In this document: piece by piece, positions 1-64,000 of the stretch
Layout of the letters: each line of letters starts with the position of its first letter
How positions within the stretch are numbered: position 1 is the first letter of the stretch
From: Anaerolineales bacterium
GTDB lineage: Bacteria; Chloroflexota; Anaerolineae; Aggregatilineales; UBA2796
Direction: 5' to 3'
Assembly (NCBI GenBank): GCA_015075625.1
Contig: JABTTZ010000001.1
Location: forward strand, 1,302,001 to 1,366,000
Length of the DNA stretch: 64,000 bases
Notes under the pieces: generated by a model
What the model was told of the DNA's origin: nothing
What the model saw: the letters and a program-made list of their open reading frames with translations, nothing else
Databases searched by the model: none
Position numbers and translations under genes: made by a program

Positions 1-1304
1 CCTTTTTCGATGAATACCATGTGATCGACCTGATCATGAGCAATGGGCGGGCGGCGGGAGTCGTCGCCGTGCGCATGTCCGATAGCGAGATTCACCTGTT
101 CCATGGCAAAGCGGTGGTGTTTGCCACAGGCGGGTGGGGCAAGGCATGGGAAGTGACCAGCAACGCTCACAGCCTGACCGGAGATGGTTCGGCAGTCTGC
201 TATCGGCGCGGCATCCCGATGGAGGACATGGAATTTTACCAATTCCACCCCACCGGACTCTACCCCACCGGATTTTTGATCACAGAAGGCGTGCGCGGCG
301 AGGGCGGCATTTTGTTAAATGGGCGCGGCGAACGCTTTATGGAGCGCTACGCCCCGAAGATCAAAGACCTTGCCGGGCGCGATGTCGTCTCCCGTGCCAT
401 TTACCTTGAACTGCGCGAGGGGCGGGGCATCAAAGGGAAGCGCTACCTCCATTTGGATATGACGCCCGAAACCGTCCGCCGTTACAAAGCGGAGGCGGGC
501 GAAAAAGCCGATCACTATGACGCCCATTATATTGAGAGCAAACTTGCCGAAACCTGCGATCAGGCGCGGACGTACTGCGGAATCGACCCCCTTCACGAGC
601 CGCTGCCCATCCAGCCCACCGCCCACTATGCGATGGGGGGCATCCCAACGAACAACAACGCCCAAGTGATTATGGACGCCAAAAATACGGTGATCCCGGG
701 TTTGTATGCGGCGGGCGAGTGTGCCTGCGTGAGCGTTCACGGGGCAAACCGCTTGGGGACGAACTCCCTCGTTGACCTTGTGGTGTTTGGTCGGCGTGCC
801 GGACAAGACGCCTTGCTTTATTGCAAGGGAACGGATTTTGCCCCGCTGCCCGCCGACGCCGGAAAAGAAGCGGAAGCAGATGTGAAGCGGTTTTTCACGG
901 CAAAGGGTAAAACACGCCCCGATGTGATCCGCAAGCAGATGCAATCTGCCATGCAAGATTACGTGGGCGTCTTTCGCAACGAGCAAGGGATGCAGACTGC
1001 CGTTGACAAGCTGCGCGAGTTGAAGGAAGAGTTCAAGAAAAACCTCTTTGTGGAGGACGCCGGAACAACCTTCAACACCGATGTGTTGGAGGCGTGGGAG
1101 TTGGGCTGCCTATTGGATATTTCCGAGGCGACAGCGATTGCGGCGCTCCAACGTAAAGAGAGCCGAGGCGGTCACGCCCGCGAGGATTATCCCAAGCGTG
1201 ACGATGTGAACTGGTTGAAACACACCTTTGTCTGGGCAGATGGGCGAACGGACTTCAAGCCCGTTGTGATCACCGAATATGAGCCGAAAGAGCGCGTGTA
1301 CTAA
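1..1304 (+). CDS. sdhA: Succinate dehydrogenase/fumarate reductase flavoprotein subunit, 5' end outside window
   Basis: Catalytic FAD subunit of complex II, oxidising succinate to fumarate on the cytoplasmic face and passing electrons to SdhB. The frame is open from base 3, upstream of the first possible start (GTG at 21), so the gene is cut by the window edge. The N-terminal FAD-binding part and the histidine that carries covalent FAD are missing. What remains has the family's active-site signatures: HPTGLYPTG, GRDVVSRA (catalytic Arg region), QPTAHYAMGG (substrate His) and HGANRLGTNSL (substrate Arg and FAD contact). sdhB follows after 18 bp. No membrane-anchor gene follows sdhB, so SdhC/D is expected upstream. 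Identification is firm. Confidence 0.94.
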   Translation, partial: FFDEYHVIDLIMSNGRAAGVVAVRMSDSEIHLFHGKAVVFATGGWGKAWEVTSNAHSLTGDGSAVCYRRGIPMEDMEFYQFHPTGLYPTGFLITEGVRGEGGILLNGRGERFMERYAPKIKDLAGRDVVSRAIYLELREGRGIKGKRYLHLDMTPETVRRYKAEAGEKADHYDAHYIESKLAETCDQARTYCGIDPLHEPLPIQPTAHYAMGGIPTNNNAQVIMDAKNTVIPGLYAAGECACVSVHGANRLGTNSLVDLVVFGRRAGQDALLYCKGTDFAPLPADAGKEAEADVKRFFTAKGKTRPDVIRKQMQSAMQDYVGVFRNEQGMQTAVDKLRELKEEFKKNLFVEDAGTTFNTDVLEAWELGCLLDISEATAIAALQRKESRGGHAREDYPKRDDVNWLKHTFVWADGRTDFKPVVITEYEPKERVY

Positions 1305-1322
1305 ACGTAGGAGACAACGATT

Positions 1323-2051
<729 letters not shown>

Positions 2052-2074
2052 CCGCGTTCAGTGTGTCGCTCACT

Positions 2075-2115
2075 GCGCCCCCTCAGCCGGTTATGGAGAA
2101 GGGGCGTATTTTTTT
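2075..2115 (+). terminator. Intrinsic terminator of the sdh operon
   Basis: An inverted pair GCGCCCC ... GGGGCG spans about 30 bases and is followed directly by TATTTTTTT. It lies 24 bases after the sdhB stop codon, where an intrinsic terminator would be expected. Confidence 0.7.
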
Positions 2116-2176
2116 GCCAGATTGGGCTTGCCCCCAGCCTACTTTTTTGGTGTGGCGATGTGAGGCGTGCTGTAAA

Positions 2177-2593
2177 TTAGGCTGGTTCGAGTTCGCGCTC
2201 AGCGTGGGCGAGGGCGTCGGCTTGGGTGTTGATGAAAGCGAGGATGTCTGTGCCGATCCCATCGTCCGGGTGAGCGATGAGCGCTGCATCGAGAATGGCA
2301 ACAGCCACCGCATGGGCGGAATCTGTGCCGAGAATGGCGCTGTAGCCTTCTGTGCCATCAGCAAGCAGCAGACAGACTTCCGTCACCAAGACTTCGCCAA
2401 TGTGTGGCAGAGTTGTCAGCACGGTGCGGTTGCTGATAATATCCGGCTCGCCCAGACGCGGGATGAGCGCCTCTGCATGAGCAATGACAGCCTCTGGCGG
2501 GGCAGCCGCCAAAATACTAAGGCATTCACTGTGATCGAGAGCGTCCATGATCATCGGTGAATCGCTGCGTACTCCCTGTGAATCCTGCGTCAT
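2177..2593 (-). CDS. PhnG-like protein (C-P lyase subunit family), orphan and short at the C-terminus
   Basis: 138 residues resembling PhnG, a small subunit of the carbon-phosphorus lyase core complex. The core stretch GEVLVTEVCLLLADGTEGYS, followed by a LG..SAHA.A.AILDAAL pattern, matches the PhnG family signature (GE.xVTxxxVxLxDGxxGYxxVLGRD..HA...ALxDAL). The usual C-terminal segment with a T-R-V-x-F motif is absent: the protein stops after a Glu-rich helix. No phnH, phnI, phnJ or other phn gene is visible in the window, so a role in phosphonate breakdown is unsupported by context. A 160-bp dispersed repeat lies just upstream of the start. It could be a divergent family member with another job or a decaying relic. 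The family call is by eye. Confidence 0.55.
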   Translation of the reverse strand: MTQDSQGVRSDSPMIMDALDHSECLSILAAAPPEAVIAHAEALIPRLGEPDIISNRTVLTTLPHIGEVLVTEVCLLLADGTEGYSAILGTDSAHAVAVAILDAALIAHPDDGIGTDILAFINTQADALAHAERELEPA

Positions 2594-2610
2594 AACACAC
2601 CCCCAAACTC

Positions 2611-2774
2611 TACAGTATTTTTCAAGGAGATTGACCCCTTAATGGTTGACAGCCCCACGTATCACGATATAATTACCAATGGGTTAGGCAGTGGTGATCA
2701 CGGGGTAAACGAACGACGCCCGCCCTTCTTGTAAGAAGGCTGGTTGCAGACCAACCAGTGAGGGTACTACAATA
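2611..2774 (+). repeat. Three-copy MITE-like intergenic repeat, copy 1
   Basis: 164-bp unit beginning TACAGTATTTTTCAAGG and ending GTACTACAATA. It is about 90% identical by eye to copies at 9884-10043 (opposite strand) and 44453-44617. Inside are two adjacent hairpins: CCTTCTT-GT-AAGAAGG, then CTGGTTG-CAGAC-CAACCAG. The stems are identical in all three copies, while one loop base of the second hairpin differs in each. No open frame. It sits between the 5' end of the PhnG-like gene and the 3' end of the GT4 gene. Confidence 0.9.
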
Positions 2775-2880
2775 GACAAGACACCCCACGATACCCACTA
2801 CCTACGATGATAAAGACCTTTGACGAAAGTTGCAATCTACGATTTTGACAAAAGGGGAGCGTGTTCGAGGGACTGCCTTT

Positions 2881-2926
2881 TCATCCCAACGGGGTGATCT
2901 TCCTAGCGCGTGAGCTTCAGCCCCGC
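2881..2926 (-). repeat. REP-like palindromic repeat, family B copy 1
   Basis: On the minus strand this reads GGGGCTGAAGCTCACGCGCT followed by AGGAAGATCACCCCGTTGGG. It is a near copy of the unit at 18920-18967. It overlaps the last codons and stop of the downstream GT4 gene, so it may act in 3'-end formation. Outside this unit and the 164-bp repeat, the 2594-2916 gap shows nothing I can name. Confidence 0.6.
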
Positions 2927-4107
2927 CCCACCCGCTGCATCAACTCCTCAAGCATGGCGCTGATCGTCGCCGCATAGCGCGTGACACTCAGGTTTTGGAC
3001 GGCGTGCGCCCGCCCCGCCGCGCCCATCCGCTGCCGCAGCGCCGGATCGCGCAGAAGGGTGATCACGCGCTCTGCCAATGCCACCCCATCCGCCGGAGGG
3101 ACAAGGTAGCCCGTCTCCCCATCACGGATGGTTTCGGAGGGTCCGCCCACCTCTGTGCTGACGATGGGACGCCCCATCGCCATAGACTCCACCGCCACCA
3201 TGAGCAGCGACTCGAAGTGCGAACTACAAACCATGACATCCGCCGCCGCGATCACATCTCGCACATCGGGGTAAAAACCGAGGTAGGTCAGCCGCTGGCG
3301 CAGAATGGGATCGTCGTTTGCCCGTTGAAGAATATCCGCCTTATACGCCTCATCTTTCGGCACTTTGAACGACCCTACGTTATCCCCAGAAGCGACAAAA
3401 TGAGCGTCGGGGACTTCCGCCGCAACGCGCCGCACGACATCCTGAAATACCTCATGCCCTTTCACCGCCTGAAAGCGTGCTGCCATTGCGACCAACGGCG
3501 TTTCGGGGCTGATTCCCAACTGCGCCCGAACGCGCCCGCCATCAACCCCCGCCGCGTTTGGAGCGAATGTATCAACATCGACGCCGGGAATATGAACGGC
3601 GATGCGCTCTGGAATGATCTTCGGTGGGCTGCCGAGGAGTCGTGACTTCACATTGGCGGTGATTGCCGTCATGCCCGCCACGTGGCGTTCAAAGAATGCT
3701 CGCTGCCAGCGGCGCAGCGGAAACCACCACCCCATAATCGTCCAGAGGACAGGGATAGCGAGGGACTCGGCGGCGGGGACAATGAAGGGCAGGGCGTGAT
3801 AATCGCTGATTACGGCGTCGATGTGCTGCTCTCGGAGGTAATGGCGGAGTTTTTGGGTGATCGGAAAGCGCCCCCAAAGGGCTGGCACAAAGAAGGTACT
3901 TGCCCCCCGAAAAGGAATTGCCACCGTCTGAACGCCAAGCGCTGCCGCCTTTTCGGGAAATTTTCCGCGTTGGGGGGTGATCAGGAATTGGCGGTAGGTG
4001 TCCCGATCCAGCGCCCCCATCAGATTCAGGAGGAGCGTTTCGCCGCCGCCGATCCCGCTGTAGATCGTGATGTAAAGCAGATTACGCGGGGTAGGGGATA
4101 ACCTCAT
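2917..4107 (-). CDS. Glycosyltransferase family 4 protein
   Basis: 396-residue retaining GT-B glycosyltransferase, expected to move a sugar from a nucleotide-sugar onto a lipid- or polymer-linked acceptor at the inner membrane face. The N-terminal glycine-rich acceptor loop is present (YSGIGGGETLLLNLMGAL). The C-terminal donor domain has the E-x7-E signature in SSHFESLLMVAVESMAMGRP followed by PIVSTEVGGPSETI. It is translationally coupled to the DUF3267 gene upstream by an ATGA overlap at 4104-4107. Donor and acceptor cannot be read from sequence. Confidence 0.85.
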   Translation of the reverse strand: MRLSPTPRNLLYITIYSGIGGGETLLLNLMGALDRDTYRQFLITPQRGKFPEKAAALGVQTVAIPFRGASTFFVPALWGRFPITQKLRHYLREQHIDAVISDYHALPFIVPAAESLAIPVLWTIMGWWFPLRRWQRAFFERHVAGMTAITANVKSRLLGSPPKIIPERIAVHIPGVDVDTFAPNAAGVDGGRVRAQLGISPETPLVAMAARFQAVKGHEVFQDVVRRVAAEVPDAHFVASGDNVGSFKVPKDEAYKADILQRANDDPILRQRLTYLGFYPDVRDVIAAADVMVCSSHFESLLMVAVESMAMGRPIVSTEVGGPSETIRDGETGYLVPPADGVALAERVITLLRDPALRQRMGAAGRAHAVQNLSVTRYAATISAMLEELMQRVGRG

Positions 4108-4733
4108 AGAGTCGTGCTGTCCTGTAGGTAAAGGTCTGCCCCTTCGCCAAAATCACGGACGAGGAGCGTTCTTGGTGAGCGGAGGCAGACCCACGTAAAC
4201 CACAGATCGCCCACCGCTCCTCCAATATTAAATGCGCCGATGAGGGCGACGAGGACTCGCGTTACGCCAGCGGTAAGCGGCAAAAGCGTCAACGTCAGCA
4301 GGGTGATGCCCACCAGCGGGAGCAGCGCGACGATAAGATAGGCATTGCGCGTCAGGTAGTGATCATCGGCAGCGGCGAAGGCAACGCCTTTTCTTGGGGC
4401 AAAGCCATAGCGTACCCGCGCCCCAAAGAGCCGAAAGCCCACCCCATGCAAAAGCTCGTGAACGACCAACATAAGGGCAAAGCCCACCAAAAAGATGCCG
4501 ACAAGGGGGAGGTTGCTGAACCCCGCAAAGGGGTCTACCGTCCCTGCCGGAAGGTAAAGGGCGTGGCGCAGCAAGACGAATCCGCCGCCTACCATGAGTA
4601 GAAACCCGCCAATATTTAGCCAGATCAGGCGGTGGCGGGATTCTAAGTCAAGGCGGCGAATACGAACATAACGAGGGGGAAGTTCGGATAACGCTGCAAA
4701 ATGAGGGAGGTGTGTCGGTTCAGGTGTAATCAT
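4104..4733 (-). CDS. DUF3267-type putative membrane zinc metalloprotease
   Basis: 209 residues with about four membrane segments. The second is followed by VVHELLHGVGFRLFG, an HExxH zinc-binding motif at the membrane interface, as in the DUF3267 family of putative site-2-protease-like zincins. Further hydrophobic segments follow (LIVALLPLVGITLLTL and LIGAFNIGGAVGDLWF); an Asp or Asn in the latter could be the third metal ligand, as in related peptidases. It is the promoter-proximal member of a pair with the GT4 gene (4-bp overlap). The substrate is unknown and protease activity is inferred only from the motif. Confidence 0.72.
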   Translation of the reverse strand: MITPEPTHLPHFAALSELPPRYVRIRRLDLESRHRLIWLNIGGFLLMVGGGFVLLRHALYLPAGTVDPFAGFSNLPLVGIFLVGFALMLVVHELLHGVGFRLFGARVRYGFAPRKGVAFAAADDHYLTRNAYLIVALLPLVGITLLTLTLLPLTAGVTRVLVALIGAFNIGGAVGDLWFTWVCLRSPRTLLVRDFGEGADLYLQDSTTL

Positions 4734-4841
4734 GATGGCGTATGCCCACCCATTATGCCAAAGATAGGCTGATTATGACAAGGAATGGATGGGCTGCCCC
4801 TATGACAAACAACGAGATAATCCAGATGGCGTGTGCGGCGC

Positions 4842-5531
4842 TCAGGCAAAGCGCCTTAACCACTCATTCAGCGCCCGCATTCCATTCACGCCGACACGAT
4901 GCCCCACCGCTTCTTCCACATAGGTGACTGCTCCCCCCACCGCGATCAATTCATCACGGTTCTTGTGCGCCAGCGTGACGGGAATCGTCTCGTCATGCGT
5001 CCCATGCACCATCAGGATGGGAAGATTGGCAAGGGGGGGATAGGGTTTGGGAATTGCGCTGGAGATGAACCCGCCTAAAGCGACGATCCCTGTTGGCGGG
5101 TAGGGGGTGACTTCGCCGCGCTCCCGTGCTGTCGCCGCTTGAAAGGCATAGGCATAGGTCATTGCCGCACCCTGACTGAACCCCAACACAAATAAGCGGC
5201 GGGGATCAACAGGGTAGTCCCGCGCAAACGCCGCGATAAAGTGGGTGAGATGCGCCACCCCTTCGGCAAAGGAAGCGGGGTGAGCGCGTCCATTCGCTGG
5301 ATCAAAGGTGTTCCACGCAAAGCCGCCGCCGGCAGGTAGGGGGGCGCGTGGGGCGGCAACCAACCACGACTCAGCGAGCGTCCGCGCAAAGACCCATGTC
5401 ACATCTTCCGTCCCCTGATAACCATGCACCATGATCAAGGTCGGCGCGGGCGTGTCGCTTTGGGGGGTGCGAACACGGTAGGTCGTCCCGTCAATCTGCG
5501 CGTGAATAGGGTTCATCGCTGCCTCTGTCAT
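4842..5531 (-). CDS. Alpha/beta hydrolase, phospholipase/carboxylesterase type
   Basis: 229-residue serine hydrolase without signal peptide. It has the oxyanion-side MVHGYQGTEDVTW, the nucleophile elbow VLGFSQGAAMTYA (GxSxG), an acid residue in MVHGTHDETIPV and a catalytic His near the end (EEAVGHRV). This order matches the YpfH/carboxylesterase family (dienelactone-hydrolase fold), which acts on small esters or lysophospholipids. Its ATG overlaps the stop of the PPOX gene (ATGA at 5528-5531), so the two are co-translated. Substrate unknown. Confidence 0.82.
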   Translation of the reverse strand: MTEAAMNPIHAQIDGTTYRVRTPQSDTPAPTLIMVHGYQGTEDVTWVFARTLAESWLVAAPRAPLPAGGGFAWNTFDPANGRAHPASFAEGVAHLTHFIAAFARDYPVDPRRLFVLGFSQGAAMTYAYAFQAATARERGEVTPYPPTGIVALGGFISSAIPKPYPPLANLPILMVHGTHDETIPVTLAHKNRDELIAVGGAVTYVEEAVGHRVGVNGMRALNEWLRRFA

Positions 5532-5932
5532 TTGCCGTTCACCTTCAGGGGGGCAATTTTGTAAGTCACGCGAACTTCACCCTCTTTAAGATCGAAGCGA
5601 TCCGTTCCTCTGTATTTTAGGGCAAGGTTGCGGATCACCTCAACTGCACCATCCTCGGTTACGTCCTCAACAACGCCGCGTACCTCCGCCCAATGATAGG
5701 CATTTTGCGGATCAATGATCAAGATAGTCACTTTTGCCTGCCGCGTCATATTGCGGTCTTTTTGCCGCCCCCGCGCCGTGTTCACAATGATATGTGTGCC
5801 GTCGTAATCAAACCAAACGGGCGTCACTTGCGGCGTGCCGTCTGCCATCGTTGTGGCAAGGGCGCAGGTGATCGCCCGCTCGCGGGAGAACAAATCTTTT
5901 ACAGGCTCTGGGATAGCTACAATGTCAGACAT
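5528..5932 (-). CDS. PPOX-class (pyridoxamine-phosphate-oxidase-fold) oxidoreductase, possibly F420-dependent
   Basis: 134-residue split beta-barrel flavin/F420-binding protein. Landmarks are ALATTMADGTPQVTPVWFDY, IIVNTARGRQKDRNM and the later VTILIIDPQNAYHWAEVRG, all typical of the small PPOX-class F420-dependent enzymes common in actinobacteria and Chloroflexota. I chose ATG 5932 over ATG 5941 because GAGGA lies at a proper distance before it and abuts the other. Its upstream flank (5933-5994) probably was once also the ridA leader, before the IS element inserted. The cofactor, F420 versus FMN, is not decidable here. Confidence 0.75.
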   Translation of the reverse strand: MSDIVAIPEPVKDLFSRERAITCALATTMADGTPQVTPVWFDYDGTHIIVNTARGRQKDRNMTRQAKVTILIIDPQNAYHWAEVRGVVEDVTEDGAVEVIRNLALKYRGTDRFDLKEGEVRVTYKIAPLKVNGK

Positions 5933-5994
5933 TAGGTACATTCCTCATTTTACTATTCAACACGCCTCATAGAATGTACTCAAGGACGGACATA

Positions 5995-6090
5995 GTGACC
6001 TACTCCGCCAGCTAAAGTCGGCGGCTTCTTGCGAAGCCCCGCGCCATAGCAGCGGCTTCTCAGGCTACGCATGACCCAATGGTCTACGTT
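5995..6090 (-). ncRNA. Predicted right-end omega (reRNA) scaffold of TnpB
   Basis: In IS200/IS605 loci the guide RNA of TnpB covers the 3' end of tnpB and the right element end, with the guide read from flanking DNA. Here the right end has the expected stem-loops: GGCTTC-(4)-GAAGCC, then CCGCC-(10)-GGCGG. The guide would start with TATGTCCGTCCTTGAG, the flank just outside. The RNA's existence is inferred from family knowledge; only the hairpins are seen. Confidence 0.4.
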
Positions 6091-7223
6091 AGCACCTGAC
6101 CGCCTGATCCAGGCGGACTTGGCAAGGCTAAGGCAAGGATATTTATCGCGGCGTTGACATCACGATCCAGTTCAAGCTGACAATGAGGGCAAGAATGCAC
6201 CCGAACAGACAAGGCTTTCGGCACCAACGCACCGCACCCGCTGCACTGCTGAGAGGTATTCCGAGGATTGACATGAACGAGTGCGCAGCCAGCATCTACC
6301 GCTTTGAAGCGCAGCAAGTCATTGAACAGCCCCAGACCAGCATCGTGAGCCGACAGGGAAAGGTGAGTATTGCGCGTCATGAACGCCAAATCAAGGTGTT
6401 CGAGGGCAATTAGACCGTAGTGACGAACCAGCCAGTCGGTTATTTTGTGCCAGAAATCCCTGCGGATGTTGGCGATATGTTCGTGCCGTTTGGCAAGGAT
6501 CATACGGCAGTCGTTGCGGTTTTGTCCGCCCTTTTGGGCGCGTGCCAAACGGCGCTGCGTTCGCCGCAGTTTGTCCAAGTTTGCCCGCAGCCAGCGCGGA
6601 TTGTCGATTTGTGTGCCATCCGAGAGCGTCAGCAAGCGCAGCAGTCCCCTATCCGCACCCACTTGGGGCAGACCGTTGGGTTCTACCAACAGGGGGTCGG
6701 GGACGGCAAACATCAGAAAGACATACCAACCGGTGGCTTTGCGCTTGAGAACCACATGCTTAATTTGCGCTCTATCGGGCAAAAAACGATGCAGTTTGAC
6801 CTTGATTTCCCCGACATTCTGGACATGCAGCAGGAAGCGGTCATACGGCTCATCGTAGTACAGGCTCACCCCGTCGCCATAGGTGTATTCCACGCTATCC
6901 AAGCGATTGGCACCCTTGAAGCGTGGGTAGCCTGGGGTCTCGCCCGCTTTGAGACGACGGAAAAATGCCGCGAACGCCTTATCCAAACGTCGCAGCGTTT
7001 GCTGTACGCTCGAGGCATTGGCGACAATGTTAGCCTGTTTGCGCCACTCGCGGAAGTACGCCCACTGGCTCACCGCCGTCTGCCGCTCGCCGTTGACCTC
7101 GAAAGCCGTCTTGATCTGGCTCAACGCGGCGTTGTACACCTCGCGGTGTTCTTCCAGCAGGCGGGAGAGCAAGACGCGCTCGCGAGGGCGCACGTACAAG
7201 CGGTACGCATAGGTCAGGTTCAT
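6084..7223 (-). CDS. tnpB: TnpB, RNA-guided endonuclease of an IS200/IS605-type element
   Basis: 379 residues, full length for the family. TnpB uses an omega RNA to cut DNA beside a short target-adjacent motif and helps retain the element. The RuvC catalytic triad looks intact: Asp in VGADRGLLRLLTLSDG, Glu in LIALEHLDLAF and Asp in LDRDVNAAINIL. A zinc ribbon CSGCG ... CPHC lies between the second and third. The N-terminal helical part (RLYVRPRERVLLSRLLEEHR, then YPRFKG) is typical. It starts only three bases after the tnpA remnant's stop. Because the triad is complete it may still be active although the partner transposase is broken. Confidence 0.93.
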   Translation of the reverse strand: MNLTYAYRLYVRPRERVLLSRLLEEHREVYNAALSQIKTAFEVNGERQTAVSQWAYFREWRKQANIVANASSVQQTLRRLDKAFAAFFRRLKAGETPGYPRFKGANRLDSVEYTYGDGVSLYYDEPYDRFLLHVQNVGEIKVKLHRFLPDRAQIKHVVLKRKATGWYVFLMFAVPDPLLVEPNGLPQVGADRGLLRLLTLSDGTQIDNPRWLRANLDKLRRTQRRLARAQKGGQNRNDCRMILAKRHEHIANIRRDFWHKITDWLVRHYGLIALEHLDLAFMTRNTHLSLSAHDAGLGLFNDLLRFKAVDAGCALVHVNPRNTSQQCSGCGALVPKALSVRVHSCPHCQLELDRDVNAAINILALALPSPPGSGGQVLT

Positions 7224-7226
7224 CGG

Positions 7227-7391
7227 CTACGACCTTTTCTGAGCCTCAATATACGCCTTGACCGCCTTTTCGGAAACGTGACCGATTGTGCCGATGGAGT
7301 AGCTCCGACTCCACATGCTTGGCAGCCGCGAACGCCGTTCTGGATAGTTCAGCGCATAAACTACGCCCGTACTATGGCGATATTCGACCAT
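7227..7391 (-). pseudogene. tnpA: IS200-like transposase TnpA, internally deleted remnant
   Basis: A 54-codon in-frame remnant. It joins the usual TnpA N-terminus (VEYRHSTGVVYALNY) directly to the usual C-terminus (SMWSRSYSIGTIGHVSEKAV, then KAYIEAQK). A complete Y1 transposase has about 130-150 residues, so roughly 80-90 central residues are gone, including the HUH metal-binding motif. The C-terminal helix with the presumed catalytic Tyr survives. Without HUH it cannot cleave or rejoin DNA. The start ATG at 7391 is the natural TnpA start. Confidence 0.78.
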
Positions 7392-7450
7392 AGGTACACT
7401 ATAGCGCGATATTCGACTTTTACAACGATCAGCCACACAAAGGAGGAGAA

Positions 7451-7490
7451 GCGGCTTCCTCTGTCGCCTGAAGGCGACAGTCCCCGCCGC
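7451..7490. repeat. Left-end hairpin of the IS element
   Basis: A perfect 9-bp stem CTGTCGCCT-GA-AGGCGACAG (7461-7480) is nested inside an outer GCGGC ... GCCGC pair (7451-7455, 7486-7490). Imperfect subterminal hairpins like this are what TnpA recognises in IS200/IS605 elements. It ends 10 bases before the ridA start codon. Confidence 0.65.
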
Positions 7491-7500
7491 GAAATTACCT

Positions 7501-7890
7501 ATGGCACACAACTTGATCTCCTCCGGCACAACGTGGGAGCGCGAGGTAGGTTATTCCCGCGCTGTACGTGTGGGAAACCACATTTGGGTGGCGGGGACAG
7601 TGGCGGCGGATGAGGATTCCCAACCGGTTGGGGTGGGCGATGCCTATGCCCAAGCTGCCTATATCTTCAAAAAAATAGAGCGGGCATTGGTAGAGGCAGG
7701 GGGAGCGCTCACCGATATAGTTCGGACGCGGCTGTACATCCTCCGCGAAGAAGACGCCGCTGGCGTGATGCGAGCGCATGGCGAAGTGTTTGGGGAGATT
7801 CGTCCGGCGTCCACCCTGATCCGCATCGCCGGACTGGTGAACCCTACGTATTTGGTGGAAATTGAAGTGGACGCTTTTCTAGAGGGTTAG
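7501..7890 (+). CDS. RidA family protein (YjgF/YER057c/UK114)
   Basis: 129 residues, the family's usual length. RidA proteins deaminate reactive enamine/imine intermediates from PLP enzymes, though subfamilies vary. The fold signature is visible: VAGTVAADEDSQPVGVGDA, then IFKKIERALVEAGGALTDIV, then RTRLYIL. The expected RPASTLIRIAGLVNPTYLVEIEVDA supplies the conserved Arg and Glu of the trimer-interface site. There is no ribosome-binding site next to the ATG because the IS left end lies immediately before it; a GGAGG sits about 55 bases upstream inside the element. The stop codon overlaps that of the convergent response regulator. Confidence 0.9.
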   Translation: MAHNLISSGTTWEREVGYSRAVRVGNHIWVAGTVAADEDSQPVGVGDAYAQAAYIFKKIERALVEAGGALTDIVRTRLYILREEDAAGVMRAHGEVFGEIRPASTLIRIAGLVNPTYLVEIEVDAFLEG

Positions 7891-8243
7891 CTCACCAATT
7901 CCTTGATGATATCGAGGAGTTGGGTGATCCCAATCGGCTTGACGAGGAACATATCAACGCGGTCCCCCACGCGCTCTCGCCAGCGGTCATTCGCCGTAAT
8001 AACAACGACCCTGATAGCGGCATAGCGCTCATCGGCGCGAAGGTGATCGATCACGCCAACGCCCGTCTCGGCAGGCATTTCAATATCAAGGATGATCAAG
8101 GCGGGCATCACCTTGTCCAGCATGGCGATCACGCTGGCAGTACTGGTCGCTTCAACGACGGTATAGCCTTTTTGTTCCAACGCCGCTCTGTAAAGGAACA
8201 ACAAATCTTGGTTGTCTTCGACGACGATGATTGTTGGACTCAT
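7887..8243 (-). CDS. Receiver-only response regulator
   Basis: 118-residue CheY-like receiver. It has the acidic pocket VVEDN, the phosphoacceptor Asp in LIILDIEMP, the Thr in VVVITAND and the Lys in FLVKPIG, so it should be phosphorylatable. No output domain follows, and no histidine kinase is adjacent (the nearest is at 14467). Such proteins act by binding partners or as phosphorelay intermediates. I chose ATG 8243: the longer open frame upstream lacks family similarity. Confidence 0.9.
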   Translation of the reverse strand: MSPTIIVVEDNQDLLFLYRAALEQKGYTVVEATSTASVIAMLDKVMPALIILDIEMPAETGVGVIDHLRADERYAAIRVVVITANDRWRERVGDRVDMFLVKPIGITQLLDIIKELVS

Positions 8244-8378
8244 GTCGGTTGCTTTTCTGTTTGTATTCGGTTGCTCTGTATGCAGTATAGCACAGTCTGA
8301 GAGTGCAGGTAGGGCGTGGGGTGTCTGGGCAATGTGGGGGTAAAATGGGTCGCGCATCATCTTTTGAAAGGTTTTTTT

Positions 8379-9881
8379 ATGTCAAAATTTGTTTTAGCGC
8401 TTGATCAAGGGACAACCAGTTCCCGCGCCATTGTCTTTGACCACGAGGGGCAGGTGCGCGGTGTGGCGCAGAAAGAATTCCCTCAGATTTACCCGAAGCC
8501 CGGTTGGGTCGAACATAACCCAATGGACATTTGGGGGACACAAATCGGCGTGGCGGGCGAGGCGCTGGCACGGGCAGGGATCACGGCGGAGTCGATTGCC
8601 GCGCTTGGGGTGACGAACCAGCGCGAGACAACCCTTGTCTGGGATCGCCGCACGGGGCAGCCCCTTTATAATGCCATTGTGTGGCAGTGTCGGCGGACGG
8701 CGGAAACGTGTGAGGCGCTGAAAGCGGCTGGACTCGCCCCCATGATCCGTGCCAAGACGGGTCTCGTCGTGGACGCTTATTTTTCTGGGACAAAAGCGGC
8801 GTGGATTTTGGATCACGTTCCCGATGCCCGTAAACGGGCAGAAGCAGGGGAGTTGTGTTTCGGGACGGTGGACACGTGGCTGATCTACAACCTAACCAAT
8901 GGGAAGGTTCACGCCACCGACCCTAGCAACGCCAGCCGGACAATGCTTTACAACATTCACAGCGGAACGTGGGACGACGAATTGTTGGCGGCGCTGCGCA
9001 TCCCCCGCGCCATCTTGCCGGAGGTGCGCCCTTCGAGCGGGTTGTTTGGGGAGACGGACGAGCATTTGTTCAGCGCGGCGATCCCCATCTGTGGTGTGGC
9101 GGGCGACCAACAAGCAGCAACCTTTGGACAAGCCTGTTACACCCCCGGCACGGTGAAAAACACCTATGGGACGGGCTGTTTTATGCTGATGAACGTCGGG
9201 GAGAAAGCTGTTCCCTCCCCCGGAGGATTGTTGGCGACGGTGGGCTGGCGCTTGGGCGCAGAGCAGCCGACAATCTATGCCTTTGAGGGGAGCGTGTTTA
9301 TTGCCGGAGCCGCCGTGCAGTGGCTGCGGGACGAGTTGAAACTGATCAACCATGCGGCGGAGAGCGCCGAGATTGCGGCGAGCATCCCCGACACAGGTGG
9401 CGTGTACGTTGTTCCGGCGTTCGTCGGCTTGGGCGCACCCTATTGGGATGGCTTTGCGCGGGGGACAATTGTCGGCTTGACGCGGGGCAGTGGACGGGCG
9501 AACATTGTGCGGGCAACCCTAGAGGCAATCGCCTATCAAACCCGCGATGTGATTGAGGTGATGACCCGCGATGCCGGACTTTCCCTCGAAACGCTGCGCG
9601 TGGATGGCGGCGCGTCACGGAACGATTGGCTGATGCAGTTTCAGGCGGATATAACGGGTGTTCCGGTGGAGCGCCCCGCCGTCACCGAGACGACGGCGCT
9701 TGGTGCGGCGTATCTTGCGGGGCTGGCGGTGGGCTATTGGGCATCCCCAATGGAGATTGCCACGAATTGGCGAATGGATCGCCGCTTTGAGCCAGCAATC
9801 AGCGCGGAGACGCGAGATCGGCTCTATGCTGGTTGGCAGCGGGCGGTAGAACGTTCGCGGGGGTGGGAGCAAAGCGAGTAG
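8379..9881 (+). CDS. glpK: Glycerol kinase
   Basis: 500-residue FGGY kinase phosphorylating glycerol to sn-glycerol 3-phosphate with ATP. Near-diagnostic motifs are [18 protein letters not shown] at the N-terminus, [40 protein letters not shown] with GTGCFMLMN (ATP side), and the C-terminal [21 protein letters not shown] chose ATG 8379, preceded by GAAAGG, rather than a start 63 bases upstream, because [11 protein letters not shown] is the family's natural N-terminus. No glpF or glpD is adjacent; it stands alone, followed directly by a dispersed repeat. Confidence 0.97.
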
Positions 9882-9883
9882 CT

Positions 9884-10043
9884 TATTGCAGTACCCTCAC
9901 TGGTTGGACTGCAACCAGCCTTCTTACAAGAAGGACAGGCGTCGTTCGTTTCCCTTGATCGCCACCGCCTGCCCATCACCAAGTATATCGTGATAAGCGG
10001 GGCTGTCAACCACTGAGGGTCAATCTCGTTGAAAAATGCTGTA
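9884..10043 (-). repeat. Three-copy MITE-like intergenic repeat, copy 2
   Basis: 160-bp inverted-orientation copy of the repeat at 2611-2774. It begins two bases after the glpK stop and ends 17 bases before the next gene's start. It keeps both hairpin stems (CCTTCTT/AAGAAGG and CTGGTTG/CAACCAG) with a different loop base. It fills the whole gap between the two genes, so it may supply the glpK 3' end. Confidence 0.9.
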
Positions 10044-10060
10044 GAACGAAACGGGGTATT

Positions 10061-11152
10061 GTGCGCGTTTTACTCTTATTGGACAATGGCGCGTCGCCGC
10101 TTGCCCGCACCGATTGTGATGTTCTTTTAGCACACTTGGATCGGACGCGGATTCAGCCTATTGTGGCGAGTTTACGCGGCAGTGTTGGCGATATCCACTT
10201 GAAGGGGCGCTTTCGCTTTGACCCGCGCCTGATCTTTCGTCTCCAACGGCTGATCCGCCGCGAAAAGATCGAACTCGTTCACGTTTTGGAACAAGCGGCG
10301 CTGCCCATTGCCGGACGTGCGCGGGCGGCAGGCGTCCCCCTGATTGGGACGATCTACCGCTATGAAGGAGGGACAACCCCCCGCAGTTACTTATTGAGCA
10401 GCCTGCGCTATCGGGTGCTGCTGCAAGGCGTCGATCAGATCACCGTCCCCTTTGAAAATGTCCGGCGGGCACTCCTGTTGCTCTACCGTCATCCACACCC
10501 GATCACGGTGATCAGTCCGGGCTTGCTGGCGCCCGCCAAAGACGAGGCATCGTCCAATCGGGAGGCGCTTGGGCTGCCGGAGGGAGCGCTCATCGTTATG
10601 GTGCTGCCTCCAGAGTTTCCGACCAGTCAGCTTTTGCTGGATCGCGCTGAGCTTGCCCTTGAACTGCTCAAATATTTGATCCGAAAAGTTCCCGATGTCC
10701 ATCTGGCGGTGGTCGGCAGCGGGAACTTTACATCAGCAATGCAGCGGGCGGCGATGAACTACCGTCCGGGCTTGCCGGTGGTGTGGTGCGGCGAACGCAG
10801 CGAAGCGGAGCAGTGGGCGATCCTAGAGCAGGCAGCCGTATACGTTGATGTCGCCTCGGCGGGCGAGGTGTCCCCAGGGTTGATTCGGGCAGCGCTGGCG
10901 GGCAAACCAATTGTTGCCCCAAATATCGTGAGCGTTCATGAGGTGATTGAGACGAACGTCTGCGGTATCCTTGTGGAGGCGCAGAATGCGGCGGAGTTCG
11001 CCGCGCAGATCGCCCGTCTGATGCAATACGAAGGGCTGGCGGGGCGTTTGGGACGGGTGGCACAAAAGCGGGCGGAGGAGCGCTTTTCCGTCGCTGCCCA
11101 AATTCAGGCGCTGACTGTCTTTTACGAACAAACCGTCTATGAGGGACGCTGA
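10061..11152 (+). CDS. Glycosyltransferase family 4-like protein
   Basis: 363-residue GT-B protein. The N-terminal half has LLLDNGASPLARTDCDVLLA; the donor half has HLAVVGSGNFTSAMQRAA and VDVASAGEVSPGLIRAALAG, then KPIVAPNI. In the usual E-x7-E signature the first Glu is kept (GEVSPG) but the second appears replaced by Ala, so the donor site is atypical. Start is GTG 10061; no clear ribosome-binding site. The stop overlaps the start of a 45-codon membrane microprotein gene (TGATG), and an MBOAT gene follows. The trio probably assembles and acylates a surface glycan or glycolipid. Sugar specificity unknown. Confidence 0.78.
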   Translation: MRVLLLLDNGASPLARTDCDVLLAHLDRTRIQPIVASLRGSVGDIHLKGRFRFDPRLIFRLQRLIRREKIELVHVLEQAALPIAGRARAAGVPLIGTIYRYEGGTTPRSYLLSSLRYRVLLQGVDQITVPFENVRRALLLLYRHPHPITVISPGLLAPAKDEASSNREALGLPEGALIVMVLPPEFPTSQLLLDRAELALELLKYLIRKVPDVHLAVVGSGNFTSAMQRAAMNYRPGLPVVWCGERSEAEQWAILEQAAVYVDVASAGEVSPGLIRAALAGKPIVAPNIVSVHEVIETNVCGILVEAQNAAEFAAQIARLMQYEGLAGRLGRVAQKRAEERFSVAAQIQALTVFYEQTVYEGR

Positions 11153-11289
11153 TGAATCTTCTAAAAGGACTCTGGAAACGGCTGATCACCCGTGAGAACC
11201 TCTATGCGCTGTTTCTGTGCGTCGTGCTGATTTTGCTGATCATCGTCACAGCGGAGAGCGCCCCCCAATGGATTTACCAAAATTTCTAG
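11152..11289 (+). CDS. 45-residue single-span membrane microprotein with C-terminal WIYQNF, DltX-like acyl-shuttle candidate
   Basis: A short gene whose ATG overlaps the preceding stop (TGATG), giving 45 residues. A basic N-terminus (KGLWKRLITR) precedes one hydrophobic span (about residues 19-33), so by the positive-inside rule the C-terminus faces out. It ends APQWIYQNF. DltX, the microprotein of the Dlt pathway, is of similar size and topology and ends FIYNEF, whose Tyr carries the D-alanyl group received from the MBOAT DltB. Here Tyr42 would be the equivalent, and an MBOAT gene starts 52 bp downstream. The match is motif, topology, size and neighbourhood, not overall sequence; acyl group and acceptor are unknown. 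Confidence 0.75.
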   Translation: MNLLKGLWKRLITRENLYALFLCVVLILLIIVTAESAPQWIYQNF

Positions 11290-11341
11290 GCAGAGGGCGC
11301 ACATCTAAGCGCCCCAATGCCGCACCGAATTCAACCCGTCG

Positions 11342-12769
11342 ATGACCCTTCTCACCATTCTGATCTTTGCCCTCGGCGCGTTGGTTGTGCGGGCGATTCC
11401 CGTCCGTTGGCGAGGGTGGGCGCTGCTGATGGGCAGCCTGATGGCGATCTATTGGTTGCAGCCAGAACGCGCCCCACTGCGCCCGTTGGGATTCATTCTC
11501 CCTACGCTCGTTCTTGCGGCGGCGTTCCTCGCTTGGCTGCTGACTCGTCCAGACCTAAGCGCACCCTTAAGCAGGGATGATGCCCTTACAGGTATGATTC
11601 TCGGTGGGTGGGTGATCCTCATGGCAGCCGTTGGCGAGGGGCTGCGCCTTGCCGCCCCCGCCCCGCCCATCCTTCAGGTGATCCTCGGACTGGGAGGCGT
11701 GGGGCTGCTTGCCATGTGCCTTGTGCGGGGGGCGGTGGCGGTCAACCGCAATGTCTTGCTCTGGCTGTTTATCGGAGGGATTGTCGCCGTCTTTGTCGTT
11801 CTAAAAAGCGATCCCTTAGCGACGCTTTTGGCGGCATCGCTGCGGGCAGCGGGGGAACGCCCGCTGACATTGGCGGGGGTGGGCGATTTGGGCTGGATCG
11901 GCTTTTCGTATGTCGCCTTTCGGCTCATCCACACGCTGCGAGACCGCCAAATGGGGAAACTTCCGGCGCTCAGCTTGCGGGAATACCTCACCTACCTGAT
12001 CTTTTTTCCGGCGTACACGGCGGGTCCGATAGACCGCGCCGAACGCTTCGCAAAGGACTATCGGGCGCTGCCGCCGTTGGATGCGCCGCGTTTTATCGAG
12101 GGCGTAGGGCGGATTGTTGTTGGGCTGCTGAAAAAGTTTGTGATCGCCGACAGCCTCGCCGTGATCGCGCTCAACGCAACGTTAGCAGAGCAGGCGCAGC
12201 GTCCCCTTCACCTGTGGCTGATCGTCTATGCCTATGCGTTCCGCTTGTTTTTCGATTTCAGCGGCTATTCGGATATTGCCATTGGGATCGCCCGCTTATA
12301 TGGCGTGGCGCTGCCGGAAAATTTCACCCAACCCTACCTAAAGAGCAACATCACCCAGTTTTGGCAGAGTTGGCACGCCACACTCAGCACATGGGCGCGG
12401 TTTTATGTCTTTATGCCTGTCTCGCGCTTTATGCTGACGCGCAAACGAAAACCCGCCCCAGAGGTCGTCGTCCTCACTGCCCACCTGACGACGATGATTG
12501 TCATTGGGCTTTGGCATGGAATTACGGTGAATTTCTTCCTGTGGGGGGTCTGGCATGGTGTGGCGCTGTTCATCCACAAACTCTACAGTGACCGCACACG
12601 GGGGTTTTATCAGCGCTTGGCAGACCGTCCACTTCGGCGGCGGTTGGTTTACGCGGCGGGCGTGCTGCTGACCTTCCATGTCGTGGCGCTAGGGTGGGTG
12701 TGGTTTGCGCTCCCACAGGCTGCGCACAGCCTGCAAACGTTAGGGCGCTTGGTGGGAATCGGCTGGTGA
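11342..12769 (+). CDS. MBOAT family O-acyltransferase, DltB/PatA-like
   Basis: 475-residue polytopic membrane acyltransferase with about 11 spans. Family blocks: FFPAYTAGPIDRAERF, FRLFFDFSGYSDIAIGIARL, YLKSNITQFWQSWHATLSTW and MIVIGLWHGITVNFFLWGVW. Two histidines stand 47 residues apart (His345 in QSWHAT, His392 in GLWHG), the same spacing as the DltB catalytic pair. Such enzymes pass an acyl group across the membrane. Its own C-terminus (LVGIGW) lacks a Tyr hexapeptide, consistent with the motif being on the separate microprotein upstream. No DltA, DltC or SGNH partner is nearby. The end overlaps the convergent methyltransferase gene by 30 bp. Confidence 0.92.
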   Translation: MTLLTILIFALGALVVRAIPVRWRGWALLMGSLMAIYWLQPERAPLRPLGFILPTLVLAAAFLAWLLTRPDLSAPLSRDDALTGMILGGWVILMAAVGEGLRLAAPAPPILQVILGLGGVGLLAMCLVRGAVAVNRNVLLWLFIGGIVAVFVVLKSDPLATLLAASLRAAGERPLTLAGVGDLGWIGFSYVAFRLIHTLRDRQMGKLPALSLREYLTYLIFFPAYTAGPIDRAERFAKDYRALPPLDAPRFIEGVGRIVVGLLKKFVIADSLAVIALNATLAEQAQRPLHLWLIVYAYAFRLFFDFSGYSDIAIGIARLYGVALPENFTQPYLKSNITQFWQSWHATLSTWARFYVFMPVSRFMLTRKRKPAPEVVVLTAHLTTMIVIGLWHGITVNFFLWGVWHGVALFIHKLYSDRTRGFYQRLADRPLRRRLVYAAGVLLTFHVVALGWVWFALPQAAHSLQTLGRLVGIGW

Positions 12770-13429
12770 GTCGGATCGCTCACCTTGACGGGTGGCAATC
12801 AGCACATGGGCGGTGCTGCGGCGGAAGGGAACATCCGCACGGCTGAGGGTGAACCCGGCAGCGGCAAAGCGTTCGGGAATTCCGGCGGGAAACGGCGCCC
12901 GCTGTCCCGTGACGCGGTAGGCAAGTTCCAACCCTTCGCGTGCCAAGCCCCCACGTGTGAGCGAGGCATTGGGGACGATCACAAAGCGTCCGCCGGGGAT
13001 GAGGACACGCGCCGCCTCTCGCAACGTCTCCGCGTCGAGGATGAAGGGGGCGGGAAAGGTGCAAACGAGGGCAGCAAACGCCCCCTGGGCGAAGGGCAAA
13101 ACCTGCGCCCGCCCCTCGACAAGCCTGAGTGGGAGGTTTTGGGCAAGCAGCTTACGGCGGGCGAGACGCCCCATCGCACGGCTGAGATCAAGCCCAGTGG
13201 GCGTGTATCCCGCCGCCCGCAGCGCCAGTTGGAGATGTCCCGTCCCGTGCGCCAGTTCGAGGATAGGCGCTCCCGCCGGCGCGTTGAGATGGGGAATGGC
13301 GGCATTCACCCATGAGCGCCACTCACCAAAGCTGACGAGGGCGCTTACCGCGTCGTAGGTGAAGGCAAATTCATTGTAGAGCAGGCGAAAGCCAAAGCCC
13401 ACCAGCCGCCGCCACGCGCTGACGATCAC
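12740..13429 (-). CDS. Class I SAM-dependent methyltransferase, possibly menaquinone (MenG/UbiE-like)
   Basis: 229-residue Rossmann methyltransferase. Motif I reads ILELAHGTGHLQLALRAAGY (the family's G-x-G-x-G becomes A-H-G-T-G-H), with TGLDLSRAM for the SAM ribose Asp and LREAARVLIPGGRFVIV for the post-IV region. The segment FAFTYDAVSALVSFGEWRSW resembles the YDxxNxxxSxGxxRxW start of UbiE/MenG. With menA immediately upstream (5-bp gap), a late menaquinone step is plausible but unproven. I chose GTG 13429 because the longer frame runs 147 bp into menA. C-terminal 30 bp overlap the MBOAT gene tail to tail. Confidence 0.72.
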   Translation of the reverse strand: MIVSAWRRLVGFGFRLLYNEFAFTYDAVSALVSFGEWRSWVNAAIPHLNAPAGAPILELAHGTGHLQLALRAAGYTPTGLDLSRAMGRLARRKLLAQNLPLRLVEGRAQVLPFAQGAFAALVCTFPAPFILDAETLREAARVLIPGGRFVIVPNASLTRGGLAREGLELAYRVTGQRAPFPAGIPERFAAAGFTLSRADVPFRRSTAHVLIATRQGERSDSPADSHQAP

Positions 13430-13434
13430 CGTGA

Positions 13435-14457
13435 TTAGCGCCGCCCCATAAGGGCATAGAGCAGCCAGCCTGCCACTTGCGCCATCCCAAACCAAAAATG
13501 AAGGCGGGCGGTGCGTCCTTGCGCCTGATGAAGTTGCGCCGGTTTGTTCGTGCGGGTTGTCAGGCGGACAAGCCACAGCGCCTCAGGGAGGGTGGCAAAG
13601 GCGATCAGTGCCGGAAGTGGCGACAGTCCGGCGACGGTGAGCGCCCCTAATGCCACATAGCCCCCCAAGATGAGGACGGTGAATTCCATCCGCGCCCCGC
13701 GCAGCCCAAAACGGACGGCGAGCGTGCGCTTGTTGGCAGCACGATCCACGTCGAGATCGCGCATGTTGTTGGCGTGGAGGATCGCCGTGACGGTGAAGGC
13801 GATAGGCACGCCACTGAGGAAGGCTGCCCAACTGAGCGTCCCCGTGATGGCGAGGTACGTGCCAAGCGTCATAAGCGGACCAAAGCAGAAAAAGACGGCA
13901 ATTTCTCCCAAGCCGAGGTAGGAAAGGGGGATGGGTCCGGCGGTGTAGGCAACGACGATCACGACACCGATAACCCCAATCAGCAAAAGTTGGGGCGCTC
14001 CCGTAAAGGACAGAAACAGACCGATGAGGACTGCCCCAACAAGGGAAACAATCGCCCCCAAGCGCACTTGTGCGGCTGTGAGCAGCCCCCGCGAGAGCGC
14101 CATGCCCATGCCATCAACCTTTTCGGCGTCTGTCCCCCGCTGGTAATCGACATACTCGTTGATGTAGTTGGAGGCGATCTGCAAGAGCAGGGCGGCGATC
14201 AGGGCAAGGGCAAAGCGGTCCCCGACAAAGACCCCATCAAGGAACGCCGCCGCACCGCCGAGAAACAGCGGCACATAGGTGGCGGGCAAGCTGCGCGGAC
14301 GCGCCGCCTGATACCAGGGGCGCAAGGGCTTAGGAAGGAAGGTCATCAGGGTGCGCCCGCCGCTCCGTGCCTCATGCCGCCGCCGCGCCCGTGAAGGGGG
14401 GCGGGGGCTGGAATCGGTGGGGGAAGGCGCCACAGGGGAATCGGTGGTGTCTATCAT
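13435..14457 (-). CDS. menA: 1,4-dihydroxy-2-naphthoate polyprenyltransferase
   Basis: UbiA-superfamily integral membrane prenyltransferase attaching the isoprenoid tail in menaquinone synthesis. The first Asp-rich motif is in NYINEYVDYQRGTD and the second in NNMRDLDVDRAANKRTLAVR, the MenA hallmark; WYQAARPRSLPATYVPLFLG is the typical first helix. About eight to nine spans. The first 37 codons (Ser/Pro/Arg-rich) are not family-like, so ATG 14346 is an alternative start giving a 303-residue protein close to the usual length. The supplied quinone would serve complex II encoded at the window start. Confidence 0.92.
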   Translation of the reverse strand: MIDTTDSPVAPSPTDSSPRPPSRARRRHEARSGGRTLMTFLPKPLRPWYQAARPRSLPATYVPLFLGGAAAFLDGVFVGDRFALALIAALLLQIASNYINEYVDYQRGTDAEKVDGMGMALSRGLLTAAQVRLGAIVSLVGAVLIGLFLSFTGAPQLLLIGVIGVVIVVAYTAGPIPLSYLGLGEIAVFFCFGPLMTLGTYLAITGTLSWAAFLSGVPIAFTVTAILHANNMRDLDVDRAANKRTLAVRFGLRGARMEFTVLILGGYVALGALTVAGLSPLPALIAFATLPEALWLVRLTTRTNKPAQLHQAQGRTARLHFWFGMAQVAGWLLYALMGRR

Positions 14458-14466
14458 AATAATACT

Positions 14467-16128
14467 TTAGGCGGACGCTTCTGCTTCGCGGTAGGGTAAA
14501 ACCATACCAAACATACTGCCCTGCCCCTTTGCCTCCGAGGTTTCGCTGTGAACGTAAACATAGCCGCCGTGACGCTCGGCGACTGATTTTACAATAGATA
14601 AACCCAACCCTGTACCCTTCGCTTTCCCTTCGCTTCCCCGTGCGCGGTAAAACCGCTCAAACAGCTGATTCAGCGATTCGCGGGGAATGCCTGGTCCGTT
14701 ATCGGCAACTTCTAGGGCAAGCTCTGGGGATTTGCCCGGCACGCTGATCTGAGCAGCGCGGACAGTGATCAAACTACCCTCTTGGGTATATTTGTGAGCA
14801 TTGCTAATCAGGTTCGTCAGGGCTCGTGTCAGCCACTTTTCATCACCCCAATAGGTGGGAATATCGGGGTAGATTTCGACGTTGAGCGTTTGTGCCTTTT
14901 GCGCCAAGAGCGGACGAACGTCGATCATACAGCGCTCGATCATGGACATCACATCGACCCAGGTAGGGGTTATCCCTACCCCGCTGTCAATTTTTTCCAG
15001 ATCAAGCATATCATCGATCAGTTCTTGGATACGCCCGACGCCGCGCAGCCCAAGCGCCATCATCTCGCGCTCTTTGCGGTATTCATCGGGAAGTGCTTTA
15101 TGCACCATTTGGAGGGCGCTGAGCGTCACCGCCAACGGGTTACGGATTTCGTGGGCAGCCGTTTGGACAAAGGTTGCCCGCTGCTGTTCGGCACGTTTTA
15201 GGTGAGTTACGTCCTGAAAGGCGATCACCCAGCCATCGCTAGGGAAGGGCGTAATTGTATCTACTTGGGGCGGTGTGAGGACGGGCGAGGCAAAGCCCAT
15301 ATAGTAACGCCCATCATCAAAGGGAAGTTCAATGACCGTCCCGCCGCGTTCGCGGTGGAGCGCCGTCTCTAACATTTCGCGGGCGGGGGGAAAAAAAGGC
15401 GCATCGCGGAGAGGTTTTCCCAACATGGACTCGGCGGGGAGGTTGAAAAATGTTTCCGCCGCGTTGTTGACAAGGTTGATAATGCCGTTGTCGTCGGTGG
15501 CGATAATGGCATCGGCAGTGGCGTTGAGAACAGCCTCTAGGCGGCTGCGCTGGACGCGCACCGTGTCGTAAAGGCGGGCGTTATCAATGGCAAGCCCAAC
15601 CTGATCGGCAATGACGCGGAGGGTGCGAATCTCGCTAGGGGTGAAGGGGTGCGGTTCATGGCTCATCACGCTTAGAATCCCGATCACCTCGCCACGCGCC
15701 CGCATGGGGATAAGAGCCATCGCTTGGACGTTCTCTTGCGACCACGCCCGCACCGCTAAACGGGAATCAGCGGTTGGGTCGCCAAGAATGACCGGTTCGC
15801 CCGTCCGAATCACCTCCCCGGAAATCCCCTCGCCAGCTTTCAGGCGCATCGGCGTTGAGGTGAAATCGAGCTTTAGCCCGCGCTGCGCTTGCATGACGAG
15901 TTCGCCCGTCGCCCGATCAATGAGGGTGATCGCACTAGCCTCTAGGGGGACAACAGTCAGCGCGGCGTCCAGCGCCGCACCGAGGGTTTCCCGCAGATCG
16001 GGGGAGTTCGCCGCCGCCGTGATTACATTGCGAATGGCGTCTAGCTGCCCGGTTTGGCGCTTGACCTCTTGGACAAGCGCTGCCTCGCGCTCATGGGTCT
16101 CCCGTTTTTTATCGGTAACTGGGGTCAT
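14467..16128 (-). CDS. Soluble GAF-PAS sensor histidine kinase
   Basis: 553 residues, no membrane span. Order: coiled coil (1-30), GAF domain (about 30-185, ending FTPSEIRTLRVIADQVGLAI), PAS domain (about 195-310, VLNATADAIIATDDNGII), HisKA with the phosphorylated His in AAHEIRNPLAVTLSAL, and a HATPase with N-box NLISNAHKYT, G1 ADNGPGIPRE and G2 KGTGLGLSIVKSVAERHGG. All catalytic boxes look complete. I chose ATG 16128; the upstream 19 codons are not family-like. No partner regulator is adjacent, so it is an orphan kinase possibly feeding the receiver-only protein at 7887. Sensed signal unknown. Confidence 0.93.
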   Translation of the reverse strand: MTPVTDKKRETHEREAALVQEVKRQTGQLDAIRNVITAAANSPDLRETLGAALDAALTVVPLEASAITLIDRATGELVMQAQRGLKLDFTSTPMRLKAGEGISGEVIRTGEPVILGDPTADSRLAVRAWSQENVQAMALIPMRARGEVIGILSVMSHEPHPFTPSEIRTLRVIADQVGLAIDNARLYDTVRVQRSRLEAVLNATADAIIATDDNGIINLVNNAAETFFNLPAESMLGKPLRDAPFFPPAREMLETALHRERGGTVIELPFDDGRYYMGFASPVLTPPQVDTITPFPSDGWVIAFQDVTHLKRAEQQRATFVQTAAHEIRNPLAVTLSALQMVHKALPDEYRKEREMMALGLRGVGRIQELIDDMLDLEKIDSGVGITPTWVDVMSMIERCMIDVRPLLAQKAQTLNVEIYPDIPTYWGDEKWLTRALTNLISNAHKYTQEGSLITVRAAQISVPGKSPELALEVADNGPGIPRESLNQLFERFYRARGSEGKAKGTGLGLSIVKSVAERHGGYVYVHSETSEAKGQGSMFGMVLPYREAEASA

Positions 16129-16277
16129 CGTTAGCCGTCCGCAACCTGTAAAAAAGTTATACAGAAATCGTAAACAGTGTAGCACAAATTAGCGGCGAGG
16201 GGGTGGAAAGAGAAGGGCAGCAGGGGCGCACACGGCACGCCCCAAGACGACGTGAGAAGGCTAAAAGGGAACGGTGT

Positions 16278-16844
16278 TTAATCAAGGGCGGCGTTTGGGT
16301 CGCCCCCTGAGGCAAAAAAGACGCCTTCAATAAACCCTTTTGCTTTTTCGGTGTGGGGATAGCGGGCAAGGTAGTCCCAATAGGCGGCGCTGTGGTTAGG
16401 ATATTTGCGGTGACATAGTTCATGGGCGATCACATAATCAACCACGTAATCAGGGTAATTTTTGATCCGGCTGCTGAGTCGAATATCGCCATCGCTCGGA
16501 CCACCGTTCGTACAGCTACCGAGGCGGTGCGCCATGTTATCGACCCAACGGATGGAACGCCAGGCTAATTCCCCACCAAAGTAGAGCGCGTTGATCTCGT
16601 TAGCGCGGCGGCTGAGCGTTTCATCGGTGTAGTTATCGACACGGCGGCGCTTACGGGTGATCTTTGTTTGGATGCGTTCGATGATCAAATCAATATCTTT
16701 TTTGACAAGGTGCGGCGGCACACGCAGTTTGACAACGCCTTCATGGAGCTTCCAGCGGGCAGTCTTTTTCAGCCGTCCATCAGGGCTGACCTGAATGGTG
16801 ATTTGCTCGCCCGATACATCAATCACGGTTTCAAAGGTGGGCAT
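16278..16844 (-). CDS. YgjP-like (DUF45/M48-like) zinc metalloprotease
   Basis: 188-residue protein of the YgjP/DUF45 family. The zinc site is VIAHELCHRKYPNHSAAYWD: HELCH supplies two His and the Glu base, and the H of NHS is the third ligand. The preceding GELAWRSIRWVDNMAHRLGS and RIKNYP are characteristic of the family. I chose ATG 16844, preceded by TTAGGAAC; the longer frame to 17000 is not family-like and would run beside the divergent gene. In related bacteria YgjP neighbours type I restriction genes, but none is present here. Physiological substrate unknown. Confidence 0.87.
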   Translation of the reverse strand: MPTFETVIDVSGEQITIQVSPDGRLKKTARWKLHEGVVKLRVPPHLVKKDIDLIIERIQTKITRKRRRVDNYTDETLSRRANEINALYFGGELAWRSIRWVDNMAHRLGSCTNGGPSDGDIRLSSRIKNYPDYVVDYVIAHELCHRKYPNHSAAYWDYLARYPHTEKAKGFIEGVFFASGGDPNAALD

Positions 16845-16974
16845 AACGTGTGTTCCTAATTGATGGTCTTGATTATAGTGAAAATAGGGAGACGCGCCTT
16901 CGGGCAGGTTGAGCATCCTTGCGCTATAGTTAAGCATCTTTTGCGGATTTATTGGTCTAGGGGAGGGGGTTGTT

Positions 16975-17619
16975 ATGGCGGTCAAAGATGGGTACGGCAA
17001 AAAACACCCGCTGTTGGTCTACCGAATGGTTTCTAACCGCTACCGTCCGGCAGCGCTATTACTTTTGGTGATGGGCATTATGGCACAACTGCCGCGCTTT
17101 GTCCCCGATGTCTTTGGGCGTGGGGCGTTCATCAGCGGGGATACTGTTTCAACAGTGGGGCTTGTGGCGGTGGTCATTGGCTGTGCGCTGCTTGCCGCCT
17201 CGATCATGGAAAAGCGCCGCGCCTATGTGCAGTGCCAACCGGATTACATTTTGATCAACGCCGCCAATGCCCGTGTTGCCGTTGCCTATGGACGCATCAA
17301 CACGACGAAACCGGTGAAGGTTTCCGAGGTGTTCGCTCCCAAAGAGATCAAAGGGCGGGATCGGACGTTTATCAAACCCCTGTCAGGCGAGCTTGCCTTA
17401 GAGATGATCGTCAGCGAGTTTCCGCTGCCGGAAAAGACGATTTACCGCCGCCTGAATCGGTTTCTGCTCTCCCCCCGTGATCAAGGGTTTGTGTTTATTG
17501 TTCCCCGCCCCCGCGATTTGAATCTTGAGATCAATACGGCGATGGATTCGCTGCGCCAAAGCCAACGTGATGAAGAAACCAGTTACGTGAATCCGTTAGA
17601 TCGCAGCTATAAGCGCTAA
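16975..17619 (+). CDS. Hypothetical two-span membrane protein
   Basis: 214 residues not recognised. After a basic N-terminus come two hydrophobic spans (LLLLVMGIMAQL about 28-42; STVGLVAVVIGCALLAASIM about 59-78). A cytoplasmic part of about 130 residues follows, beginning QCQPDYILINAANARVAVAY, with the beta-rich, pleckstrin-like feel of bacterial PH-type membrane proteins; this fold is a guess. It starts 131 bp from the divergent metalloprotease and precedes the Cys-repeat secreted protein by 25 bp, so the two may be co-transcribed. Start ATG 16975 follows GGGGAGGGGG, an acceptable Shine-Dalgarno. Confidence 0.7.
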   Translation: MAVKDGYGKKHPLLVYRMVSNRYRPAALLLLVMGIMAQLPRFVPDVFGRGAFISGDTVSTVGLVAVVIGCALLAASIMEKRRAYVQCQPDYILINAANARVAVAYGRINTTKPVKVSEVFAPKEIKGRDRTFIKPLSGELALEMIVSEFPLPEKTIYRRLNRFLLSPRDQGFVFIVPRPRDLNLEINTAMDSLRQSQRDEETSYVNPLDRSYKR

Positions 17620-17644
17620 TCTATCGACTGTGAGAGAACCCACT

Positions 17645-18847
17645 ATGCGCACCACACACACGCTTATTCCCCGTGCCTTATTGCTTGTTGGGCTGGTTGT
17701 GATCCTGATCGGGGTGTTTGTGCTGGGCGTCCCCCGTGCTGCCTCACAGGGTATCCCTCAGCGCCTCGGTGAATTTCAGGTGGAGTGGTATTGCAATGCA
17801 CGCGGGTTGGGCGTCACCATCCTGAACAATCAAGCTGATTGGGCATGTACGCACCCCAACGGACAGACGGCATTTCTGCTCACACAGGTCGATTTTGACG
17901 CAATCTGTCAGGCAACCTACCGTGATCCCCGTGCCTATGCCCTGCGCGATCAGGGAAAGCCGCAGCCCGCCTATAACTGGTCGTGCTATGTGAATATCAT
18001 CCCGCCGACGCCAACGCCAACGCCCATCCCAACACGGTTAGGGACGTTTCAGGTGGAATGGTATTGCAACGAACGCGGAAACGGCGTCATGCTGACGAAT
18101 AACAACCGCGACTGGGCGTGTACGAATCCGCAAAATGGGCAAATCACCTTTGTATTGGGGCAGAACGATTTCAACGCCATCTGCCAACGGACATACAGCA
18201 ACCCGCAGGCGTTTGCCCTGAAGGATCAGCAGCAGGCAACAGAGGCGTACAACTGGTCATGCTATATGCCTGCCCCGCCGCCTGTGCCCGGGATTGTTCG
18301 GGTGGGGGAGGCACGCCCCGATGTGTTTTGCACCCCACAGGGTTATTGGACGGGCTTTGTCAACGGGCAAGAGTGGGCGTGCCTGTTCCCGGGTACAACG
18401 AACACCGCCGTTTACATCCGTCAGAATGAATTTACCGCCCTCTGCCGGACACAGTTCAACGATCCGCGTGCCTTCGCCACGCGGGAAGCGTTTGATCGCG
18501 TCTTGGGGGGCTACCGGTGGGGCTGTTATGTGAATAACGCCGGGCTGTTCCCAACGGCAACGCCCTTCTTGCTCCCTTCGCCCACGCCCATCCCCCGCCT
18601 AACGCGCCTCGGTGAATTTCAGGTGGAGTGGTACTGCAACAATCAGGGCTATGGCGTCCGCTTGGCAAATGGGGATCGAGACTGGGTATGCACAAACAAC
18701 CAGACTGGGCAAGTTGCGTTCACCCTCAGCCAGCTTGATTTCAGCCGGATTTGTCAGGTGACCTACAAAGACCCCTATGCACTGGCGATTCAAGATCAGC
18801 AAAAATCGACGGCAGCCTATAACTGGTCGTGCTATACCTACCGTTGA
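17645..18847 (+). CDS. Secreted protein of four tandem Cys-containing repeats with Pro-Thr linkers
   Basis: 400 residues, family not recognised. A signal peptide or anchor (LLLVGLVVILIGVFVLGVPR, then AASQG) is followed by four units of about 85-95 residues, each of the form RLGEFQVEWYCN ... DWACT ... F..ICQ.TY.DP.A.A..D ... AYNWSCY. Each unit has four spaced cysteines, probably two disulfides. Units are joined by linkers such as PPTPTPTPIPT. Repeats 1, 2 and 4 are close; repeat 3 is divergent (VGEARPDVFCTPQGYW). The pattern suggests an extracellular binding module expanded by tandem duplication. I chose ATG 17645 since the signal sequence begins there. Confidence 0.8.
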   Translation: MRTTHTLIPRALLLVGLVVILIGVFVLGVPRAASQGIPQRLGEFQVEWYCNARGLGVTILNNQADWACTHPNGQTAFLLTQVDFDAICQATYRDPRAYALRDQGKPQPAYNWSCYVNIIPPTPTPTPIPTRLGTFQVEWYCNERGNGVMLTNNNRDWACTNPQNGQITFVLGQNDFNAICQRTYSNPQAFALKDQQQATEAYNWSCYMPAPPPVPGIVRVGEARPDVFCTPQGYWTGFVNGQEWACLFPGTTNTAVYIRQNEFTALCRTQFNDPRAFATREAFDRVLGGYRWGCYVNNAGLFPTATPFLLPSPTPIPRLTRLGEFQVEWYCNNQGYGVRLANGDRDWVCTNNQTGQVAFTLSQLDFSRICQVTYKDPYALAIQDQQKSTAAYNWSCYTYR

Positions 18848-18919
18848 TTGTGACGGAGCGCGGACGCGCTGAACCCTATCCCCCCCTACCCCTTTCCGTC
18901 TACGGGGAGAAAGCGGGGG

Positions 18920-18967
18920 CGCGGGGCTAAAGCCCACGCGCTAGGGATGATCACCCCGCTGGGGCTT
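18920..18967 (+). repeat. REP-like palindromic repeat, family B copy 2
   Basis: Unit GCGGGGCTAAAGCCCACGCG followed by CTAGGGATGATCACCCCGCTGG and GGCTT, matching the minus-strand unit at 2881-2926. It is preceded at 18880-18912 by a C/G-rich box (CCTACCCCTTTCCGTCTACG) of a kind also seen at 35780-35868, 42838-42915, 53523-53570 and 53790-53850. It lies in the gap between the Cys-repeat gene and def. Confidence 0.65.
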
Positions 18968-18990
18968 AAATACAAAACACTTTGCCTTCT

Positions 18991-19037
18991 AAGCCTCATA
19001 GGGGTGGCTGCTTTCCGCCCGCTGCTTTAGCGGCGGG
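18991..19037 (+). repeat. REP-like double-hairpin repeat, family A copy 1
   Basis: AAGCCTCATAGGGGTGGCTG followed by CTTTCCGCCCGCTGCTTTAG and CGGCGGG. This unit recurs at 35621, 42781 and 50664 (inverted) and 53870 (direct). It holds CCCGCTGCTTTAGCGGCGGG, a short stem with a TTTA loop, next to a weaker GCC...GGGGTGGC pairing. All copies are intergenic. Confidence 0.75.
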
Positions 19038-19126
19038 CGACCACACGGGGTCGCCTCTACGGAGAGGCGATGCGGGGGGATACTTTCGCTATCTTCCTGA
19101 CGAACGACTCGTTCTCGGACAAGCCC

Positions 19127-19720
19127 TTAAATCTTCGGCTTGCTGGTGTCGATGTTCTGCTCGGCTTGCTTGACCGCCTCTGTATAGGGAACTTGCTGAA
19201 CCTCACCATCTTCGCCGCGCACATAGACATACAAATCATCTAGGGTTTTAAGCCGATCCAAAAACAGGATTCCATCAAGGTGATCCATCTCGTGCTGAAT
19301 GGCGCGGGCATCCCACCCCTCAAAAGGCTGCTCGTGTTGAGCGCCTTCTTCGTCCGTATAGCGAAGGGTCAGGCGCAGGTGACGATCTGTATATCCCACC
19401 AGCCCTGGGATGCTCAGGCAGGCATCGCTGTCGTTCTCCATTTCACTGCTTTTAGCGACAATTTCGGGATTGATGAAAACCGTCGGGGGCATCATTTCTT
19501 CATCCGGTTGGTTGGGATGATAGGTGAGCCGGACGCCGAAAACGCGCTTCAGAACGCCAATTTGTACCGCCGCCAAGCCAACCGCCGGGTTCGCCAAAAT
19601 GGTCGCCTTAATATCAGCGATCAACCCCTTCAATTCGCGATCATTTTTCTTGACAGGCTCAGAGCGTGTGCGGAGCATTTTCTCCGCTTTGCTGAGAGTT
19701 AAAATTTTCCGAACAGGCAC
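19127..19720 (-). CDS. def: Peptide deformylase
   Basis: 197-residue metalloenzyme removing the formyl group from nascent N-terminal Met. All three motifs are in order: motif 1 AVGLAAVQIG (canonical GxGLAAxQ, first Gly replaced by Ala), motif 2 DACLSIPG (canonical EGCLS, here D-A), and motif 3 QHEMDHLDG (HExxH). Metal ligands (the Cys and two His) and the catalytic Glu are kept. A charged tail of about 35 residues follows. Start is GTG 19720, preceded by AAAGGACT. fmt is not adjacent. The motif 2 change is unusual but does not touch the metal ligand. Confidence 0.92.
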   Translation of the reverse strand: MPVRKILTLSKAEKMLRTRSEPVKKNDRELKGLIADIKATILANPAVGLAAVQIGVLKRVFGVRLTYHPNQPDEEMMPPTVFINPEIVAKSSEMENDSDACLSIPGLVGYTDRHLRLTLRYTDEEGAQHEQPFEGWDARAIQHEMDHLDGILFLDRLKTLDDLYVYVRGEDGEVQQVPYTEAVKQAEQNIDTSKPKI

Positions 19721-19780
19721 AGCGATCAGTCCTTTTCCCCAATATCCTCAAATAGCCCCATGAGGTTTATCCCAGTGGGG

Positions 19781-20365
19781 TTAGTGTTTCTCCGTTGGCG
19801 AGGTGTCCGTTGAAGTATCCTCTTTAGGAACACCCGTCCCCGTCAGGCGGTTTTTCAGCCCAATCAGGCTGCGCATCACTTTTTGGCGAAGGTTCAGTTC
19901 GGCAATGTTGTCCAGCGCCACCTCATAGGTTGCCGCCGCCTGCATCAGCTTCCCGCCCTTCATCTGGATTTCAGCAATGGCGAGGAGCGTTTGCCCATAG
20001 CGTTCGGTGTCCTTCAGATCGCGGAAGGTATCCGCTGCCTCGCGGTAGTAGGTGAGCGCTTGCTCACTGTTCCCCTGCGCCAAATAAACGCCGCCGAGAT
20101 TGCCCAACACCTGTGCTTCGCGGCTCTGATCGGCAATCTCTACGAATACCTTTCGCGCCTCGTTCATGGCGTTCACGGCGCTTTCATAATTGCCCAGTGT
20201 GCGGTCAATCAGACCGAGATTCACCTGCATCTCAGCGGCGAGATCGGCTTTTCCTTCCGCTTCATAAGCGCTTTTCGCCTGTTTAAAAAGGTCGGCAGCG
20301 GCTTCATAATCGCGCTGCATGAACATCTCTACGCCTTGTTTTTGCAAATCGGCTGCGCTGGTCAT
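19781..20365 (-). CDS. Tetratricopeptide repeat protein
   Basis: 194 residues of helical hairpins with about four TPR units: DLQKQGVEMFMQRDYEAAAD, EMQVNLGLIDRTLGNYESAV, VLGNLGGVYLAQGNSEQALT and TLLAIAEIQMKGGKLMQAAA. A Thr/Ser-rich tail follows. No signal peptide, so a cytoplasmic scaffold. It stands between def and an XRE-type regulator, all on the minus strand. Partners cannot be inferred. GAGGAAC precedes the ATG at a usable distance. Confidence 0.88.
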   Translation of the reverse strand: MTSAADLQKQGVEMFMQRDYEAAADLFKQAKSAYEAEGKADLAAEMQVNLGLIDRTLGNYESAVNAMNEARKVFVEIADQSREAQVLGNLGGVYLAQGNSEQALTYYREAADTFRDLKDTERYGQTLLAIAEIQMKGGKLMQAAATYEVALDNIAELNLRQKVMRSLIGLKNRLTGTGVPKEDTSTDTSPTEKH

Positions 20366-20440
20366 AGGGTACTGTTGTTCCTCTAAATGATGATTTCGTG
20401 TAGTGAGAGAGACGAGATCGCCGTCCGCTTCGCCTGCCCC

Positions 20441-21193
20441 TTAGAGCGTAATATCGAGAATCGACTCGGCAATTGTCCGCAAGGCGCTGTTATCCAGCTT
20501 GCTCAGCCGAAGGGCGATCTCCAAATAGGGCTGATTCTTCCTTTGCGAAACAAACGTCCGTAGTTCCTCTGGTAAGTCCTGAAAGCGATCATACTGCTCT
20601 TGCATCCGCAGCCACGCCCCAACCCGCCCGCTGCCTTCCAGAAAATCGCTCACGGAGCGTTTAACGCCGTTGGCAAGGCTGGTCAGTTCGGGAAAGGGAA
20701 TTGACGCCGCCCCTGTCTCGTAATAGGCGATATGGTCGGGGCTGACGCCGGAGAGGACGGCGAGTTCGGCGTGGCTCAGCCGTGCCTCTTGCCGTGCCAA
20801 TTGCAGCCGCGCCCCAATGACGCGATCCCGAATGGTGCTGTAATCCTCCATCGGGACGGGGGGTTTTTGTCCGGCGGTGCTGCTGATCTCGTTATTCCAA
20901 AAATGGCTGACCGGAATATCGAATACATAGGCAATCACCTCCAACTGGGGAAGGCTGGGTGACAACTCGCCAAACTCCCACGCGCTGACCGTCCCTTCGG
21001 CAACCTTCAGCGTTTCCGCCATTTCCGCCACCGTTTTCCCCCCTGCTATGCGTGCATCACGCAGCAGCACGCCGAGGATGCGGGCGCGGACGAGGTGCAG
21101 TTCCGCATAGTTGCGGTCTTCCGGCGCAATCAACCCCAGTTTTTCGGCACGTTTTTGCTTCAGTTTGGCGCTGACATCGGAAAAATCGCCCAT
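20441..21193 (-). CDS. Transcriptional regulator with two tandem XRE-type HTH domains
   Basis: 250 residues. The first HTH spans about 38-97 (LGVLLRDARIAGGKTVAEMA, then ETLKVAEGTVSAWEFGEL), the second about 122-187 (GARLQLARQEARLSHAELAV, then LSGVSPDHIAYYETGAASIP). The C-terminal 60 residues are helical (FVSQRKNQPYLEIALRLSKL), possibly for dimerisation. Two XRE domains in one chain could bind a two-part operator. ATG 21193 follows AAAGGGGA. The target is unknown, perhaps its own promoter in the 50-bp gap before the HDAC-like gene or the TPR gene downstream. Confidence 0.85.
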   Translation of the reverse strand: MGDFSDVSAKLKQKRAEKLGLIAPEDRNYAELHLVRARILGVLLRDARIAGGKTVAEMAETLKVAEGTVSAWEFGELSPSLPQLEVIAYVFDIPVSHFWNNEISSTAGQKPPVPMEDYSTIRDRVIGARLQLARQEARLSHAELAVLSGVSPDHIAYYETGAASIPFPELTSLANGVKRSVSDFLEGSGRVGAWLRMQEQYDRFQDLPEELRTFVSQRKNQPYLEIALRLSKLDNSALRTIAESILDITL

Positions 21194-21244
21194 GATTCAC
21201 GATCCCCTTTGACGGTGCGGAAATTGATGGGCATTATACCATCA

Positions 21245-22189
21245 TCAGAGCAAAGTCATGACACTCCGTGCAATGAGTTGATAACTTTCGCGGCTGTAGC
21301 CACCGCCAAGCGTCATCACACAGGGGATGTTCGCTGCCCGCAGCGTTTGGAACACATACTGATCACGGGCGACGACCTCATCATCGTCAAGCCGCATCCG
21401 TCCCAGTAAGTCCCGTTCGTAAACATCCGTCCCGGCAATGTACAGTGCCAAGCCCACATCCCCCGCCGCCGCAATCGCCTTCGGCAGCGCCGCTTTCAAG
21501 GTGCGCAGATAGTCCCGCCCTTCACAGCCGGAGAGCAGCGGAATATCCCAATCAATGCGGGCGCGGGCGCTGCTATCACGCGGGTAAATATCCATATTAT
21601 ACATATCGAAGATGTAGATCGATGGATTGTTGGCAAAAATCCGTTCATGCCCATTTCCCTGATGGGCATCCAGATCGATGATCAAGACTTTTTTCTCCGG
21701 CGGCAAGAGTCCGCTGTGGCGGGCGTGGTGAATGGCGATCCCAATATCCGAGAAAATGGTGAAGCCTTCGCCATTATCACGGTGACAGTGATGGTAGCCG
21801 CCAGAGAGGTTCACCGCGATTCCGGCTTGAAAAGCTAGGTCTGTCGCCAACATCGTCCCCGCCACCCCCCATAACATGGGGCGCAGTACGCGCAAATAGA
21901 GCAGCGGCTGCGGCAGGCGGGCGAGGATAGGCATTTCGACAATGCGGGCGATCTGCCGCGAGGAACGCAGTGAGCGAAGGTAGTCGGCGCTGTGGACGGT
22001 GAGCAAATCGGCGCGATTCGCCGGAGCAAGGGGGCGGCGCGTCCGCCGGAGGAGGGATTCCCCGCAGGCAGCCCGCATCAGCGCATAGGCGCGGCTATAT
22101 TTTCGCGTGTCAAAGGGGTGCATCTTCTCGATGCCATAAAAATGAATGTCGTAAGCGGGGGTGTAAATAATCTGTGGATCGTAAGGCAT
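21245..22189 (-). CDS. Histone deacetylase superfamily protein, class IV (HDAC11)-like
   Basis: 314-residue zinc amidohydrolase. Motifs: NLSGGYHHCHRDNGEGFTIF (paired active-site His), LIIDLDAHQGNGHE (zinc Asp and His), FDMYNMDIYPRD and YIAGTDVYERDLLGRM (zinc Asp). The GGYHH and DxDAHQGNGHE forms match class IV better than class I/II HDACs or acetoin-utilisation proteins. Without histones, bacterial members are thought to act on acetylated polyamines or other small amides, or on acyl-lysine proteins. The active site looks complete. It is a single gene between the XRE regulator and the IPT protein. Confidence 0.88.
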   Translation of the reverse strand: MPYDPQIIYTPAYDIHFYGIEKMHPFDTRKYSRAYALMRAACGESLLRRTRRPLAPANRADLLTVHSADYLRSLRSSRQIARIVEMPILARLPQPLLYLRVLRPMLWGVAGTMLATDLAFQAGIAVNLSGGYHHCHRDNGEGFTIFSDIGIAIHHARHSGLLPPEKKVLIIDLDAHQGNGHERIFANNPSIYIFDMYNMDIYPRDSSARARIDWDIPLLSGCEGRDYLRTLKAALPKAIAAAGDVGLALYIAGTDVYERDLLGRMRLDDDEVVARDQYVFQTLRAANIPCVMTLGGGYSRESYQLIARSVMTLL

Positions 22190-22207
22190 GGTATCAGCTT
22201 ATTAGCT

Positions 22208-22238
22208 AAAAAATGAGGCGCACAGGTGGATGCGCCTC
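22208..22238 (-). terminator. Intrinsic terminator of the FecR/IPT gene
   Basis: On the minus strand GAGGCGCA-(8)-TGCGCCTC, a perfect 8-bp stem, is followed by ATTTTTT. It lies 57-87 bases after the stop of the 22295 gene. A second perfect 8-bp hairpin GGGGCGTA-(8)-TACGCCCC (22255-22278) lies between the two. Confidence 0.75.
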
Positions 22239-22294
22239 GAAAACGAGTTAGACAGGGGCGTACCCACCTTTACGCCCCACCATGAGATTCCCCG

Positions 22295-25200
22295 CTATTC
22301 CCCGTAGATGCTGAAGGACTGCGGGTTGGAGATGCCCTGTCCGGGGGGGAGATTTGGATTCACCACCGTGATCGTCACCGACCCCGGATTGGCGATCCGC
22401 TCTGCCGAGACGCTGGCTTGCAGCGTGGTGCTGTTGATCCACGTCGTCGGCAGCCCTGCCCCATCCCACAGCACGGTGGCGCCGGGGATGAAGTTTGCCC
22501 CGGTAACGGTCATGGTGAAATCACCATCGCCAGCAGTGGCATCACTTGGCGAAAGCCCCGAAAGCGTTGGCGGCGGCGGCGGCACGGGGTTGATGGTGAA
22601 GTTCACCGCATTGGAAAGCCCACCCCCCGGACCCGGATTGAACACCCGCACCGATGCCGCCCCTGCATTGGCGATGTCGGCGGCGGAAATGTATGCCTCC
22701 AACTGCCCGCTGTTGATGAAGGTTGTCCCTCGTCCGCTGCCGTTCCAGTTGACGACAGCCCCCAGAACAAAGTTTGAGCCATTAACAACCAGCGTGAAGC
22801 CCGGATCGCCCGCTGTGGCGCTGCTTGGCGAAATGCCAGAGAGCGCGGGGACAGGGTTCGGCGGCGGGTTGATGGTGAAGGTTGCTCCGCCAGAAATGCC
22901 GCCACCGGGTCCGGGGTTAAAGACGGTCACTGTCGCGCTGCCAGCGGACGCCACATCGCTGGCGGGGATAGACGCCGTAAGCTGCGTCGAACTGTTATAG
23001 GTTGTCCCCCGTGCGCTGCCATTCCAGCGTACCACTGAGCCCGGGATGAAGTTTGAGCCGCTCACCGTCAGGGTGAAGCCGCTTGCTCCGGCGGTGGCGC
23101 TGTTCGGGGAGATGGTCGAAAGGTTCGGCACCGGGTTCGGGGCGGGATCAATCGTGAACAGTGCCGGATTCGATGTGCCGCCGCCCGGTGCGGACGTAAA
23201 GACCGTCACCGTAGCGTTCCCCGCCGCCGCTATATCGGCTGCCGAGATTGAAGCCGTCAACTCTGTGTCACTGACGTAGGTTGTCCCCCGATTCGATCCA
23301 TTCCAACGCACTACCGAGCCGGGGATGAAATCCGTTCCGTAGACGGTCAGCGTGAAGCCGCCCGTCCCGGCTGTGGCATTCGTCGGAGTAATGCTGGAAA
23401 GTGTCGGGACAGGGTTCGGCGGACCATCGATGGTGAAGGTGACGCCGTTCGAGATGCCGCCGCCCGGTGCCGGGTTGAACACGGTCACTGTCGCCGTGCC
23501 TACAGACGCCACATCGCCGCCCAAAATCGTCGCGCTAAGCTGACCGCTGTTGATGAAGGTTGTTGTGCGGTCTGAGCCGTTCCAACGCACCACCGAACCG
23601 GCGACGAAATTCGATCCGTAAACGGTCAGGTCAAAGCCATTTGACCCTGCGTCTGTGTTTGCTGGCGAAAGGCTGGAGATGGATGGCACAGGGTTGCCGG
23701 CTGGCGTATTCGTCAGCGAGAAGAACCCGCTGATTGTGCCTACCGAGGCGATCACACTGTACGATCCCGCCGTCCCATTCGCCGTAAAGAGTGAACTTTG
23801 GGCAATGCCGTTGATGTTCGTCACCACCGTCTGGCTGGCTGTCCCCGTTGTGTTAAAGACGCCGCTTGCCCCGCCCGTAGGCGCAGAAAAGACAACGGCA
23901 ATCCCCGAAAGGGGCGATCCGCTGGCATTTGCCACGCGGACGGTCAACGCGCCGGCAAACGTGCTGTTCACCGTCGTGCTTTGCCCGCTTCCGCCAGTGG
24001 GGGTGACGGACGCGACGGCATTGCTGCTCATGTTCGTCAGGGTGAAGCTCGTCTGAGCGCCGCTAAGTGCATCCTGTGCCGTAGCGGTGAATGTGCCGGG
24101 CGTATCATTAGCGATGAGCAGTGGCGAGGTGGCAACGCCATCCGCCCCGCTGAGGACGGTTGCCGTATTGCCCGCCCCCACCAGACCCATCCCGCCGCCC
24201 CGTGTAAAGACGCCCGTCCCGCCTAAGGGCAGGAAGGCGGTGCTGGCAAAGGTGGCGCTTGCCCCACTGTTTGGCGTGCTAAAGGTGACCGAAACCCCGC
24301 TGACGGGGTTGCCCGCCGCGTTCACCACGCGCACCCGCAAGGGTTGCGTATAGCCCTCGCCAATAACAGCCGTTTGCCCGCTGCCGCTGAGCGCGAGGAC
24401 ACCCTCAACCACCGTCGAATTGGCGGCGAGATCAGGCGTTGGGGCAGGGGTTGCCGTCGCCGGAATCCCCTCAAACTCGATCAGGTTTTTGTCGGCTGCC
24501 TCAATGACGAGGTTGATCAGCGCGTTCAAGCCCGATTCTGTCTGATATTCGGTTGTGGTTGGTTCGGAAACCGGGCGCGAATTTTCGTCCAACTCCACCC
24601 GCGCCTGCTGACCGGGACCAACCACCGTTGTGACGCCGTTCACGGTCACTTTCGCCTCACCCTCAAAGGTGGTGATGCGCATTTCGGACGGCGCGTTATC
24701 TGGTTTTTCCTTGCCATCGGAGTCGGCTAGTTCTCCGAGGGTTTCCGGCTCGCCAGGGGATTCTAAGAGGATCGTGGAGCCAACGCTGAGTTCAACCTCG
24801 TTCACCAGAAGGTTGATCTTCTGCCCGCCCTTGGGGGTTTGGATCAACACGCCGCTGGTGGGGAATTGGTTACACTGCCCGGCACCTTTGGCGTCGCCAA
24901 TACCGGTGCGGAAGTAAAACGCCTGCATCGGCGTGTAGGGGGCTTCGCTGCCAGTGTCTTTGTTCAATTCCACCGAGGCATCGCGCACTTGGGTATCCCC
25001 AAACATGAGGACAGTCACGAACTGTCCGGCGGCGGTGTCGGGGAGATTCGCTCGAATCCGCATGTAGCTAACGCCCCATTCCGCTGTGGTCAGGTCAAGG
25101 GGGTTCATTTTCAGTGTTTTGATCGTCTCAACCTTTACCCGATCTTTCGGTTGGTTAAAGACAAATTGATCGGTAGGAACATCGTCGCGGGCTTCGGCAG

Positions 25201-25387
25201 AAAGTTTCACATTGCCATAGCACGCCTCGCCGCGTCCAATATCAAGGCAGTTTGCGCTGGTTGTTTCCAACGCCTTGATCACCAGATCGTTACAACCATC
25301 GTCTTGGGCGCGTGTCCCGATGAGAGGAAAAACGAGGATGAGTGAGCAAAGGGTGATTAAAATAACGGTACGGATGAATGATTTCAT
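22295..25387 (-). CDS. Secreted FecR-like and five-fold IPT/TIG domain protein
   Basis: 1030 residues. A signal peptide (FIRTVILITLCSLILVFPLI) is followed by a FecR-like region (about 60-290) with LIQTPKGGQKINLLVNEVEL and TTFEGEAKVTVNGVTTVVGP, typical of FecR-fold periplasmic domains. After a TPAPTPD linker come two bacterial Ig-like domains (about 320-560; GNPVSGVSVTFSTPNSGAS and GSPLSGIAVVFSAPTGGAS). Five IPT/TIG units of about 90 residues follow to the end, each NPVP.LS.ISP..A.AG..GF.LTV.GSNF..GSVVRWNGS.R.T. The near-identical units imply recent tandem duplication. It probably projects from the surface as an adhesin or matrix protein. No sorting signal is seen. Confidence 0.85.
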   Translation of the reverse strand: MKSFIRTVILITLCSLILVFPLIGTRAQDDGCNDLVIKALETTSANCLDIGRGEACYGNVKLSAEARDDVPTDQFVFNQPKDRVKVETIKTLKMNPLDLTTAEWGVSYMRIRANLPDTAAGQFVTVLMFGDTQVRDASVELNKDTGSEAPYTPMQAFYFRTGIGDAKGAGQCNQFPTSGVLIQTPKGGQKINLLVNEVELSVGSTILLESPGEPETLGELADSDGKEKPDNAPSEMRITTFEGEAKVTVNGVTTVVGPGQQARVELDENSRPVSEPTTTEYQTESGLNALINLVIEAADKNLIEFEGIPATATPAPTPDLAANSTVVEGVLALSGSGQTAVIGEGYTQPLRVRVVNAAGNPVSGVSVTFSTPNSGASATFASTAFLPLGGTGVFTRGGGMGLVGAGNTATVLSGADGVATSPLLIANDTPGTFTATAQDALSGAQTSFTLTNMSSNAVASVTPTGGSGQSTTVNSTFAGALTVRVANASGSPLSGIAVVFSAPTGGASGVFNTTGTASQTVVTNINGIAQSSLFTANGTAGSYSVIASVGTISGFFSLTNTPAGNPVPSISSLSPANTDAGSNGFDLTVYGSNFVAGSVVRWNGSDRTTTFINSGQLSATILGGDVASVGTATVTVFNPAPGGGISNGVTFTIDGPPNPVPTLSSITPTNATAGTGGFTLTVYGTDFIPGSVVRWNGSNRGTTYVSDTELTASISAADIAAAGNATVTVFTSAPGGGTSNPALFTIDPAPNPVPNLSTISPNSATAGASGFTLTVSGSNFIPGSVVRWNGSARGTTYNSSTQLTASIPASDVASAGSATVTVFNPGPGGGISGGATFTINPPPNPVPALSGISPSSATAGDPGFTLVVNGSNFVLGAVVNWNGSGRGTTFINSGQLEAYISAADIANAGAASVRVFNPGPGGGLSNAVNFTINPVPPPPPTLSGLSPSDATAGDGDFTMTVTGANFIPGATVLWDGAGLPTTWINSTTLQASVSAERIANPGSVTITVVNPNLPPGQGISNPQSFSIYGE

Positions 25388-25520
25388 GATGATGCCTCAT
25401 TGATTCAACATTAGGATTAATGAGAATCCCTAATTAAAAGTAGGATAGCATCAAATAGAGGGCGACACAAGCACCCTTATCTTTATTTTTAGCTATTTTT
25501 AGCCTTAGAAGGCTGGAAAT

Positions 25521-26771
25521 CTATGCCGTCGGGGAGATGGCTTTGGGTGGTTCACGGTATGCCCGCAAGGTGGGGACGGTGGCGGCAATCACCCCAAGGG
25601 CAATCAGCGTTCCCACCCCCCCGCTGACCACCGAAAAGACGGGGCTGACCACCCGCGCCATGACGCCCGCCTCCAACTCCCCCAATTGGGGACCCCCCAA
25701 AAAGAAGATCATGTTGATTGAAAGCATCCGTCCGCGCATGTTGTCGGGTGTCAGCAATTGGCGCAGCGTGTTCCGCACGACAACAGAGATCGAATCAGCT
25801 AAGCCAGTGATGAACAAAGCAATGAACGACAGCCAAAAGACTTCGGAAACGCCAAAGAGGATGGTTGCCATGCCGTAGACCGCCACCGCTGCCAGCATTG
25901 CCTTGCCTTGCTGCCGCAGCTTTCTCCCCCATTGCGCCACCAACAACGCCCCACACAGCGCCCCAATATTTGCCGCCGCGTAGAGGACACCATAGCCCGC
26001 CTCGCCCGCCTTCAGAATGTCGCTGGCATAGACGGGCAAGAGCGCCATTGCCGAGGAAAAGAAGGCGGCGAAGAAATCCAGCAGCATTGATGACCAAATC
26101 AGCGGTTGGCTGCGGATGAAGCGCAGCCCATCGGTGAAGGCGCGGAGGCTTACCTCTTGTTTTTCGCCTTTTATCTTGGGCAGCCGCACACGGAGCAGCA
26201 CCCACACGACGGGAATAAAGCTGAGCGCGTTGCACAGGTAAAGGACGCCGGGATTTATTGCGGTAAGGAGCAGCCCAGCAACGATGGGTCCAACAACGGC
26301 GCTCGTCTGGAAGGAGACGCTGTTCAAGCGGATAGCGTTCGCGGTGTGGTCGCCGGGGACAAGGTTGGGGAGAATCCCCGACCACGCCGGACGGTCAAAG
26401 GCGTTAATTCCGGCGAGGAGCGCCGTAAACAGGTAGACACTGAACAGCGTGGCATTCCCTGTCAGGGTCAACAGCGCCAACCCCCCCGCGGTGAGAGTCA
26501 TGGTGATCTCGGTACGAATCATCAGGCGGCGGCGATCCAGCGCATCGGCAATGACGCCGCCAAGCAGTGAGAAGATGATGATCGGCACAACCCGCACCAG
26601 CCCCACCAACCCTAGCGCTAAGGGGTCTTTCCCGCTCAAAAGGTAGACATGCCAATTCACCGCCGCAAACTGCATGAAATTGCCCCCAGTAGAGATGAAT
26701 TGGGCGATCACCATCCGCCGCAGGGCGGGGTAACGAAGGGCGATCCAGGCGGTAGTATGTTGGTTGGTCAT
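25521..26771 (-). CDS. MFS transporter, exporter type (EntS/MFS_3-like)
   Basis: 416 residues with about 12 spans. The loop 2-3 signature of the major facilitator superfamily is present as GGVIADALDRRRLMIRTEIT, and NAFDRPAWSGILPNLVPGDH in the next loop is typical of the MFS_3 group, which includes enterobactin exporter EntS. Substrate not predictable. It is followed on the same strand by the IPT gene (134 bp gap) and preceded by an ABC export system (13-bp gap from the permease stop), so it may be co-transcribed with the latter. Confidence 0.87.
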   Translation of the reverse strand: MTNQHTTAWIALRYPALRRMVIAQFISTGGNFMQFAAVNWHVYLLSGKDPLALGLVGLVRVVPIIIFSLLGGVIADALDRRRLMIRTEITMTLTAGGLALLTLTGNATLFSVYLFTALLAGINAFDRPAWSGILPNLVPGDHTANAIRLNSVSFQTSAVVGPIVAGLLLTAINPGVLYLCNALSFIPVVWVLLRVRLPKIKGEKQEVSLRAFTDGLRFIRSQPLIWSSMLLDFFAAFFSSAMALLPVYASDILKAGEAGYGVLYAAANIGALCGALLVAQWGRKLRQQGKAMLAAVAVYGMATILFGVSEVFWLSFIALFITGLADSISVVVRNTLRQLLTPDNMRGRMLSINMIFFLGGPQLGELEAGVMARVVSPVFSVVSGGVGTLIALGVIAATVPTLRAYREPPKAISPTA

Positions 26772-26783
26772 AACCTTTTGAGA

Positions 26784-29387
26784 TCACTCCGAACGCACGG
26801 CAACTGCTGGCTGAATCCGTCCGATGCGGAAGGCGGGATACAGTCCGGCTAAGAGGGCTGCCACCAGCGCCACGACCAACGCCTGTAGATAAAACTCAGG
26901 GCGCAGTTGGAGGGTGAGTGTCCAGCCAAAACTGCGGACATTGATGATATAAACCAGCACCCAGGCAAGGACGCTCCCCACCGGCACAGCCATAACGCCA
27001 GCAATCAGCCCCATCAAACCCGTTTCCAGAAGAGTTACCCGAAATAACTGCCCATGTGTCATCCCGTTTGCCCGCATCGTCCCAAATTCGCGAGTGCGCT
27101 CCAATTGAAGCGCGGAGAGCGCCGAGAGAATCCCAATGAAGGCGACAACCGTTGCCAGCATATTGAGCGCTGTCGTAATGGCGAAGGTCTGATCAAAAAT
27201 GACCAACACGCTCTCCCGCAGCGCCTGATTGGAAGTGACATTGACCTCGTATCTGCCGGCAAACGCCGCCCGAAGGCGATCAATCACCGTCGCAACATCC
27301 GCCCCCGGCTCAACAAAGGCCGCGGCGTTGGAGATCATGCGATCCTTATATAAGCGATGAAAGATTGGCATACGGATCATGATCGTCCCCTGATCGCCAC
27401 CGTAATCATACATGACGCCGGCAACGGGGAAGGTATGAGCGCCCTTATCCGTCATGAGCGTCACGCTTTGCCCCGCCTCAATGGGGATTCCCCGTTGGCG
27501 GGCGAAGGTTTCGCTGAGGATTGCCGCCCCCTCGCCCATCGCCGCCCACACCTGATCGTAATCGCCAATTGCCCAGACAAAGCGCCGCCGCCCCTCCGAA
27601 ATATCAATGTCAATCACCGTCAGATAGGCGGGCAGCGGGTCACCTAGGCGGATCACATCCATATGGCGGACGACCCCCACACGGCTGATTCCCGGTGTCT
27701 GGGCAATGATGCGGGCGATCTCTGGATCAACGGGGACATCTTGGCGCGTTGCCGAAATGGAGGGCGGTCCGACAATCACATCGGCGCGGATAGTGTTCGT
27801 CAGCCACACTTCGACATCGCCCCGAAAGCTCCCTACCATCGCGCTGACGCCAACGATCACCGAGACGGCGACCATCAACGCTGCCACTGCTACCGAGGTG
27901 CGCGAGAGCGAACGAACGATGTTGCGCGGGGCAATCCGCCCTAATACGCCCGCCAAACGCCCCGTCAGTGGGCGGATCGCCGTCATTGCCACCAGCGCAA
28001 TGAGCGGCGTGAGCAAGGCAAAACCGAGGATGATCCCGAACAATCCGGCAAAGCTCACCGCCAACTGCACCCCTGTCAGCAGGATGAAACTGCCGAGGAT
28101 CGCGCCGATCCCCGCCGCTGTCAGGGTGGGAATCAGGCGGCGGACTTTCGATTCAATCGTGCTGCGCTTAAACGTCCCGGCGGGGGGTGTCGTCGTCGCC
28201 TCTAACGCGGGGAGAAGCGCTGCCAAAAGCGCTGCCGTAATGCCGATCCCCAAGCCCTTGATGAGGGTCAGAGCGGAGACATCCACGCCGCGCACGTTCA
28301 CTGTGAAGTACAAGCTGCTCACTGTCGCCGTGACAAGGCTGACCGCTAACCGCCCCATGACGATACCCGCTGCCAAGCCGATGAGCGCCCCCAATGCCGA
28401 GAGGATCGCCGCCTCCATGAGGATCATCGCAAAAATTTGCCGTCGGGTGACGCCAAGCGCCCGCAGAATGCCAAAGATTGGGCGGCGCTGGACGACGGAG
28501 AAGGTCACCGTGTTGTAGATGAGGAACATCCCCACCACCAGTGCCAAAAGGGAGAGCGCTGTCAGGCTGAGGTTGAATGCGCCAGTCATTTGCCCAATGG
28601 CGTTTCCCCGTGCGGCGGCGGGCTGGAGGATCACCCCATTGGGGAGAATACTGCGTAGTTCGCTGAGGGTCGCCTCGCCCGCCGCCCCTTCGGGAATGAT
28701 CAGATCAATTGTCGTCAGGGCGTCTCCCATGTTCAGAATTTCCTGCGCTGTGCTGATGTCTGTGATCAGCATGTCTTGCAGCCCTTGCGCAGAGACCTCA
28801 TCGGTGGGCTGAAGGAGTCCGGCGATGATCACTGTATGGCGATCCGTCCCATAGCGAAGGGTGAAGGTATCCCCTTCCTTCAGCCCATATTGTGCCGCCA
28901 ACGCCTCCACCATGAATACCGTGTTGGGGGTGGTTAGGAAGGCGGCGATGCTCGCTGTGCTGGCGTTGCGGCTCGCGCCGAGGTCAAGGTAGCCCCGAAA
29001 TGGCGCTTCAGCAAAGGGGTCAATGCCAAACACGCGCAGGGGCTGCCCATCAAGTTCCAGCGCGGCGGCATAGGCGGTGACGACGGGAGCAACCTCGCGC
29101 AGCCCCATCCCAACGCGCAGCCGTTTATACAAGGCAGCGGGGACGCCCGTTGAACTGCCCACAATCTGATGGGTTGTCCGCCCCGTCAGACTCTCGGTGA
29201 AGATGCCAAAGGCGCGGGCGGCACTCGTATTGGCAAGGTCAATAGCGACGATCATCGCCACCCCAAGCGCCACCCCGAGGACGAACATGATGCTTTGGAA
29301 AGGGCGCCGCCGTAAAGAGCGCACCATCACCCGCCAAAGGGACGAGGGAAGCAGCCTTCCTCTCCTCCGGCTGTGAGAATCACTCAC
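26784..29387 (-). CDS. ABC transporter permease, FtsX/MacB family, duplicated
   Basis: 867-residue type VII ABC permease with two FtsX modules. The N-terminal span ([20 protein letters not shown]) is followed by a MacB-like periplasmic domain (about 50-260), a first FtsX core ([20 protein letters not shown] and [20 protein letters not shown]), two central spans, a second periplasmic domain (about 530-730) and the C-terminal FtsX core ([20 protein letters not shown]). This is the fused LolCE/DevC-like layout working by mechanotransmission. It overlaps the ATPase gene by 4 bp (ATGA), so the two form one complex. Likely cargo is lipid, lipoprotein or a peptide. Confidence 0.9.
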
Positions 29388-30166
29388 GCTGTACCGTCCG
29401 CCTTTGCCCCGATCTCTTTGGGCGCTACCCGTGTTTCCTCAATTAATTTCCCCTCGTGAATGTGGTAGACGACATCGGCAAAGGGGACGACCTCCGGGTT
29501 GTGCGTCGCCATGATCAGTGTTCGCCCCAAATCGCGGGTTAATGCCAAAAGGAGGCGGAGAACGATCTCGCCCGTTTCTTCGTCAAGGTTGCCCGTTGGC
29601 TCGTCAGCAAGAATCACCAGCGGCTCGTGAACAAGCGCCCGTGCAATGGCAATCCGCTGCTGTTCGCCCCCAGAAAGCCGATCTGGGTAGGTGTCCCCGC
29701 GCTTGCCCAACCCCACCCGCTCTAGAAGATCGCGGGCGCGTGTTTCACTTTTGCCGCGCTGTTCCCCGCGCAGTTCAAAGGGAAGGCTGACATTTTCCAA
29801 TGCGGTGAGGGTGGGAATCAGATTGAAAAATTGAAAGACAAAACCAATGTGTTCCCGCCGAAAGAGCGTCAGCTGGCGTTCGCTCAGGTGGGTGATCCGT
29901 GTGTCTTTGATCCAGATGTCGCCGCTGGTGGGGGTGTCAATGCCCCCAATCAAGTTTAAGAGGGTGCTTTTCCCGCTCCCACTTTTGCCTAACAGCACAA
30001 CGAAATCGCCCGTGCAAAACTGCCCCGTCACGGCGTGAAGAATCGTCCGCTGGATGCCCGCCTCCTCATACTGTTTTGTCACATCAACCAGACGGATAAT
30101 GGGCGTAGCGGGCGTGACACTCCCCTGCTGCGGGTGTGGTGTCATCGTGTTGGAGCGTGGGGTCAT
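29384..30166 (-). CDS. ABC transporter ATP-binding protein, MacB/LolD type
   Basis: 260-residue ATPase partnering the FtsX-type permease downstream (4-bp overlap). Walker A is [18 protein letters not shown], the signature is [16 protein letters not shown], and Walker B is [17 protein letters not shown], followed by the H-loop MATHNPEV. The [21 protein letters not shown]-loop block is typical of LolD/MacB-type ATPases. Start at ATG 30166; ATG 30145 is an alternative, since neither has a strong ribosome-binding site. The 153 bp to the divergent heparinase gene probably hold both promoters. Confidence 0.95.
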
Positions 30167-30319
30167 GGTTGGTCTTTCGGATGGCTGGATAGAAGGATTG
30201 CTTGGTCAAAATTGTACAGAAGACAGGGACAAAATGACCATTCGTAATGTGTTCCAGAATTCAGAGTAGACTTCACAGGGTTGCTTCAATCACACCAATC
30301 AAGCCCCAAAAGGACTCTT

Positions 30320-32716
30320 ATGCGTTCGCCACGTTTTCTCATCCTTAGCCTAGTTACCCTTGCCCTGATTCTAAACATGGCGGGGGGTGGCGTCCCCGTC
30401 GCTGCCGCCCCTCAGGGCGATCACCCCCGCCTGTGGCTGCGTCCAGCCGATGTCGCCCGCCTTCAACAGTGGGCGGTCTCCACAAATCCCTTCTATGCCG
30501 AGGGACTCCTGCCCGCTGCCGAACGCGCCAAACAGGATATGGACGCCGGTTACGTCCCCGCCGGAGACTGTGGGCAGCGTGCCTACAGTGAATATGTTAC
30601 GGAAGCCTATGCCGAACTCTTTGCCTTCCTCTCTCTGATTGACCCCGACGCCGCCGCCCGTGCTGATTATGCCGCCCGCGCACGAACGCTGCTCATGCAT
30701 GTGATGGATATTGCCGCCCTTGGTCCCGCTGAGGTCGAAGACTTCACCTGCCCGGGCGATCCCGATTCGCGCTATTACCCGCCCTTCCGCCACCCCGATT
30801 TTTTTACCGAGGATTCAGATCGCCCCCGTTGGTATGGGGAGGCGTTTGCCCTCACGGTGGATTGGATTTACCCTAGCCTCAGCGCCGAGGATAAGGCGAC
30901 CATTGCGAAGGTGTTCACCCGTTGGGGGCGAGAGATCATCGAACGCGCCTACCATCACCCCGAACCGGTGGGCGTTGTCCGCAGCGCCGAACTGACGGCA
31001 AACCGCACACAGGTACGCTGGTCGGGCAACAACTATTTTGCCGCCCATATGCGCAATTTGGGGCTGCTCTCCATGGCGCTTGATCCCGTTGACTCCACAC
31101 CGGAATTGCAGGGCTATCTGGAAAATGCCGTTGGTGCATGGCTCTACCTTTTTGAGGCAAACACCCGCACCGAAGTGCGCGGGGGTGTGCTTCCCGAAGG
31201 GTTTGAATACAGCCCCCAAACGGCAAGTTATGTGATTCAGTTCCTCTGGGCATTAAAGACGGCGGGCTACGATGCCGCCACCGCTGGTGCATGGATAGAC
31301 CTCGACGCCAACCCCTTCTGGGATGATTTCATCACCGCCTACCTCCATTCTTTAAGTCCGGCAACCGTCTATGATCCTGAATTAGATGCGGCAGTCTATC
31401 AGCCAGCATGGTATGGCGACGCCCAACGCTATCACCTTGCCGATTTTATCGATGCCTTCGGGGCGCTGGGCGCCTATGACCAGATCACCGGAAACGCCGC
31501 ACGGCTGAACGCTCTCCGCTGGATACAAATGCACACACCCGCTGGCGGCGCGGCGGCACTGGTGGATCGCGCACGGGGGGCAGATTACTTCCGCTCAACG
31601 ATTCTCTATTTCATGCTCTTTGACCCCGCCGCCTCGCCACCCACCGACCCCCGCCCGGCGATGCCGCCCGATTATGTGGCGGCGGGGATGCAGCGCCTTT
31701 TTAGCCGCACCGGATGGGATGCCAATGCTGCATGGCTCATTTACAACCTCAGTTGGAATGAGATTGATCACCAGCACGCCGAGGGAAACCACCTTGAGTT
31801 TTACCGAGGGGGCGAGTGGCTGACCAAAGCGCGGGTTGGGTATGCCAATATTGCCGAGGGAATCGCCAGTTCAGAGTTTCGGAATACGCTCGCCATCCAA
31901 AACGAACGCCCCGCAGATCGGGACGACAGCGATTGGCGGATTGACCTTTGGCAGCGCGGCTCGCAGTGGAATCTCGTCAATGATGGGGATCCGGGCGTCT
32001 TGCTCCACAGCGCCAATGAAGTGTTCACCTATGCCGCCGGAGACGCGACCAATCTCTACAATTCAACCTACGAGAGCAGCACCGCCGTTCGCCACGCCAG
32101 CCGTGCCATTGTTTGGCTCAAACCAGATTGGATCGTCGTCTATGATCGCGCCGATGCGCCCGCACAGTACTTCAAGCGGGTGTGGTGGCAGCTTCCCAAT
32201 ACCCCAACGCTCAGCGGCACAAGCGCCGACCTAACCACCACGAAAGGGCAGCATCTTTTCATCAGCGCTTTGCTCCCCGAAGGGGCGACAATGCATCTTG
32301 TTGATTCCGCTCAGGACAATGTGGGTGAAACCGTTGCCACTGGCGAACTGATGACCGAACGCATTGTGGTGGAAGCGCCCGCCACCGATTCCGCACGGTT
32401 TTTGCATGTTCTACAAGGGGCAGATGCTGGCACAGCGGCAGCCCCCGCCGTCCTTATCCGCAGCACAGCGGGCAGCCCCTTTGAAGGGGCGGCACTAAAG
32501 GATACCGTTGTCCTCTTTCCGGTGGCGATGAGCCAACCCTTTGAGGGGGTCACTTATACCGCCCCTGCCGGAACAACCCGCCACCTGATCACCGGACTGA
32601 CTGCGGGGGTGGGCTACACGGTCACGCTCACGGCAGCGGAAAACGGCGTCACAGTGACGGTGGCTGTGGGGGGGACAACCCTTGCCGACGGCGGCGGCGT
32701 CTTGACCATTCGCTAA
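30320..32716 (+). CDS. Secreted heparinase II/III-like polysaccharide lyase
   Basis: 798 residues. A signal peptide (FLILSLVTLALILNM ... VPVAAAP) is followed by an (alpha/alpha) toroid start (DHPRLWLRPADVARLQQWAV) and helices to about 420. The beta-sandwich heparinase II/III block is IDHQHAEGNHLEFYRGGEW with the following LTKARVGY, containing the conserved His and D..H.H pattern. Such enzymes cleave uronate-containing polymers by beta-elimination, though some relatives act on alginate or other glycans. ATG 30320 is preceded by AAAAGGA. The gene is single, divergent from the ABC exporter, and followed by a strong hairpin. Substrate not predictable. Confidence 0.8.
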   Translation: MRSPRFLILSLVTLALILNMAGGGVPVAAAPQGDHPRLWLRPADVARLQQWAVSTNPFYAEGLLPAAERAKQDMDAGYVPAGDCGQRAYSEYVTEAYAELFAFLSLIDPDAAARADYAARARTLLMHVMDIAALGPAEVEDFTCPGDPDSRYYPPFRHPDFFTEDSDRPRWYGEAFALTVDWIYPSLSAEDKATIAKVFTRWGREIIERAYHHPEPVGVVRSAELTANRTQVRWSGNNYFAAHMRNLGLLSMALDPVDSTPELQGYLENAVGAWLYLFEANTRTEVRGGVLPEGFEYSPQTASYVIQFLWALKTAGYDAATAGAWIDLDANPFWDDFITAYLHSLSPATVYDPELDAAVYQPAWYGDAQRYHLADFIDAFGALGAYDQITGNAARLNALRWIQMHTPAGGAAALVDRARGADYFRSTILYFMLFDPAASPPTDPRPAMPPDYVAAGMQRLFSRTGWDANAAWLIYNLSWNEIDHQHAEGNHLEFYRGGEWLTKARVGYANIAEGIASSEFRNTLAIQNERPADRDDSDWRIDLWQRGSQWNLVNDGDPGVLLHSANEVFTYAAGDATNLYNSTYESSTAVRHASRAIVWLKPDWIVVYDRADAPAQYFKRVWWQLPNTPTLSGTSADLTTTKGQHLFISALLPEGATMHLVDSAQDNVGETVATGELMTERIVVEAPATDSARFLHVLQGADAGTAAAPAVLIRSTAGSPFEGAALKDTVVLFPVAMSQPFEGVTYTAPAGTTRHLITGLTAGVGYTVTLTAAENGVTVTVAVGGTTLADGGGVLTIR

Positions 32717-32738
32717 CCTCGTTCCCGCTGCTCCCCCA

Positions 32739-32772
32739 CCGATGTACCCCCTTTCAGTGGGGGGTACATCGG
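32739..32772 (+). terminator. Strong hairpin after the heparinase-like gene
   Basis: CCGATGTACCCCC-(7-8)-GGGGGTACATCGG, a perfect 13-bp stem 23 bases after the stop codon. No T-run follows directly, so it may be a weak intrinsic terminator or an mRNA 3'-end stabiliser. Confidence 0.55.
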
Positions 32773-32857
32773 AGTAAAACGAATTCCCCCTTGCCAAGCC
32801 TCCCCATTCTCTGTAACACTCTAGCCCAATTCACGCGCACACAAAACAGGACATGGC

Positions 32858-35527
32858 ATGAAACTGGTCATCGTCGAATCGCCAACAAAGGCGAAAACAA
32901 TCCGCAACTACCTCCCCAAAGAATACATCGTCACGGCGTGCATGGGGCATATCCGTGATCTCCCCGAATCTGCCAGCGAGATTCCTGCCGCCGTCAAAGA
33001 CCAAGCATGGGCGCGGTTGGGCGTCAATATCGAGCGCGATTTCGAACCGCTTTACATTGTCTCGGCAAAAAAGCGGAAGGTTGTCGCTGAGTTAAAAAAC
33101 GCGCTGAAGGACGTCGATGAGTTGATTCTTGCCACCGACGAAGACCGCGAAGGGGAGAGCATCGGCTGGCATTTGGTGGAAGTTCTGAAACCAAAGATCG
33201 CCGTGAAGCGGATCGTCTTTCACGAGATCACCCGTGATGCCATTCAAGAGGCAATCCGCCACCCGCGCAGCGTGGATGCAAAGCTCGTCCGTGCGCAAGA
33301 GACGCGCCGTATTCTGGATCGGCTGGTCGGGTATACCGTCTCGCCCTTATTGTGGAAGAAGATCGCCCCGGGGCTTTCGGCGGGGCGCGTTCAATCCGTC
33401 GCCGTGCGTTTGCTCTGTCTGCGCGAATTGGAACGCCACGCCTTCCGCTCTGGCAGCTATTGGGATGTGCGGGCAACGATCACCGCCTCTTCTGATCCCA
33501 AACTCCCCTTTGAGGCGTTTTTACAAGCCCTCGGCGGGCAGCGCATTGCCAGCGGGAAAGATTTTGACCCCGCCACTGGCAAGGTGGCAGCGGGGAAAAA
33601 GGTGCTGCTGCTTGACGAAAAAAGCGCCGGGGCGTTGGTCAGCCGCTTGCGCAAGGCAGTTTGGCGCGTTGGCGAAGTAACCGAAAAAGAGACGCTGCGC
33701 AAGCCCGCCCCGCCGTTCACCACCTCTACCTTGCAGCAGGAGGCAAACCGCAAACTGCGCCTATCTTCCCGCCAAACGATGCAGATTGCCCAAGGGCTTT
33801 ACGAAAATGGGCATATCACCTACATGCGGACGGACTCGACAAACCTTTCCAACGAGGCGATCACGGCAGCGCGAAAGGTGATCGCCCTCCGCTATGGGGC
33901 GGATTACCTCAGTCCGCAGCCGCGCCGTTACACCACAAAGGCGAAAAACGCCCAAGAAGCTCACGAGGCAATCCGTCCGGCGGGGACGGCAATGCTCACC
34001 GCTGAGGAATTAGGCTTAAGCGGCACGGAAGGGCGGCTCTACGACCTGATCTGGAAGCGGACGATTGCCTGCCAGATGGCGGACGCCCGCCTGACGCAGA
34101 TCACCGCCGCAATCACGGCGGAGGATGCCCTGTTCCAAGCGACAGGGCGGCGGATCGATTTCGCCGGTTTCTTCCGCGCCTATGTGGAAGGATCGGATGA
34201 TCCTGACGCCGCGCTAGAGGATAAAGAAATGCGCCTTCCCGCCCTCAGCAGTGGAGATACGCTCACCCTGCGCGATCTCGTCCCGCTTGGGCATGAGACA
34301 CAGCCGCCCAACCGCTTCACCGAGGCAAGCCTTGTCCAAACGCTGGAGAAAGAGGGTATCGGACGCCCTAGCACCTACGCCACGATTATGGGGACGATCC
34401 AAGATCGGGATTATGTCGTGAAACAGGCGAATCAGCTTGTGCCAACCTTTCGGGCGTTGGCGGTGAATGGGTTGTTGGAGACTCATTTCCCCGATTTGGT
34501 AGATACCGGCTTCACCGCCCGCATGGAGCAAGCACTCGATGATATTGCGGAGGGCGATGCCGAGTGGCTGCCCTACCTGAAAGGCTTTTTCCGAGGGACG
34601 CCGAAAACGCCCGGCTTGGAAGATCAGGTGAACGAGAAAACACGCACGATTGACCCCCGTGAGGTGGTCGCCTTGCGTTTTGATAGAATCAACGCACAGG
34701 TGCGTATTGGGCGCTATGGCGCGTACCTTGAACAACAAAACGGCGATGAGGTGCTGCGCGTCTCGCTCCCAGAAGATATGCCCCCCTCAGAACTAAACGA
34801 AGAAACTGTCTTGGCGCTGCTTCAAAAGAAGGAAGAAGGTCCCAACCAAGTCGGGCGCCACCCTGAGACGGGCGAGCCGATCTACCTTCTGGAAGGGCGC
34901 TTCGGTCCGTATGTTCAGTTGGGGGAGGGCAAAGAAGGCGAAAAGCCCCGCCGCGCATCGCTTTTGAAAGGGATGATCCCCAAAGAGATCACGCTGCGGA
35001 CAGCGGTAGCGCTGCTGAGTTTGCCCCGTTTGCTAGGAAACCATCCCGCCGATGGGGCAGAGGTTTCCGCTGGAGTGGGTCGTTATGGTCCGTTCATCAA
35101 GCATGGCAGCGAGTTCCGCTCCCTTGCCGTGACCGATGACGTGCTGACCATCGACCTGAAACGGGCGTTGGAACTGCTTAGCCAGCCCAAATCAGGGGGG
35201 CGGCGTTTTGCCCCCGCGCTTGTGCGAGAGTTGGGCGTTCACCCGAAGGATGGCGGCAAGGTGTCGCTTATGGATGGGCGCTACGGGCTGTATGTCAAAT
35301 ATGGCGAGGTGAACGCCACCATTCCAAAGGGGACAAACCCTGAGGCGGTGACGTTGGACATGGCGTTGGCATGGATCGCCGCCAAACCCGCCGCGACAAA
35401 AACGGAGGCAAGACGAAAGCCCGCCGCGACGGGGAAGAAACCCTCAACGGCAAAGGGGGGGACGGGCGCAGCAAAAAAGCCTGCCCCGCGCAAGCCAGCG
35501 ACGAAACCAACCTCACGAAAAAAATAA
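32858..35527 (+). CDS. topA: DNA topoisomerase I (type IA)
   Basis: 889 residues relaxing negative supercoils through a transient 5'-phosphotyrosine. Toprim: [14 protein letters not shown] with the catalytic Glu and ATDEDREGE with the Mg-binding acids. The active-site Tyr is in [14 protein letters not shown] (near residue 324) and [12 protein letters not shown] follows. The C-terminus has no Cys4 zinc fingers; instead come repeats of the form [27 protein letters not shown] and [13 protein letters not shown] Lys/Ala/Pro tail of about 45 residues, resembling histone-H1-like tails, ends in SRKK. This repeat-plus-basic-tail layout is seen in Chloroflexota and actinobacterial enzymes. ATG 32858 follows CAGGACA. 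Confidence 0.96.
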
Positions 35528-35545
35528 ACCACACCGCATAGGGAC

Positions 35546-35570
35546 GCGGACGCCTCCAGAGGGCGTCCGC
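35546..35570 (+). terminator. Hairpin after topA
   Basis: GCGGACGCC-(7)-GGCGTCCGC, a perfect 9-bp stem 19 bases after the topA stop. No T-run follows, so its role in termination is uncertain. Confidence 0.5.
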
Positions 35571-35620
35571 CTTGCCCCCTAAGTACAAACACAATGAAAA
35601 AGGCGGGATAACGCATGATC

Positions 35621-35667
35621 CCGCCGCTAAAGCAGCGGGCTGAAAACAGCCACCCCTTCGGGGCTTA
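35621..35667 (-). repeat. REP-like double-hairpin repeat, family A copy 2
   Basis: CCGCCGCTAAAGCAGCGGGC followed by TGAAAACAGCCACCCCTTCG and GGGCTT, an inverted copy of the 18991 unit. The remaining gap between topA and kdpC holds a C/G-rich box (35780-35868) built of CCCTCCCCGTAAACGGAGAG and CCCCCTTTCCCTGTCTACAG, with its own complementary arms. No gene is seen in this 360-bp stretch. Confidence 0.75.
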
Positions 35668-35887
35668 AAAGGTATCGCTGCACCGATTGTTCTACCTTCT
35701 TTACCCCAAAGGACTTTTGTGACGGTACTTAGAAGTCCACCACACAAATAAGTAGAGATAGACTGACCCAACAGCCCCACCCCTAGCCCTCCCCGTAAAC
35801 GGAGAGCGGGAAGGCATTCGCCCCCTTTCCCTGTCTACAGGGAAAGGGGCGGGGATAGGGGTTCTGAACCAAAAACGTCAATATACC

Positions 35888-36475
35888 CTAGTCCTTCAGC
35901 CCATCGAGGGCGATGTTCAACCTCAGCACATTCACCCTGGGCTGCCCAAAAATGCCAAACTGTGGCGCTTCCACGAACGATTCTACCAGCGCCGCCACCC
36001 GTTCCAGCGGCAGCCCCCGCTCCCGTGCCACCCGCGCCACTTGCAGCCGCGCCGCCTCCGGGCTGATATGTGGATCAAGCCCGCTCCCTGAGGCAAAGAG
36101 CATCTCTGCCGGAACATGTGCGTCCGGGGCTAAGCCGTTCGCCGTGCGGAAGGATGCCGCCCTCTCTACCACTGCCTCTGCCAGCGTTTTACTGGTGCTG
36201 CTCAGGTTGCTTGCCCCCGATGATCCAAGCGCTGCGGGCTGCGACCTCGCCATATAGTTCACCGCCGAAGGACGCCCCCAAACGTAGCGTGAGTCCTCGT
36301 TTGCCTGACCAATCAACGCCGATCCAATGACGGTATCACCCTGCCGTTCGAGGCTGCCGTTTGCCTGATAGGGAAAAAGCGCCCCGCCCACCGCCGTTAT
36401 CAGCAGGGGATACGCCACCCCTGTTAGCACCGTTAGAATAAGCAGCATCCGCGCCGCTTGAAGAAAAGGTTTCAT
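35888..36475 (-). CDS. kdpC: Potassium-transporting ATPase subunit C
   Basis: 195 residues. One N-terminal membrane span (MLLILTVLTGVAYPLLITAV) and a periplasmic domain with FASGSGLDPHISPEAARLQV, the KdpC hallmark; GRPSAVNYMA and FVEAPQFGIFGQPRVNVLRL also match. KdpC stabilises the KdpA-KdpB complex. It follows kdpB by 11 bp, last gene of kdpFABC. No kdpD or kdpE follows, so regulation must be encoded elsewhere. Confidence 0.96.
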   Translation of the reverse strand: MKPFLQAARMLLILTVLTGVAYPLLITAVGGALFPYQANGSLERQGDTVIGSALIGQANEDSRYVWGRPSAVNYMARSQPAALGSSGASNLSSTSKTLAEAVVERAASFRTANGLAPDAHVPAEMLFASGSGLDPHISPEAARLQVARVARERGLPLERVAALVESFVEAPQFGIFGQPRVNVLRLNIALDGLKD

Positions 36476-36486
36476 GGCTTTTTTCC

Positions 36487-38589
36487 TTATACCAACCGCA
36501 AGGCGACGACAAGCACATCGATCAGTTTAATGGCGATGAAGGGCGTCAGCAGACCACCCACACCGTAAATCAGAAGGTTTCGCCGCAAGATAGCCGCCGC
36601 GCCCATCGCCTTGTACTGCACCCCGCGCAGCGCCAGCGGGACAAGAGCGATGATGATCAGGGCGTTGAAGATGATCGCGCTCAGAATGGCGCTTTGGGGC
36701 GACCTCAACGCCATGATGTTCAAGACCGCCAGCGGTCCGCGCCCGCCCACCTCCGCCGCATAGAGCGTCCCAAAGAGCGCCGGAAGAATGGCGAAATATT
36801 TCGCCACATCGTTGGCGATGCTGAAGGTCGTCAGCGCCCCGCGTGTCATAAGCAGCTGCTTGCCAATCGCCACAACCTCCACCAGTTTGGTGGGGTCGCT
36901 ATCCAAATCGACCATGTTCCCCGCTTCACGGGCTGCCTGTGTCCCGCTGCTCATGGCGACGCCGACATCTGCCTGTGCCAGCGCCGGAGCGTCGTTTGTG
37001 CCATCGCCGGTCATTGCCACCAAATGCCCGTTCGCCTGTTCCTGACGGATGCGTTTGAGCTTGTCCTCTGGGGTTGCCTGCGCCATGAAGTCATCAACGC
37101 CCGCCTCCGCCGCAATTGCCGCCGCCGTCAGGGGGTTATCGCCGGTGATCATCACCGTCCGAATCCCCATTTGGCGCAGTTCGGCAAAGCGTTCTCGAAT
37201 CCCGCCCTTCACAATATCTTTCAGTTCGATCACCCCCAACACCTCGCGCCCTTCGGAAACGACAAGGGGCGTCCCCCCGCTGCGGGCGATTCCCTCCACC
37301 GTTGTCGTCACTGCCGCCGGAAACGTCCCCCCTATGGACTCGATGTAGGCTTTCACGGCATCCCCGGCACCCTTGCGGATGGGGGCGGGGGGGACGCCCT
37401 TGCCCGCCGCCGAAAAATCGACCCCGCTCATCCGCGTTTGGGCGCTAAAGGGGATGAATTCAGCTTTCACCGCCGCCAAATCCCGTCCGCGCAGGTGAAA
37501 TTGTGTTTTGGCAAGGACGACAATCGAACGTCCTTCGGGGGTTTCGTCGGCAAGGGATGCTATTTGAGCGGCATCTGCTAAGCGCTCTGGGGGAATACGC
37601 GGGGCGGGGTGGAACGCCGCTGCCATACGGTTGCCAAGCGTGATCGTCCCCGTCTTATCCAGCAGTAGGACATCAACATCGCCTGCCGCCTCCACTGCCC
37701 GCCCACTAGTGGCGAGGACGTTCCGCTGGATCATCCGATCCATCCCGCTAATCCCAATCGCGCTGAGCAAGCCGCCTATCGTCGTGGGAATCAGGCACAC
37801 CAGCAAGGCGATGAGGACGGGGACGGTTGCCGTCGTTTGGGTGATTCCCGACTCTGCCTCGCTGTAGGCGGCAAATGCCCGCAGCGTGACCACCGCCAAC
37901 AGGAAGATGATCGTCAAGCCCGAAAGGAGAATCGTCAGGGCGATCTCGTTCGGCGTCTTTTGGCGTTTTGCCCCTTCAATCAGGGCGATCATCCGGTCTA
38001 GGAAGCTGTTGCCTTGCTCCATCGTCACGCGGATCACGATCCGATCACTGAGGACTTTCGTCCCCCCGGTGACGGCGCTCCGATCTCCGCCACTCTCGCG
38101 GATCACAGGCGCGGACTCTCCCGTGATTGCCGATTCATCGACACTGGCAATGCCTTCCACCACCTCGCCATCGGCAGGGATCACATCGCCCGCCTCGCAG
38201 ACGACACGATCTCCCTTTTTCAAGGCAGCGGCGGCTACCTTTTCCTCCCGCCCGTTGATCAGCCGCCGTGCGCTGAGGTGCGTCCGCGTCTTGCGCAGCG
38301 CGTCGGCTTGGGCTTTGCCGCGCCCTTCCGCCATTGCCTCGGCAAAATTGGCAAACAGGACGGTGAACCACAGCCATAGGGCAATCTGTAGGTTGAACCC
38401 AATGGGCAAGCCATTAGCCCCGTCGCGGATGACGATCCCCGTCGTCATCAGCGCACCCACCGCCACCACACACATGACTGGATTTTTCACCAATTGACGG
38501 GGGGAGAGTTTCCGCAGGGCATCTCCCATCGCCCCTCGCAACACTGCCCGATTAGCAAGTGAACGCGTTTTCCCTGTCGTGTTTTCCAT
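36487..38589 (-). CDS. kdpB: Potassium-transporting ATPase ATP-binding subunit B (P-type)
   Basis: 700-residue P-type ATPase energising high-affinity K+ uptake. The phosphorylated Asp is in [20 protein letters not shown] (near residue 312), the actuator motif is [20 protein letters not shown], and the hinge is [20 protein letters not shown]. The KdpB-specific [20 protein letters not shown] is complete. The actuator Ser whose phosphorylation inhibits E. coli KdpB lies in TGES and is kept here. The kdpA gap is 22 bp. Confidence 0.97.
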
Positions 38590-38611
38590 GATACTTCTGA
38601 TACCTCTCGTT

Positions 38612-40309
38612 TTAGAACACCCGCCCGGCGTTCATCAGGAAGTGTTCGACAAGTGGGCCGAGCGCTAAGGCGGGGAAGAAGGTCAACGCGCCAACGATGA
38701 CGATCACCGCAATGAGCAACACAACAAAGAGCGCCCCATCGGTGGGGAACGTCCCCGGCGAGGGCGGCGTAACCCGTTTTCCGGCCAAACTTCCGCCAAT
38801 CGCCAGCGCGGGGAGAATCATCGCGAAGCGCCCCACCCACATAGAAATCCCGATCAGCAGGTTGTAGAACGGTGTGTTGGCGTTCAGTCCGGCAAAGGCG
38901 CTCCCATTGTTCCCCACGCAGGAAGCAAAGGCATAGAGCATTTCTGAAAACCCATGCGCCCCGCTGTTGGCGCGGCTGGATAACCCCGCAGTAGTGAGGC
39001 TGGCGAGGGCAGTGAATAACAGGATCGTCACGCTTGGCAGCAGCACCGCCGTGATCGCCAACTTCACCTCCCATGTGGTGATCTTTTTCCCCAGATATTC
39101 GGGCGTTCGCCCCACCATCAATCCAGCGAGGAACACCGTTAAAATGACAAAAATCAGCATCCCGTACAGCCCCGCTCCAACGCCGCCGAAGATCACCTCT
39201 CCAAACAACATATTCAGCAGCGCAATTCCCCCCGCTAATGGGCTAAAGCTGCTGTGCATGGCGTTTACTGCGCCGTTCGAGGCGGCGGTTGTCGCCGCGC
39301 CCCAAAGGATGCTGTTCGCCACCCCAAAGCGCGTTTCCTTCCCCTCCATGAGTGCTGCCGACACCCCTTTGTAGACCGGATTTGGGCTGTATTCGGCAAG
39401 GAGCATCACCCCCAAGCCGATCACAAACAGGATCAGCATAGCGACGAAGATCGCCCACCCCTGCCGAACCGACCCTACCATCAGCCCATAGGTATGCGTC
39501 AGCGCCGCCGGTATCAGAAGGAGCGCCACCATCTCCAAAAAATTTGAAAAGGGCGTTGGGTTTTCATAGGGATGGGTGCTGTTCGTGTTGAAATAGCCCC
39601 CGCCGTTCGTCCCTAACTGTTTGATGGCAATCTGCGAGGCGACGGGACCTTGCGGAATGTACTGGCTCTCCCCGCTGAGCGAACGTGCTGCGGTATAGGG
39701 GTTGAAATTTTGTGGGATGCCCTGCCCAACGAGCAGCACCGCCCAAAGCAGCGAGAGCGGCAGCAAGACGTAAAGCGTCGCCCGCACCATATCGACCCAA
39801 AAATTGCCCAGACTTTTTCCCGTTTTCGCCACAATGCCCCGTGTCAAGGCAATGAGGACGGCAATGCCAGTGGCGGCGCTCAGAACGTTTTGGACGGTCA
39901 GCCCCGCCATTTGGGTGAGGTAACTCAGCGTTGTCTCACCGCCGTATGCCTGCCAATTTGTGTTCGTCATAAAACTGGTTGCTGTGTTGAACGACAGCAG
40001 CGGCTCTACATTGCCCACCCCCGCCGGATTCAGCGGCAAGGCGCTTTGGAAAAGCTGCAAAAGCAGCACGACGATGAAACCAAGAATGTTAAAGACCAGC
40101 AGCGCAGCGGCATAGCCACGCCACGTCATTTCGGCAGTGGGGTTTACGCCAGCAAAGCGGTATACCATTCTTTCTAGGGGACGGACAAGGGGCGAAAGCA
40201 CAACGGGCTTTCCGCTGAAGACCCGTGCCATATACCCCCCTAACAGCGGCGTGAGGGCAATGATCACGGCGAAATAGAGGATAAATTGGATGATCTCTGA
40301 GGGTGTCAT
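38612..40309 (-). CDS. kdpA: Potassium-transporting ATPase potassium-binding subunit A
   Basis: 565 residues, about ten spans, homologous to the Trk/Ktr channel superfamily. The four selectivity-filter loops are represented by [52 protein letters not shown] and [20 protein letters not shown]. The N-terminus ([20 protein letters not shown]) matches the family. Followed by kdpB, preceded by the tiny kdpF; ATG 40309 follows AGGAGG. Confidence 0.97.
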
Positions 40310-40323
40310 ACCCTTAAAACCTC

Positions 40324-40413
40324 CTAAAACCGTTCGGGATAGAGCATCGAATAGGCAAGGTAGATGAGAAGGATCACAGCGACCACACCGGCAAGAAGAA
40401 GGTCAGCATCCAC
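40324..40413 (-). CDS. kdpF: Potassium-transporting ATPase small subunit F
   Basis: 29-codon single-span protein, too short for most gene finders: GTG start at 40413, one span of about 20 residues (LLLAGVVAVILLIYLAYSML), ending YPERF. E. coli KdpF is also 29 residues and ends in a Y-x-L-x-x-x-E-x-F pattern, matching YSMLYPERF. It sits 14 bp before kdpA in the canonical kdpFABC order. KdpF stabilises the complex and is often missed. The 54-bp gap to the divergent gene must hold the kdp promoter. Confidence 0.88.
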   Translation of the reverse strand: MDADLLLAGVVAVILLIYLAYSMLYPERF

Positions 40414-40467
40414 TAGATTGAGACTCCCGTTGCATTTCTGCCCCAACTGCGGATCATTATCAGGGCG

Positions 40468-42609
40468 TTGGCATTAAAATGGGGTCAGCCTTTGTCCCAA
40501 AGACATCAAGAATCCATCAAGAGCGATCCAACCACCCCGCAGCGGATAGATCGCCGTCTCACGGTCTTTCTTGCCGCTGTTCTGCTCGGTGTCTACCTGT
40601 TCGTTTACATCCCCTTACCCGATTCCGCCGATGGTAAGGCGATCCTCGCCGTCAGTTCGTCCATCGTCCAACAGGGGCGTTTCGATATCAACGTGATCGG
40701 GGCAAGTGATTCGCTTTTGCCCCGCTTGGCGCGGCTTGGCGCGGTGGGCGTTGATGGGGCGCTCTACGCCAAAAAAGGGATCACGCCCTCGCTGGCGCTG
40801 CTGCCCTTTGTGGCGGCGGCGGTCATTTTGCCCGGTGCGTCGATTCGGGCGGTGGCGATGCTCTTGAATCCGTTCGTCACGGCGCTGACGGCGCTCATCC
40901 TCTATGCCTTTCTCCGGCGGCTTGGCTTTCGCCCCCGAACAGGGCTGATTGTCGCCCTGATCTACGGGGTGGGGACGTTGGCGCTGCCCTATGTTAAAAC
41001 GCTTTATGGCGAACCGCTGACGGCGTTCCTGCTGCTTGGGGGGGTCTATGCCGCCCACCGTTGGCGCGTTGAGCAGCACCGCCCGTCGTTGACGGTGGCG
41101 GCGGGGGCGTTTGCTCTTGCCGTCGGGGTGAACACGATCTACGTGATTCTACTGCCCATTCTCACCCTCTATTGCTTCAAGGGACGCTTTCCGCCCCGCC
41201 GCGCATGGCTTGCCTTTGCCGTCCCTATCCTCATCGTTGCAGGGGGACTCGCCGCCTATAACCTCGCCCGTTTTGGCTCGCCGCTGAGCAGCGGCTACCA
41301 TTTTGGAGAGGGCGAAGGGTTCATTCACCCGCTGCCCGTTGGCTTTCTTGCCCTGTGGGTTAGCCCCTGGCGCGGCGTCTTTTTTTACAGCCCGGTGCTG
41401 CTTTTGGCGCTTCCGGGGTGGTTGAGGCTGCGGCGCAGCACTTCCCCCCTCGCCCTTCTGCTTGCCGCCCTCGTCATTGGGCAAGCGGCATCGTTTGCCA
41501 GTTGGTGGAGTTGGCACGGCGGCATTACATGGGGGACGCGCTTCCTGATCCCCGCCCTCCCCCTCATGGCGCTCTGCCTTGCCCCCCTTGTGGAGGCGGC
41601 GGCAAAACAAGCCTTCATCGCGGCGGCACTCATCATCCTCACCCTCATCTCGGTGAGCGTCCAAGCGCTTGGGGCGCTCTACAGCTATTTTCCTTATGAG
41701 ATGTACCTTGCCCGCACCTACGGCGCGAACGACATTCGCACGCTTGCCAGTGGGCTGCGCGAAGAGGTGGTGTGGCGGCTTGATCTCAGCCCGATTGGGG
41801 GGCATCTCGCCCTTCTGTGGGGGGGCTACCGTCCCTTTGAACCAGCCGTCCTCACTGGCAATCTCGCTCCGGCGGGGATGGAACAGGCGAACGCCGCTGC
41901 CGCCGCGCTGACTCCGGCGGGGGTCACCGTTGCGGCGACCACTCTTTTTGAGGACGCCCTGTTAGACATTCACAACGGCTCACGGGTGATCACAATGAAC
42001 GCCCCCACCACGCCCGACGACCCCGACGCCCAAGCGGTGTGGCGCTATGCCCTTCGTCAGGCGGCTGAGGGGCAGCCTTTTTGGTTTGTCACGTGGTTTG
42101 GCGCCGCCGACCCTGCCAACTGGCAAGAGCGCTGGCTGTGGGAGAACGCCGCTTTTGTCAGCGAGCGCTTCGCCGCGGGGCATCGCCTCTTGTGGTTTGA
42201 TCTGGGGACAGCGCTGAAGGCGGAAACCAGCGGCGGGTGGCGTTTTGGGCAATCGCAGCGCTTGGATCGCTATGGGGTGCGGGTCAGCGCAGCGGGCGTG
42301 TACCTTACCCTCGCTTGGTCAACCGATACGCCAATCCCTGAAAATAACGGCTGGTTCGTCCATCTGCTCACCCCCGCTGGCGAGATCGCCGCGCAGCAAG
42401 ATCGGCAGCCCCTCGGCGGCTACCGTCCCACCACCACATGGGAGGTGGGGGAGGCGATCACAGACCGTTTATTTTTCCCTGTGGGGGGCGTCGGGAAGGG
42501 CTGGCGGCTGCGGATCGGGCTGCCCGATGGGGCGGGCGGACTGCGCCCGATCACCGCGCCGGATGGGGGGGCGCTTGCCGAGAGATTTCTCGTGATCGAT
42601 CTGGAATGA
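40468..42609 (+). CDS. Large integral membrane protein, GT-C-like (unrecognised family)
   Basis: 713 residues with about ten to eleven spans up to about 440, then a 270-residue soluble part. The membrane half has VYIPLPDSADGKAILAVSSS after the first span, where GT-C glycosyltransferases keep acidic catalytic residues, and FGSPLSSGYHFGEGEGFIHP and SWWSWHGGITWGTRFLIPAL later. This suggests a polyprenyl-phosphate-sugar-dependent glycosyltransferase, but I do not recognise the family. The soluble tail ends in a beta-sandwich-like module (YLTLAWSTDTPIPENNGWFV). Start TTG 40468 is the only start in the open frame before the first span, so the N-terminus is uncertain. Confidence 0.68.
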   Translation: MALKWGQPLSQRHQESIKSDPTTPQRIDRRLTVFLAAVLLGVYLFVYIPLPDSADGKAILAVSSSIVQQGRFDINVIGASDSLLPRLARLGAVGVDGALYAKKGITPSLALLPFVAAAVILPGASIRAVAMLLNPFVTALTALILYAFLRRLGFRPRTGLIVALIYGVGTLALPYVKTLYGEPLTAFLLLGGVYAAHRWRVEQHRPSLTVAAGAFALAVGVNTIYVILLPILTLYCFKGRFPPRRAWLAFAVPILIVAGGLAAYNLARFGSPLSSGYHFGEGEGFIHPLPVGFLALWVSPWRGVFFYSPVLLLALPGWLRLRRSTSPLALLLAALVIGQAASFASWWSWHGGITWGTRFLIPALPLMALCLAPLVEAAAKQAFIAAALIILTLISVSVQALGALYSYFPYEMYLARTYGANDIRTLASGLREEVVWRLDLSPIGGHLALLWGGYRPFEPAVLTGNLAPAGMEQANAAAAALTPAGVTVAATTLFEDALLDIHNGSRVITMNAPTTPDDPDAQAVWRYALRQAAEGQPFWFVTWFGAADPANWQERWLWENAAFVSERFAAGHRLLWFDLGTALKAETSGGWRFGQSQRLDRYGVRVSAAGVYLTLAWSTDTPIPENNGWFVHLLTPAGEIAAQQDRQPLGGYRPTTTWEVGEAITDRLFFPVGGVGKGWRLRIGLPDGAGGLRPITAPDGGALAERFLVIDLE

Positions 42610-42780
42610 GCGCAACGGCGCCGGCAACCACACGGGGATGGGGGCGATTGATTACCCCTCTCCCCTTGCCTGTTTTCCCTACCCCCTGATATAGTCCTCA
42701 GGCAGGGGTAAACTAGGTTCTGTTGACAGTGTAATTCCCGTAGGGGCGCAATGCTTACGCCCATCGCCGCCCATGAACGC

Positions 42781-42826
42781 CCGCCGCTAAAACAGCGGGC
42801 TAGGAGTAGCCATCCCTTCGGGGCTT
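42781..42826 (-). repeat. REP-like double-hairpin repeat, family A copy 3
   Basis: CCGCCGCTAAAACAGCGGGC followed by TAGGAGTAGCCATCCCTTCG and GGGCTT. It lies in the 358-bp gap between the GT-C-like gene and the DM13 gene. The same gap has a GTAGGGGCGCAATGCTTACG half-palindrome near 42741 and a C/G-rich box at 42838-42915 (CCCCCTTTCCCTGTCTACGG with GGAAAGGGGG). No gene is seen here. Confidence 0.75.
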
Positions 42827-42967
42827 GGAAATCCTAAACCCCACCCCGTAAACAGCAAGAGGGAATCTCTCCCCCTTTCCCTGTCTACGGGGAAAGGGGG
42901 CAAGGGGTGGGGTTGAAATGGCTTGTCGTGTGTTCTCAGCGGTAATCATCTTATGAGGGGGGTTGTC

Positions 42968-43567
42968 ATGCGTCACCGTCCACGTTGGGGATTGTTAACC
43001 TTAGGCGCTATCGGCGTCGCCGTGTTGTTCGCCTACCCCCTTTGGCGGACAGTATTCACCGGTGGGCGGCAGCAAATCCCCTTTCAACTGGTCAGCCCTG
43101 ACCAGCGCCGCGTCCTTTTGGAGCAGCCCGACCGCGACCTTGCCGCCACCGCTTATGTCTCCATCCTGACCGTTGTCCCCGTCCCGCCAGAAGTTGCCCC
43201 GCCCCCTGTGCCAGCCGACGCCGCAATCATCCTCAGCGGGCGCTTCACGACAATTGATGCTGTTCACAACGCGGCGGGCACCGTCCGTATCTACCGCCTG
43301 CGCGATGACTCGGTGATCATGCGCTTTGACGAGTTCAAAATCACGAACGCCCCCGGCTTGAAGGTCTTTCTTTCCTCAAACGAAGAGGTCAAAACCCTTG
43401 CCGATCTTTCTGGCGTTACCTCCGAATGGGAGGCGGGTCTTTTGGCGGGGACGGATGGCGCACAGCAGTTTGTGATTCCCCGCGAACTGCCCTTGTCTTC
43501 CTACCGCACCGTCGTGATCGTCAGCGAGCCACTCGGTCAAATCTATACCGTCGCCCCGCTGAAGTAG
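42968..43567 (+). CDS. Membrane-anchored DM13-domain protein
   Basis: 199 residues: an N-terminal span (WGLLTLGAIGVAVLFAYPLW) and a C-terminal DM13 domain (about 95-199). The domain is marked by ILSGRFTTIDAVHNAAGTVR, MRFDEFKITNAPGLKVFLSS, QQFVIPRELPLSSYRTVVIV and a final YTVAPLK. DM13 is a secreted beta-sandwich module proposed to carry redox-active cysteines; none is visible here, so an electron-transfer role is doubtful. I chose ATG 42968, preceded at the right distance by GAGGGGGG, over ATG 42953. Confidence 0.82.
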   Translation: MRHRPRWGLLTLGAIGVAVLFAYPLWRTVFTGGRQQIPFQLVSPDQRRVLLEQPDRDLAATAYVSILTVVPVPPEVAPPPVPADAAIILSGRFTTIDAVHNAAGTVRIYRLRDDSVIMRFDEFKITNAPGLKVFLSSNEEVKTLADLSGVTSEWEAGLLAGTDGAQQFVIPRELPLSSYRTVVIVSEPLGQIYTVAPLK

Positions 43568-43572
43568 GGTGA

Positions 43573-44283
43573 TCAGCTGAAGGGGACGGCTGGACGTACA
43601 CTGATCTGCACTTCGTTGGAGCGCACCTCGCCATTCCAGACGCCCTGTGTTGGAAAGACAGGCGTCGGGGTTTGGGCATTGCTTGGCGGGCTGATCTGTC
43701 CGGGCTGTGTGTTGCGATAAATGGCGGTGATCCGGTAATCCCCCTGCCCAATCCGTGCCGAGGCTAAACGGGCGGCGCTGATTTCAATCCGCACATTGCA
43801 GCGCGAACGCGGGCTGAGCAAGCGCATATCAGCGGGCGCATAGACCGTCCGCAAGGGGGCTGCCGGACGCGATCCGGCGGGTTCGCCAAGCGGCTGCCCG
43901 TTCGCCGTCAACACGGCAAAGTTGATGCCCACCTCTTGCCCGGTATAGCGAAAGACCGCCTCATCGGGGCGCATCAAAATGGTGTAGGGAGCAAGGCTGC
44001 TGTTGTTGAAGCGCACCCATAAGACGAGGGACTCCCCCGACACAATGGCGTTTTTTTCTACCGTCAGTTCCAGTGTCAGGTTGGCAGGGTCTTCCCGCCG
44101 CCCCAAAATGGACTGGTTGTTCCCCGTCACCGATGCCTGCCCCATCCCTTCGCAATCAACCCCGCCGCTGAACGCCGGAATACGGGGGATGAGGACGACA
44201 GCGCCAAAAACGAGGATCGCCACCAATACCAATTGGGATGTGGCATCCACGCTATTCCAACGGTTACGCATTTGTCCAAACAT
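43573..44283 (-). CDS. Hypothetical membrane-anchored extracellular protein
   Basis: 236 residues, not recognised. One N-terminal span (SQLVLVAILVFGAVVLIPRI) and an outward beta-rich domain (about 60-236) with LTLELTVEKNAIVSGESLVL, WVRFNNSSLAPYTI and a paired Cys (DCEGMG and RSRCNV). The LELTVEKNAIVSGESLVLWV stretch resembles an Ig-like fold of intracellular proteinase-inhibitor (BsuPI) type, a guess only. It converges on the DM13 gene with a 5-bp gap, and ATG 44283 follows GAAGGAGTC, a strong ribosome-binding site. Confidence 0.68.
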   Translation of the reverse strand: MFGQMRNRWNSVDATSQLVLVAILVFGAVVLIPRIPAFSGGVDCEGMGQASVTGNNQSILGRREDPANLTLELTVEKNAIVSGESLVLWVRFNNSSLAPYTILMRPDEAVFRYTGQEVGINFAVLTANGQPLGEPAGSRPAAPLRTVYAPADMRLLSPRSRCNVRIEISAARLASARIGQGDYRITAIYRNTQPGQISPPSNAQTPTPVFPTQGVWNGEVRSNEVQISVRPAVPFS

Positions 44284-44452
44284 GAAGACTCCTTCATTTC
44301 AGCGCAGCGATCTTTAACTATGGCATGATCTATGAATTGTATCAGGAACGGACTGCCAACCCACCGCATCCTTTCCCAGTGTACCGAACCGCGCTCGGCT
44401 TTGGTAAAATGGACGAAGTGTATAAATCAAGAAACGCTATGAATCCTATTCC

Positions 44453-44617
44453 TACAGCATTTTTCAAGGAGATTGACCCCTTCGTGGTTGACAGCCCCGC
44501 TTATCACGATATACTTGCCGATGGGCTAGGCGGTGGTGATCTAAAGGGTAAACGAACGACGCCCGCCCTTCTTGTAAGAAGGCTGGTTGCAGCCCAACCA
44601 GTGAGGGTACTGCAATA
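44453..44617 (+). repeat. Three-copy MITE-like intergenic repeat, copy 3
   Basis: 165-bp copy of the 2611-2774 unit, ending GTACTGCAATA, both hairpins intact. Its end abuts AACACAACCCTTCGCCTTG, whose translation continues the N-terminus of the methyltransferase downstream. The left flank (GCTATGAATCCTATTCC) offers an ATG in an orphaned position. The rest of the 376-bp gap (44284-44452) shows nothing I can name. Confidence 0.9.
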
Positions 44618-44659
44618 AACACAACCCTTCGCCTTGTAGAGCGTAACGTTGTTCCCGAT

Positions 44660-45643
44660 GTGCTGATTCGGCTTGCCATCCGGGGCTTCATTCGTGCCTC
44701 AGATCGCCCACTGACACAGGGCGGTGACCGGACGAAACAAATGGCGTTCCAGCAAGCGCTGATCGCTGACCTAAAACGCAACCCAATTGCCGTCCATACC
44801 GCGGATGCCAACGCCCAACACTACGAACTGCCAACGGCATTCTTCCGTGAAATCCTCGGCGCACGGATGAAATATTCAAGTTGCTACTACCCCACCGGGC
44901 GCGAAACACTCGATCAGGCTGAGGAGGCAATGCTCGCCCTTAGCTGCACCCGCGCCGAACTTCACGATGGGCTGAGTATTCTTGAGCTTGGCTGTGGGTG
45001 GGGATCGCTGTGCCTTTACCTTGCCGAAACGTACCCCAACAGCCGGATCACCGCTGTCTCAAATTCCCGCACACAGCGCGAATACATTATGGGGCAGGCG
45101 GCAAAGCACGGCTTCACCAACCTGACAGTGATCACCGCCGATATGAACGACTTTGAAACTGACCAACGCTTTGATCGTGTAATGTCGGTGGAAATGTTTG
45201 AACATATGCGCAATTACGAATGCCTTTTGCAAAAAATCGCCTCGTGGCTGAACCCCGGCGGCAAGCTGTTCGTCCACATTTTTTCCCACATCGGACAGCC
45301 CTATATGGTCGATACGACACGTAACTGGCTGGCACAGTATTTTTTCACGGGGGGCGTCATGCCCTCAGACGATCTGCTGCTCTACTTCCAGCGCGATCTG
45401 CTCATCGAAGATCACTGGCGGGTGAATGGCGCTCATTACGCCCGCACGTTGGAGACCTGGTTGCAAACCTTTGACCGCAAACGCGATGTGATCCGTCCCA
45501 TTCTCCGCGAAACCTACGGCGCAAAGGACGAGACGCGCTGGTTTGTCCGCTGGCGGCTCTTTTTCATCGCTTGTGCCGAGATCATGAACAAGCGTGGCGG
45601 TAACGATTACATGATCTCCCATTACCGTTTTGTCAAACGCTGA
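44660..45643 (+). CDS. Cyclopropane-fatty-acyl-phospholipid synthase-like SAM methyltransferase, N-terminus apparently disrupted
   Basis: 327 residues from GTG 44660. The SAM core has ILELGCGWGSLCLYLAETYP (motif I), ITAVSNSRTQREYI and MSVEMFEHMRNYECLL, in the CFA synthase/coclaurine methyltransferase family. The upstream KYSSCYYPTGRETLDQAEEA and C-terminal YFFTGGVMPSDDLLLYFQRD blocks support the branch that lacks the long N-terminal domain of true CFA synthases. The frame stays open 108 bases further, and the family-like NTTLRLVERNVVPDVLIRLA runs back to the edge of the repeat at 44617 with no start codon. So the original start appears replaced by the repeat. Function may survive from the internal GTG. 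Substrate unknown. Confidence 0.82.
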   Translation: MLIRLAIRGFIRASDRPLTQGGDRTKQMAFQQALIADLKRNPIAVHTADANAQHYELPTAFFREILGARMKYSSCYYPTGRETLDQAEEAMLALSCTRAELHDGLSILELGCGWGSLCLYLAETYPNSRITAVSNSRTQREYIMGQAAKHGFTNLTVITADMNDFETDQRFDRVMSVEMFEHMRNYECLLQKIASWLNPGGKLFVHIFSHIGQPYMVDTTRNWLAQYFFTGGVMPSDDLLLYFQRDLLIEDHWRVNGAHYARTLETWLQTFDRKRDVIRPILRETYGAKDETRWFVRWRLFFIACAEIMNKRGGNDYMISHYRFVKR

Positions 45644-45674
45644 CTCCCCAAAAACGGATTACAAATAAGACCAC

Positions 45675-46889
45675 ATGACCTCAAAACGTAAACAACAACG
45701 TTGGTATCAGCAGCAGTGGCTGCGTTTGGCGGGGATCATCTTCTTGGTGATTGTCCTCGTTCTCCCCGCCGTCTTGCCCAATGGCGGGTTAACCCCGCCC
45801 GTCGTCGTCCCAACCCTCGATCCAAACGATCCCCTTGCGGGCGGGGAGTTCCCCGCCGTCCCCGAGGGGGGAACACCAGTCACAAAGGCGGGCTTGTATG
45901 TCCACCCTTCGGGGTTGTATACCCTCCCCAAATTGGTTGGATGGGAACTGACAGGGAAAACCCCCGAAGAACGCTCTTTTGCCGCCGACACCTATGACGC
46001 CGGACGGGTGGGCAGCATGTTCAGCAACGGCAGCACGCGGAGCGTCTACCACGCCTTTGTGGAAACCGATGCGGCAAACCCCATCACCACCACCGCCGAC
46101 ATGACCAAGCGCTTTTCCGAGCGCGAGTTGGCAACTGGTTGGGCAGATTACGAAAGTTGGCGCGAAACCAGCCGCCGCGAGGACGACACGACGCTGGCAA
46201 TCAATTTTGATCTCGTCTACGAGGGACAAACCTACCTGGCGCGGCAGCTTTCCAAAATTGCCCGCATCGGATCGGTGTCATGGGTGATGGTGCTGCGCAT
46301 CGTCGTTCCCAATAACAATCCGGCGCTTCTGGAGCGCTTAGAGGCGATGCTTTATCCGAACTACACCGTTTGGGAACAGGCAATGCTGGCGCCGCCTTCG
46401 TGGGTAACCATCAAAGATTCGGGCTACATCTTGCGCTTTCCCCCCACATGGCAGCAGGTGGATGGCGGGATTGGACGCCCCTACACGATCACCGGCAGCA
46501 TGGATAGCCAAGCGACGACGCTCACCACAAATTACACAGCGGGGACGATCCTTTTGGGTGAGGATGCCGCCAAAACATGGCTGACAAACACCCTCCCCCG
46601 CGCCGAGGTCTTGACCCTGCGTCCGCTGGAGCGGGCGGGAACAGCGGGGTTCATGCTCTCCTTCCGCCTGAGCGATGCCGATGGCAACCCTCGCAGTGGG
46701 GCGGCGATCCTCTTTAATGGGCGCGATGGGGCGCTTTATACAGCAGTCTTACAGCGGGCGGGCGCCGGTGTCGATTGGCTCAGCGCTGATTCGATGCCGC
46801 CCCTTGCCGGGCAGCTTTTGGGGACGTTTGTCGTCCTTGCGGGCGATCCAGAGATCAACCGTGCCGCCCCAACGCCCGTCACCCCGTAG
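45675..46889 (+). CDS. Hypothetical membrane-anchored extracellular protein
   Basis: 404 residues, not recognised. A basic N-terminus and one span (LAGIIFLVIVLVLPAVLP) are followed by a Pro/Thr-rich linker (LTPPVVVPTLDPNDP). Then come two similar halves of about 150 residues: KAGLYVHPSGLYTLPKLVGW ... MVLRIVVPNNNPALLERLEA, and IKDSGYILRFPPTWQQVDGG ... ALYTAVLQRAGAGVDWLSAD. Both begin with an S-G-Y/L-x-L/F-x-x-P-x-x-W pattern, as in PsbP-like or lipoprotein-type domains often seen in secreted Chloroflexota proteins. The tail is TPVTP. Spacing to the methyltransferase (31 bp) suggests one transcript. Confidence 0.72.
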   Translation: MTSKRKQQRWYQQQWLRLAGIIFLVIVLVLPAVLPNGGLTPPVVVPTLDPNDPLAGGEFPAVPEGGTPVTKAGLYVHPSGLYTLPKLVGWELTGKTPEERSFAADTYDAGRVGSMFSNGSTRSVYHAFVETDAANPITTTADMTKRFSERELATGWADYESWRETSRREDDTTLAINFDLVYEGQTYLARQLSKIARIGSVSWVMVLRIVVPNNNPALLERLEAMLYPNYTVWEQAMLAPPSWVTIKDSGYILRFPPTWQQVDGGIGRPYTITGSMDSQATTLTTNYTAGTILLGEDAAKTWLTNTLPRAEVLTLRPLERAGTAGFMLSFRLSDADGNPRSGAAILFNGRDGALYTAVLQRAGAGVDWLSADSMPPLAGQLLGTFVVLAGDPEINRAAPTPVTP

Positions 46890-46937
46890 GGGTGCAATGT
46901 CGTGCGCCCGCACAACCGCGCACTATCGCTGCGCCCC

Positions 46938-49214
46938 TCAGCCCGCCTTTTCGCCCGTGAGCGTATCACGGACGGGGAGGACGGACTGCGGTGGGCGCAC
47001 CGGCAGCCGCGCCGTGAACACCGACCCCACTCCCAATTCGCTGCTCACCATCACATCCCCGCCCATCATCCGGCAAAAACGACGGCTAATCGCCAGCCCC
47101 AAGCCCGTCCCCCCATACTTCCGCGTTGCCGAGCCATCAATCTGCTGAAACTCTTTAAAGAGCATCGGAAGATGATCTTGGCTGATCCCAATGCCCGTAT
47201 CGCTCACCTCAAAGACCACCCACACGCCGTCGTCGTCTGTTTCCCGCCGAATATCTAAAGCAATCTTGCCGGACTGGGTGAATTTGGCGGCGTTGCTCAG
47301 CAGGTTAAAGAGGATTTGCCGCACCCGCGCTGTATCGGCGTGAAGCGTCGGGATCGCCTCCTCATGGCGAAGATCAAACGTGTTCCCATTTTGTTCGGCA
47401 AGAGGCAGCACGGTTGCTGCCACATCTTTGGCAATGGCAACCGGATCAAGCGGTTCGTCGCGCAGTTCAATGCGCCCTGCCTCAATTTTGGAGAGGTCAA
47501 GAATGTCGTTGATCAGCGCCAGCAAACTCTGCCCATTGCGGAGGACTTTTTCAAGGCGGTTTTGCTGCTGTGGCGTGATTGTCCCGTAGATTTGCTTCAC
47601 CATCAGTTCGGTGTAACCGATGATTGAGTTCAACGGTGTGCGCAGTTCGTGACTCATATTCGCTAAAAAGCGACTTTTCAAAAGGTTGGAGGTTTCCGCC
47701 TCTGCCTGTGCTTGCTGCGCCGATTCGTAAAGCTCAGCGTTGCGCAGGGCAATCGCCAATTGGTTCGCCAACCCCTGAAAGAGCATGGCATCTTCTTCGC
47801 CAAAGGCGTTCGGCATATCGGAGGCAATATCCAGCATCCCCACCACCTGATCTTCGACCATCAGCGGCAAGATCAGTTCCGAGCGAATGTCCGGCGTAGC
47901 AGGCGTCCCCACATAATCGGGCGAGGTGCGTACATCGTTCACCCGAATCGTCCGCCGTTCACGAGCGGCTTTGCTGTTAAGGTTTTGATCCTGAAGCTCC
48001 AACGTCAGCGGAAACACACTGTCCCTATCGGGCGGCAGCGGGATGCCATCCTCATTGCGGAGGACAAGGGTTGTTTCCATAAGGACGTAGAGGGCCACAT
48101 GGTAAAACTCAAAGGTGCTGCGCAACTTTTGAATGGCACGTTCGCACAGAACATCCATCGAAAGCGTTGCCGAAAGATCGCGGCTGAGGTGGGTGCTTTT
48201 TTCGAGTTGGCTTGCCCGCAGGCGAAGGGTGTGATTCACCACTTTCAGCCGCGCAAGGCTAATCCGATGGAGGCGGCGGAGGGCAATGAGTAAAAACACC
48301 CCGCCCAAGGCAATTCCGGCGGCGCTGAGGGCGACGATGCCCCGCGCATTGTTCAGGTAAGTGTTTGCCCGCCCAAAGAGCGCTGCCTCAGAGGTGCCGA
48401 CGGCAAGCCACCAGATCGAATTTCCCGCCAAAACGGGGGCAAAGTTAAGGTATTCTCCCGTGCGTTCATCGCGGATCACCCGCCGTCCCCAACTATCCCC
48501 CTCCCTCATAATCACTGCACGGATCGCTTCCTCATCGGGGCTAAGCGAGATATTGAGTCCGGCATTGGGCAAAAACCAGACATTCCCTTGCCCAAGCGTT
48601 GCCAAGCGGTTCAAAATCGGCTGGATGGTCATCTCCCAGCGCAGTTCCCCTACGACATAGCCGGAAAAGGTCTGCCGGTTTGTATAGATAGGGGCGATCA
48701 TCAGCCATGTTGATCCCTCCCGCGTGAGCAGCGGCCCGTTGATGCTGCGAATCATCTGTGGCGCATCGTTTGGAAAGCGCCAGGGGAGGGGAATACCATC
48801 GCTAATAACGCCCTGATAGGGCGGCGGGAATGCCTGAATCGGTATTCCATCGGCATTCAAGCGCACCACCGCGTTCAAATCAACAAGATGCCTGTTTTGT
48901 ACCGCAGAAAGTTCGCTAAAAGCGGTGGTGTCTGAGCGCGAAATGGAGAAGAAATGGGCTGTGGAGGTCAGATCGCCAGCAAGGGTGAGGAGATTTGTCT
49001 CCATTTGGCGCGTAATTGCTGTCAGCAGTTCCGTCTGTTGGCGGTAATACTGCTCCAAGACAGTCTCTCGCGTTCCCTGATCCGTGGTGTTCAGTACAAC
49101 CACCAACCAGACGAGCAGCGCGGCAATCCCTCCGCCAACGGCAAGGGCGATTGCCCTAAGAAGTTTGCTCTCCGAGGGTGGCGCCCAAGGTTGCGCCATG
49201 TGCGTTTGTGTCAT
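46938..49214 (-). CDS. Membrane sensor histidine kinase with extracellular Cache-like and GAF domains
   Basis: 758 residues. First span IALAVGGGIAALLVWLVVVL; extracellular dCache-like sensor (about 45-285; HLVDLNAVVRLNADGIPIQA, SGYVVGELRWEMTI); second span AAGIALGGVFLLIALRRL; coiled coil; GAF (about 345-500; ILPLMVEDQVVGMLDIASDM); HisKA with MSHELRTPLNSIIGYTELMV; HATPase with NLLSNAAKFTQ, VSDTGIGISQDHLPMLFKEF and YGGTGLGLAISRRFCRMMGG. All catalytic boxes are complete. The protein ends after the ATPase, so no receiver is fused, and no response regulator is adjacent. Signal unknown; a small extracellular ligand is expected from the Cache domain. Confidence 0.93.
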   Translation of the reverse strand: MTQTHMAQPWAPPSESKLLRAIALAVGGGIAALLVWLVVVLNTTDQGTRETVLEQYYRQQTELLTAITRQMETNLLTLAGDLTSTAHFFSISRSDTTAFSELSAVQNRHLVDLNAVVRLNADGIPIQAFPPPYQGVISDGIPLPWRFPNDAPQMIRSINGPLLTREGSTWLMIAPIYTNRQTFSGYVVGELRWEMTIQPILNRLATLGQGNVWFLPNAGLNISLSPDEEAIRAVIMREGDSWGRRVIRDERTGEYLNFAPVLAGNSIWWLAVGTSEAALFGRANTYLNNARGIVALSAAGIALGGVFLLIALRRLHRISLARLKVVNHTLRLRASQLEKSTHLSRDLSATLSMDVLCERAIQKLRSTFEFYHVALYVLMETTLVLRNEDGIPLPPDRDSVFPLTLELQDQNLNSKAARERRTIRVNDVRTSPDYVGTPATPDIRSELILPLMVEDQVVGMLDIASDMPNAFGEEDAMLFQGLANQLAIALRNAELYESAQQAQAEAETSNLLKSRFLANMSHELRTPLNSIIGYTELMVKQIYGTITPQQQNRLEKVLRNGQSLLALINDILDLSKIEAGRIELRDEPLDPVAIAKDVAATVLPLAEQNGNTFDLRHEEAIPTLHADTARVRQILFNLLSNAAKFTQSGKIALDIRRETDDDGVWVVFEVSDTGIGISQDHLPMLFKEFQQIDGSATRKYGGTGLGLAISRRFCRMMGGDVMVSSELGVGSVFTARLPVRPPQSVLPVRDTLTGEKAG

Positions 49215-49249
49215 CGCCCCACCCGCTGATCAGGTCTTGGTTGAAAGGA

Positions 49250-50596
49250 TTATAAATCATTCTTGCGAATTAAGGATAGTCCCCACCACATTCCGATTGC
49301 CCACAACGCTACCAAGCGAAAGGGTGGGATTGCCCAAAAGTAGTTGTCTACCAAACTTGTCACGATCATAGCGAGGATCGCCCCCGTCCAGACAAAGAGG
49401 GCGAGTCCGTCTCCGGCGGTAAGCCCGCGCAGCATCCGCAGCAGGGCAAGGGCAAACAACCCCGCCCCCACAATCCCCACCGTCGCCACCTGATAGACAT
49501 ACACATTGTGGACGGGCAGCAGCGGGCGTACTTCGTCGGGATACAGGTCGGCAATGTAGACCATCAGGTTATTCTCGCCAACGCCCACCCAAAAGGCGTT
49601 TGGCTGCGTTCTGATAACGCTGAAGGTATCGTCCCAGAAGAATTCGCGGGGGGTGAACAGGCGATTCGTCACGTTAGCAAGATCGCCCCGCAAGACGACC
49701 ACCAGCAAGCCGAGCGCCGCCAGCGCCGCCACCGCCACCACCCCGCCTACGACGCGCACCCGCCAGCGCGAGGGCAGCGCTCTGATCCCGACGAACAGCG
49801 CCGGTGCAGCGCTGAGTACCAGCCCCAAAAGCGCCCCCCGTGATGCCGTACAGAGAATCCCCACAAGGCACAACACGGCAACCCCAATGGCTATCCACCG
49901 CCCGCGCCGCCACAAAACACCGCACAGGGCGCAGCCAAAGAGCGCCAGCAAAAGATAGCCGGCAAGGTAGTTGGGGTGCATGGCAAGTCCGGGGGCGCGG
50001 TAGTAGCTTGTTGGCTCGTACCAAAAGCGTTCAATTTCCCCAAACGCCCCCAGACCAAGTGGGTTTTGATGGATCACCTGAAAGATGGCGATCACCGCCT
50101 GAAGCGCCGCCCCGCCCAACAGCCCAATTAGTGCCGTCCGCCACACACCTTCACCCTCATGGATGAAGGCATCGGCGAGGACGAACGCCATCCCTAGAAT
50201 CACTGCAAATTGGAGCGCTCCGGCAAACGCCAAGCCCCGTTCCCGCGCCCAAAGTGTCGTCAGAAACAGCCACACGGCGAGCAGGCAAAGCCACAGTCCG
50301 CCCCTTCTGCGCACAATCGCCCTGCATGTGCGGCGCAGGCGCAGCCCATAGGCGGGGTCGATTCCTGCCCGCAGCCCACTGACCACCAACAGCAGCATGG
50401 CGACGATCTCAGCCAGTGAGATCGTGATGAAGGCGAAATCTGGCGGCACATCCCCACGGGGCAGGACGAGAATCCCCATCCGTTGGACGCTCATGACGCC
50501 GAGCGCGGGCAGCAGCCCGAAGGCGGCACGCTGCAAGGCGGCAAGCGCCCCCAACACACTCCCTAATTGGCTGGATTCGTTGGCTTGTATGGACAT
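49250..50596 (-). CDS. O-antigen ligase/polymerase-like membrane protein (Wzy_C family)
   Basis: 448 residues with about 11-12 spans. The Wzy/WaaL landmark is the large periplasmic loop between late spans, here RGDLANVTNRLFTPREFFWD, then NAFWVGVGENNLMVYIADLY and the His-containing LLPVHNVYVYQVATVGIVGA. A GMAMHPNYLAG-like motif (GLAMHPNYLAGYLLLALFGC) is also typical. Such proteins ligate or polymerise undecaprenyl-linked glycan at the outer membrane face. It stands alone, 35 bp before the kinase gene on the same strand. I chose ATG 50596 (MSIQANES). Confidence 0.85.
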   Translation of the reverse strand: MSIQANESSQLGSVLGALAALQRAAFGLLPALGVMSVQRMGILVLPRGDVPPDFAFITISLAEIVAMLLLVVSGLRAGIDPAYGLRLRRTCRAIVRRRGGLWLCLLAVWLFLTTLWARERGLAFAGALQFAVILGMAFVLADAFIHEGEGVWRTALIGLLGGAALQAVIAIFQVIHQNPLGLGAFGEIERFWYEPTSYYRAPGLAMHPNYLAGYLLLALFGCALCGVLWRRGRWIAIGVAVLCLVGILCTASRGALLGLVLSAAPALFVGIRALPSRWRVRVVGGVVAVAALAALGLLVVVLRGDLANVTNRLFTPREFFWDDTFSVIRTQPNAFWVGVGENNLMVYIADLYPDEVRPLLPVHNVYVYQVATVGIVGAGLFALALLRMLRGLTAGDGLALFVWTGAILAMIVTSLVDNYFWAIPPFRLVALWAIGMWWGLSLIRKNDL

Positions 50597-50663
50597 GGTT
50601 TGTGGGAAAGCGCCCTCATCCTGTGCGCGGCTGTGCAATCGATCATCGAGTTTTACAAGGTTG

Positions 50664-50709
50664 CCGCCGTTAAAGCAGCGGGCTAAACCTGACCACCCCT
50701 ACGGGGCTT
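50664..50709 (-). repeat. REP-like double-hairpin repeat, family A copy 4
   Basis: CCGCCGTTAAAGCAGCGGGC followed by TAAACCTGACCACCCCTACG and GGGCTT. It lies between the cysteine desulfurase stop (50732) and the O-antigen ligase gene, both read leftward, so it could shape the cysteine desulfurase mRNA 3' end. Confidence 0.72.
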
Positions 50710-50731
50710 GAAAACCCTGTTTTTCCCGTAT

Positions 50732-52591
50732 TTACCCCCGTCCCCGTACCAGTTGGTGAAGGACGCGCACCATGTGATCGACTTCCTCACAGGTATTGTA
50801 GAAAGCAATCGAAGGGCGCACCGTTGATTCCAAACCAAAGCGGCGGAGGATCGGCTGTGCGCAGTGATGTCCGGCGCGGACGGCGATCCCTTCCTCGTTA
50901 AGCGCCTTGCCCACGTCCTCATTGCGGTAACCTGCCAAGACAAAGGACAGCACGCTTGTTTTTTCTTTCGCTGTGCCAATCAGCCGCAGACCCGGCACGG
51001 TGCGCATTGCTTGCATGGCATAAACCAGCAAATCATGCTCATAACGCGCCACGTTTTCCAGCCCAACCCGCTCTAGGTAATCGAGCGCCGCCCCTAGCCC
51101 CACCGCATCGGCAATGTTGCCTGTCCCTGCCTCAAAGCGGGCGGGGGGTTTCTGGTATATCGTCCGTTCAAAGGTCACATCGGCAATCATGTTGCCGCCG
51201 CCTTGCCAGGGGGGAAGGCTGTCGAGGATCGCCTTTTTGCCATAAACGACGCCAATCCCCGTTGGGGCGAACAGCTTATGCCCAGAGAACACATAAAAAT
51301 CGGCATCGAGCGCCTGCATGTTGACGCGCATGTGCGAGACCGCCTGAGCGCCATCCACCAGCGCCCGCGCCCCAACACTGTGCGCCATCGTCACAATCTC
51401 CCGCACCGGAGTGACCGTGCCAAGCGCGTTGGAAACTTGGGTAATGGCAACCAGTTTCGTCCTGTCGTTAAGCAGTTTACGGTATTCCTCAAGGAGTATC
51501 TGACCGCTGTCGTCCACTGGAATCACACGGAGTTTTGCCCCCTTCTCGGCGGCAATCTGCTGCCAGGGGACAATGTTGGCGTGATGCTCCAAGAGCGAGA
51601 CAACGATCTCATCGCCCTGCCCGATGTACTGCTTGCCAAAGGTTTGCGCCACGAGGTTGACCGCCTCTGTCGCCCCCCGCACAAAAATGATTTCCTCTGC
51701 CGAGGACGCACCGAGGAAGCGGGCAACCTTGTTCCGCGCACCCTCATAAGCATCCGTCGCCCGCGCCGCCATGTCGTGCGCGGCACGATGAATGTTGGAG
51801 TTTTCGTGTTCGTAGAACCATTTCAAGCGATCAATGACCGCCTGTGGCTTCTGCGTTGTGGCGGCGTTATCGAACCACACTAGCTGCCGACCATGAACCC
51901 GTTCGGAGAGGATCGGAAAATCGCGCCGGATGGCGTTCACATCAAACGCCGGATGTGCCTCTTGGGACAGAGGGGGGACGCCCTCCCGCTGTGTGCCAGC
52001 TGATTCCACAAAATAGAACTGCCGATCCCTATCCGGCGAAGACGTTGATCGCACGCCCGTTGCTTGCGGGTGGTCAAGGGCAATCTGCTGAAGGATGGCG
52101 TATAGGCTCTCCGCACCGGGCATGGTAAAGGTGTGCGCCGTCACGCGGTCATCGGCTGTGGGGTTTTCGCCTGTTGGAATTGCCCCAGCGGGCGGCGCGT
52201 ATGCGCTTGATTCCCCCAAAAAGTAATAGGGCGAGCTTGGCGGGGAAAGCGGCGGCGAGTCGATCTGCGGCAGGGCGGCGGCATAGGCGTGCGGAACACC
52301 GAGCAGCGCCCCGCTTGGCTGCTCACCGCCTAGTGCTGGACTGCTTAGCGCGGTATCCGGCACACGGCTTGGCGTTACCGCGGCGGGCGAAAGTTTCGGT
52401 CCCGACAGCACCATCCGTTCCGTCGATTCCGGCGCAGCGGGTAGGCTTGCCGGATGCGTGGGAGTACCCTGCGACAGGACGGCGAGAAACTCGTTGGTCA
52501 AGTTCGCCAGCAGCGCTTCATCGGAAAAGACAGCCGAGATCAGCCCTGCTGTCTGGGCGGCATCGTTATTTGTAGGTATCTCGGTAGTCAT
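50732..52591 (-). CDS. Encapsulin-associated cysteine desulfurase (SufS-like) with long disordered N-terminal domain
   Basis: 619 residues. Residues about 215-619 are a SufS-type PLP cysteine desulfurase: FDNAATTQKPQAV, SNIHRAAHDMAARATDAYEG, the Schiff-base Lys in FSGHKLFAPTGIGVVYG (near 437) and the persulfide Cys in AGHHCAQPIL (near 577). The first 210 residues are Pro/Ser/Ala-rich and low complexity, unlike free-standing SufS (about 410 residues). This matches the cargo-loading domain of cysteine desulfurases packed in family 2A encapsulins, whose shell gene lies directly upstream. The domain has a helix-like start (ISAVFSDEALLANLTNEFLA) and two aromatic motifs, PYYFLGES (121-128) and QFYFVESA (191-198). 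ATG 52591 follows GAGGTGA inside the shell gene's end (26-bp overlap). Confidence 0.93.
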   Translation of the reverse strand: MTTEIPTNNDAAQTAGLISAVFSDEALLANLTNEFLAVLSQGTPTHPASLPAAPESTERMVLSGPKLSPAAVTPSRVPDTALSSPALGGEQPSGALLGVPHAYAAALPQIDSPPLSPPSSPYYFLGESSAYAPPAGAIPTGENPTADDRVTAHTFTMPGAESLYAILQQIALDHPQATGVRSTSSPDRDRQFYFVESAGTQREGVPPLSQEAHPAFDVNAIRRDFPILSERVHGRQLVWFDNAATTQKPQAVIDRLKWFYEHENSNIHRAAHDMAARATDAYEGARNKVARFLGASSAEEIIFVRGATEAVNLVAQTFGKQYIGQGDEIVVSLLEHHANIVPWQQIAAEKGAKLRVIPVDDSGQILLEEYRKLLNDRTKLVAITQVSNALGTVTPVREIVTMAHSVGARALVDGAQAVSHMRVNMQALDADFYVFSGHKLFAPTGIGVVYGKKAILDSLPPWQGGGNMIADVTFERTIYQKPPARFEAGTGNIADAVGLGAALDYLERVGLENVARYEHDLLVYAMQAMRTVPGLRLIGTAKEKTSVLSFVLAGYRNEDVGKALNEEGIAVRAGHHCAQPILRRFGLESTVRPSIAFYNTCEEVDHMVRVLHQLVRGRG

Positions 52592-53495
52592 GGTACTTAT
52601 TCACCTCTACATCATCAAGGACGGCTAAGGCATCGTCGGTCAACACTGCCAGTGAGCAGTAGAGGGAAATGAGGTACGAGGCAATCGCATTGCGGGCAAT
52701 GCCCATAAAGCGAACGGACAGTCCCGGACTCTGCTCGCCCGCCAAGCCGGGCTGGTAAAGACCAATCACACCTTGACGTTTCTCCCCGACGCGCAGCAGC
52801 AGAATCTTGGTCTTGTTGTCCTTGACCGGCACTTTATCGGAGGGGATCAGCGGCAGCCCGCGCCAGGTGAGAAACTGCGACCCAAAGAGGCTCACGGTTG
52901 GCGGCGGCACACCACGCCGTGTGCATTCGCGTCCAAAGGCGGCAATCCCAAGCGGGTGGGTTAGGAAGAAGGCGGGTTCTTTCCATACTTTGGTGATCAA
53001 CGCATCCATATCGTCGGGCGTTGGCGCTCCGCTGCGAGTCGTCAGGCGCTGATCTTTCGCCACGCTGGAGAGCAGCCCATATTCGGCGTTATTGATCAGT
53101 TCGCCTTCTTGGTTTTCCTTCAGGGCTTCGATGGTCAGGCGCAGTTGTTCCTTGATCTGGTCATGCGGGGTGCTGTAGAGGTCGGAAATGCGGGTGTGAA
53201 CATCCAAAACAGTTGAGCAGTGGTGGAGAATATACTCACGGGGGTTTTCTTCATAATCGACGTAGGTTTTGGAGATTTCTTTTTCGCCCTCGCTATCGCA
53301 TGAAACGGCGACGGCTGTTGGGTTTTTAACTTTATTGACGCGAAAAACACCCGATTCTACGGGAAGCCACTGCAATAAATACACCAACCAACGCGGGCTG
53401 ATGCTGGACATTTGCGGCGCGGTTTTGGTGACATTCGCCAACTGCCGTGCGGCATTATCACCGAGGGCATTTTGGATGGCTGGATTGTTCGACAT
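52566..53495 (-). CDS. Family 2A encapsulin shell protein (SrpI-like)
   Basis: 309-residue HK97-fold protein that self-assembles into an icosahedral protein shell. It closely resembles cyanobacterial SrpI: ARQLANVTKTAPQ at the N-terminus, SPRWLVYLLQWLPVESGVFR, VDVHTRISDLYSTPHDQIKE, GRECTRRGVPPPTVSLFGSQ, TWRGLPLIPSDKVPVKDNKT and CSLAVLTDDALAVLDDVEV. There is no cyclic-nucleotide domain, so it is 2A, not 2B. Its last 26 bp overlap the start of the cysteine desulfurase cargo gene. ATG 53495 has a strong AGGAGGAT at the right spacing. Known family 2A systems sequester sulfur made by the cargo enzyme; the function here is inferred from that family. Confidence 0.95.
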   Translation of the reverse strand: MSNNPAIQNALGDNAARQLANVTKTAPQMSSISPRWLVYLLQWLPVESGVFRVNKVKNPTAVAVSCDSEGEKEISKTYVDYEENPREYILHHCSTVLDVHTRISDLYSTPHDQIKEQLRLTIEALKENQEGELINNAEYGLLSSVAKDQRLTTRSGAPTPDDMDALITKVWKEPAFFLTHPLGIAAFGRECTRRGVPPPTVSLFGSQFLTWRGLPLIPSDKVPVKDNKTKILLLRVGEKRQGVIGLYQPGLAGEQSPGLSVRFMGIARNAIASYLISLYCSLAVLTDDALAVLDDVEVNKYHDYRDTYK

Positions 53496-54048
53496 AGTTC
53501 ATCCTCCTAACTCACCTTAGGCACAGACCCTCACCCCCTAACCCCCTCTCCCGCCACGCGGGAGAGGGGGAATGCACTTTTTTGAGGGGGAAGCCCCCTC
53601 AAACTGCCCCTTTCGACGAATACGGGGTGAACAAACCCAACTGCGTAAGGTGATCTCCTAACTAAATAATCACACAATGAGGGATGTTCCTTACACAGAC
53701 GCCCCCGTGCTTTGCCAATATGGTCAGATCAACTATACCTATCGTGCATTGTAGCGCAACCCAGGGTGTGTTGGCGTTTTTGGCTCAGTATCTCTATCCC
53801 CTTGCCCTGTTTACGGGGAAAGAGGGAGAGATTCCCTCTCTGTGTTTACGGGATGGGGGCAGGGTTTCCAAGCCCCGCAGGGGTGGCTGCTTTCAGCCCG
53901 CTGCTGTAGCGGCGGGGTGGTTAACCTTAGCCCGATGGTTTACCGTCGGGCGCAAAAACGGGCGCATACGATGCGCCCCTACTGGGCTTACACGGTCAAC
54001 ACACCTAACAGCGTTTTCTCCTCTCTCAAAGTACGCTATGATCGGCTC
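53496..54048. other. 553-bp hairpin-rich intergenic region between encapsulin and QTMAN-like genes
   Basis: No gene is seen. It holds a C/G-rich box with inverted arms (53523-53570; CCCTCTCCCGCCACGCGGGA then GAGGGGG), a second such box (53790-53850; CTTGCCCTGTTTACGGGG), family A copy 5 (53870-53916), CCCGATGGTTTACCGTCGGG (53930-53949, one wobble pair) and GGGCGCAT-ACG-ATGCGCCC (53960-53978). The encapsulin promoter must lie leftward from about 53520, near an A/T-rich patch at 53650-53690. Confidence 0.6.
53870..53916 (+). repeat. REP-like double-hairpin repeat, family A copy 5
   Basis: AAGCCCCGCAGGGGTGGCTG followed by CTTTCAGCCCGCTGCTGTAG and CGGCGG, direct orientation like the 18991 unit. 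The stem pairs are kept while the loop reads TGTA rather than TTTA. Confidence 0.75.
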
Positions 54049-55161
54049 ATGGCGCTCACCTTTCTTGTCCTTGAACCCTACCACAGCGGCTCTCATGCGG
54101 CGTGGCTGGCGGGCTGGCAGCAGCACAGCGCCCATCATCTTCAGGCGCTCACTATGCCCGGCAACTATTGGGCGTGGCGGATGCAAGGGGGGGCAGTGAC
54201 TCTGGCGCGGCTCTATGGGGAATCGCCGTTTGTTTCTGCTCCGCCCGCCCTGATCATCGCCTCGGATATGCTTAACCTGACCACCTTTTTGGCGCTCACC
54301 CGCCGTTGGACGGCAGCCATTCCCACCGCGCTGTACTTCCACGAAAACCAATTGACCTACCCGCCCGGTCCCCGCCAAAAGCGCGATCTGAAACTTGGCT
54401 TCATCAATTACGCCAGCGCCCTTGCTGCTGATGCCGTCTTTTTCAACAGCGCCTTTCACCGTGACGAGTTTCTGAACGAATTACCGCGCCTGTTGAAACA
54501 CTATGCCGATTTCACCGAACTTCAAACCGTCGATCAGATCGCCGCAAAATCCCAGGTGCTGCCCGTTGGGATCGATCTCCGCCGCCTTGATGCGTATGGC
54601 TCGGTAGATGCTAAACTGCCCCCCACCCGCCCCGCCATTCTGTGGAATCACCGTTGGGAGTTCGATAAAAATCCGGCGGCGTTCTACCATGCCCTGTGCC
54701 GCCTGCGGGAGTGGGACATCCCCTTTGACCTGATCTTGCTTGGCGAGGACACCAGCCACAGCGAGACTCTCTTTCAAACGATCCAGCGTGAGTTTGCCGA
54801 TTGCCTCTTGCACGCGGGCTATGCCCAAAACGACGCCGACTATGCCCACTGGCTGTGGCAGGCGCACATTGCCGTTAGCTGTGCCTGGCAAGATTTTTTC
54901 GGCATCAGCGCTGCCGAGGCGATCTATTGCGGCTGTTTGCCGCTTTTGCCGCGCCGCCTGAACTACCCCGATCTGCTCCCCGCCAGCCAACATGAACGCT
55001 GCCTTTACAGCGAGGGCGATCTAGCGCGGGCGCTCCGCCACGAGATCGCCGCACTCCCCGTGCAGCCGCCTGATGCGGCGCTTCGTCAGCGCGTCGCCGC
55101 CTACGATTGGAGCGTCTTGGCAAGGGTCTATGACGCAGCATTTGAAAAAATCGGGTTATAA
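54049..55161 (+). CDS. tRNA-queuosine mannosyltransferase-like glycosyltransferase (QTMAN/DUF3524, GT4 fold)
   Basis: 370 residues resembling GTDC1/QTMAN. N-terminal landmarks are FLVLEPYHSGSHAAW (vertebrate: IIEAFYGGSHK), ASDMLNLTTFLALTRRWTAA and FHENQLTYPPGP (vertebrate FHENQLIYP). FFNSAFHRDEFLNELPR, ILWNHRWEFDKNPAAF and CAWQDFFGISAAEAIYCGCL carry the donor-binding pocket. QTMAN adds mannose to queuosine in tRNA-Asp in animals; bacterial relatives are known only by sequence. I chose ATG 54049, since the family N-terminus begins there. Alternative: a different acceptor in envelope glycan synthesis, suggested by the GT-C neighbours. Confidence 0.85.
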   Translation: MALTFLVLEPYHSGSHAAWLAGWQQHSAHHLQALTMPGNYWAWRMQGGAVTLARLYGESPFVSAPPALIIASDMLNLTTFLALTRRWTAAIPTALYFHENQLTYPPGPRQKRDLKLGFINYASALAADAVFFNSAFHRDEFLNELPRLLKHYADFTELQTVDQIAAKSQVLPVGIDLRRLDAYGSVDAKLPPTRPAILWNHRWEFDKNPAAFYHALCRLREWDIPFDLILLGEDTSHSETLFQTIQREFADCLLHAGYAQNDADYAHWLWQAHIAVSCAWQDFFGISAAEAIYCGCLPLLPRRLNYPDLLPASQHERCLYSEGDLARALRHEIAALPVQPPDAALRQRVAAYDWSVLARVYDAAFEKIGL

Positions 55162-55218
55162 TTCGCCCCGCAAAGCGCAACCCGACCACCTTAAAAGCAA
55201 AGGCGTGTAGTTTTCACG

Positions 55219-57735
55219 ATGTTGTTTGATCCCCATCCCAATGCTGATTTCGAGGCTGATTTCACGGGTGACATTGACACCGAGGCGGTGACGATCACCC
55301 CACCCTCTACCTTTGCCGATCTCACGCTTGGACAGGTGGTAGGGCGGCTTTTTCGCCAGCCCTTGCAGACCTTTGATGCGCTGCGCACAACACTTGCCCC
55401 CCTTGCTGAAGATCGCGCCATTGTCCTGTTGGGCGATGAACGCACGCTTGCGCCCACCCTCGATTTTCGCCAGATCAGCCATCAGGTACGGGCGGAAGTC
55501 CGCCGCGTTGCCTTTCCGTTGATTTTGTTGGCGCTCAGCGTCGTGGGCTTCTTTTTCTCGCTCAGTATTGTTTACAAACCGGGCAGCCCCTTTCCGTTGG
55601 AGAGCGTCCCCACCGAATGGCAAGTGCGCCTGGGAGCGTTGGGGATGCTCATGTTTGCCATGATTGCCTTGCGGACTCTTCGCCCCGCCCCGTTGGGAAG
55701 GCTTGCCCCGCCCATCCCCATGCGCCAGAGGATCACCACCCAAGAAGAATTTATCTACCGCTATGGGATTCGGGCGGGTGTGGCGGGAATCACCCTTGCC
55801 TTTGGCTATGGGGCGTGGACGCTGACGAAAGACAATGCCCTGACAACGGGCGGGTTCATCTGTTGGGTGGGGGTTGCCTTCGGCGCATTGTTCGTCCTCT
55901 ATGACCGCCGTCAAGCCCCGTTCATCAGCGCCGGACGCTGGCTGCGCCGACGGGGGGAGGCGCTCCGGCAGCCGCTTATGCTGCGCCTTAGCTGGCATCT
56001 TGCCGCCCTTGTGGGGATTATCGCCCTCGGCATCATCTTTCGCTTCAATGCCTTAGGGCAGTACCCCCCCGACATGACCAGTGATCATGTGGAAAAACTG
56101 CTCGATGCGCTCAAAATTGAGCAGGGCTTGTCGCCCATTTTCTTGCCGAACAACGGCGGGCGCGAGAGCTTCCAAATGTACTACCTTGCCGCGCTGCACC
56201 GCCTGACGGGGATTCCCTACAGCTTTGAACTGCTCAAGATCGGCACGGGGCTTGAGGGGCTGCTGATGATCCTGCTCGCCTATGGCGCAGCGCGGGGCGT
56301 CGTTGGCGAGATGGACAAACGCCTCGGCGAGATCGTTGGGCTGATTATGGCGGCGATGGTCGCCATGAGCTATTGGCATACGATGCTCTCGCGGCTTGGC
56401 TTGCGCATCGTCCTGACGACGGTTGCAGTCACCTTGCTGATTTTGTTCCTCAGCCGCGCCATACGCCATAACCGCCGTTCGGCGTGGCTGGCGGCGGGGG
56501 GCATCATTGGCATTGGAATGTATTGGTATCAGGCGCTGCGAATCACCCCTCTCCTCGCTGTTTTTGCCCTGATCCTTGCTTTCTTGTGGCGGGTGCGTTC
56601 GTGGCGCGTAGCCCGTGAATACACCTTCAATTTCGCCTGCCTTGTCCTCGTTGCCCTTGCCCTGTTCATCCCCTCCGCCCGCTATTGGAACGATTACCCT
56701 GAATTCTTTTGGATGCGCACGGAACGCAGTTTGTTGGGCGATAGCATGATCCAAGTGAAGGACGAGTTTGGGCGCATCACGGGCTACCGCCAAGCCGATT
56801 TGAAAGACCGCCTAGAGGCGTTCGCCGCAAACTTCCCCGAATTTGCCGATACTTTTCGGCGGGCGCTGCTGATGTACAACGTTGCCGGAGATCGTGCGTG
56901 GATCACGGGCGACCCCAACATGACCCCCGCCCTCGACGCCCTAACCGGAACATTTTTCCTCTTTGGCTTTGGCGTGGCGGTGGTTTTTGCGGTGGGGCGG
57001 CGCGATCCGGTGGGCATCTTTTTGGCGGGGGGGGTGTTCATCATGCTGCTGCCTACAGCGTTGGCAATCGCCTTCGCCCGCGAAGTGCCAAGCGCCACCC
57101 GCGCCAGCGGATCGCTCCCCTTTGTCTATATGCTTGCCGCGTGGGGGATGGGCGTTCTACTGATCGCCTTTGCCGATAAATGGCAGCGGGCGTCGGCACA
57201 GCGCCTAATCTATGGGGCGGCGGTGGTCGCTTTGCTGCTCAGCGGGGTAAGTAACGCCCACGCCTATTTCCAAAGCGCCATGCCCGAATACCGCCTATCG
57301 ACCTACCCCTACCGGCAGGCGGGCTTGATCGTTAAAAACTTTGTGGAAAACTTCGCCCCGGCAGGCAACGCCTACATGATCGGGTGGGATAGCTGGTGGG
57401 ATTACCGTGCGGTAGGCATTGAAGCGGGTATGCCCGAATGGGTGAACGGCGTTCTTTGGGATGATTTTCCCGCTCGGCTGTTTCAAAAAATGGCACAAAA
57501 CGCCACCTCGCCATACGAGCTTGATCCGCAAAAGCCGTTGATGTTCCTCTATCACCCGCAGGCACTACGGATTGGAATCGCGCTCCAAACAACCTTCCCG
57601 GGCGGCAGCGCTGTTGAGGTAGAGACCTTTCACAAAGGGCGTAACTTTATGGTCTTTACCGCCCCGCCGCCCGGCTGCCAGTGGGCGGCGGAACAATTGG
57701 GCTTCGCACCGCGAACGTGCCAAAATGAGAATTAG
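55219..57735 (+). CDS. GT-C/GT39-like integral membrane glycosyltransferase
   Basis: 838 residues. A cytoplasmic N-terminus of about 95 residues is followed by spans, then a core in which RFNALGQYPPDMTSDHVEKL carries an acidic first-loop motif (D..SDH) typical of the ArnT/PMT/GT39-GT83 fold. LPNNGGRESFQMYYLAALHR and MSYWHTMLSRLGLRI fit the same family. About 12-13 spans and a C-terminal periplasmic domain with NAYMIGWDSWWDYRAVGIEA follow. It should use a polyprenyl-phosphate sugar on the outer face. It is followed by the fusion protein 120 bp downstream, and the pair may form one glycosylation unit. Confidence 0.83.
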   Translation: MLFDPHPNADFEADFTGDIDTEAVTITPPSTFADLTLGQVVGRLFRQPLQTFDALRTTLAPLAEDRAIVLLGDERTLAPTLDFRQISHQVRAEVRRVAFPLILLALSVVGFFFSLSIVYKPGSPFPLESVPTEWQVRLGALGMLMFAMIALRTLRPAPLGRLAPPIPMRQRITTQEEFIYRYGIRAGVAGITLAFGYGAWTLTKDNALTTGGFICWVGVAFGALFVLYDRRQAPFISAGRWLRRRGEALRQPLMLRLSWHLAALVGIIALGIIFRFNALGQYPPDMTSDHVEKLLDALKIEQGLSPIFLPNNGGRESFQMYYLAALHRLTGIPYSFELLKIGTGLEGLLMILLAYGAARGVVGEMDKRLGEIVGLIMAAMVAMSYWHTMLSRLGLRIVLTTVAVTLLILFLSRAIRHNRRSAWLAAGGIIGIGMYWYQALRITPLLAVFALILAFLWRVRSWRVAREYTFNFACLVLVALALFIPSARYWNDYPEFFWMRTERSLLGDSMIQVKDEFGRITGYRQADLKDRLEAFAANFPEFADTFRRALLMYNVAGDRAWITGDPNMTPALDALTGTFFLFGFGVAVVFAVGRRDPVGIFLAGGVFIMLLPTALAIAFAREVPSATRASGSLPFVYMLAAWGMGVLLIAFADKWQRASAQRLIYGAAVVALLLSGVSNAHAYFQSAMPEYRLSTYPYRQAGLIVKNFVENFAPAGNAYMIGWDSWWDYRAVGIEAGMPEWVNGVLWDDFPARLFQKMAQNATSPYELDPQKPLMFLYHPQALRIGIALQTTFPGGSAVEVETFHKGRNFMVFTAPPPGCQWAAEQLGFAPRTCQNEN

Positions 57736-57854
57736 ACGCACCCCACGACTAAGGTAGATCGCCGCTGAAGGTGTATATCTAACGCCTTCGCCCGCGCTGA
57801 AGGGCATATGACAGATAGGACTATGGTCAACACAACTCACGGAACTGACACCTG

Positions 57855-60800
57855 ATGCTTTCGTACCAATCGAACACCGACTCCTTGCCAACGGAATCGT
57901 CCAATGCCCGCAGCGCCGCCCTCCGCCGCAACGGAATCACGGTGGTTGTCCTGCTCATTGTCTATGCCTTCGCCATTTATTTCCGCTTTGTCGGGCAGAA
58001 TTGGGATGATTTCACCCACCTTCACCCCGACGAACGCTTTCTGACGCAAGTTGCTGAGGCGATGAACGGTCCGCTGCGTATGACGGACACCTCCGCCAGC
58101 GTGCAGATGCAAGAATGCCTTGCCCAATACCCAGAGACGAACGGCATCGGCGGCTTTTTCGACTCCAAATGCACGAATTGGTATCCCAAAAACGTGGGGC
58201 ATGGGCTGTATGTCTACGGCGAACTGCCTCTGTTTGTCGTGCGCATTGCGGCGGAGATCACCCAAATAGTCCATGCCGATCAGGCGTTGGCTACCGCCGA
58301 TCCCAACGACGACATCATCGCCGCCAATTGGACGGGCTACAACGGGATTCACCTTGTGGGGCGGACGGTCTCAGCAGTCACCGATTTATTGGCGATGGGC
58401 GTCATTTTCCTGATCGGCTGCCGGCTGTTCGGGCGGTGGGTCGGCTTGCTGACGATCACCCTCTATGCTGGGGCGGTGCTGCCCATTCAGCTTGCCCATT
58501 TCTGGACGACGGACGCCTTTACAACGCTCCCTGTCGTCCTGACGATGTATTTTGCCATCCGCATCCGTGAACGAGGGCGCTACAGCGATTTTATCTGGGC
58601 GGGCGTCTTTATGGGCTGCGCCCTTGCCAGCCGCATCAACACCCTGCCCTTTGCGGCGATCATCGTCCTAGCCGCCGCCATCTATGCCCTCCCCGGTTGG
58701 GATCGGCGCTTGGTCTGGAGGGAGCGCAACCGCCTGTTCAGCCGCGCCGTGTTGGGCGTGCTGGTTGCCGGGCTGTTCACGGTGTTCACTTTCCGCTTCA
58801 CAAATCCGCACGCCTTTACCGGCGGGTCGGGTATTTTGGGCGTGTTCAACCTCATCAACTTCGATCCCGAATCGCCTAAGGCGCTCCTAGAGCAGTCCAC
58901 CGGCATGGGCGGCTTTGGCGCACGCCTGCTGCGCATTTTCCTCTATGATCCCTTCGTGGACGACATCTTTCAATCGCAGTTTCTCGTCAGTGGGCAAGCC
59001 GATTCCCCGCCCAACCATCAGTGGGCAAGCCGCACCCCGTACCTGTTTGCCGCCCAAAACATCACCGTGTGGGGGTTGGGTCTGCCACTCGGTCTGATGG
59101 GCTGGATCGGCTTTGGATGGGCATGTTGGCGGGTGCTGCGGGCGCGGCGGGATTGGTCGCTGCTGATCCTTCCGGCGGCGTGGGTGCTGCTTTATTTCGG
59201 CTATATGGGGCGCCTGTGGGTTATGACGATGCGCTACTACATGCCGCTCTACCCCTTTTTGATCATGCTGGCGGCGTGGGCGATGGTTGAACTTGTCAAG
59301 GAACGGGCGGCACTCACGGCACTGCGGGAAGGGGTTCAGCGCCTTCTCCGTCCGCGCCTTGCCCGTCGTCTAGGGGTCGCCCTGTTGGTGGGTATCGTCG
59401 CTTTCACCTACCTGTGGGCGGGGATGTTCACGAACATCTACCGCCACCAACTGACTCGCGTCCAAGCCAGCAATTGGTTTTTTCAGGAAGTTCCTAGCGC
59501 CGTCTCGCTGCCGATCACCTATGACTCTGGTGAGGCGCGGCAGTTGTTCGTCCCCATCTATGGCTCACGCCCCGACCTGAATTACACCCCTTACGAGGCG
59601 GGCAAACGTCGCACACTGAGCATCGTCACCGCCGGAAACGAGAGGCTGGATCGCGTCCTTGTGCAAGGCATTACCGATCCTGAAAAGAGCGGACGCGCCA
59701 AGACATTCTGGGTGGGGATCGCCCGCGATCAGGACGGCTTGAACGTTGTCAGCACCGGACGCATCACCGCCGATTTCGGCAAGGATGGGACATTTGGCAG
59801 CCCCTATACCGTCCTGCTGGACCCGCCGCTCACGCTGACCGTTGGTGAACCGTTCTACCTTGTCACATGGGCAGATGAACCCCTCGCCGTGACGCGGGCG
59901 GCGGGCGTGGCGGGCGAGTTCATCCTTGCCAGCGCCGATGTGCCGAGTATTGCTGTCCTCAACCTGCCCCCCGCCATTGACCTTGAGGCTGGTCAGGCGT
60001 CCGCCTTTGTCGGGCAAGAGGGCGTCAGCGGGATCGTGGACGTTCCGGCGGCAGGCAACATCGATCAGGTCACCCTCGCCCATGTCCTGAATCCGCTCGA
60101 TGGTGGGGCAGTCAGCCTGAAAGTCTCCCTACTAGATGGGACCAGTGCTGCTGAATTGGCGACGGGCATTCTTACAGTGGCAGCGCCCAGCAGCACGGAC
60201 GCACCCTTTGGCGCGGCGCAAACCATCCAATTGGATCGCACCGTCAGCGTCCGTGAGGGGCAAACCCTGCGTGTTGCGGTGCAAACCACCGATAGCGGCA
60301 TTGCCCGCCTGACGGGGACGGTGATCGCCGTTGAAGGTCCCTGGGATGATCCCGTCCCCACAAAAACGTGCGCCTTGCCCCCCCTCATGGATTGGTCGGA
60401 AGCAACGCCGGGGATGATCCCCCTTGATCGATGCAGTGGGCGCGATCCGTATGGGACGCTCTATCGCGGCATTGAGCTTTACCTCTCCCTAGAGGACGAC
60501 GCGGGCAAGCGCGACATTATGCTGAATGTCCTCAACGATGCCGACTATCTGACGATCAGCAGCAACCGCTTCTACGACTCGCTGTCGCGGATTCCGATCC
60601 GCTTCCCGATGAGCCTCGCCTATTACAAGGCGCTCTTTAGCGGGGAACTGGGCTTTGATCTGGTGAAGGTCTTTAACACCTCGTATGGCATTGCCGGAAT
60701 CGATATTTCCGATCAGCACTTGCCCTTTTACAACAGTCCGGCGTGGCTGAACGAATACGAGGCAGAGGAGGCGTTCCACGTCTACGATCACCCCGCCGTC

Positions 60801-63719
60801 CTCGTCTTTCGCAAAAACACCGAACGCTATTCGGCGGAAAAGGCGGCAGCAATTTTAGGGGCGGTCTCGCTGGCGGATAACAACCAGTTTAGCGGGGCAA
60901 TTGAGGACACAAACATCCTGAATATCGTTCGGTGGGGGGCGCTCCCCGCCACGAAAGCCCCCTCCGGCTTGCGGATGGACGATACGTTGAGGGCGATCCA
61001 AAGCGAGGGCGGCACGTGGGCGGCGCTCTTTCCGAAAGACTCCTTCGTGAATAGTTCCCAACTGATCACGGTGATCGTTTGGTATCTATTGATTCTGATC
61101 ATCGGGTGGGCGGCGTTCCCGCTGCTCTATGCGCTTCTTCCGGGTCTGCCGGATCGCGGCTACCCAATGGCAAAGACCGCCGGACTCTTGATCATTGCGT
61201 GGGTGGCGTGGGCGGGTGGGGCGCTGCGCTTCCTCACCTGGTCGGCGTGGGGATTGCTTTTTATCACCCTCGCCCTGATTGGCATCGGGGCGTGGGCTGT
61301 CTACCGCCATTGGGGGACGTTCCTCCCCTATGTGCGGCGCAACTTCCGCCATTTCTTGATCGTTGAGGGGATTTTCCTCGCCCTGTTCATCGGGTTCTTG
61401 CTGGTGCGCTTCAGCACCCCCGACCTGTGGGCGCAGTCGCTTGGCGGGGAAAAACCGATGAACTTCGCCTACTTCAACGCCGTCCTCAAAAGCACCGTTT
61501 TCCCCCCCTACGATCCCTGGTTCGCTGGCGGCTACCTGAATTACTACTACTTTGGCTATGTGTTCATTGGCGTCCCCACGAAATTGTTGGGGATTCTGCC
61601 GAACATCGCCTTCAACCTCGCCGTGATCACCTTCTTTGCCCTGACGGGGATCGGGGCGTTCTCCATCGCCTTTAATCTGGCGGCGGCGCGTTGGTTCAGA
61701 AAGCACGAACCGGATTCCGATGCGCCCCACGCACCCACCCAAGAACGGCGGCGCTTTGCGCTGCGTTTGCCAGCGGCAAGCCCCTACCTTGCCGGGTCGC
61801 TGGCGCTGCTGCTGTGCGTTGTGTTGGGAAATCTCGGCACGCCGACGGTCATTGCCTCTGGGATTGCGCGGGCGGGGGGCTGCGGCTTGCTGCCAACGGA
61901 TATGTTTTCCTCGCTGGTGGATGCCTACAAACGCGAAAACAATGGCGCTGACCCCGATGGTGATGCGCTCGTTGGGCTTGTCGAACGCTCACAAAACCCA
62001 AGTCTCTCGGATCGGCTCACCTTTTGGGTGGAATCGACACGCGGTTCAATTGAGTGCATGGCGCGGGGAGTGAGCCTGACGATCAGTTCGGGCTACATCC
62101 CTACGGTGGGACCAGATCGGTGGTTTTGGGGTCCGCGTTCCATCGTTGGGGAGTACACCATCTACGGGAACGAGATCAACGAATTTCCCTACTTCACCTT
62201 CATCTTTGGCGACCTCCATGCCCATATGATGGCACTCCCTATCACGCTGTTGGTCATTGGCTGGCTGCTTGCCGAAATCCTGATCGCTGGCACACGCCGT
62301 GCCACGTGGGTGGTCATTGGGGCAACAATCCTCGGCGGCTTAAGCATTGGTATCTTGCAAGCGACGAACACGTGGGATTGGATCACCTACCTAATTGTGG
62401 GAATGGTCGGCACGCTCTACGCTATTTTCCTGCGCCGCCACGCGCTGAATCTGCGCCATGTGGTGGGTTGGGGGGCGCAGTTGGGCGGGCTGTACCTTGC
62501 CCAAAGCATCGCCATGCTGCCCTTCACCGCCTTTTTCGCTACAGCATACTCATCAGTGAAGTCCTTCGAGGGGCTTAAAACGCCCCTCTGGGCATATTTC
62601 ACGATGCACGGCGTGTTTCTGTTCATCGTGATCTCGCTGTTCGTGTGGCAGACCGCCCGCCTGCTGCGCCACCTCTACCTGCGCGATCTGGTGGGGAAAG
62701 CCGCCCTTGTGCGCGGCGGTTTGCTGATCATCGGGCTTAGCCTGATCGCCGCTGCTGCAATCGCCATCCTCCCAATCAAGGTGTTCCTGTTTTCCTTGCC
62801 CATCCCGCTTGGCGTTCTGCTCATCCCGCTGATCATCTGGTGTGCGGTGCTGCTGCTGCTGCCCGACCAGCCCCGCGAGATGGCGTTCGTCTACGGCATG
62901 TTCGGCTTGGCGCTGGCGCTCTCCTTCGCCGTTGAGGTCGTCGTGCTGGATGGCGATATTGCGCGGCAGAACACCTTTTTCAAATTCTATATGCAGGTCT
63001 GGATCATGTTCAGCATCGGCGGTGGGGCGGCGTTGGCATGGCTAATCAGTGCCTCACGCCGTTGGGAAGGGGGTGTGCGTCTGGGGTGGCTGCTCTTTGC
63101 CGGGCTGCTGCTTGGCACGGCGGCACTCTTTCCGATCACGGCGACACAAGGAAAAATCGCCATGCGTATGGCGACGGATGCCCCCAACACGCTGGATGGC
63201 AACGCCTTTATGGAGTACGCCACCTACTATGAAGGATCAGAGGGGGTATTCCTCGGCAACGATCTGAAGATGATTGAATGGCTGCGCGATAACGTCACCG
63301 GAACACCGGTCATTCTAGAAGCGCACCAATACCCCTCTGAATACAAGTTGAACGGGCGGATCGCCATCAACACGGGACTCCCGTCGCTGTTGGGCTGGCG
63401 CTTTCACCAGCAGCAGCAGCGGACGCTTGACCCGCTCCCCACGTTGGTGCAGCAGCGCGGCGCAAACGTGATTGCCCTCTACAACACGCCCGATGCCGAG
63501 GTTGCTTGGCGGATGCTCCAAACTTTCAACGTCCGCTATATCATCGTTGGGCGCTTGGAGCAGGTTGTTTACCTTTCGCAAGGGCTGGCAAAATTTGATC
63601 GGATGGTGACGCTTGGCTGGCTGCGCCTTGTCTACGATCAAAACGGCGACAAAATTTACGAGGTGAATCCCGACGCGCCTGCCGCCCCGCACACCGTCGG
63701 GGCGGTGATCACCCCCTAA
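57855..63719 (+). CDS. Giant membrane protein: GT39-like half fused to a YYY (DUF2298) half
   Basis: 1954 residues, more than 20 spans. The N-terminal half (about 1-560) is PMT/GT39-like: after the first span comes NWDDFTHLHPDERFLTQVAE, whose HPDE matches the acidic loop motif, and RLWVMTMRYYMPLYPFLIML is typical. A beta-rich extracellular segment follows (about 570-830; ARQLFVPIYGSRPDLNY). A hydrophobic C-terminal half (about 1075-1950) is the YYY domain (TIGR03662/DUF2298): GGYLNYYYFGYVFIGVPTKL near residue 1226, and EFPYFTFIFGDLHAHMMALP with acidic and His residues. The YYY family is known from Chloroflexota and archaea without assigned activity. ATG 57855 lacks a clear ribosome-binding site. 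Confidence 0.88.
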   Translation: MLSYQSNTDSLPTESSNARSAALRRNGITVVVLLIVYAFAIYFRFVGQNWDDFTHLHPDERFLTQVAEAMNGPLRMTDTSASVQMQECLAQYPETNGIGGFFDSKCTNWYPKNVGHGLYVYGELPLFVVRIAAEITQIVHADQALATADPNDDIIAANWTGYNGIHLVGRTVSAVTDLLAMGVIFLIGCRLFGRWVGLLTITLYAGAVLPIQLAHFWTTDAFTTLPVVLTMYFAIRIRERGRYSDFIWAGVFMGCALASRINTLPFAAIIVLAAAIYALPGWDRRLVWRERNRLFSRAVLGVLVAGLFTVFTFRFTNPHAFTGGSGILGVFNLINFDPESPKALLEQSTGMGGFGARLLRIFLYDPFVDDIFQSQFLVSGQADSPPNHQWASRTPYLFAAQNITVWGLGLPLGLMGWIGFGWACWRVLRARRDWSLLILPAAWVLLYFGYMGRLWVMTMRYYMPLYPFLIMLAAWAMVELVKERAALTALREGVQRLLRPRLARRLGVALLVGIVAFTYLWAGMFTNIYRHQLTRVQASNWFFQEVPSAVSLPITYDSGEARQLFVPIYGSRPDLNYTPYEAGKRRTLSIVTAGNERLDRVLVQGITDPEKSGRAKTFWVGIARDQDGLNVVSTGRITADFGKDGTFGSPYTVLLDPPLTLTVGEPFYLVTWADEPLAVTRAAGVAGEFILASADVPSIAVLNLPPAIDLEAGQASAFVGQEGVSGIVDVPAAGNIDQVTLAHVLNPLDGGAVSLKVSLLDGTSAAELATGILTVAAPSSTDAPFGAAQTIQLDRTVSVREGQTLRVAVQTTDSGIARLTGTVIAVEGPWDDPVPTKTCALPPLMDWSEATPGMIPLDRCSGRDPYGTLYRGIELYLSLEDDAGKRDIMLNVLNDADYLTISSNRFYDSLSRIPIRFPMSLAYYKALFSGELGFDLVKVFNTSYGIAGIDISDQHLPFYNSPAWLNEYEAEEAFHVYDHPAVLVFRKNTERYSAEKAAAILGAVSLADNNQFSGAIEDTNILNIVRWGALPATKAPSGLRMDDTLRAIQSEGGTWAALFPKDSFVNSSQLITVIVWYLLILIIGWAAFPLLYALLPGLPDRGYPMAKTAGLLIIAWVAWAGGALRFLTWSAWGLLFITLALIGIGAWAVYRHWGTFLPYVRRNFRHFLIVEGIFLALFIGFLLVRFSTPDLWAQSLGGEKPMNFAYFNAVLKSTVFPPYDPWFAGGYLNYYYFGYVFIGVPTKLLGILPNIAFNLAVITFFALTGIGAFSIAFNLAAARWFRKHEPDSDAPHAPTQERRRFALRLPAASPYLAGSLALLLCVVLGNLGTPTVIASGIARAGGCGLLPTDMFSSLVDAYKRENNGADPDGDALVGLVERSQNPSLSDRLTFWVESTRGSIECMARGVSLTISSGYIPTVGPDRWFWGPRSIVGEYTIYGNEINEFPYFTFIFGDLHAHMMALPITLLVIGWLLAEILIAGTRRATWVVIGATILGGLSIGILQATNTWDWITYLIVGMVGTLYAIFLRRHALNLRHVVGWGAQLGGLYLAQSIAMLPFTAFFATAYSSVKSFEGLKTPLWAYFTMHGVFLFIVISLFVWQTARLLRHLYLRDLVGKAALVRGGLLIIGLSLIAAAAIAILPIKVFLFSLPIPLGVLLIPLIIWCAVLLLLPDQPREMAFVYGMFGLALALSFAVEVVVLDGDIARQNTFFKFYMQVWIMFSIGGGAALAWLISASRRWEGGVRLGWLLFAGLLLGTAALFPITATQGKIAMRMATDAPNTLDGNAFMEYATYYEGSEGVFLGNDLKMIEWLRDNVTGTPVILEAHQYPSEYKLNGRIAINTGLPSLLGWRFHQQQQRTLDPLPTLVQQRGANVIALYNTPDAEVAWRMLQTFNVRYIIVGRLEQVVYLSQGLAKFDRMVTLGWLRLVYDQNGDKIYEVNPDAPAAPHTVGAVITP

Positions 63720-63823
63720 GGGCGCCCGAGCTTCCCTGTGTTGCATCAGGGCAACCCTTCTGGATAGTGCGGTGTTACCATTAGTAACGAAGCCTGGCTA
63801 GAAAAGTCTGGAAAAAAATCATC

Positions 63824-64000
63824 ATGACCGTTGTTGAATCGCGCAATCTCCGAAAAGTCTTGATCGCCAATCGTGGTGAGATCGCTGTGCGCATCATCCG
63901 CGCCTGCCGCGAACTGGGCATCCGCACCGTCGCCGTCTACAGCGATGCGGATCGCCGCGCCCTTCACGTCCGCTATGCTGACGAAGCCTATTACATCGGA
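63824..64000 (+). CDS. Biotin carboxylase N-terminus (AccC or related acyl-CoA/pyruvate carboxylase), cut by the window end
   Basis: 59 codons before the window ends. The start [20 protein letters not shown] followed by [20 protein letters not shown] and [16 protein letters not shown] is the ATP-grasp biotin carboxylase N-terminus. These enzymes carboxylate biotin using ATP and bicarbonate. The fragment cannot tell acetyl-CoA carboxylase from propionyl-CoA or pyruvate carboxylase. ATG 63824 is chosen by family alignment. A 104-bp gap separates it from the membrane giant. Confidence 0.93.

Follow-up and report, generated by a model that had tools for sequence, protein, structure and literature searches.

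We propose that a microprotein of 45 codons and the MBOAT encoded just downstream of it form the membrane core of a five-part acylation relay, which would have the architecture of the Dlt pathway, a fatty-acyl-AMP ligase (FAAL) standing in for DltA, and would be widespread in Anaerolineae; we put the probability of this reading at roughly 0.7. The two genes lie in a 64 kb window (the whole stretch of DNA that was analysed, 64,000 nucleotides). The parts of the system exist, are conserved, syntenic and co-occurring, and have the motif and topology signals and the fold classes described below.

The microprotein and its MBOAT

The microprotein open reading frame (11152–11289, forward strand) has the translation MNLLKGLWKRLITRENLYALFLCVVLILLIIVTAESAPQWIYQNF. 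Its start codon and the stop codon of the upstream GT4 open reading frame (10061–11152) overlap as TGATG. Further upstream, the window contains an IS605 OrfB/TnpB-like transposase gene (6084–7223, reverse strand; PF07282, PF01385). The microprotein has a single membrane span and ends with the hexapeptide WIYQNF (11269–11286, forward strand), the consensus of which in relatives is WIYQGF; Tyr42, encoded at 11275–11277 of the same strand, is the proposed acyl-carrying residue. Among the open reading frames of at least 35 codons in the window, this one alone has an aromatic-x-Y-x-x-aromatic ending, the chance expectation from first-order Markov shuffles being 0.025 such endings per 64 kb window, none of them with a membrane-span-like stretch.

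Relatives were searched with a microprotein profile (A1) built from 11 sequences and including the C-terminal motif. The initial annotation had made its proposal depend on the microprotein and its terminal Tyr being conserved beside the MBOAT in relatives, and this is what was found: the microprotein is present in 94 of the 396 sampled genomes of the class Anaerolineae, and all of 100 loci retain the Tyr, with F or Y as last residue, a figure which is partly selected for as the motif is contained in the search profile. A phylum-wide sample of 400 genomes gave 34 matches, all of them within the class. All 11 genomes of the family have the MBOAT, and in nine of them the microprotein lies just upstream of it; in a genome of the same genus (G010) a WIYQGF microprotein is found on a different contig from the MBOAT orthologue, and in another family member (G006) the MBOAT is truncated by the contig edge. 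This genome has a single copy of the microprotein. The gene is conserved as a protein, with a median pN of 0.27 against a pS of 0.71, the latter saturated, over 4948 pairs of relatives, and the homologue alignment reveals that conservation covers an N-terminal REN and the membrane span, beyond the tail alone. As the mean charge over 100 homologues is +1.9 for the N-terminal flank of the span and −0.9 for the C-terminal one, the C-terminus is predicted to be extracytoplasmic, in agreement with the initial annotation, for which a cytoplasmic C-terminus would have been fatal.

Concerning known families, the microprotein has no Pfam or NCBIfam match, the DltX profile PF12459 matches neither the microprotein in this genome nor any of 11 homologues at E≤10, and a PDB search with the microprotein profile yielded nothing at E≤10. 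The likeness to DltX is thus one of architecture and not of sequence family: one membrane span, a C-terminus predicted outside and a terminal aromatic-x-Y-x-x-F with an invariant Tyr, in which W replaces F. These features support the microprotein as a DltX-like shuttle candidate. Small genes of this kind are easily missed, and both Pfam and NCBIfam are without a model for it.

The MBOAT (475 residues, 11342–12769, forward strand; PF03062) scores 235 bits with the DltB model TIGR04091, below its equivalog cut-off of 375. DltB is its sole relative among solved structures in a sequence search of the PDB, and the top fold matches of the predicted model of a homologue (L114) are DltB as well. Two histidines align with those of DltB, His345 in the motif FWQSWH (codon 12374–12376, forward strand) and, 47 residues further, His392 in the motif GLWHG (codon 12515–12517, forward strand). 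The protein ends with GRLVGIGW and is without a shuttle tail, so that it has the features of a DltB-like MBOAT (MBOAT fold, two His 47 residues apart, no tail) and not the motif fused to the C-terminus that defines the PatA/AlgI type. Both the 45-codon frame ending in WIYQNF with its DltB-like MBOAT and the separation of tail and MBOAT are therefore as initially annotated, and the latter extends to the relatives, where none of 84 cassette MBOATs is tailed while both His motifs are matched in 81 of the 84. Tailed MBOATs were encountered in three loci (L176, L186 and L117); they end with FIYVQF or FIYFQF (FIYxQF) and have no microprotein directly upstream. The microprotein accompanying tail-less MBOATs and tailed MBOATs being without it, the two arrangements look mutually exclusive.

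The distance from the microprotein stop to the MBOAT start is zero in 25 of 76 loci and a one-base overlap (−1) in eight of 76; among the other junctions there are offsets of 4, 9 and more. At the zero-gap junctions the two genes are in frame, and read-through of the stop codon would yield a microprotein–MBOAT fusion. We prefer stop–start coupling as the simpler explanation, given the offsets of −1, 4, 9 and more elsewhere. L114 has such an in-frame zero-gap junction, and its read-through product was modelled with AlphaFold, the stop codon TAG being set to Q. The model is good for the MBOAT part; the tail has a pLDDT below 50, so that the model is uninformative about docking of the tail in the funnel and lends it no support. 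Two records, which possibly represent one genome (L115:5965-7507 and L217:6438-7980), have the MBOAT coding sequence divided between two frames at an identical position, perhaps by a real frameshift or by a shared assembly error.

Partner genes in relatives and in this genome

We annotated the open reading frames around the microprotein in 79 loci of the class with profiles built for this analysis. In the order that recurs, the microprotein is followed by the MBOAT, the SGNH protein, a facultative GDSL lipoprotein, an acyl carrier protein (ACP) and the FAAL, and in many relatives the five genes lie in one operon, ACP and FAAL directly following the MBOAT–SGNH pair in many loci. An MBOAT is present at 70 of the 79 loci, the SGNH protein at 50, FAAL at 39 and ACP at 38, many of the stretches being cut by contig ends; only about half of the retrieved loci thus show ACP and FAAL close to the microprotein. 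Where 4.5 kb of room was available (67 loci), a downstream MBOAT on the same strand was found in 61 and an SGNH protein in 47. Upstream of the cassette there is often a small lipoprotein together with at least one GDSL-like lipoprotein: a family of the latter flanks the cassette in 44 of the 79 loci, and in 40 of the 79 the small lipoprotein, of about 130–150 residues, lies just upstream of the microprotein (L156–L235 in both cases). A Syntrophaceae contig (L116:5605-12861) contains an MBOAT, an ACP, an AMP ligase and two SGNH-like open reading frames, together with a frame of 52 codons that ends with FVYEEF; this one contig points to analogous cassettes beyond Chloroflexota.

The cassette SGNH protein has an N-terminal transmembrane segment and contains GDSxxWG in 78 of 80 sequences and TDxxxH in 77 of 80. 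Sequence libraries match it weakly as GDSL, and searching the PDB sequences with its profile gave chance matches only. The AlphaFold model of the L113 protein (pLDDT 79) was compared with known structures by Foldseek, which returned three matches with E<0.001: CgnD, the esterase EstL5 and Enterococcus faecium DltD, the last with E=9.3e-4. Thus, the protein has what is expected of an SGNH acyltransferase partner, namely GDS and DxxH-like blocks, the SGNH fold and an N-terminal membrane anchor. The cassette gene of 81–88 residues encodes a phosphopantetheine-type carrier (PF00550); the ACPs of relatives score 21–26 bits with the DltC models TIGR01688 and NF003464, short of the cut-offs of 52 and 68, and the ACP of this genome is recognised only by the ACP model built here. 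For the ligase of 560 residues, the best NCBIfam match in relatives is a fatty acyl-AMP ligase subfamily, at about 340–356 bits and below its cut-off of 600. In the PDB, the ligase of this genome matches FAALs with 216–208 bits against at most 116 for CoA ligases, the closest solved structures being the FAALs 3pbk, to which it was aligned, and 3kxw; with the DltA model TIGR01734 it reaches 28.5 bits, for a cut-off of 560. By sequence comparison, the cassette ligase is therefore closest to FAALs, rather than to CoA ligases or DltA.

Microprotein and FAAL also go together at the level of genomes. Among the 396 genomes of the class, 94 have the microprotein and 96 the FAAL; both are present in 87, the microprotein only in seven, the FAAL only in nine and neither in 293 (Fisher p 6e-68, with genomes treated as independent and kinship ignored). 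This count includes genomes that carry the two genes at a distance from each other. The present genome is one of them, its five genes lying at three separate places: the ACP–FAAL pair is at C1:1620874-1622857, and a cassette-type SGNH orthologue, 55% to the cassette protein of G009, is at C1:1811641-1812933. A scan of the genome for an SGNH partner and an acyl carrier, as advised in the initial annotation, thus recovered both. Its statement that dltA, dltC and a DltD-like gene are missing holds within the window but not for the whole genome, given this orthologue and the ACP–FAAL pair. True DltA, DltD and DltX were not found in the genome by profile, the best matches to TIGR01734 in this genome reaching at most 87 bits for the cut-off of 560, and DltD (PF04914) having none. 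A true Dlt operon was rejected on these grounds. True DltD was found in only 10 of the 396 class genomes, so that the ordinary Dlt pathway does not account for the system. The assignment of the genome to Chloroflexota, initially given as likely, can be narrowed to the class Anaerolineae, which is well supported. On the other hand, the suggested link with the adjacent GT4 glycosyltransferase was not borne out, as none of the relatives examined has a GT4 homologue upstream of the microprotein; this gene was accordingly rejected as part of the conserved set. Downstream of the microprotein, relatives have only two weak glycosyltransferase matches, on the opposite strand.

This genome has a second DltB-like MBOAT, likewise tail-less, which forms a pair with the SGNH gene next to it on the downstream side; the pair is located right after a cytidylate kinase gene (G000:C3:74733-77091, corresponding to L029:8734-11092), with no microprotein near it. 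Pairs of this type occur in several genomes of the family. The microprotein and the ACP–FAAL pair may serve both MBOATs in trans.

Proposed relay and alternative explanations

Acyl-Tyr shuttle chemistry, with transfer from the MBOAT to the Tyr of the shuttle and further to the SGNH protein, is established for DltBXD and PatAB (PMC12148441), and by analogy with these systems we propose the same transfers here; all chemistry of the relay, the identity of the donor, the order of transfer and the acceptor are inferred. The FAAL would adenylate a carboxylic acid (most probably a fatty acid), which it would load onto the dedicated small ACP. At the cytoplasmic face of the membrane the DltB-like MBOAT would accept the acyl group from acyl-ACP, and by means of its two histidines it would transfer it to the extracytoplasmic Tyr in the WIYQGF tail of the microprotein. 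The tail would then present the acyl-Tyr to the Ser of the membrane-anchored SGNH protein, which would pass the acyl group to a glycan or glycolipid of the envelope. That a FAAL is accompanied by an ACP points to acyl-ACP as donor and to a fatty acid as the acyl group; the former is likely, the latter less certain. Weighing against the relay are the MBOAT score below the DltB equivalog cut-off, the scattering of the genes in this genome, the second MBOAT–SGNH pair with no microprotein beside it, and the many loci without ACP and FAAL nearby. It is conceivable, though somewhat less likely than not, that in Anaerolineae the relay moves entire fatty-acyl chains through the membrane in the form of acyl-tyrosine esters and attaches them to envelope polymers, giving a lipid-modified outer surface in bacteria that have no conventional outer membrane.

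Three other explanations have to be weighed. In the one that deserves most attention, although we regard it as unlikely, the relay is PatAB-like: the MBOAT uses an acyl-CoA such as acetyl-CoA, the microprotein merely replaces the fused tail, and ACP and FAAL have another role. Other MBOAT–SGNH pairs do use acyl-CoA (PMC12148441), and about half of the microprotein loci, this one included, are without ACP–FAAL nearby. Against this stand the co-occurrence of microprotein and FAAL (87 genomes out of 94 and 96), which persists even where the genes are apart, the position of ACP and FAAL directly after MBOAT–SGNH in many loci, and the sequence and fold of the MBOAT, which are closest to DltB, a user of an acyl carrier protein. 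The comparison with DltB could also be taken further, to a divergent but true Dlt pathway carrying out D-alanylation of a teichoic-acid-like polymer. The shared five-part architecture and the DltB-like MBOAT agree with it; a ligase so far below the DltA cut-off and with FAALs as PDB matches, the lack of DltD here and its rarity in the class, and a DltX profile without match make it the least probable of the three.

Scarcely more probable is that the microprotein serves the MBOAT as a subunit for structure or assembly, in which case Tyr42 is not an acyl carrier and the MBOAT acylates its acceptor directly. Indeed, conservation of the N-terminal REN and of the membrane span, not of the tail alone, is what such a subunit would display; however, it leaves unaccounted for the invariant Tyr and fixed terminal F/Y, the genetic linkage of the SGNH protein, the identity of the ending with the shuttle motif FxYxxF save W for F, and the apparent mutual exclusion of microprotein and tailed MBOATs. 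We therefore retain the five-part relay as the preferred explanation.

Comparison with known acyl transfer systems

In the open-licence literature, DltX is the only free-standing acyl-shuttle microprotein that we found described; no description of the present relay and no paper treating an acyl carrier protein, an MBOAT and an SGNH protein together were found there, and the sole paper retrieved for Chloroflexi and DltB concerns quorum sensing by Gram-positives. A relay of Dlt architecture that relies on a new family of shuttles and on a FAAL-based donor module thus appears to be undescribed. If the proposed relay is correct, a second, sequence-unrelated shuttle family with a FAAL–ACP donor would make the Dlt architecture a general scheme of acyl export, beyond D-alanine, and FAALs would have a new use outside PKS/NRPS. 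The envelope of Chloroflexota is multilayered, without outer-membrane machinery and of unclear composition (PMC13319060), and the cassette would be a concrete candidate, open to testing, for the origin of acylated material at its surface.

With the Dlt pathway of Gram-positive bacteria (DltX-DltA-DltB-DltC-DltD) the system shares an AMP-forming ligase, a carrier protein, a tail-less MBOAT with His residues 47 positions apart, a single-span microprotein with a terminal aromatic-x-Tyr-x-x-Phe and a membrane-anchored SGNH protein. It differs in that the ligase is of the FAAL type rather than DltA, the SGNH protein is not DltD by profile, the microprotein, with its WIYQGF ending, is unmatched by the DltX profile, the MBOAT is below the DltB cut-off, and the host belongs to Chloroflexota. 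PatAB, AlgIJ/X, WssHI and similar systems likewise combine an MBOAT, an SGNH protein and a C-terminal Tyr shuttle motif; in these, however, the motif belongs to the MBOAT itself, to which it is fused by way of two extra helices (PMC12148441), whereas here it is found on a separate protein, with ACP–FAAL. The donor of PatA is acetyl-CoA, and according to the same 2025 study the MBOAT–SGNH pathways other than Dlt are without a shuttle microprotein (PMC12148441). Finally, a ligase best matched to FAALs (3pbk, 3kxw, FadD32) with a small ACP adjacent to it recalls the modules of FAAL and stand-alone ACP; FAALs have been described in PKS and PKS/NRPS contexts (PMC8460268), whereas here the two genes belong to an envelope acyltransferase cassette.
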